From contig JANQDY010000117.1 of the NCBI GenBank assembly GCA_028278625.1, positions 1 to 23,075 on the forward strand: DNA of 23,075 nucleotides, given 5' to 3'. The translations under genes and the position numbers were made by a program. The notes under the pieces were generated by a model. The model worked only from the letters and a program-made list of their open reading frames with translations, was not told where the DNA came from and searched no databases. Shown in pieces: positions 1 through 23,075 of the stretch. Position 1 is the stretch's first letter; every line of letters begins with the position of its first letter. Source of the DNA: Thermodesulfobacteriota bacterium (lineage in GTDB: Bacteria; Desulfobacterota; DSM-4660; Desulfatiglandales; Desulfatiglandaceae).

Positions 1-244
1 GCGCCTGCATAAAAACCGGTCGAACCCCGCCATCTTTCACACATTAGGCTTTCTTCCTTTCTTCTCCCTCTGGGTGTTTAGGAACACTTTTCACTTTATT
101 TCATCCCAAAAGAGACACTATTCAATTATTCGTTTACTTGCGGTTCCCCTTATGGTAATTGATGAAAAACAATTGAGCCTCATCAGACTGATCAAGAGCT
201 AGGCCGGCTTCGACACCAGACTAACCTTGCGCGGAGGATAGACC
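1..244. other. AT-rich leader region, no gene recognised
   Basis: This stretch is visibly AT-richer than the small gene that follows it. I see no tRNA, insertion-sequence end or convincing promoter. One + frame is open from the window edge to a TAG at 200-202, but its translation is rich in Phe, Leu and Ser and resembles no family I know, so I do not call it. A short dyad, ATCAG-a-CTGAT, sits at 182-192. The only strong signal is the ribosome-binding site GGAGG at about 232-236, which belongs to the gene starting at 245. Confidence 0.5.
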
Positions 245-499
245 ATGGAATACGAGCGCCCCAGAGTGAGACCCCTTAACAGCAAATCCGCCAGCGGCTA
301 CTGCGGCACCGGCACCGGCGCCTCCTCAAGCGGCTGTACGGCCGGTCCGGCCGTGGCCACCTTCTGCGCGGGAGGGATGTCGGCGGCAGCCACTTCCTGT
401 GCCAACGGATTCAGCGCCAACGCCGGCGACTGTGCCATGGGGGTGACCGCCGCCACGATCTGGCCGACCCGTTGCGTGACCGGAAACGCACCTGCCTAA
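245..499 (+). CDS. Cys-rich C-x-x-G repeat peptide, candidate RiPP precursor
   Basis: An 84-residue peptide starts at an ATG behind a clear GGAGG ribosome-binding site with about 7 nt of spacing. Cysteines lie at residues 20, 31, 41, 52, 63 and 77. Each begins a C-x-x-G unit (CGTG, CTAG, CAGG, CANG, CAMG, CVTG), and the units recur every 10-11 residues (14 for the last interval) in a background of Ala, Gly, Ser and Thr. Residues 3-8 read YERPRV, matching the Y-x-x-P-x-[L/V] leader pattern that RiPP recognition elements bind in lasso and related peptides. There is no hydrophobic signal peptide. The gene is far GC-richer than its flanks (about 78% in one 60-base row), which supports it being coding. 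I infer a ribosomally made, post-translationally modified peptide with thioether or other Cys-based crosslinks. No maturase or transporter specific to it is visible in the window, and genes to its left are not available. A metal-binding or structural Cys-rich peptide is the alternative. Confidence 0.6.
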   Translation: MEYERPRVRPLNSKSASGYCGTGTGASSSGCTAGPAVATFCAGGMSAAATSCANGFSANAGDCAMGVTAATIWPTRCVTGNAPA

Positions 500-559
500 A
501 GACCTTTAGAATAGCAGCATTCTTCGAAATTTCCGCTTTTCTCCCTTTTCCCGAGGAGA

Positions 560-586
560 GGACAAGGGATAGTATTTCCCTTTTCC
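560..586 (+). terminator. Hairpin downstream of the Cys-rich peptide gene
   Basis: The arms GGACAAGGGA (560-569) and TCCCTTTTCC (577-586) pair over 10 bp with one mismatch and enclose a 7-nt loop. The hairpin is about 60 nt after the peptide stop codon. The descending arm carries TTTT but no long U tract follows, so it may be a weak terminator, an mRNA-stabilising 3' end or a processing hairpin. Confidence 0.35.
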
Positions 587-655
587 AAAGAATCACCGGC
601 AATCCATTTTTTGCGAGAGAGCCCCCTCTATAGTTGTACTAAGACCCCTAGGTTT

Positions 656-695
656 CCCATATCACTGCCGTGAAGAAGGGTTCGGGGGATATGGG
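656..695. repeat. 8-bp inverted repeat just upstream of a -35 box
   Basis: CCCATATC (656-663) and GATATGGG (688-695) are perfect inverted copies separated by 24 nt. The right arm ends 3 nt before the TTGACA box at 699, so a regulator or a hairpin here could affect expression of the DUF151 gene. No known family consensus is recognised. Confidence 0.35.
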
Positions 696-698
696 TTG

Positions 699-726
699 TT
701 GACAAAAAGGATTGTATGGTTAAGAA
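699..726 (+). promoter_or_regulatory. Possible sigma70 promoter for the DUF151 gene
   Basis: A perfect -35 hexamer TTGACA lies at 699-704. The best -10 is TAAGAA at 721-726 (16-nt spacer), or AAGAAT one base further on (17-nt spacer). The -10 is weak, so this rests mainly on the -35 and on its place about 50 nt before the next ATG. Confidence 0.35.
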
Positions 727-775
727 TGTCTGAAATGAAGCTGTTCAGTGAAGCTCAAGATCCCGGAGGGAAATT

Positions 776-1273
776 ATGTATAAGCCGATGGCCATATCCG
801 GTTTGACCGTTGATCCCATCACCAACAGTCCCATCGTCATTTTGAAGGAGATTGACGGAGAAGGCACGCTTCCCATTTGGATCGGTTTGCTGGAGGCGAC
901 CGCCATTGCCAGTGAACTGGAAGGCATCAAGTTTTCCAGACCGATGACCCATGATCTGCTGAAAAATATTATGGAAATGGTGCACATCAAAGTCCAAAAG
1001 GTGGAAGTCTGTGATCTGAAGGACAACACCTATTATGCCCGGATCAATTTTGAGTTTAATGGTGAGGAAATGAGTATTGATGCCAGGCCCAGCGATGCCA
1101 TCGCCCTTTCCCTCAGACTGGGTGCGCCGATTTTCGTTTCAGATGAAGTCATCAACCGCTCAACCCAGATCGACCTGAAAGCCGAGGCCCAGGATAAGAC
1201 GGAAAAGGGGAAAAAGTGGCAGGAGATTCTGGAAAATCTGGATCCCGAAGACTTCGGAAAATATAAGATGTGA
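776..1273 (+). CDS. Bifunctional nuclease domain protein (DUF151)
   Basis: A 165-residue protein matches the DUF151/BFN family throughout (PF02577). Diagnostic stretches are the N-terminal LTVDP..NSPIVIL strand pair, the PIWIGLLEA motif near residues 33-41 and the signature DARPSDAIALSLR at 102-114. Family members are small cytosolic proteins; a plant homolog was reported to have DNase and RNase activity, while bacterial roles are poorly defined. The last 30 or so residues form a charged helical tail (KKWQEILENLDPEDF), a common accessory to the core domain. The start is an ATG preceded by a GGAGGG ribosome-binding site. The gene sits alone behind a possible promoter, 106 bp before the transglutaminase-like gene, and no clear terminator separates them, so read-through is possible. 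The family call is firm; the physiological substrate is unknown. Confidence 0.9.
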   Translation: MYKPMAISGLTVDPITNSPIVILKEIDGEGTLPIWIGLLEATAIASELEGIKFSRPMTHDLLKNIMEMVHIKVQKVEVCDLKDNTYYARINFEFNGEEMSIDARPSDAIALSLRLGAPIFVSDEVINRSTQIDLKAEAQDKTEKGKKWQEILENLDPEDFGKYKM

Positions 1274-1379
1274 TGAGCGGGTACACGCCATAACAGCTGA
1301 TACTGCCTCTTTACTGCTCCCGTGGTCCCGTTTTCCGGGGTCCCGTCCCGCCCCCAAAGCCCGCTTCCAGACTTGACCC

Positions 1380-2888
1380 ATGACTGTTTCCAACAAGAGA
1401 AAGCTTTTCTACTTCCTTGGTTCTTCCCTTGTTCTGTTCTGGCTGGCCATGATGTTTCTCCTGGTTCAAAAGACCCATTTCCAGGAAAACGGGCATACGG
1501 CGGAACTCCCCGTGGAAACCAAGCCGGTGGAGCGCTTCCGGCATGAGTGGATGGAGATCTATCTCAAAGGCAAGAAGGTCGGTTTTTCGGAGATGCGGCT
1601 GAGCCCGCTGGGTGAAGAGCAACTGGTGGAGGAAAGAATGGTGCTGGCCCTGAACCTCATGGGGCAGCCCAGCGTCATGCGCATGTCTACCCGGGCAATC
1701 CTGGACAACGGTTTTGCGCTGAGACGTTTTTTGATGATCATTGATTCAGGTGTTGTCCGATTCCGTATATCGGGAAGGGTGGTGGAAAACCGCATAGAGG
1801 TGGAGACCGGGGAAGGGGACAAAAAACGGAAACATGCCATTCCCGTATCCGGACCGCTCACCATCGGCGCGGGACTCCCCGGGTTTTTTGATGGCCGCGC
1901 CCTCAATATCGGTGATGAATTCGATTTTAATCTCTTTGATCCGTCGGTGCTTTCCCACCGGAAGGTATTGATCAGGGTTGTGGATAAGACGGTCATTTCC
2001 CTGGATGAGAAGAAGATTCCGGCTTTTGTGCTGGAGACGGAAGTATGGGGTCAGAAACTGCGTTTCTGGTTGGACGAAACTGGCGCGTTGCTCAAAGAAG
2101 AAGGATTTATGGGGTTGACCCTGGTTCGTTCGGACCGGGAAAGGGCGCCTCGCGGTGTGGAAGGGTCGGCGGGCGCCGATCTCTATGATGCGGCAGCCAT
2201 TCCGGTAACACGAACCCTTGACCGGGCACGTGATGTGGCCTATTTGAAGCTCAGGATCACGGGGATTCAAGATACCGGCTTTGATGTGACGGTGCTGAAC
2301 CAAGGGCGGCAGAGATTGAAAGGGGACCGGCTGGAGGTGTATAAGGAACTGCTGCCGCACAGGGCCGCATCCACCGTGCCGCCGGGGGAGGGTGAACCGC
2401 ATTTGAAACCTTTTCTTGAGCCTCAAATCAACATTCAGAGCGATGACCCCGCCATCGTCCAGAAAGCGCGGGAGATTGCGGGAAACGAACCAAACAGACA
2501 ATCGGTGGCGCGCAAATTGATGAAATGGGTCTACGGGAACGTTGAAAAAAGACCCGTTGTCAGCGTTCCTGACGCACTGGCGGTTCTGGAAGCGAAGCAA
2601 GGCGACTGCAACGAACATGCGGTGCTCCTGACGGCGCTTCTGCGAGCAGCCGGCATACCGGCACGGGAATGCGTGGGCATCGTCTATACGGATCATCGGT
2701 TTTTCTATCACGCCTGGACTGAAGCCTGGCTGGGCGGCCAGTGGATTTCCATGGACGCCACCCTGGACCAGATGCCCGTGGATGCCACCCACGTCAAACT
2801 GGTCCACGGGGGCCTTGACAAACAGGCGGCATTGATGACCCTCATGGGCAAATTGAAGCTTGAGATTATGGACTACATGTATGATTAA
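1380..2888 (+). CDS. Membrane-anchored transglutaminase-like protein
   Basis: A 502-residue protein has an N-terminal positive patch (NKRKLF) followed by one membrane segment (about residues 10-30). A long extracytoplasmic region rich in beta strands follows, then a C-terminal transglutaminase-like domain (about 355-465). The catalytic triad is visible: Cys410 in GDCNEHA, His444 in FYHAW and Asp459 in SMDATLD. Bacterial members of this fold usually act as cysteine proteases, peptide-linkage hydrolases or crosslinkers in the envelope, and the substrate here is unknown. The ATG at 1380 is the first possible start in frame, because a TGA lies two codons upstream; no clear Shine-Dalgarno is seen. 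The last 8 nt overlap the ATPase gene (ATGATTAA), indicating translational coupling to the ABC transporter. I infer a protein working outside the membrane together with that transporter. Confidence 0.85.
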   Translation: MTVSNKRKLFYFLGSSLVLFWLAMMFLLVQKTHFQENGHTAELPVETKPVERFRHEWMEIYLKGKKVGFSEMRLSPLGEEQLVEERMVLALNLMGQPSVMRMSTRAILDNGFALRRFLMIIDSGVVRFRISGRVVENRIEVETGEGDKKRKHAIPVSGPLTIGAGLPGFFDGRALNIGDEFDFNLFDPSVLSHRKVLIRVVDKTVISLDEKKIPAFVLETEVWGQKLRFWLDETGALLKEEGFMGLTLVRSDRERAPRGVEGSAGADLYDAAAIPVTRTLDRARDVAYLKLRITGIQDTGFDVTVLNQGRQRLKGDRLEVYKELLPHRAASTVPPGEGEPHLKPFLEPQINIQSDDPAIVQKAREIAGNEPNRQSVARKLMKWVYGNVEKRPVVSVPDALAVLEAKQGDCNEHAVLLTALLRAAGIPARECVGIVYTDHRFFYHAWTEAWLGGQWISMDATLDQMPVDATHVKLVHGGLDKQAALMTLMGKLKLEIMDYMYD

Positions 2889-3612
2889 GCTGATCGATCT
2901 TACCAAGAAATACAAGTCCTTAAGAGCCGTTGACGGTATAAGCCTGGACATAGAAAAGGGGGCCAGGTTCGGATTCCTGGGGCCCAATGGTGCGGGAAAG
3001 ACCACCACCATCAAGATGATGGCCGGCGTTTTGAAGCCCAGCGAGGGCCGGATCATCATCAACGGTCATGACCTGGCAAAGGATCCCGTTGGTGCCAAAC
3101 AGTGCGTGGGGTTCATTCCGGACCGGCCCTTCCTTTACGAAAAGCTGACGGGGCTCGAATTCCTGCAGTTTGTGGCGGGGCTCTACGGCCTTTCAAATAA
3201 CGGTGATTTACAGTCCCGCATAGGGCATCTGCTTGAGCTGTTCGGGCTTTCCCGCTGGGGGGAGGAACTGATTGAAGGGTATTCCCACGGCATGAAACAG
3301 CGACTTGTCATGTGCGGCGCAATGGTGCACCGGCCGAAAGTGCTCATCGTGGATGAGCCCATGGTGGGCCTGGACCCCAGAGGGGCCAGACTGGTCAAGG
3401 ATATTTTCAAGAATCAGGTGGAAGAGGGTGCCACGCTCTTTATGTCGACCCACTCCCTGGACGTGGCCCAGGAGGTCTGCGATGAAATCGCCATTATCGA
3501 AGACGGCCGCCTGATTGCCCAGGGGACCGCCGAGGCCTTGCGGCGACAGGCCGGCGTGGATGGTAGCCTGGAAGAGGTTTTCCTTCGGTTGACCCGGGAG
3601 AAAGAGGTTTAG
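2881..3612 (+). CDS. ABC transporter ATP-binding protein
   Basis: A 243-residue nucleotide-binding subunit carries all the expected motifs: Walker A GPNGAGKTT at 34-42, signature YSHGMKQR at 134-141 (a variant of LSGGQ, common in ABC-2 exporters), Walker B VLIVDEP at 154-160 and the H-loop His191 in STHS. The C-terminal region, ending SLEEVFLRLTREKEV, is typical of exporter ATPases of the CcmA/DrrA type. A longer frame opens at 2860, but the ATG at 2881 gives the family-typical N-terminus MIKLIDLTKKY and makes an 8-nt overlap with the upstream stop codon. The permease gene follows after 3 nt. It hydrolyses ATP on the cytoplasmic face to drive the 572-residue permease; the cargo is not predictable from the sequence. 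Confidence 0.95.
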   Translation: MIKLIDLTKKYKSLRAVDGISLDIEKGARFGFLGPNGAGKTTTIKMMAGVLKPSEGRIIINGHDLAKDPVGAKQCVGFIPDRPFLYEKLTGLEFLQFVAGLYGLSNNGDLQSRIGHLLELFGLSRWGEELIEGYSHGMKQRLVMCGAMVHRPKVLIVDEPMVGLDPRGARLVKDIFKNQVEEGATLFMSTHSLDVAQEVCDEIAIIEDGRLIAQGTAEALRRQAGVDGSLEEVFLRLTREKEV

Positions 3613-3615
3613 TGA

Positions 3616-5334
3616 ATGGGTCAACTGGCGCTCTTGCTGAAACCCGGCCTTCAGGGATTCAAGAACCGATTGAGCCGAACCCACGGGGCAGGGGTTAAAA
3701 AGCCCCTCTTCATGGGAGGGCTTGGGATCTTCTTCGGGTTGGTCCTCTTCGTCCTCTCCTCCCGGGTCCTGGTCTATTTTCAATCCGTTGAGATGATCGG
3801 CGATCTCTTGGCCAAAGAGCTTCTAAGCATGGTCTTTCTGACCTTCTTCTCGCTGCTCATCTTCAGCAACATCATTACCGCACTCTCCACCATGTATCTT
3901 TCCAGGGATCTGGAATTCTGTCATTCGGCGCCGGTGCCCGTTGAAACCCTTTTTACGGCCCGGGCGTTCAGCACATTTTTGAACAGCTCCTGGATGGCGG
4001 TCATCTTTGCCATTCCCATACTGGGGGCCTACGGCTACGTGTATACCCCCGGTTTCGGGTTCTACGGCAGCCTTTTCCACCTGATCATTGCCATGGGTCT
4101 CATTGCATCAGCCTTGGGAATTTTCGTGACCATGGTGCTGGTTCACATTTTTCCGGCCCAGAGAACCCGGGACGTGATCCTTTTGTTGTCCATCCTGATG
4201 GTGGTGGGCCTCTATCTGCTCTTTCGCTTCTTGAGGCCGGAAAAGCTGGTGGATCCGGATACGGCCCTCTCCCTCATGCATTACATGTCCGCACTCAAGA
4301 CGCCCGATTCACCCTATCTTCCTTCACACTGGATCACGGAGGTTCTCTGGGGACGTCTTACGGGAGGTGCAAAAGCAGGGGAAGGGTTCTACCTGGCCGT
4401 GACCTGGTCCACGGCCCTGGCCCTGGTGGTGATCAATATCTGGACGGCCGGTTTCATCTATGCGGACGGATTCAGCAAGGCCCAGGAAGCCAAGAAACGG
4501 CTCATGGGCGGAAAACGGATCCTGGATTTTTTGATCCGGGTGGTGACAAAACCCTTTAAGCCGGATCTGGCCGTCGTGATGGCCAAGGATATCAGGGTCT
4601 TTTTCAGGGACAATACCCAATGGTCCCAGTTGCTGCTTCTTTTCGCCCTGGTGGTGGTCTACGTATACAACTTCAAGGTGCTGCCGCTGGAGAAGAGTCC
4701 GCTGCCACTGGACTTTCTCCAGAATGGACTCGCCTTTTTGAACATGGGCCTGGCCGGTTTTGTCCTGGCGGCGGTGGGTGTGCGCTTTGTCTTTACGGCG
4801 GTGAGTGCCGAAGGGGCCGCCTTTTGGATACTTCGGTCGTCCCCAATGAAGCTCAAGCGTTATCTGTGGGGTAAGTATGTTTTTTTTCTGGTCCCCATGC
4901 TGTTTTTGGGGATGGTGCTGATCGTGGTGACCAACGATTTTCTCCAAGTCACCCGGTTCATGATGCTCCTGTCATCCGGGACAATGTTTCTCATGGTATT
5001 CGGTATCGTGAGTCTCGGCATCGGTTTCGGCGCTATGTACCCCAGGTTCGACCATGAGAATATCGGACAGGTGGCCACCGGATTCGGCGGTCTTCTATAC
5101 ATGATGGTTAGCGCCCTCTTTATCGGCGCGGTGGTGGTTCTGGAAGCGGGGCCCGTCTATCTGCTGTTCATGTCCCAAATAAGGGGGCGCCCCATATCCA
5201 CGGTGGAGCACATATACATGGTTGTTTCTTTTGCGGGTGTCCTGGTTTTGACGGGGGCCGCCATTAAAAAGCCGATGCAACTGGGGCTTCGTGCCCTTGC
5301 GGCATCCGGAACAGGGAAGGGGCAAGGTGGGTAA
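3616..5334 (+). CDS. ABC exporter permease, about 12 membrane segments
   Basis: The 572-residue polytopic membrane protein shows about twelve hydrophobic segments in two blocks separated by a cytoplasmic stretch (about residues 285-330, starting DGFSKAQEAKKRLMGGKRI). This is about double an ordinary ABC-2 permease of roughly 250-300 residues, so it looks like a fused or duplicated permease able to form the whole membrane channel. The ATG at 3616 lies 3 nt after the ATPase stop. Its 3' end overlaps the PHP gene by 8 nt (GTGGGTAA). I cannot name the substrate. Linkage to a membrane transglutaminase-like protein and a phosphoesterase suggests an envelope or peptide-related cargo, but that is inference. 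Confidence 0.85.
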   Translation: MGQLALLLKPGLQGFKNRLSRTHGAGVKKPLFMGGLGIFFGLVLFVLSSRVLVYFQSVEMIGDLLAKELLSMVFLTFFSLLIFSNIITALSTMYLSRDLEFCHSAPVPVETLFTARAFSTFLNSSWMAVIFAIPILGAYGYVYTPGFGFYGSLFHLIIAMGLIASALGIFVTMVLVHIFPAQRTRDVILLLSILMVVGLYLLFRFLRPEKLVDPDTALSLMHYMSALKTPDSPYLPSHWITEVLWGRLTGGAKAGEGFYLAVTWSTALALVVINIWTAGFIYADGFSKAQEAKKRLMGGKRILDFLIRVVTKPFKPDLAVVMAKDIRVFFRDNTQWSQLLLLFALVVVYVYNFKVLPLEKSPLPLDFLQNGLAFLNMGLAGFVLAAVGVRFVFTAVSAEGAAFWILRSSPMKLKRYLWGKYVFFLVPMLFLGMVLIVVTNDFLQVTRFMMLLSSGTMFLMVFGIVSLGIGFGAMYPRFDHENIGQVATGFGGLLYMMVSALFIGAVVVLEAGPVYLLFMSQIRGRPISTVEHIYMVVSFAGVLVLTGAAIKKPMQLGLRALAASGTGKGQGG

Positions 5335-6385
5335 ACACCTTTTTGAAACAGTTGGGAACGCACACATCCACACCCGTTATTCCGACGGCGCCAAGGATGC
5401 GCCCCAAATCGCCAGGGATGCGGCCCTGGCAAACCTTGATTTCATGATTGTTAATGATCACGAGTACATGTCCAAATCCCTCCATGCTGAAGATGAAGGG
5501 TATCACAGCGGCGTGCTCGTTTTGATGGGGCTTGAACTGGGTGTCCGGTTTCATCATTACCTGGCCTTTGGTATGCGGGACATGGTGCACGGCAAAGGGA
5601 AGACGCCCCAGGAGGTGATAGACCGCGTGAACGAGAAAGGCGGTTTCGGCTGTCTGGCCCATCCCTTCGAGAAGGGGATGCCCTTCATGGAAAAAGGGAT
5701 TGCCTATACCTGGAACGATCTTTCGGTCACGGGATATGCCGGTATATGTATCTGGAATTTTTCATCCAGGTGGAAAGAACGGGTCAAGACGTTCCTCCAC
5801 GGGCTTTTCTTCCTGATGTTCAAAACCGGGACCCTCAAGGGCCCCAGCCGACGGACCCTTCGGTTCTGGGACAAGGTGTGCCAAGAGCGACGGGTGGTGG
5901 CCATCGGGGGCTCCGACGCTCATGGTGCCGGGCTTCGCTTGGGGCCTCTTACCCTTACACCCCTGACCTACCTGGACGGCCTGTCATCCATCAATATTCA
6001 CCTGCTCCTGGATCATCCCCTTAGAAGAGATGCGGCAAAAGCGGGACAACAGGTGTATGATGCCATGAAGGAGGGAAGGCTTCACGTGGCCCACGATCGC
6101 CTGACCGATTCAAGAGGGTTCCGGTTCTATTATGACATCAGCGGTGAAACATCCCTTCAAATGGGAGAGGAAATGGCGTTTCAGCCGGGCAGTGTTTTCG
6201 TTAGAACACCCAGAAGAGGAGAAATCCGCCTGCTACGAAACGGCAGGCTGCTGGCCAGGGAATCCGGTTGCCGTCTTTTCCGACCCCTCAAAAAGCCCGG
6301 TGTGTACCGTGTTGAGGTATATCGCCGGGCACCTTTTTTCGGCCTTCGTCCCTGGATCTTCTCCAACCCCATCTATTTGCGATGA
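5327..6385 (+). CDS. PHP-domain metal-dependent phosphoesterase
   Basis: This is a 352-residue protein if it starts at the GTG at 5327, which is preceded by a GGGAAGGGG purine run and overlaps the permease stop by 8 nt. A frame opening at 5291 adds 12 unlikely residues. PHP metal-binding motifs appear in order: NAHIHTRYSDG (His13, His15, Asp20), VNDHEYMS, GLELGVRFHH, LAHPFEK and GGSDAHGAG. These are the expected three-metal ligands of the family, whose members hydrolyse phosphoesters of nucleotides, histidinol phosphate or other small molecules. The C-terminal third is beta-rich and ends FSNPIYLR, as in larger PHP proteins predicted to act on envelope-related substrates. It is the last gene of the transglutaminase/ABC set. 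The substrate is unknown; the fold assignment is firm. Confidence 0.88.
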   Translation: MGKHLFETVGNAHIHTRYSDGAKDAPQIARDAALANLDFMIVNDHEYMSKSLHAEDEGYHSGVLVLMGLELGVRFHHYLAFGMRDMVHGKGKTPQEVIDRVNEKGGFGCLAHPFEKGMPFMEKGIAYTWNDLSVTGYAGICIWNFSSRWKERVKTFLHGLFFLMFKTGTLKGPSRRTLRFWDKVCQERRVVAIGGSDAHGAGLRLGPLTLTPLTYLDGLSSINIHLLLDHPLRRDAAKAGQQVYDAMKEGRLHVAHDRLTDSRGFRFYYDISGETSLQMGEEMAFQPGSVFVRTPRRGEIRLLRNGRLLARESGCRLFRPLKKPGVYRVEVYRRAPFFGLRPWIFSNPIYLR

Positions 6386-6401
6386 AGGGGTTGGACCCGG
6401 A

Positions 6402-6653
6402 CTATTCCTTTAATAGCGCCTTTGCCGCTTCAAGGTCATAGGCCCGGTTGGGATCGAAATCATTCTTTTTTTCATACATGGCGGCCGCCTGTAAAATGGC
6501 ATCATGGGGTATCCACCCGTGATCGTCCCAGAGTTTTGGATCATCAGCGTTCCATAACCTGAAATGGATCATCCCCGCCTCTTCCCGAACGTACATGCGG
6601 ACGCGCCTGTTCTGGGGAAACGGGTAATAGTACAATCCACGATCGTCTTTCAT
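6402..6653 (-). CDS. Small hypothetical protein coupled to MurJ-like gene
   Basis: The 83-residue soluble protein is rich in aromatic and charged residues (GLYYYPFPQNRRVRMYVRE near the start, then HFRLWNADDPKLWDDHGWIPH). It ends in a helical stretch with Asp and Ala (DFDPNRAYDLEAAKALLKE). It has no signal peptide or membrane segment. The ATG overlaps the stop of the MurJ-like gene by ATGA, so the two are translationally coupled and lie in one operon. I do not recognise a named domain. The pairing with a lipid flippase might point to a small accessory factor, but nothing in the sequence shows a function. The gene ends 16 bp from the stop of the convergent PHP gene. Confidence 0.75.
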   Translation of the reverse strand: MKDDRGLYYYPFPQNRRVRMYVREEAGMIHFRLWNADDPKLWDDHGWIPHDAILQAAAMYEKKNDFDPNRAYDLEAAKALLKE

Positions 6654-8287
6654 CTGTTTTCTCCTTTTGGTTTCAGTCTGTCTGCGAGTCTTCTAAACGG
6701 TTTTTCGAGAATCTCCAGGATGTCCGCCATCTTCATGGCCCTCAATCCCAGGTAGAGGAGCACCAGGAAGGCGACACCCATACCGATACTGATCAAAAGC
6801 GCCCCGGTAAAGGTTTTTCCCTGGAATAACCCCAGGAAAACGGTCCGGCGGAGGATCTCAAGGGCCGGTCCCAGGAAAAGGCTGAAGGCCGCCATCTTAA
6901 ACACCGCGCCATAGACATAACGGCTCTCTTGATTGTGCGTGCGCAGATTCCAGCACACATAGAGCAGGGCCACCTGCATCAAAGCGGAAATGGAAACGCC
7001 CAGGGCAACGCCCGTGGCACCCATCTTCCACATGCCCAAAAGAAATACGGGGATGCTTAACAGTACCGCCGCAGTCCCCAAAAGGGCCGGAAAGAGGGTG
7101 TTTTTCATGGCATAATACCCCCTCACCACCACGGTCTGCGCTGAAAAGGCAAAGGCCCCCAGAAGAAGAAACGGGAGCAGGTGGGCGGTGATTGCCGTGG
7201 CCGCCCCATCGAAGTGGCCCCTCTGGAAGAGTATCAATACGATTTCATGGCGAATGACCATCAGGAACACGGAAAAAGGGATGACCATTGAAAGGGCTCG
7301 CACGGTTCGGTCCAGGAGGCGGTTCATCTCGTGCAACCGCCCTTCGTTGGCCAGCCGTGCCATGAACGGGTAGCTTGCGGTACCCACTGCCTGACCGAAG
7401 AGCCCCACCAGGATGAACATGATACGGAGTCCGTAGTTGAGCGCCGCCACGGTCCCTCGGGGCATGTAGGAACCGAAGAACCTGAAAAAAAACTCCGTTG
7501 AAAATGTCATGGTGAGTCCCAGGATCAGGGGAAGGGTCAAGAGAACGTACTGTTTCAAGTCCGGATGGGACAAATCAAAACAGGGTTTGTATTTCATGCC
7601 GAAGCGCGCGGCACCGATCCACTGGATGAGGAAATTGCCGATCAGCGCACCCCCCAGCACACCCCAGGCAAATCCTTCGACACCAATGAACGGCGACAAA
7701 AGAATGCCGCCCGTGATGATCCCCAGATTGTAAAGTAGGGGGGCCAGGGCCGGTATGAGGAAGTGCTCCTTTGCGAACTGGACCGCCATCAGAAGGCCGC
7801 CCACGAAGAAAAAGAACTGGGCCGGCAGGACGATGCGGGTCATGCGCACGGTAAGGGCTTTCACCGCCGGATCATCAATGCCCGGTGCCAATAGCCCCAC
7901 CAGTTGATCCGCGCAGCACCATGCCGCCACAACAAAAAGGAGCAGCAGACTGCCAAAAGCGGAAAGGACCAGGGAAAAGATGCGCCATCCCTCTTCTTCC
8001 CGGTCATCCACCAGGTAACGGCTGAAGATGGGTATGAAGGTAATAGACAAAAATCCGGTTGCCGCTATGTGGTTCAGCAGTTCAGGCAGCACGAATGCCA
8101 TCTGGTAGGCATCCACCGCCGTGCCGGTACCGCCCACGTAGGCGATGATCATCTCCCTGAGCAGTCCGATGACCCGGCTTAAGAAGACCGAGACCATCAT
8201 GATCAGGGAGGCTATGCCGACCTTTTTGTAGAGAGCGCCGCGCGTTTGGACGGTTTTCCCCGCACGGGGCTCTTCCTTGGCGGTCAT
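6650..8287 (-). CDS. murJ: MurJ/MviN-family lipid flippase, divergent
   Basis: The 545-residue polytopic protein has the length and repeating hydrophobic pattern of MOP-superfamily flippases with about 14 membrane segments. The opening block (MMVSVFLSRVIGLLREMII, then VDAYQMAFVLPELL) aligns by eye to Escherichia coli MurJ and keeps the counterparts of Arg18, Arg24 and Asp39. Compared from memory with E. coli, Arg52-Arg53 become Asn-His, Glu57 becomes Thr and Glu273 becomes Phe, while Arg270 is kept in YGLRIM. MurJ moves lipid II across the inner membrane for peptidoglycan synthesis; relatives handle other lipid-linked glycans. The start ATG lacks a clear ribosome-binding site and lies 25 nt after the SLOG gene stop. 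The family is sure; true lipid II function is less so because of the altered charges. Confidence 0.85.
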   Translation of the reverse strand: MTAKEEPRAGKTVQTRGALYKKVGIASLIMMVSVFLSRVIGLLREMIIAYVGGTGTAVDAYQMAFVLPELLNHIAATGFLSITFIPIFSRYLVDDREEEGWRIFSLVLSAFGSLLLLFVVAAWCCADQLVGLLAPGIDDPAVKALTVRMTRIVLPAQFFFFVGGLLMAVQFAKEHFLIPALAPLLYNLGIITGGILLSPFIGVEGFAWGVLGGALIGNFLIQWIGAARFGMKYKPCFDLSHPDLKQYVLLTLPLILGLTMTFSTEFFFRFFGSYMPRGTVAALNYGLRIMFILVGLFGQAVGTASYPFMARLANEGRLHEMNRLLDRTVRALSMVIPFSVFLMVIRHEIVLILFQRGHFDGAATAITAHLLPFLLLGAFAFSAQTVVVRGYYAMKNTLFPALLGTAAVLLSIPVFLLGMWKMGATGVALGVSISALMQVALLYVCWNLRTHNQESRYVYGAVFKMAAFSLFLGPALEILRRTVFLGLFQGKTFTGALLISIGMGVAFLVLLYLGLRAMKMADILEILEKPFRRLADRLKPKGENR

Positions 8288-8312
8288 CCGGGGCCCGGTT
8301 TTCCAGAAAGGG

Positions 8313-9110
8313 TCAATGAACGACCCTCAGGCCGTGGGAAGATTGAAGGTTTTCCCACAGTTTCCTGATGATAAGGAAGATTGCTTCCGCTTCACTGACG
8401 GACTTTTTCCCGAGAACAAAACTGCAGGATGAGAAAAGCGCTTTATTGCCGTCCTGAAGACCGAAATTGTCCGTGATATAGGGACCGAGAGAACGGTTCA
8501 GCCCTTTGAGATCGCCATAGCCCATGCGAGCGATCTTGCCCTTGTCTTTAAAGGTCAATTTGGCAACCAGTCGCTCCACGGCCTGATCCACGGTTTCAGG
8601 CGGCCGCTGAGACCGTCCGAAGGAGGGATCCATATGGCTGCTGATAAGGGACATTTGAAAGGCGGCTTCCAGAATGTCAAAGGTGGCCCTGTATATCCTT
8701 TTGTCCTGGCTTTCCCTGGGCCCTGCCACATTCAGCACATGGATCCCCTGTTCATTGAACCATAGGTGAACGGACTGGGCCGCGCTGAAGGCATTGGTTA
8801 TGAGCAGGTCCATATGGAGCCAGGGACGTCCATGTTTCATTGCCATTCTTTTGGTCAAAAGTGAGCCGCCGGTGAGCTTTCCGTGTGAAAATATGAGGGT
8901 GGCGTCCGAATCAATCACATTCTGTTCGGTCCTGCGGGCGTAGTCAGTGCTGTTCATCTCCTTGAGCCGGTATTTGTCCGGCAGTCTGCCGTCTTCCGCA
9001 AGACGCCCTTTCGGTATCCAGCCGCCATGGGGGATGTTCCATTCCATGGCAAAATCGAGTGCCGCGCGATCGGCGCCGGTCTGTCCCCCTGAAACGATCT
9101 TTCTGACCAT
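8313..9110 (-). CDS. SLOG-family putative molybdenum carrier with DUF6794
   Basis: The 265-residue cytosolic protein has two parts. Residues 1-153 form a Rossmann-like SLOG domain of the YpsA/molybdenum-cofactor-carrier type: SGGQTGADRAALD at 7-19, GGWIPKGRLAEDG at 29-41, the DSDATLIFS strand at 67-75 and LNVAGPRES near 126-134. Residues 170-257 match what I recall of DUF6794, with PPETVDQAVERL, the SLG-x-YI-x-DNFGL-x-x-GN core at 207-222 and a closing LIIRKLWENL helix. SLOG proteins bind nucleotides or nucleotide-derived ligands; carriers of this subgroup were proposed to bind molybdenum cofactor. No molybdoenzyme lies nearby, so the ligand is open. It is the first gene of a leftward set with the flippase and the 83-residue protein. 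Its ATG has only a weak purine stretch upstream. Confidence 0.8.
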   Translation of the reverse strand: MVRKIVSGGQTGADRAALDFAMEWNIPHGGWIPKGRLAEDGRLPDKYRLKEMNSTDYARRTEQNVIDSDATLIFSHGKLTGGSLLTKRMAMKHGRPWLHMDLLITNAFSAAQSVHLWFNEQGIHVLNVAGPRESQDKRIYRATFDILEAAFQMSLISSHMDPSFGRSQRPPETVDQAVERLVAKLTFKDKGKIARMGYGDLKGLNRSLGPYITDNFGLQDGNKALFSSCSFVLGKKSVSEAEAIFLIIRKLWENLQSSHGLRVVH

Positions 9111-9206
9111 CGTTATTCCATGTTTGTTTTCAATAGGTGTCCCCGAAAATTAACAATGATGGATGGGATTGTAAAGGATGGAATTTGAGAAGGAAAAGGC
9201 CCAATG

Positions 9207-9231
9207 AAACCGCCGTGTTTCAGCGCGGTTT
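9207..9231 (-). terminator. Possible weak terminator after the papain-like gene
   Basis: AAACCGC (9207-9213) and GCGGTTT (9225-9231) form a 7-bp stem around an 11-nt loop, about 55 nt beyond the stop of the leftward papain-like gene. On the minus strand the descending arm ends in TTT with no longer U tract, so the call is tentative. The rest of the 175-bp gap (9111-9285) shows nothing I can name. Confidence 0.3.
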
Positions 9232-9285
9232 TCGCGTCACGGGCGACGCCTTAGCACTGACATAAGGGTTTTTGGGAACGGGTCA

Positions 9286-10515
9286 TCACAAGGGTTTCAG
9301 TGTCACCATCTTGAGTCTCAGTGAACCCTGAACAGCCTTTACGCCTTCAAAGGAGGTGGTATTGGGCGTTTGCGCCCTGAAGGTAGGGTTCCATCCCCCA
9401 CTCAAGGTGATGGCTTTTGCCTGGTTCAGTACGACCGCTTCACGGTAATTTCCGGCGGCGATCTTCACAACCGATCCGGTTGCGGCGGCCTCCACGGCCT
9501 CTTGAATGGAGCGGTGGCAGGGTTTTCTTCCGCCGCAGTTGCCTGAGGCATCCACATAGTGTGAAACCTCTCGGGTGGCAACACACCGATAAATGATGAT
9601 CCGGTCCGACGGGAATTGATCCGCGAGATTGTAGGTGGTGCCGCCGGCAACAAAAGACCAAGACATATCAAAATTGCTATCAGTGAAATTCTCGCTGGGA
9701 ACTGCCGAATAGTTGTCGTACCTGAGGAGTGCGTAGGCCCTTCCCGCAACAAGGGAATGGATGGTGATGACTGCATTTACCGTTTCAGGCGCCTCTCCCA
9801 TGGTGACGTTCGGTTCGCTAAAAGTGCCAATGGAGAGGTGAACCGGAAGGGTTTCATCATGCATGTCTTTGATGCCGGTAACGGCAATGCCATAGTCATG
9901 GGTCTCCGGAATGCAGTACTTGTAGATGGCGCCGTTTATCTGCATGCTCCTTTTGTCATGGAAGGAGCCGAATGATCTGGTAAAGGACGAATCCACAAAG
10001 CAGTCATTAAAAACAATCCGGCTGTTAGGGTCATAACTCTCGGGATCCACGGCATCAAAACCGACCGCCACCATGATGTGATCATAGTCGGGGTCGTTCA
10101 ACCCTTTTATATAGGTCGTAATGATGACCGGCGCCAGATTTTGTAGATGCTTTGCGCACCACACCAGATAATTTCGGTACTGGGGGGTGGATGCGGTTTC
10201 ATGGGGCCAGGATTCATATTTAAAGGAGAGGGCCTCAAGCAGTTGCCGCATGTTGACGCCCACGAGGATCTGTTCACGGTTGTCGGGATCGATAACGGCT
10301 CTTGCGGCATATTGGGATACATAGGCCCCATGGTACAGGGCTGACTGCTGCACCGAGCAGGCGCCGCAGTAGCCCTGGTTGTTATCCCACTGCCGCCTCG
10401 GCGGTATGTCCAGCAGAACTGAGGCCGCAAAAGCCGTAAGGCCCGGCCCCGGGCAGAGGAGACCCGACAGAAGGATGAAAACGCCCAAAAGGCATCCGAT
10501 GCCGGTTCTCTCCAA
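9286..10515 (-). CDS. Secreted papain-like cysteine peptidase with partial beta-helix
   Basis: The 409-residue protein begins at a TTG (the next Met is at residue 89 and would lose the signal peptide), behind GAGG at 7-nt spacing. Residues 1-31 form a signal peptide (LLGVFILLSGLL core, cleavage near AFA-A). A papain-like active site follows: Gln47 in NNQGYCGAC, catalytic Cys53 with Cys50 beside it, His146 in DYDHIMVAVGFD and Asn170 in VFNDCF. Papain's usual Trp after the nucleophile is Ser54 here. A middle beta-sandwich-like region (about 205-310) leads to residues 320-409, where SIQEAVEAAATGSVVKIAAGNY and LSGGWNPTF resemble the first rungs of pectin-lyase-type beta-helices; the protein ends there. 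It lies 14 nt behind the chitinase gene, so both are likely secreted together. It may be a peptidase or an inactive relative of the C39/papain group. Confidence 0.72.
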   Translation of the reverse strand: MERTGIGCLLGVFILLSGLLCPGPGLTAFAASVLLDIPPRRQWDNNQGYCGACSVQQSALYHGAYVSQYAARAVIDPDNREQILVGVNMRQLLEALSFKYESWPHETASTPQYRNYLVWCAKHLQNLAPVIITTYIKGLNDPDYDHIMVAVGFDAVDPESYDPNSRIVFNDCFVDSSFTRSFGSFHDKRSMQINGAIYKYCIPETHDYGIAVTGIKDMHDETLPVHLSIGTFSEPNVTMGEAPETVNAVITIHSLVAGRAYALLRYDNYSAVPSENFTDSNFDMSWSFVAGGTTYNLADQFPSDRIIIYRCVATREVSHYVDASGNCGGRKPCHRSIQEAVEAAATGSVVKIAAGNYREAVVLNQAKAITLSGGWNPTFRAQTPNTTSFEGVKAVQGSLRLKMVTLKPL

Positions 10516-10529
10516 AACGGTACCTCATC

Positions 10530-12386
10530 TCAACGCACTTCTTCCCAAACACCCCACTCTCCTGTTGTACCCGGTTCCTCGCCCCTTGTCCACCATTTGG
10601 CCCGCCAGGTTTTTCCATTGTGGAATACCATGTCTCCGCCCCAGTAGACTTCCGACGGATCCCAGGCAGGGACATCCGGGGTCGCTTCGCCCACTTTGAT
10701 CTGAATGCCCGTCGATTGAGTGGCGGCACCCTGATCATCGGTGGCCACCGCCGTGATCACGTAAGACCCTTCAGGGATGCCGTGCCAGGCGATAGCGTAA
10801 GGCGGGGTGTCATCAGTCCCCAGGGATGTGCTGTCTAGGAAGAATTCAACCTGAACCACACTTCCGTCCGGGTCGGAAGCATCCGCCGACAGGGTCAGGG
10901 TGTCTCCCGGATCAAACTTGTCCCCGTCTTCCGGGGATGTGATGGTAATGGCGGGTACCTTGTTGCCGTTGCACCAGCCCAGCGCTTCCCAGACGCCCCA
11001 TTTACCGGTGGTGCCCGGTTCCTCACCCTGCGTCCACCATTTGGCCCGCCACAGTTTTCCCTTATGGCACACCTCATCGCCCCCCCAGTAGACTTGGGCT
11101 GGGTCCCATGATGAAACAGGCGGGGCATTCCCAACGGTGATTTCGACGGCACCGGATCTGCCGGTGGCGCCTTGATCGTCCGTTGCAATGGCGGTAATCA
11201 CATAGACGCCCTCGGTAACGCCCGTCCACAGGAACGTATAGGGAGATTCCTTTATGGTTCCCATGGACTCCCCGTCAACCAGTATTTCCACCTGAACGAC
11301 GGCTCCGTCAACGTCGGACGCATTCACTGAAATGGTGACCGATGATCCCGGTTCCATGAGATCACCATCCAGGGGCCGTGTAATGGCCACCTGAGGGGGA
11401 ACGTTGCCAATGGTGCCGCCGGTAAAGGGGCGGAAAATGCTCGTGAAGGCAAAGTCCGCCTGGTCAAGCCCGCTACAGGTGGCGTCCGCCCATGGGTTGT
11501 TGGGGCATCGGCCATTGTCGCGGGTGGAGGACCACATGGAGAGCATGCCAACCCAGTCTTTGGATTGGGCCCATGCAAGGAGCATTTCGGCGTCGGAAAG
11601 GTAGAAACGCTCTGAAGCCACGTCATTCTGTCCGATCATGGGGGTTATGCCCATTAGCGGGCTGAGACCGAGATCGAGGGCCTGTTGATAGGTATTCACG
11701 GCCGCGTCAATGGCGTACTGTCCCATGTTCCCTTCCGGATCTGGTGCGGCCCCGTCCCCGTAATCCATGGCCATGACATTCACCACATCCACACGAACGC
11801 CGTTGTCTCGCGCGTTTTCGAGTACATAGAGGCCGTCATGGGTCAAGCCGGATGGCAGGACCGGAAGACAGAAAGCGACCGTTAGATCGGGATTGGCTTC
11901 CTGAAGGCCCCTGATCGCCTTGTTGCGAAGGTCGATGGAAGTTCTTTCGGCAACCGCCCATCCTTCAATATCGAAATCGACCCAGTTCACCTGGTACTTA
12001 TCAATGACCGATTGATAGGCCGCCTGAAGGGCGCCCGCATCCCCGTGGCACATGGCCAGTTCAGTGCCGTTGGCGCCGCCGAAGGATATGATCACATCCC
12101 CGCCGCTCTGCCTGAGGGCATTGATCTCATCCATGTAATGGTCCTTTTCAAGGGCCGTAATGCCGCCCCAGGCGGGCCGGCAGCTGCTGTCCGCAGTAAT
12201 AAAAGCGAGGGTGTAATAGGGTTGGCCGGTTTGATCATGGGCGTCGTTCAAGGAAAAAGCGGGGTAGAGCATGACATCCACATAGGGTGCAAAGATCTTC
12301 TCAAGTGCGTGGGCAGGGGAAATAAATAACAGTGGCATCACCAAAACCATGAGCAACCTCAGTCGTACCGGGTAAATCCTTTTCAT
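10530..12386 (-). CDS. Secreted GH18 chitinase with duplicated Ig-like/CBM modules
   Basis: The 618-residue protein has a signal peptide (residues 1-27, ending AHA-L). Residues 30-315 form a GH18 barrel of the Pyrococcus ChiA-like type: APYVDVMLYPAF at the first strand, SFGGANG at 101-107, the catalytic VDFDIEG with Glu141 as acid/base (Asp137 and Asp139 kept, the outer Asp replaced by Asn134), and VVNVMAMDYGDG near 201-212. Two copies of an Ig-like domain followed by a CBM5/12 chitin-binding module come next: Ig 330-419 and CBM 427-470, then Ig 478-566 and CBM 575-618. The CBMs share VYWGGD and GEEPGTTG. The ATG has AGGAG at 7-nt spacing. It would hydrolyse chitin or related beta-1,4-GlcNAc polymers outside the cell. 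The papain-like gene follows directly. Confidence 0.9.
   Translation of the reverse strand: MKRIYPVRLRLLMVLVMPLLFISPAHALEKIFAPYVDVMLYPAFSLNDAHDQTGQPYYTLAFITADSSCRPAWGGITALEKDHYMDEINALRQSGGDVIISFGGANGTELAMCHGDAGALQAAYQSVIDKYQVNWVDFDIEGWAVAERTSIDLRNKAIRGLQEANPDLTVAFCLPVLPSGLTHDGLYVLENARDNGVRVDVVNVMAMDYGDGAAPDPEGNMGQYAIDAAVNTYQQALDLGLSPLMGITPMIGQNDVASERFYLSDAEMLLAWAQSKDWVGMLSMWSSTRDNGRCPNNPWADATCSGLDQADFAFTSIFRPFTGGTIGNVPPQVAITRPLDGDLMEPGSSVTISVNASDVDGAVVQVEILVDGESMGTIKESPYTFLWTGVTEGVYVITAIATDDQGATGRSGAVEITVGNAPPVSSWDPAQVYWGGDEVCHKGKLWRAKWWTQGEEPGTTGKWGVWEALGWCNGNKVPAITITSPEDGDKFDPGDTLTLSADASDPDGSVVQVEFFLDSTSLGTDDTPPYAIAWHGIPEGSYVITAVATDDQGAATQSTGIQIKVGEATPDVPAWDPSEVYWGGDMVFHNGKTWRAKWWTRGEEPGTTGEWGVWEEVR
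10533..11399 (-). repeat. Intragenic duplication of Ig-like plus CBM5/12 module
   Basis: Unit one (10977-11399) and unit two (10533-10955) of the chitinase gene encode the same roughly 141-residue arrangement, separated by a short WCNGNKVP-type linker. The CBM parts are nearly identical in protein (SYW/VYW core, WRAKWWT, GEEPGTTG, WGVWE), while the Ig-like parts have drifted, which suggests a duplication followed by stronger constraint on the binding module. Confidence 0.8.
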
Positions 12387-12533
12387 GACAATTCTCCTTT
12401 ATGCGTTGGGGATCATAAGCACATAAGCAAAAAAGACCGTTCTTTTGTTAACACCATATACACCGGAGTGTGGGAATCGGTCACAAAAAATCAAGCCTTT
12501 TTCTCCTCATAATACCTTCCTTGCTATTCACTC

Positions 12534-12562
12534 TTGACGAATTTAAGGGATTTTCCTACAAT
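12534..12562 (+). promoter_or_regulatory. Sigma70-type promoter for the DUF169-ornithine-proline operon
   Basis: TTGACG at 12534-12539 and TACAAT at 12557-12562 are separated by exactly 17 nt. Transcription would start near 12569, giving a leader of about 20 nt that contains the AAAGGAG ribosome-binding site at 12575-12581. Each hexamer has one mismatch to consensus. The remainder of the divergent 12387-12589 gap holds an AT-rich dyad AAAAGA-ccgt-TCTTTT (12431-12446). No convincing promoter for the leftward chitinase was found. Confidence 0.65.
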
Positions 12563-12589
12563 TTTCCTTATTGGAAAGGAGAATCTGTT

Positions 12590-13420
12590 ATGGAAAGTCT
12601 GATTGCGAAAACAACGAAGATGCGGTTTGAACCGGTGGCCATTCTTTTTGGCGATGAGAAACCCGAGAATTCCCGGCAGTTCAAAGAGGGCAAATGGGGA
12701 TGCGCCTTGTTTATGTTGGGGGCCGCCACCAGGGGTGCAACGGCGGTGTTTGACCGTAAGACCTATGCCTGTTGGGGGGCCGGTGTGGGTTTGGGGTTCG
12801 GAAATCAGTACGAACATTTTCCGGGCGGAAAAGACTGTTTTCACTACTTCCTTTCGGTGGGAAATGCGGCGTGGGGCAAGGGGCAGGAGGCATGCAAAAA
12901 ACTTGAACCGTATGTGAGCCGTGAAATGTATGACAATTTCGCTCAGGGTGAACGGTATGCCAAGACCCCGGAACTGGTGGAAGATTTTATCAACAATCTG
13001 CCCATCATGGACATTCCCCATGAATATGTGATTTTTAAGCCGCTCAAAGATGTGGGAGAGGGAGACTCTCCCGAGGTTGTTGTCTTTATAGGGGACATGG
13101 ATCAGATTTCCGCCTTGAGCGTCCTGGCCAATTACGGTCGCAAAGGGAATGAAAACGTCATTTTTCCATTTGCGGCCGGATGTCAGAACATCGGTATATA
13201 CGCCTTTAAGGAAGCGCAGTCGGAAAATCCCAGGGCGGTCTTGGGGTTGAATGACATATCCGCCAGGGTGGCGCTCAAGCGGATGTTGAAGGAAGATGTC
13301 ATGACCTTTGCTACCCCGTTTTCCCTCTATGAAGAAATGGAGAAAAACGTGCCCGGCAGTTTTCTGGAACGGGGGACCTGGCACCAGTTGATGGCGCTTA
13401 AGAAGAAACGGCACGGTTGA
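12590..13420 (+). CDS. DUF169 family protein
   Basis: The 276-residue cytosolic protein matches the DUF169 family (PF02596): PVAILFGDEKPEN near the start, GKWGCALFMLGAA, a glycine-rich ACWGAGVGLGFG region and EVVVFIGDMDQISALSVL, then a conserved-looking Cys in FAAGCQNIG. The ATG at 12590 has AAAGGAG at 8-nt spacing and a promoter directly upstream. A frame opening at 12470 would add 40 residues that span the promoter, so I reject it. The family's function is unknown; it is common in anaerobes and archaea. Here it is the promoter-proximal gene of an operon with an ornithine cyclodeaminase-like gene and putA, so a role in arginine, ornithine or proline use, perhaps in sensing or binding, is a reasonable inference. 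Confidence 0.85.
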   Translation: MESLIAKTTKMRFEPVAILFGDEKPENSRQFKEGKWGCALFMLGAATRGATAVFDRKTYACWGAGVGLGFGNQYEHFPGGKDCFHYFLSVGNAAWGKGQEACKKLEPYVSREMYDNFAQGERYAKTPELVEDFINNLPIMDIPHEYVIFKPLKDVGEGDSPEVVVFIGDMDQISALSVLANYGRKGNENVIFPFAAGCQNIGIYAFKEAQSENPRAVLGLNDISARVALKRMLKEDVMTFATPFSLYEEMEKNVPGSFLERGTWHQLMALKKKRHG

Positions 13421-13467
13421 TTAGCCGAAAACCATATGAAAGCGTGCCTGTTTTAAAAGGAACACGG

Positions 13468-14583
13468 GTGGACCAAATGACATTTCAACTGCCCCGCTAC
13501 ACACCGCCGGATTTTGGAAAAAAGCCTTTGGCGGACGCGCCGGAAGTGGTCTTCAGGTGTGTTTTAAAGAACGGCGTGGCGCCTGACAACTATCATGCCA
13601 CGTCCATCTTTCCCGAGTACTTTCATCTGGGAAAGGGACGGTGGTCTCTACTAAGGGAATCGCGCATGGATTGCGTGGTGGTTCTGGAAGGTGATGGGTC
13701 GCTATCCGTCAAGGCGTTCAGGCATCTCAAACCCGGTGATCAGGTGGCCTGCGGACGAAAGGAAGACGGCTCAGATGGCATATTCGTCCATTACGAGCCA
13801 TTCGGGTCCAAGGATGAAAATGCAAAGGGCTTCGCTTTTCGAACACGGGTCACCCGGGAGAGCAGCTTTTCCATCGACTATGATCAGTTGTACGAACTCC
13901 TGGCGTTTGAACGGGAAAACGGTTTCATCCTCTGGGTGCTGGGTCCGGCCGTGGCATTTGATCAGGATGCCCGGGACGCCTTTGCGTCACTGGTCACAAG
14001 AGGATATGTGAACGCCATGCTGGCCGGAAACGCTCTGGCCGTGCATGATGTGGAGGCATCCCTCTTTGAAACGGCCCTGGGACTGGAGATCTATGCCAAA
14101 CGGGCCGCCCCTTTGGGACACTACCATCACCTGGATGCCATTAACCGGATTCGGGCCGAGGGCTCCATGGAAAAAGCGGTTCTTCAGGGATCCGTGAAAA
14201 CCGGCGTGATGAGAGCCCTCATTGAAAGCAAGGTCCCTTTCGTGCTGGCCGGTTCCATACGGGATGACGGCCCCCTGCCGGGCGTTGTGGCGGATGTTTA
14301 TGAGGCCCAGGACCAAATGAGGGCGCTGACGAGAAAAGCCACCACGGTCATTGCGCTGGCCACCCAGCTGCATGCCATTGCCACCGGCAACATGGTCCCC
14401 TGCTATCAAGTGATGGAAATAGACCTTGTGCGGCCCGTCTTCTTCTACATTGTGGATATGTCGGAATTTGCCATCAACAAGCTGGCCAATCGCGGATCCC
14501 TTTCGGCACGTTCCGTCATCACAAACGTTCAGGACTTTGTGGTGACCGTAGAACGGGGATTGCGAATCAGATCCGGACAGTGA
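13468..14583 (+). CDS. Alternative ornithine cyclodeaminase-like protein (TIGR00300/LOR-SDH)
   Basis: The 371-residue protein resembles the TIGR00300 / LOR-SDH conserved domain family, which includes the archaeal ornithine cyclodeaminase and the C-terminal half of cyanobacterial AgrE/ArgZ. Recognisable blocks are APDNYHATSIFPEYF, MDCVVVLEGDG, the GHYHHLDAINRIRAEGS segment, PFVLAGSIRDDGPLPGV and VEAQ-like DVYEAQDQMR. The reaction would be L-ornithine to L-proline plus ammonia with NAD. The start is uncertain: GTG at 13468 has AAAAGGA 6 nt upstream and is preferred; TTG at 13417 (overlapping the DUF169 stop, 388 residues) and ATG at 13477 are alternatives. It appears to lack the N-terminal 'IEGHL' region of the usual roughly 400-residue family members. 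It lies between DUF169 and putA, which would consume its proline product. Confidence 0.72.
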   Translation: MDQMTFQLPRYTPPDFGKKPLADAPEVVFRCVLKNGVAPDNYHATSIFPEYFHLGKGRWSLLRESRMDCVVVLEGDGSLSVKAFRHLKPGDQVACGRKEDGSDGIFVHYEPFGSKDENAKGFAFRTRVTRESSFSIDYDQLYELLAFERENGFILWVLGPAVAFDQDARDAFASLVTRGYVNAMLAGNALAVHDVEASLFETALGLEIYAKRAAPLGHYHHLDAINRIRAEGSMEKAVLQGSVKTGVMRALIESKVPFVLAGSIRDDGPLPGVVADVYEAQDQMRALTRKATTVIALATQLHAIATGNMVPCYQVMEIDLVRPVFFYIVDMSEFAINKLANRGSLSARSVITNVQDFVVTVERGLRIRSGQ

Positions 14584-14597
14584 AAGGATGAACGGTC

Positions 14598-17500
14598 ATG
14601 GCGGCTCTAAACAGGTTGGATCAGACGGTGGAAGAAGCGCTGGCCCTTGCGGAGACCTGGCAGACCAGGGCAAATGCGCTGCAGACAAGGGAGGAAAAAG
14701 CGCTTCAAAAGCAGATGGCCCTTTTTTTGGGCAACCCCCGGGACAAGGTGGTCATGACCGCCCTGATAGATCAGAGCTTCCGTTCGGAAGATCCCGACCG
14801 GGTGGCGGATCAGATCAAATACCTCATGGACCGATACGGCGTTCCCGCCTTCTTTTCCGTGGGAGACAAGCTGCTGATGCGGCTTTTCATGGGAATCGGA
14901 CGCCATTTTCCCCACACATCCGTTCCGCGCTTTATCGCCAAAATGCGGGATGATTCCAGCCGGTCGGTGATTCCCGGTGAAGAAGGGGTCTTGAACGAAC
15001 ACCTGGCGATCCGGCGCAAAGAAGGGGTCATCATGAACATCAACCACCTGGGCGAAGCCGTCCTGGGTGAGACCGAGGCCAACAACCGTTTCAAAACCTA
15101 TTTGCAGGACCTTCAAAACCCCCATATTGAATACATTTCCGTCAAAATCTCCACCATCTACTCCCAGATCTCTTCCCTTGCCTTCTCCCATACCGTTGCC
15201 ATACTGGTTAAACGCCTATCCGAGCTTTTGAGAACCGCCGCTGAGAACCGTTTCACGCGATCAGACGGGACCCTGGTTCCCAAATTCGTTAATCTGGATA
15301 TGGAGGAGTACCGGGATCTCGAAATCACCGTGGCCGCCTTTATGGCGACACTGAACCAGGCCCGGTTCAAGGATGTGTCCGCTGGTTTGGCGCTCCAGGC
15401 CTACCTGCCCGATTCTTACCGCATCCAGCGGATCTTGACGGAATGGGCCAGGGAACGGGTGAGGAAGGGTTGCGCCCCCATCAAGATTCGCATTGTCAAA
15501 GGCGCCAACCTGGAAATGGAGAAGGTGGAATCGGCCCTTCGCAACTGGCCCCTGGCCACCTATGACAACAAAGCGGATGTGGATGCTTCTTTTAAACGGA
15601 TGGTGCGCTACGGCCTGCGGCCGGAAAACACCAAAGCCGTCAACATCGGGATCGGATCCCACAACCTCTTTGATCTGGCCTATGCCTTTGTTCTGGCCAA
15701 AAAGAACCGTGTTCTCAAACATTTCTCCGTGGAAATGCTGGAAGGAATGGCGGACCATGTCCGCCGGGCCATTCAGGAGACGGTCCACGATCTGGTCCTC
15801 TACGCGCCGGTGGCCACCCGGGACCAGTTCGTGAGCGCCATTGCCTATCTCATCCGACGTCTGGATGAAAACACGGGGGAAGAGAACTTCCTGCGGCACG
15901 CCTGTTATCTGACCCCGTCAAGCGGCCAATGGGGATATCTGAAGAATCAATTCCTTTGCTCACTTAAGCACCATGACCCAGATCCGGACATCCCGTTTCG
16001 AACCCAGGACCGCAACGAAGAAGCGCTTCAGGAGACAGACGATTTCCCTTATGACGGTCCCTTCAGAAACGTTCCCGACACGGACTGGTCTTTGCCCCCC
16101 AACCGCTCATGGGCCCAGGGGATCAGGGACAAATGGATGAGGGGACCAAAAGATGGGCCTCTGGAAATCCCCCTGGTGGTCTCCGGCCGCGAGATCTTCG
16201 AAGGCCGCGGGACCCGCAAGGTCATGGACCCTTCACGGATGGAGCAGGGGGCTCACCCGGTGATTGCCCTCTGGGTCCGGGCCCATGAGAGAGATCTCAA
16301 TAGGGCGGTTGCCGTGGCAAAGGCAGATCCCGACGGCTGGCGCCGGATGGCGCCGGATGCGCGTCTGAAAGTCCTTGACAGGGCCGCGTTGGAGATCAAC
16401 CGATCAAGGGGAGATCTCATGGGTGCGGCCGCCGCCGAAGGGGGAAAGGTCTTTGGTGAATCGGATCCGGAGGTGTCCGAAGCCGTCGATTTTGTGCGCT
16501 ATTATGCCCGCACCGCCTGTGATCTGGAAAGACTCCCGGGGCTCAGGTTTCGGGGAAAAGGGGTGGTTCTGGTGGTGAGCCCCTGGAATTTTCCGGTGGC
16601 CATTCCCTGCGGCGGTATTGCCGCCGCCCTGGCCTCGGGGAACACCGTCTTGCTGAAACCCGCATCCAGCGCGGTTTTAAGTGCCTGGCTCCTTTGCAGG
16701 TGTTTCTGGCGGGCCGGCATCGGCCAAAACACCCTTCAGTTCGTCCCCTGTTCGGGTGAGGAAGTTGGAAGCCTTATGTCAGCCCATCCCCATGTGGATT
16801 TTGTGATTTTCACCGGCGGAACCGAAACGGGACTCAAAATCCAACGAGCAAGGCCCCAGGGTCTCTTGGCCGCCGAAACAGGCGGCAAGAACGCCACCAT
16901 TGTAACCGCCATGTCCGACCGGGACCAGGCCATCAAGCATGTCGTTCAGTCCGCATTCGGACACTCGGGTCAGAAATGCTCCGCCACCAGCCTGCTGATT
17001 CTGGAAAAACCGGTATATGAGGACCGAAAATTCAAGCGCCAGCTGGTGGATGCGGCGGAAAGCTTCAGCGTGGGGTCCCCTTGGGATTTTCAAAACAGGA
17101 CAGGCCCCCTCATCCGGCCTCCCTCCAAAGACCTCAAGTGGGCCCTCACCCAGCTGGACCCGGGAGAGAAGTGGATTTTAAAACCGAAGATGAAAGGTGA
17201 AAACCCGCACCTCTGGACCCCGGGCATCAAGTATGGGGTTAAACGGGGATCGCGATCCCAAGGAACAGAGTTTTTCGGTCCGGTCCTCTCGGTTCTGTCC
17301 GCGGAAGACCTGGATGAAGCCATTTGCATGGCCAATGAGACCGGTTACGGGCTCACCGCCGGCCTCGAAAGCCTCGACCGCCGGGAGCAGGAATACTGGC
17401 AAAAGCGGATCAAAGCGGGGAACCTCTATATCAATCGGGGCACCACCGGCGCCATGGTGCTGCGCCAGCCCTTTGGCGGCATGGGCAAATCGGCACTGGG

Positions 17501-18218
17501 GGCGGGCATCAAGGTGGGCGGCCCCAATTATCTGGTCCAAATGATGGATTTTGATGAAGTGAAAGCGCCGGCACTGGGGCCGCTCAAGACCGGGAGCCCC
17601 TTTCTTTCGGTCATTCAGGATTGGGAGATGAAGCTTGCCTGGGGACGGCTCAGTGCGTGGCGAAAGGATCTTCAAAAGATCGTTCTGGCGGTTCGAAGCT
17701 GTCTATACTGGATGGACACGGAGTTTTCACTGGAAAGGGATGATGTCAACCTCCGGGGGGAGGACAACATTTTCCGGTACCTCCCCTATGACCGGGTGGT
17801 TTTGCGGATTCACGAAAAGGACTCCCTTTTCGAGATCCTGACACGCGTTGCAGCCGCACGGATTGCCGGGACCGAAACCGTTTTGAGTGTTCAAAAAGGT
17901 CTTAAAAGCCGTGCCGTTGCGTTTCTCCATACAACCGACGGGGCCCTGTTCCTGAACGGACTGGTGCCAAAGGAAGAGACGGACGCGCAATTGATGGAAA
18001 TGCTGCCACAAACGCCCCTGGTGCGCTACGGGGCCCCTGATCGCGTGCCCATGAAAGTGTATCAGGCCGCCGTCGGTGCGGGCTGCCACATCGCCCGTGA
18101 ACCGGTGCTCATGGAAGGGCGCATCGAAATGTGCCACTATTTCAAGGAGCAGAGCCTTTGTAACGCCTATCACCGTTACGGCAATCTGGGGGACAGGCTC
18201 TCCCATGGCTGGAATTAA
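14598..18218 (+). CDS. putA: PutA-type proline dehydrogenase / P5C dehydrogenase
   Basis: The 1206-residue bifunctional enzyme oxidises proline to P5C (FAD) and P5C/glutamate semialdehyde to glutamate (NAD). Proline dehydrogenase barrel: about residues 60-470, with the RIVKGA flavin-site motif at 298-303 and the paired Arg420-Arg421 (LIRRLDEN) that bind the substrate carboxylate. Aldehyde dehydrogenase domain: about 525-1000, with PWNFP at 662-666, general-base Glu760 in AAETGGK and nucleophile Cys794 in GHSGQKC. About 200 further residues form a C-terminal extension, as in long PutAs. There is no N-terminal ribbon-helix-helix domain, so it should not repress its own operon. The ATG at 14598 has AAAGGA about 9 nt upstream and lies 14 nt after the cyclodeaminase stop. 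PutA-type proteins attach to the membrane and pass electrons to quinone. Confidence 0.93.
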   Translation: MAALNRLDQTVEEALALAETWQTRANALQTREEKALQKQMALFLGNPRDKVVMTALIDQSFRSEDPDRVADQIKYLMDRYGVPAFFSVGDKLLMRLFMGIGRHFPHTSVPRFIAKMRDDSSRSVIPGEEGVLNEHLAIRRKEGVIMNINHLGEAVLGETEANNRFKTYLQDLQNPHIEYISVKISTIYSQISSLAFSHTVAILVKRLSELLRTAAENRFTRSDGTLVPKFVNLDMEEYRDLEITVAAFMATLNQARFKDVSAGLALQAYLPDSYRIQRILTEWARERVRKGCAPIKIRIVKGANLEMEKVESALRNWPLATYDNKADVDASFKRMVRYGLRPENTKAVNIGIGSHNLFDLAYAFVLAKKNRVLKHFSVEMLEGMADHVRRAIQETVHDLVLYAPVATRDQFVSAIAYLIRRLDENTGEENFLRHACYLTPSSGQWGYLKNQFLCSLKHHDPDPDIPFRTQDRNEEALQETDDFPYDGPFRNVPDTDWSLPPNRSWAQGIRDKWMRGPKDGPLEIPLVVSGREIFEGRGTRKVMDPSRMEQGAHPVIALWVRAHERDLNRAVAVAKADPDGWRRMAPDARLKVLDRAALEINRSRGDLMGAAAAEGGKVFGESDPEVSEAVDFVRYYARTACDLERLPGLRFRGKGVVLVVSPWNFPVAIPCGGIAAALASGNTVLLKPASSAVLSAWLLCRCFWRAGIGQNTLQFVPCSGEEVGSLMSAHPHVDFVIFTGGTETGLKIQRARPQGLLAAETGGKNATIVTAMSDRDQAIKHVVQSAFGHSGQKCSATSLLILEKPVYEDRKFKRQLVDAAESFSVGSPWDFQNRTGPLIRPPSKDLKWALTQLDPGEKWILKPKMKGENPHLWTPGIKYGVKRGSRSQGTEFFGPVLSVLSAEDLDEAICMANETGYGLTAGLESLDRREQEYWQKRIKAGNLYINRGTTGAMVLRQPFGGMGKSALGAGIKVGGPNYLVQMMDFDEVKAPALGPLKTGSPFLSVIQDWEMKLAWGRLSAWRKDLQKIVLAVRSCLYWMDTEFSLERDDVNLRGEDNIFRYLPYDRVVLRIHEKDSLFEILTRVAAARIAGTETVLSVQKGLKSRAVAFLHTTDGALFLNGLVPKEETDAQLMEMLPQTPLVRYGAPDRVPMKVYQAAVGAGCHIAREPVLMEGRIEMCHYFKEQSLCNAYHRYGNLGDRLSHGWN

Positions 18219-18222
18219 GCTT

Positions 18223-19587
18223 TCATTCTGCTTCGTTTGCTATTCTCATTATCTCCTGTTCTTTTTTTTCGTCAATCTTATCCAATTTGGCTTCTTTCAT
18301 AATCTCAAAATAGGCGTTGTTCAATCTGTCAAATATGTCAAGTGAGGAATCCATTTTTCCAAAATGATAAAATTTGCCCCGCCAAAGACTTTCGTTCATA
18401 TGATCGTAAGTATGATCTTCCGCCAGGTAGACGCCCCCTTTAATCTCATTTATCATGTCCAATGGCAGTGTTGTCGGATTGATATCAATAGGAATATTCT
18501 CTCTTTGCGCCATATCAACCAGTTCGTTAAAATAGATCAGGGCATGGGGTGAGAAAATGATTCCGGTTTGAAGAGCGCCGGGGCCCCAATAACCATTTGT
18601 GATGCCGCGATATGAATCCCTGAGATTGTATGTCATTTCAAAGACCGCATCCTGGTTGAATGAGAGTGAATTGGAGCAAGGCGTCGTTCCATCGCAGGTT
18701 GGAATTCCGAGGAGATTATTGGATATTGATATCCTGAGTTCTTCCCCCATATAGTTCTCCGGCATTCCCCCGACTTTGCCGTCTGCCTGATCCATAAAAG
18801 TGGAGTGATACATTTCAATGCATGGAATACCGGGCTTGGCCAATTGAGCCAGTATTATGCCGGCCAGTGTTGTTGTGAGACCTATAAACACATTGCCCGG
18901 TATGCTCACGGGTCCTGAAACGCCACCCACCGGCATGGTAGAAATGCACAGTGGAATGTCGTATTCCACGGAAAGACGTATTTGTTCAAGAAGAAAAGAT
19001 CGGTATTTTAACATGAGTCCGCTTACGATTGTTACGATAAACGGCTTCTCGGCCAGTTGTTCTCTGCTTCCCCTGACAACGATGGCCATTCTTATTAGCT
19101 TTTCCAATTCAACGGGGAGGTTTCCAGCGCCAAGCATCATGGGCATATTCGTATTGCATATGACATTTGCATTGTCCAGATTGTAATTGTCCGTTGCGAT
19201 GAGATTCCCGTTGATATCAACATGCTCCAAATAGTTGTTTAGCTTGACCGTATCAATGAGTGACTCACTTGATGCTTGCTCAACTTTCTTTGTTTCAGGG
19301 CTATAGTAAGTAGGAGCCCTCATATCTCCTATGACGTACTTTTTATCTTTTCCATATTCTATGAAATTTTCACCGGATCTGTCCCACCATTTGAAATGAT
19401 TCGGTACGGTAGAAAGGGCCTTCTTGGATACATCAATTGGTATCTTTGCAAAATAGTCATCCGTTACCGTGCAATTGTTGGACTTGAATGTTTCGATCGC
19501 AAAATCATTATTGTCAATTTCAATGCCGGTAGTGGCAAGATAATCAAAGATGGCTTCTAACAGTTTTTTCTCATTCTCTAAGCTCAT
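18223..19587 (-). CDS. MttB-family (trimethylamine-type) methyltransferase, non-pyrrolysine
   Basis: The 454-residue cytosolic protein belongs to the MttB superfamily (PF06253/COG5598). Family-like stretches are SVEYDIPLCISTMPVGGVSG in the centre, the PENYMGEELRIS and LGIPTCDGTTP region, and the C-terminal LAEDHTYDHMNES. The reading frame has no internal TAG, so it does not encode pyrrolysine, unlike archaeal MttB. Such members (for example MtgB for glycine betaine, MtpB for proline betaine) pass a methyl group from a quaternary amine to a corrinoid protein, but no corrinoid partner is in the window. The ATG has AAAGGAG at 8 nt. It follows the aminotransferase by 65 nt. Base composition is much lower in GC (24/60 in the row at 19201, against 37/60 in the row at 20521), which suggests a separate origin. 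The substrate is unknown. Confidence 0.85.
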   Translation of the reverse strand: MSLENEKKLLEAIFDYLATTGIEIDNNDFAIETFKSNNCTVTDDYFAKIPIDVSKKALSTVPNHFKWWDRSGENFIEYGKDKKYVIGDMRAPTYYSPETKKVEQASSESLIDTVKLNNYLEHVDINGNLIATDNYNLDNANVICNTNMPMMLGAGNLPVELEKLIRMAIVVRGSREQLAEKPFIVTIVSGLMLKYRSFLLEQIRLSVEYDIPLCISTMPVGGVSGPVSIPGNVFIGLTTTLAGIILAQLAKPGIPCIEMYHSTFMDQADGKVGGMPENYMGEELRISISNNLLGIPTCDGTTPCSNSLSFNQDAVFEMTYNLRDSYRGITNGYWGPGALQTGIIFSPHALIYFNELVDMAQRENIPIDINPTTLPLDMINEIKGGVYLAEDHTYDHMNESLWRGKFYHFGKMDSSLDIFDRLNNAYFEIMKEAKLDKIDEKKEQEIMRIANEAE

Positions 19588-19652
19588 AACGCATCTCCTT
19601 TCAAATTGGGTTTCGTTTTTCTATCAAACTTCTTTTTTGCTGTATGCTACAA

Positions 19653-20993
19653 TCACGAAGGATGTTTCTTACCGCTCGCTTCCCGAATGGTCTCTTCAAA
19701 AATTGTGAGGCACAGATCGATCTCTTCCCTTGAAACCGTCAGCCCCGGCGAGAAACGGATGCTGTTTTCCCCGCACCCAAGAAGGAGCAGCCCTTTATGA
19801 AACGCTTGTTGAATGATCCGGTTGCGCAGTTCGGTGGCTCGCTCCCGGGTTTCACGGTCCTTTACCAGTTCGACCGCCACCATGAGGCCCACGCCGCGCA
19901 CATCTCCCAGGCACTCGTGGGAGCGCTGCAATTCCTTCAAGCCTTTCATGAGCTGCGTTCCCCGTGTCCCGGCATTGGCCATGAGTTTCTGCTCAAGCAG
20001 TTGGATGGTGGCCATGGCGGCACGACAGGAGATGGGGTTTCCGCCAAAGGTGGAGGCGTGTGATCCCGCCTCCCAGTTCATGATGCGGGAGCCTGCAACC
20101 ATGGCGCCCAAGGGCATGCCGGAAGCAATCCCCTTTGCCAGGGCCATCACGTCCGGTGCCACACCGAAATGCTCGGACGCGAACATTTTCCCGGTCCGGC
20201 CCATGCCCGACTGCACCTCGTCGGCCACATAGAGAATGCCGTAGTCCCTGGCGATCCCGTGAAGTTTCTTGTGAAACTCCGGAGGCGGTACGATATAGCC
20301 CCCCTCTCCCTGAATCGGTTCCACGAAAATGGCCGCCACCTCCTCGGGGGGCATGGTGGTTCGAAAGAGGGTATCCTCGATCCAGTTCACGCACTCAAGA
20401 TCACAGTCCGGATAAGTGAGGTTGTAGGCGCAGCGGTAGCAGTAGGCGTAGGGAATGTGGGTAATGCCGGGTACAAAGGGATAATAGTGCTTTTTCTGAA
20501 TGGTTTTGCTGGCCGTAAGGGAAAGGGCCCCCATGGTGCGGCCGTGAAAGGCGCCGTAAAAGGCGATATTCAACTCCCGCCTGGTGTGCCACCGGGCCAG
20601 TTTGAAGGCGGCTTCCACTGCTTCGGCTCCGGAGTTTCCGAAAAAGACCCGTTTGGGCCCGTCTCCCGGCACCAGCGTGGAAAGCTTTTCGGCCAGGTGA
20701 ATCTGCGGGGTGTAATAGAAATCGGTTCCCGACATGTGCAATAACCTGTCAGCCTGGTCCTTGATGCTTTTTACCACCTCGGGATGGCAATGGCCGGTGG
20801 CGCATACACCGATGCCGGACGTAAAATCGAGAAACAGATTGCCGTCCACGTCATGGATCCAAAGCCCCTGGGCCCGATCTGCCACAAGGGGGTAGACTCT
20901 CGTGTAGGAAGGGGAGACGTTTTTGTGATCAAGGGCAATCATTTGGGTGGCCCGAGGCCCTGGAAGTGCTGTTTTGATCTTCGGATATTTCAT
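19653..20993 (-). CDS. Class III aminotransferase, ornithine/4-aminobutyrate type
   Basis: The 446-residue PLP enzyme of the acetylornithine/4-aminobutyrate aminotransferase family is closest by eye to the archaeal Pyrococcus-type ornithine/broad-range aminotransferases that begin KYPKI and continue PGP..VSPSYTR. Visible elements: substrate-loop GIGVCATGHCHPEV near 61-74, GNSGAEAVEAAFKLAR at 119-134, Asp258 in VADEVQSG for the pyridine nitrogen and Schiff-base Lys287 in LAKGIASG. An unusual CYRCAY...CDLEC four-Cys segment lies at 185-201. The ATG at 20993 has AAGGA at 6 nt; a TTG-opened frame at 21113 is longer but unlike the family. It could turn ornithine into glutamate semialdehyde/P5C, feeding PutA. 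4-aminobutyrate or another amino acid is equally possible. Confidence 0.87.
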   Translation of the reverse strand: MKYPKIKTALPGPRATQMIALDHKNVSPSYTRVYPLVADRAQGLWIHDVDGNLFLDFTSGIGVCATGHCHPEVVKSIKDQADRLLHMSGTDFYYTPQIHLAEKLSTLVPGDGPKRVFFGNSGAEAVEAAFKLARWHTRRELNIAFYGAFHGRTMGALSLTASKTIQKKHYYPFVPGITHIPYAYCYRCAYNLTYPDCDLECVNWIEDTLFRTTMPPEEVAAIFVEPIQGEGGYIVPPPEFHKKLHGIARDYGILYVADEVQSGMGRTGKMFASEHFGVAPDVMALAKGIASGMPLGAMVAGSRIMNWEAGSHASTFGGNPISCRAAMATIQLLEQKLMANAGTRGTQLMKGLKELQRSHECLGDVRGVGLMVAVELVKDRETRERATELRNRIIQQAFHKGLLLLGCGENSIRFSPGLTVSREEIDLCLTIFEETIREASGKKHPS

Positions 20994-21125
20994 CAACGTT
21001 CCTTCTCCCATGGCGGGACCGGTATGGGTAAACGAGCGACATTGCCCGCAAGGTTCAACACTTATCAGTGATATCTCTCTTTCAGCCAACGGAACAACAG
21101 CCGGACCTGACAATGGTCATCTGGA

Positions 21126-21156
21126 ATTATACCTGAAAAAGGATGCGTTGTGTTAA
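21126..21156 (-). promoter_or_regulatory. Possible promoter for the aminotransferase
   Basis: On the minus strand a perfect TATAAT (21126-21131) lies 19 nt after TTAACA (21151-21156). The -35 is weak and the spacer long. Transcription would begin near 21119, leaving a leader of about 125 nt before the ATG at 20993. Confidence 0.4.
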
Positions 21157-21174
21157 GAAATCAAATGGAAAGGA

Positions 21175-22644
21175 TCAGGAATCAGGCTTTCCGTCCACAT
21201 CATCCTGCAGAACGCGGTAGGTTTGGATGGGATAATGGAAACCTTTCACCTCGATGGTCCCCACCTCCTCACAGGGAATCTCCCCATTTACGAGGCCCCA
21301 CGTGGCGTGGGAAAGGAAAATCTCTCCGGGTCGGCAGGCCTGCTCCAGGCGGGAGGCCAGGTTGGTGGACAGACCGATGGCCAGGTACTCCATGAAGCCT
21401 TCGGAACCGTAGTTGCCCACATTGGCCATGCCCGTATTGATGCCGCAACGGATCTCGAAGGGAAACTGGATGCCGGCGTTCCACCATTTTTTTCTCAACA
21501 CCGCCATCCGCGTCTGCATCTCCACGGCCATGCGGACGCAGGAGAGTGCATCTTCCCGCTCGCCCTTGGAATCCGGTGCGCCGAAGATGGCAAATACCGC
21601 GTCTCCGGTAAACTGAGGGATGGTGCCCCCATAAGATCGAACAATGCTTGCCATTTCTCCCAGATATTCATTAAGGAGATGTGCCACATCCTCCGGGTCC
21701 GAAGAATCGGCAAACTTGGTGAAATCCTTGATGTCGGAGAAAAACGTGGTCAGCTTGACCCGTTTGTGGGAGAGCTCCGCTGAAAACTCCCCTTCAAAAA
21801 TCTTCTTTGTGATATTGGGATCGATGTATCTGGAAATCTGCTTCTGGGCCTGTTCGAGCCGTTCATTGATGCGTTTGAGCTCTTCAGTCCGCAATGCCAC
21901 TTTCTCTTCCAATCCGGTTTTAAAATCCTGGATCGTCTCCCACTGCATTCTCATGAGGCCGTAGGTCAGCAGGAAACACATATAGATGGGCGCAAAGCCA
22001 TAAAAGGCATGGGCCTGCAAACCAAATAGGGGGAACACGATACCGAGGACACTTCCCAGAACATCACGGCCGATGAGGGCCGCGAAGGTGATGATCCGTG
22101 CCTTTTTTTGGATGGCATTGGAAGCTGTTTTGATGCCGCGATAGAGAATGAAAAAGCTGCACAATAAAAGATAAAGCCCGTAAAGCGGCACTACGGGGAA
22201 AAGAGCTCCGTAACCGTGCTCCCAGCCGGTGGGGGTGTAGAACTTTGCCGGGGCGAGGATCAGGTCGGTAAAGATCACAATGATCAGCCAGAAGATGACG
22301 AAACCGCAGATAATCCACCTGTGAACCGAGATCGGCAACCAAATCAGGCGTTCTTTGAGCCTCTCGCGTCGCCCTGAAATCTGAAGACCGTATTCTATGA
22401 CCAGAATATAGGATGGAATCCCGAATATGTACGGCCACTTGTTCCAGAAATTGGCCTGCGATTCAGTGGCGGACAGATGCAGGAGGCCGCCTGCTCCCAC
22501 GGCTAGTGCCAAGTTCAGGCAAAGGGCGAACAGGAGGCGATTGCTTCTGTCCCGGGGGTTCTGAAAAAGAACGGTAAAACTCAGCACCATAAGGAGTACG
22601 AAGGCGATAATATTGGGCAGGGCATATGGATTCATGGTGGACAA
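21175..22644 (-). CDS. Membrane class III nucleotidyl cyclase, atypical active site
   Basis: The 489-residue protein has seven hydrophobic segments (about residues 10-230, N-terminal 7TM-type sensor region), a short coiled coil (about 240-272, EEKVALRTEELKRINERLEQ) and a class III cyclase domain (about 290-480). Metal-binding Asp304 (FFSDIKDFT) and Asp348 (FTGDAVFAIFG) are kept, as are transition-state Asn428 and Arg432 (TNLASRLE). The purine-selecting positions are unusual: Gln344 instead of Lys, and Leu421 instead of Asp or Thr; the G-D after it is G424-L425. Nucleotide preference is therefore uncertain. It begins at TTG 22644 with GGGAG 6 nt upstream; the ATG at 22635 is 15 nt away and less well placed. 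The gene is followed by the aminotransferase in the same direction, but with its own possible promoter between them. Confidence 0.85.
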   Translation of the reverse strand: MSTMNPYALPNIIAFVLLMVLSFTVLFQNPRDRSNRLLFALCLNLALAVGAGGLLHLSATESQANFWNKWPYIFGIPSYILVIEYGLQISGRRERLKERLIWLPISVHRWIICGFVIFWLIIVIFTDLILAPAKFYTPTGWEHGYGALFPVVPLYGLYLLLCSFFILYRGIKTASNAIQKKARIITFAALIGRDVLGSVLGIVFPLFGLQAHAFYGFAPIYMCFLLTYGLMRMQWETIQDFKTGLEEKVALRTEELKRINERLEQAQKQISRYIDPNITKKIFEGEFSAELSHKRVKLTTFFSDIKDFTKFADSSDPEDVAHLLNEYLGEMASIVRSYGGTIPQFTGDAVFAIFGAPDSKGEREDALSCVRMAVEMQTRMAVLRKKWWNAGIQFPFEIRCGINTGMANVGNYGSEGFMEYLAIGLSTNLASRLEQACRPGEIFLSHATWGLVNGEIPCEEVGTIEVKGFHYPIQTYRVLQDDVDGKPDS

Positions 22645-22720
22645 TCGTCACTCCCAAATAGTCGTTTAGCGGTCTGTAATTCCCATGAGCGGAAAGAGTA
22701 CCCTTATATGCGAAATTTGC

Positions 22721-22790
22721 AAGTGATTTTTCGCGGGTTAAAGGCGGAAAGCGTTTTCTCAAAAGAAGTGATTTTTGCGGTTTAAAGCCG
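22721..22790. repeat. 25-26 bp imperfect direct repeat upstream of the cyclase
   Basis: AAGTGATTTTTCGCGGGTTA starts at 22721 and AAGTGATTTTTGCGGTTTAA at 22766, 45 bp apart. Copies run to 22746 and 22790, share the 11-bp AAGTGATTTTT exactly and continue with TTAAAG/TTTAAAG and a CG-rich end. The copies lie 75-150 bp before the TTG start, where tandem regulator sites are plausible. Confidence 0.6.
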
Positions 22791-22817
22791 ATGATTTCAC
22801 GAATATCGCCGTTTTGA

Positions 22818-22850
22818 CGCAATATATTGCGCCTGGCGCAACATGTTGTG
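22818..22850. promoter_or_regulatory. Array of alternating CGCAA half-sites (operator-like)
   Basis: A perfect 14-bp palindrome CGCAATATATTGCG (22818-22831) is joined by TTGCGCC-t-GGCGCAA (22827-22841, perfect 7+1+7) and CGCAACATGTTGTG (22837-22850, one mismatched pair). In effect four CGCAA half-sites alternate in orientation. It looks like an operator for a dimeric regulator that can bind cooperatively. I do not recognise the consensus. Confidence 0.55.
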
Positions 22851-22950
22851 TCGAGCCCAGGCTTGAAAAACAAAGTCGTGGCTTCACTGGAATGGGGCAG
22901 GGCCAAAGCAAGCCGCCTTTGGGCGTTTCCTGGTTCGTCATAAAACACCA

Positions 22951-23075
22951 ATGGCGTCTTTTGCATTAATATTGGCACAAACTGCTATTGCTTTTCCAGT
23001 TGCGCCAATGGATCTTACGATTTTATCGCGTGAAAAGAGCAGGCGCCTGAACTGGGAACGCTTTTTGCACAGTCC
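22951..23075 (+). CDS. Possible gene start cut by the window edge
   Basis: A frame beginning at ATG 22951 stays open to the right edge (41 codons); an internal ATG at 23008 is another possible start, reading MDLTILSREKSRRLNWERF. No clear ribosome-binding site precedes either. The last part, rich in Arg, Lys and Glu, is more protein-like than the first. I do not recognise it, and it may be chance. Confidence 0.2.
   Translation, partial: MASFALILAQTAIAFPVAPMDLTILSREKSRRLNWERFLHS
22971..23009. repeat. Imperfect inverted repeat near the right edge
   Basis: ATTGGCACAAACTG (22971-22984) pairs with CAGTTGCGCCAAT (22997-23009) with one mismatch and one bulge around a 12-nt loop. No U tract follows on either strand. 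It shares the GCGCCAA/TTGGCGC flavour of the half-site array to its left. Confidence 0.45.

What the first reader, a model, noticed from the sequence alone, without database searches (positions are those of the whole stretch)
245..499. Six-unit C-x-x-G peptide with a Y-x-x-P-x-V leader: candidate new RiPP precursor
Directly seen: six cysteines at residues 20, 31, 41, 52, 63 and 77, each opening C-x-x-G, with 10-11 residue spacing (14 for the last). The linkers consist mostly of Ala, Gly, Ser and Thr. An early YERPRV matches the pattern recognised by RiPP recognition elements in lasso-type leaders. A good GGAGG site precedes the ATG and the gene stands out as GC-rich in AT-rich surroundings. 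Established: radical-SAM or other enzymes modify repeated-Cys precursors (SCIFF, CXXX-repeat and Cys-every-fifth families). The C-x-x-G period of about 11 fits none that I can name. Inference: a thioether-crosslinked or otherwise modified product.
Basis: partly seen in the sequence, partly recalled or inferred. Interest (0 to 1): 0.78.

Follow-up and report, generated by a model that had tools for sequence, protein, structure and literature searches.

The report
CxxG-repeat peptide for paired radical enzymes
This small gene very probably encodes the raw peptide for a modified natural product made by a little-studied set of radical enzymes in deltaproteobacteria, and its repeated Cys-x-x-Gly units point to a specific, testable sulfur bridge.

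Summary
The 84-aa ORF is real: six C-x-x-G units, Y-x-x-P leader and a GGAGGA site are as described. A search of 5.8 billion proteins gave one close relative (P0001), with every Cys and every +3 Gly kept. The window starts just left of the gene, so no maturase is visible in it. Relatives solve it. In L008, the same downstream genes (nuclease, transglutaminase, ABC) are preceded by PqqD, PqqD, radical SAM, a weakly ScmC-like protein, a CxxG peptide and a signal-peptidase-like protein. The radical SAM is ScmF-like: the 'SynChlorMet' cassette of NCBIfam. In 395 genomes of NaphS2's phylum, 26 of 27 with ScmF also carry such peptides, against 6 of 368 without. A profile built without the window copy finds it at E=4e-12. 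NCBIfam already has a precursor model, ScmA (TIGR04252), which the NaphS2 peptide passes and the window peptide does not match. So: a divergent ScmA-like precursor, a known but apparently unstudied kind. Best chemical guess: each Cys bonds to the alpha-carbon of Gly+3, as in streptosactin's Cys31-Gly34 ring. That chemistry is inferred, not shown.

The parts
245..499 (+). ScmA-like CxxG-repeat RiPP precursor gene, 84 aa
233..238 (+). GGAGGA ribosome-binding site, 6 bases before the ATG
   Evidence: sequence
245..301 (+). Leader, residues 1-19; Y-E-R-P-R-V at residues 3-8 (bases 251-268)
   Evidence: [YW]xxP in 33 of 34 precursors; the motif (YETS in the 34th) starts 17-21 residues, once 25, before the first Cys; window leader closest to NaphS2's after P0001
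302..313 (+). CxxG unit 1 (CGTG)
335..346 (+). CxxG unit 2 (CTAG)
365..376 (+). CxxG unit 3 (CAGG)
398..409 (+). CxxG unit 4 (CANG)
431..442 (+). CxxG unit 5 (CAMG)
473..484 (+). CxxG unit 6 (CVTG)
1..12 (+). Possible last three codons and stop (APA-stop) of a second precursor cut by the window edge
   Evidence: APA-stop occurs twice among 46,128 12-mers of both strands: at base 1 and at base 488, the end of this gene; 10 of 12 bases equal; sequence after the two stops is not alike (159 of 300 shuffles score as well). Suggestive only

Best explanation
The gene encodes an ScmA-like precursor peptide of a SynChlorMet (Scm) cassette. A PqqD-like protein (ScmD) binds the Y-x-x-P leader and presents the repeat core to one or two SPASM radical SAM enzymes (ScmE, ScmF), which modify each C-x-x-G unit. 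Most likely chemistry: abstraction of a Gly alpha-hydrogen and a bond from the Cys sulfur of residue i to the alpha-carbon of Gly i+3, giving a chain of separate four-residue rings. A signal-peptidase-like protein then cuts off the leader and an ABC transporter moves the product out; ScmC (HprK-related by its model) and the nucleotidyltransferase may add a further modification. Shown by sequence: the gene, its family, the link of the family to ScmF-type cassettes, the near-invariant CxxG. Inferred: that a cassette lies left of the window edge or elsewhere in this genome (about 0.85), the leader-ScmD contact (about 0.8), the Cys-Gly thioether (about 0.45), leader removal and export (about 0.6). 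The confidence below is for the first sentence.
For: Synteny: L008 has PqqD, PqqD, ScmF-like rSAM, weakly ScmC-like protein, five-CxxG peptide, signal-peptidase-like protein, NTP_transf_5, then the same nuclease-transglutaminase-ABC block as the window. NaphS2, whose transglutaminase is 70% identical to the window's, has a full cassette over NCBIfam cut-offs (ScmF 591/400, ScmE 584/400, ScmD 120/100, ScmC 267/125 bits) with a six-CxxG peptide inside it. A precursor lies within the fetched region at 29 of 35 ScmF loci. Same 395 genomes: ScmF in 27, peptide in 32, both in 26; leaving out the 13 genomes used for the profile, 13 of 14 against 6 of 368, p=8e-19, relatedness not corrected; ScmF in 0 of 14 control genomes. 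Window frame found by a profile made without it and without P0001. Gly at +3 of 168 of 184 Cys, and Ala/Pro at +6 of 122 of 168 CxxG units. Odd Cys number in 14 of 34 peptides, so disulfide pairing cannot be the common rule. Solved relatives of ScmE and ScmF by sequence or fold include SkfB, SuiB and PqqE. Streptosactin has S-Calpha links Cys31-Gly34 and Cys25-Ser28, the same i to i+3 step (PMC8172795, passages). Gly has no beta-carbon, so if Gly is the acceptor the bond must be to its alpha-carbon.
Against: No maturase gene was found in the window, and no genome is held for it, so the cassette of this organism is unseen. The window peptide does not match TIGR04252 at E<=1. L008's own proteins fall below the Scm cut-offs (ScmF 327/400, ScmD 28 and 38/100, ScmC 22/125). 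In three genomes the peptide lies on another contig than ScmF (G172, G240, G368), so it may not be adjacent here. The 168 of 184 count is inflated, because the peptides were picked partly by their CxxG content, and for six (L067, L084, L086c, L089, L090, L095) I took a later Met as start, which drops one Cys each from L067 and L095. 16 of 184 Cys lack Gly at +3 (six of these are C-x-x-x-G). One search scored only up to 5 candidates a genome and up to 14, so some absences may be misses. Fold similarity to SkfB, SuiB and PqqE does not tell which bond is made: those three make different bonds (recalled). No thioether has been observed.
Confidence: 0.85

Rival explanations
1. Scm-type precursor, but the modification is not a Cys-Gly thioether: CxxG is only the enzyme's recognition step, and the radical chemistry falls elsewhere (C-C link, epimerised residue, or thioether to another residue).
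For: Fold neighbours of ScmE/ScmF include enzymes of several chemistries: SkfB, SuiB, PqqE, the epimerase EpeE, anaerobic sulfatase maturases. ScmE and ScmF together in most loci (ScmE-like at 27 of 35) suggest two steps. Ala/Pro at +6 is also conserved (122 of 168), so the unit is longer than CxxG.
Against: Cys and Gly+3 are by far the most constant core residues (with the selection caveat); streptosactin shows the i to i+3 Cys-Gly bond.
Confidence: 0.45
2. The window copy is an orphan: a precursor without a functional cassette in this genome, or one served in trans from another locus.
For: No cassette gene recognised in 23 kb; trans arrangement in G172, G240 and G368; the near relatives G001, G003 and G004 have no ScmF at E<=1e-60.
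Against: All six CxxG units and the leader motif are kept between the window copy and P0001; in L008 the cassette lies in the same slot before the nuclease gene.
Confidence: 0.2
3. Lasso-type or other RRE-dependent precursor, with the downstream transglutaminase-like protein acting as leader peptidase.
For: Y-x-x-P leader; the transglutaminase weakly matches the lasso B2 model (19.6 bits, cut-off 33).
Against: Only 1 of the 26 related transglutaminase loci (L008) carries a short frame with 4 or more CxxG units, so the transglutaminase does not depend on the peptide. No lasso cyclase-type match among the 15 window proteins scanned with Pfam.
Confidence: 0.02
4. Chance reading frame in a GC-rich patch.
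For: Low-complexity Ala/Gly/Ser/Thr composition; only one homolog at E<=0.01 in 5.8 billion proteins by single-sequence search.
Against: Shuffle, conservation and profile tests.
Confidence: 0.01

Closest known systems
SynChlorMet cassette precursor ScmA (NCBIfam TIGR04252), with ScmC, ScmD, ScmE, ScmF (TIGR04249, 04248, 04250, 04251)
   Same: CxxG-repeat core; the NaphS2 member sits inside the cassette, and its leader (MMKWEKPGLNPLN) resembles that of the window copy (MEYERPRVRPLN)
   Different: Window peptide not matched by TIGR04252 at E<=1; cassette not visible in the window; the model matched residues 35-82 of the NaphS2 peptide, not its leader
Streptosactin (GggA/GggB), a sactipeptide
   Same: Thioether step i to i+3, including Cys31-Gly34; separate, unnested rings; SPASM radical SAM (PMC8172795 passages)
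   Different: Two rings in a 14-residue product against 2-9 CxxG units here; one radical SAM enzyme, a protease and regulators in its cluster against the Scm set; no sequence relation of the precursors tested
SCIFF and other ranthipeptides (CteB, PapB)
   Same: Cys-rich precursors with SPASM radical SAM enzymes; 5wgg (CteB, name recalled) is among the nearest solved sequences
   Different: Their acceptors are non-alpha carbons (recalled; PapB links Cys to Asp/Glu, abstract seen); here the near-invariant partner is Gly
Lasso precursors of the paeninodin type
   Same: Y-x-x-P leader; HprK-like and nucleotidyltransferase neighbours (recalled for paeninodin); one of 20 members matches NF033524 weakly (E 0.037)
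   Different: Radical SAM genes in the cassettes; Cys-rich repeat core; no lasso cyclase match among the proteins scanned

Membership tests
SynChlorMet ScmA precursor (TIGR04252) | Score over the NCBIfam cut-off of 35 bits | tested here: not met
   No match at E<=1 for the window peptide. NaphS2 69.1 bits passes; L087, in a cassette with ScmE- and ScmF-like genes, scores 28.7 and also falls short, and L082 and L098 have no match at E<=0.01; 7 of 20 members of A2 match at E<=1. So it is called ScmA-like, not a TIGR04252 equivalog
SynChlorMet ScmA precursor (TIGR04252) | Gene lies in a cassette with ScmC/D/E/F | tested here: inconclusive
   Window ends 244 bases left of the gene; no genome held. 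Met in relatives
Wider CxxG precursor group beside ScmF (this report) | Profile of ScmF-adjacent peptides recognises it | tested here: met
   40.5 bits; best of 2,000 shuffles 21.1
Wider CxxG precursor group beside ScmF (this report) | [YW]xxP 17-21 residues before the first Cys; CxxG units about 10-11 apart | tested here: met
Sactipeptides | Cys sulfur to alpha-carbon thioether | not testable with these tools
   Needs mass spectrometry or NMR; motif fits streptosactin's ring
Sactipeptides | SPASM radical SAM maturase | tested here: inconclusive
   Not in the window; in relatives ScmE and ScmF carry the radical SAM CxxxCxxC and further conserved C-terminal Cys; Pfam finds SPASM in L008's ScmF-like protein
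Ranthipeptides / SCIFF | Match to a SCIFF or ranthipeptide precursor model | tested here: not met
   No such NCBIfam match; near-invariant partner is Gly
Lasso peptides | B1/B2/C enzymes nearby | tested here: not met
   None among the window proteins scanned; left flank unseen; transglutaminase below the B2 cut-off

The most novel reading that the evidence does not exclude
The whole ScmF-linked group, including this copy, makes a new architecture of sactipeptide: a chain of up to nine separate four-residue Cys-to-Gly(i+3) alpha-thioether rings, one per C-x-x-G-x-x-[A/P] unit, mostly 10-11 residues apart, made by a radical SAM pair with a free-standing leader-binding protein, in deltaproteobacterial lineages for which the searches here returned no studied product of this kind.
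Probability: 0.4. Interest if true: 0.72.

Novelty: new member of a known kind. Interest (0 to 1): 0.52.

Why it matters
The Scm cassette has names in NCBIfam, but no study of it was found in the library searched. Tying a large, variable set of CxxG precursors to it, with a leader motif, a repeat unit and a chemical precedent, turns an unassigned pair of radical enzymes into a directly testable system. If each unit is a small Cys-Gly ring, it would be a repeat-built, perhaps protease-resistant peptide scaffold with ring number set by gene length.

Tried and rejected
Lasso reading: dropped, since the transglutaminase stands without the peptide in relatives. Disulfide reading: odd Cys counts in 14 of 34. 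Ser as a second acceptor at +3: not pushed, as 3 of the 6 cases are C-x-x-x-G. Searches that led nowhere: genome and viral contigs with A1, plasmids with the peptide and with ScmE, Rfam and tRNA in the window, promoter/terminator scan of 1-800 (one promoter-like site at 699-727, no terminator), A1 in the 85 held genomes of NaphS2's order, the same 85 again as its class (no true match, and as says an empty answer without a known positive shows little; the three weak hits hold in-frame stops, and the one opened, L039, shows no such peptide). Solved structures for the peptide: none at E<=1. The A2 profile found 36 proteins at E<=1e-3; 13 were read, the names shown are hypothetical or uncharacterised, and P0035, with three Pfam domains, is probably spurious. 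Literature: 'SynChlorMet' 0 papers; TIGR numbers 0; CXXG with radical SAM and RiPP 0; ScmE/ScmF 0 occurrences in the 25 listed of 51; 'cxxg' 0 in the 30 listed of 47; 'Cys-X-X-Gly' 0 in the 25 listed of 107; a wider search listed 9 papers, seen as a listing only. The only paper opened was PMC8172795, passages by term, found. The library lacks most subscription journals, so absence there is weak evidence.

Full report
THE OBSERVATION. The gene is more than chance: no shuffle of 100,000 that keeps the Cys positions reaches six of six.

HOMOLOGS. A single-sequence search of 5.8 billion proteins gave one relative at E<=0.01, P0001, 82 aa, 77% identical in the alignment. It differs at 21 of 84 columns including a two-residue gap; none of the 12 Cys and +3 Gly positions changes (p=0.024 overall; p=0.0076 in residues 38-72, where 18 changes fall). 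No genome is held for the window, and direct scans for the peptide in genome and viral contigs found nothing.

THE NEIGHBOURHOOD THROUGH RELATIVES. Downstream of the peptide lie a bifunctional nuclease (776-1273), a transglutaminase-like protein (1380-2888), an ABC ATPase and its likely permease. Scanning with the transglutaminase gave 26 loci, the nearest at 67-71% identity, among them NaphS2. Of 21 loci in which the nuclease gene was found, 15 have next to it a gene on the opposite strand that, where complete, codes for 848-888 residues (N-termini alike in most; family not tested further); in L008 that slot holds a cassette instead, and in the window the peptide. L008 reads: PqqD-like (cut by the contig end), PqqD-like, radical SAM/SPASM, a weakly ScmC-like protein, an 82-aa peptide with five CxxG units and a YEPP leader, a signal-peptidase-like protein, NTP_transf_5, then nuclease, transglutaminase and ABC.

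THE CASSETTE. The L008 radical SAM is closest to ScmF of the SynChlorMet cassette (TIGR04251, 327 bits, cut-off 400); its PqqD-like (28 and 38 bits, cut-off 100) and ScmC-like (22, cut-off 125) proteins match the Scm models more weakly. NaphS2 has the full set over the cut-offs: ScmF 591, ScmE 584, ScmD 120 and ScmC 267 bits, with a six-CxxG peptide between ScmE and ScmC. Of the 26 genomes behind the transglutaminase loci, 9 have ScmF at E<=1e-60 and 2 over its cut-off; controls 0 of 14. I fetched 34 regions around ScmF-like genes; with L008 that is 35 loci. A small YxxP/CxxG peptide lies within the region at 29 of 35 (L078's is 47 aa and was seen only; a 176-aa overlapping frame in L079 was not counted). 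Of the six without one, four belong to genomes with such a peptide elsewhere (G240, G368, G172, G128), one has the weak ScmF match of G231 (215 bits), and one lies on a 4.6-kb contig (G013). By best-scoring reference, ScmE-like proteins are at 27 of 35, ScmC-like at 28 and signal-peptidase-like at 17, several contigs being cut; ScmE and ScmF are related, so these labels are approximate. The ABC transporter of the cassettes was named from its sequence and not scanned against a family library.

GENOME-WIDE LINK. In 395 genomes of NaphS2's phylum, ScmF (E<=1e-60) is in 27 (14 over the cut-off; controls 0 of 14) and the peptide profile A2 (E<=1e-3) in 32; 26 have both. Fisher p=7e-34. Thirteen of the 395 genomes gave rows of A2; without them it is 13 of 14 against 6 of 368, p=8e-19. 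Relatedness of genomes is not corrected, and only up to 5 or 14 candidates a genome were scored. Of the six peptide-only genomes, G118 and G338 have a short ScmF-like stretch beside the peptide (cut by the contig end in G338), G200 has ScmC- and signal-peptidase-like genes beside it on a 5.9-kb contig, in G092 the peptide lies at the end of a 4-kb contig, and G138 and G274 are weak hits without support (G274 was not fetched). G231 is the one ScmF-positive genome without a peptide.

IS THE WINDOW COPY ONE OF THEM? A profile from 32 ScmF-linked peptides, window and P0001 left out, scores the window peptide at 40.5 bits; 2,000 shuffles reach at most 21.1; among 543 frames of the window it stands alone (E=4e-12, next 0.88). 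Its leader is nearest to that of NaphS2 apart from P0001 (0 of 5,000 shuffles as good). Bases 1-12 of the window read APA-stop, a string found elsewhere in the window only at the end of this very gene; the bases after the two stops are not alike. A second precursor may thus lie at the edge; two or more precursors in one region occur in L076 and L086. This is a hint, not a proof.

THE REPEAT UNIT. In 34 peptides, Gly follows at +3 in 168 of 184 Cys (shuffle mean 43.5, maximum 61 in 2,000 shuffles). The set was picked partly by CxxG content, so this number is inflated, and six peptides were given a later Met start than the longest frame, which leaves out two Cys. Ala or Pro at +6 follows 122 of 168 CxxG units and was no selection criterion; in the window it holds for five of six. 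Of 150 Cys-to-Cys steps, 70 are 10 and 41 are 11 residues. [YW]xxP is in 33 of 34 leaders (W in NaphS2; YETS in L076b), starting 17-21 residues before the first Cys, once 25. Cys number is odd in 14 of 34. Six of the 16 exceptions are C-x-x-x-G.

MECHANISM. ScmE and ScmF have the CxxxCxxC radical SAM motif and further conserved C-terminal Cys fitting a SPASM domain. By sequence their nearest solved relatives are SkfB, PqqE, 5wgg (CteB, name recalled), SuiB, a cytosylglucuronate decarboxylase and MoaA. Models (mean pLDDT 88.8 and 86.3) match SuiB, SkfB, anaerobic sulfatase maturases, PqqE and, for ScmE, the 5why thioether enzyme. Those enzymes make different bonds (recalled), so fold does not fix the chemistry. 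The constant Cys/Gly+3 pair does suggest it: Gly offers only its alpha-carbon, and streptosactin has exactly such links, Cys31-Gly34 and Cys25-Ser28 (PMC8172795, passages read). I therefore propose one S-Calpha ring per unit (about 0.45), leader binding by ScmD (about 0.8; that PqqD-like domains bind YxxP leaders is recalled) and signal-peptidase/ABC-mediated cleavage and export (about 0.6).

KNOWN OR NEW. NCBIfam holds a precursor model, TIGR04252 'SCM_precur_ScmA'; 7 of 20 members of A2 match it at E<=1, the window copy does not. So the kind is catalogued and this is a divergent member. No paper on it was found in the library (some searches showed only part of their lists), which lacks most subscription journals.

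Noticed in passing
window 1-12: APA-stop string equal in protein to the end of the peptide gene; perhaps the tail of a tandem precursor cut by the window edge.
   Followed up: partly
L001, L002, L004, L005, L007, L009 and others, upstream of the nuclease gene: A gene on the opposite strand (848-888 residues where complete) stands before the nuclease gene in 15 of 21 loci; in L008 the Scm-like cassette and in the window the precursor takes that place.
   Followed up: partly
G172:C85, G240:C34, G368:C7 (L134, L135, L136): CxxG precursors on a contig other than the ScmF gene, suggesting maturation in trans or split cassettes.
   Followed up: partly
L071:7345-7701: A 119-aa precursor with 14 Cys, only 8 of them CxxG, including CC and C-x-C pairs; unlike the rest of the group.
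   Followed up: no
L086: One 20-kb region carries two ScmF-like genes and three precursors of different types.
   Followed up: no
window 13417-14583, 14598-18218, 18223-19587: ArgZ-like C-terminal protein and, on the other strand, an MTTB-family methyltransferase-like protein; between them a 1206-aa protein that looks like proline/P5C dehydrogenase (judged from its sequence by recall, not scanned).
   Followed up: no
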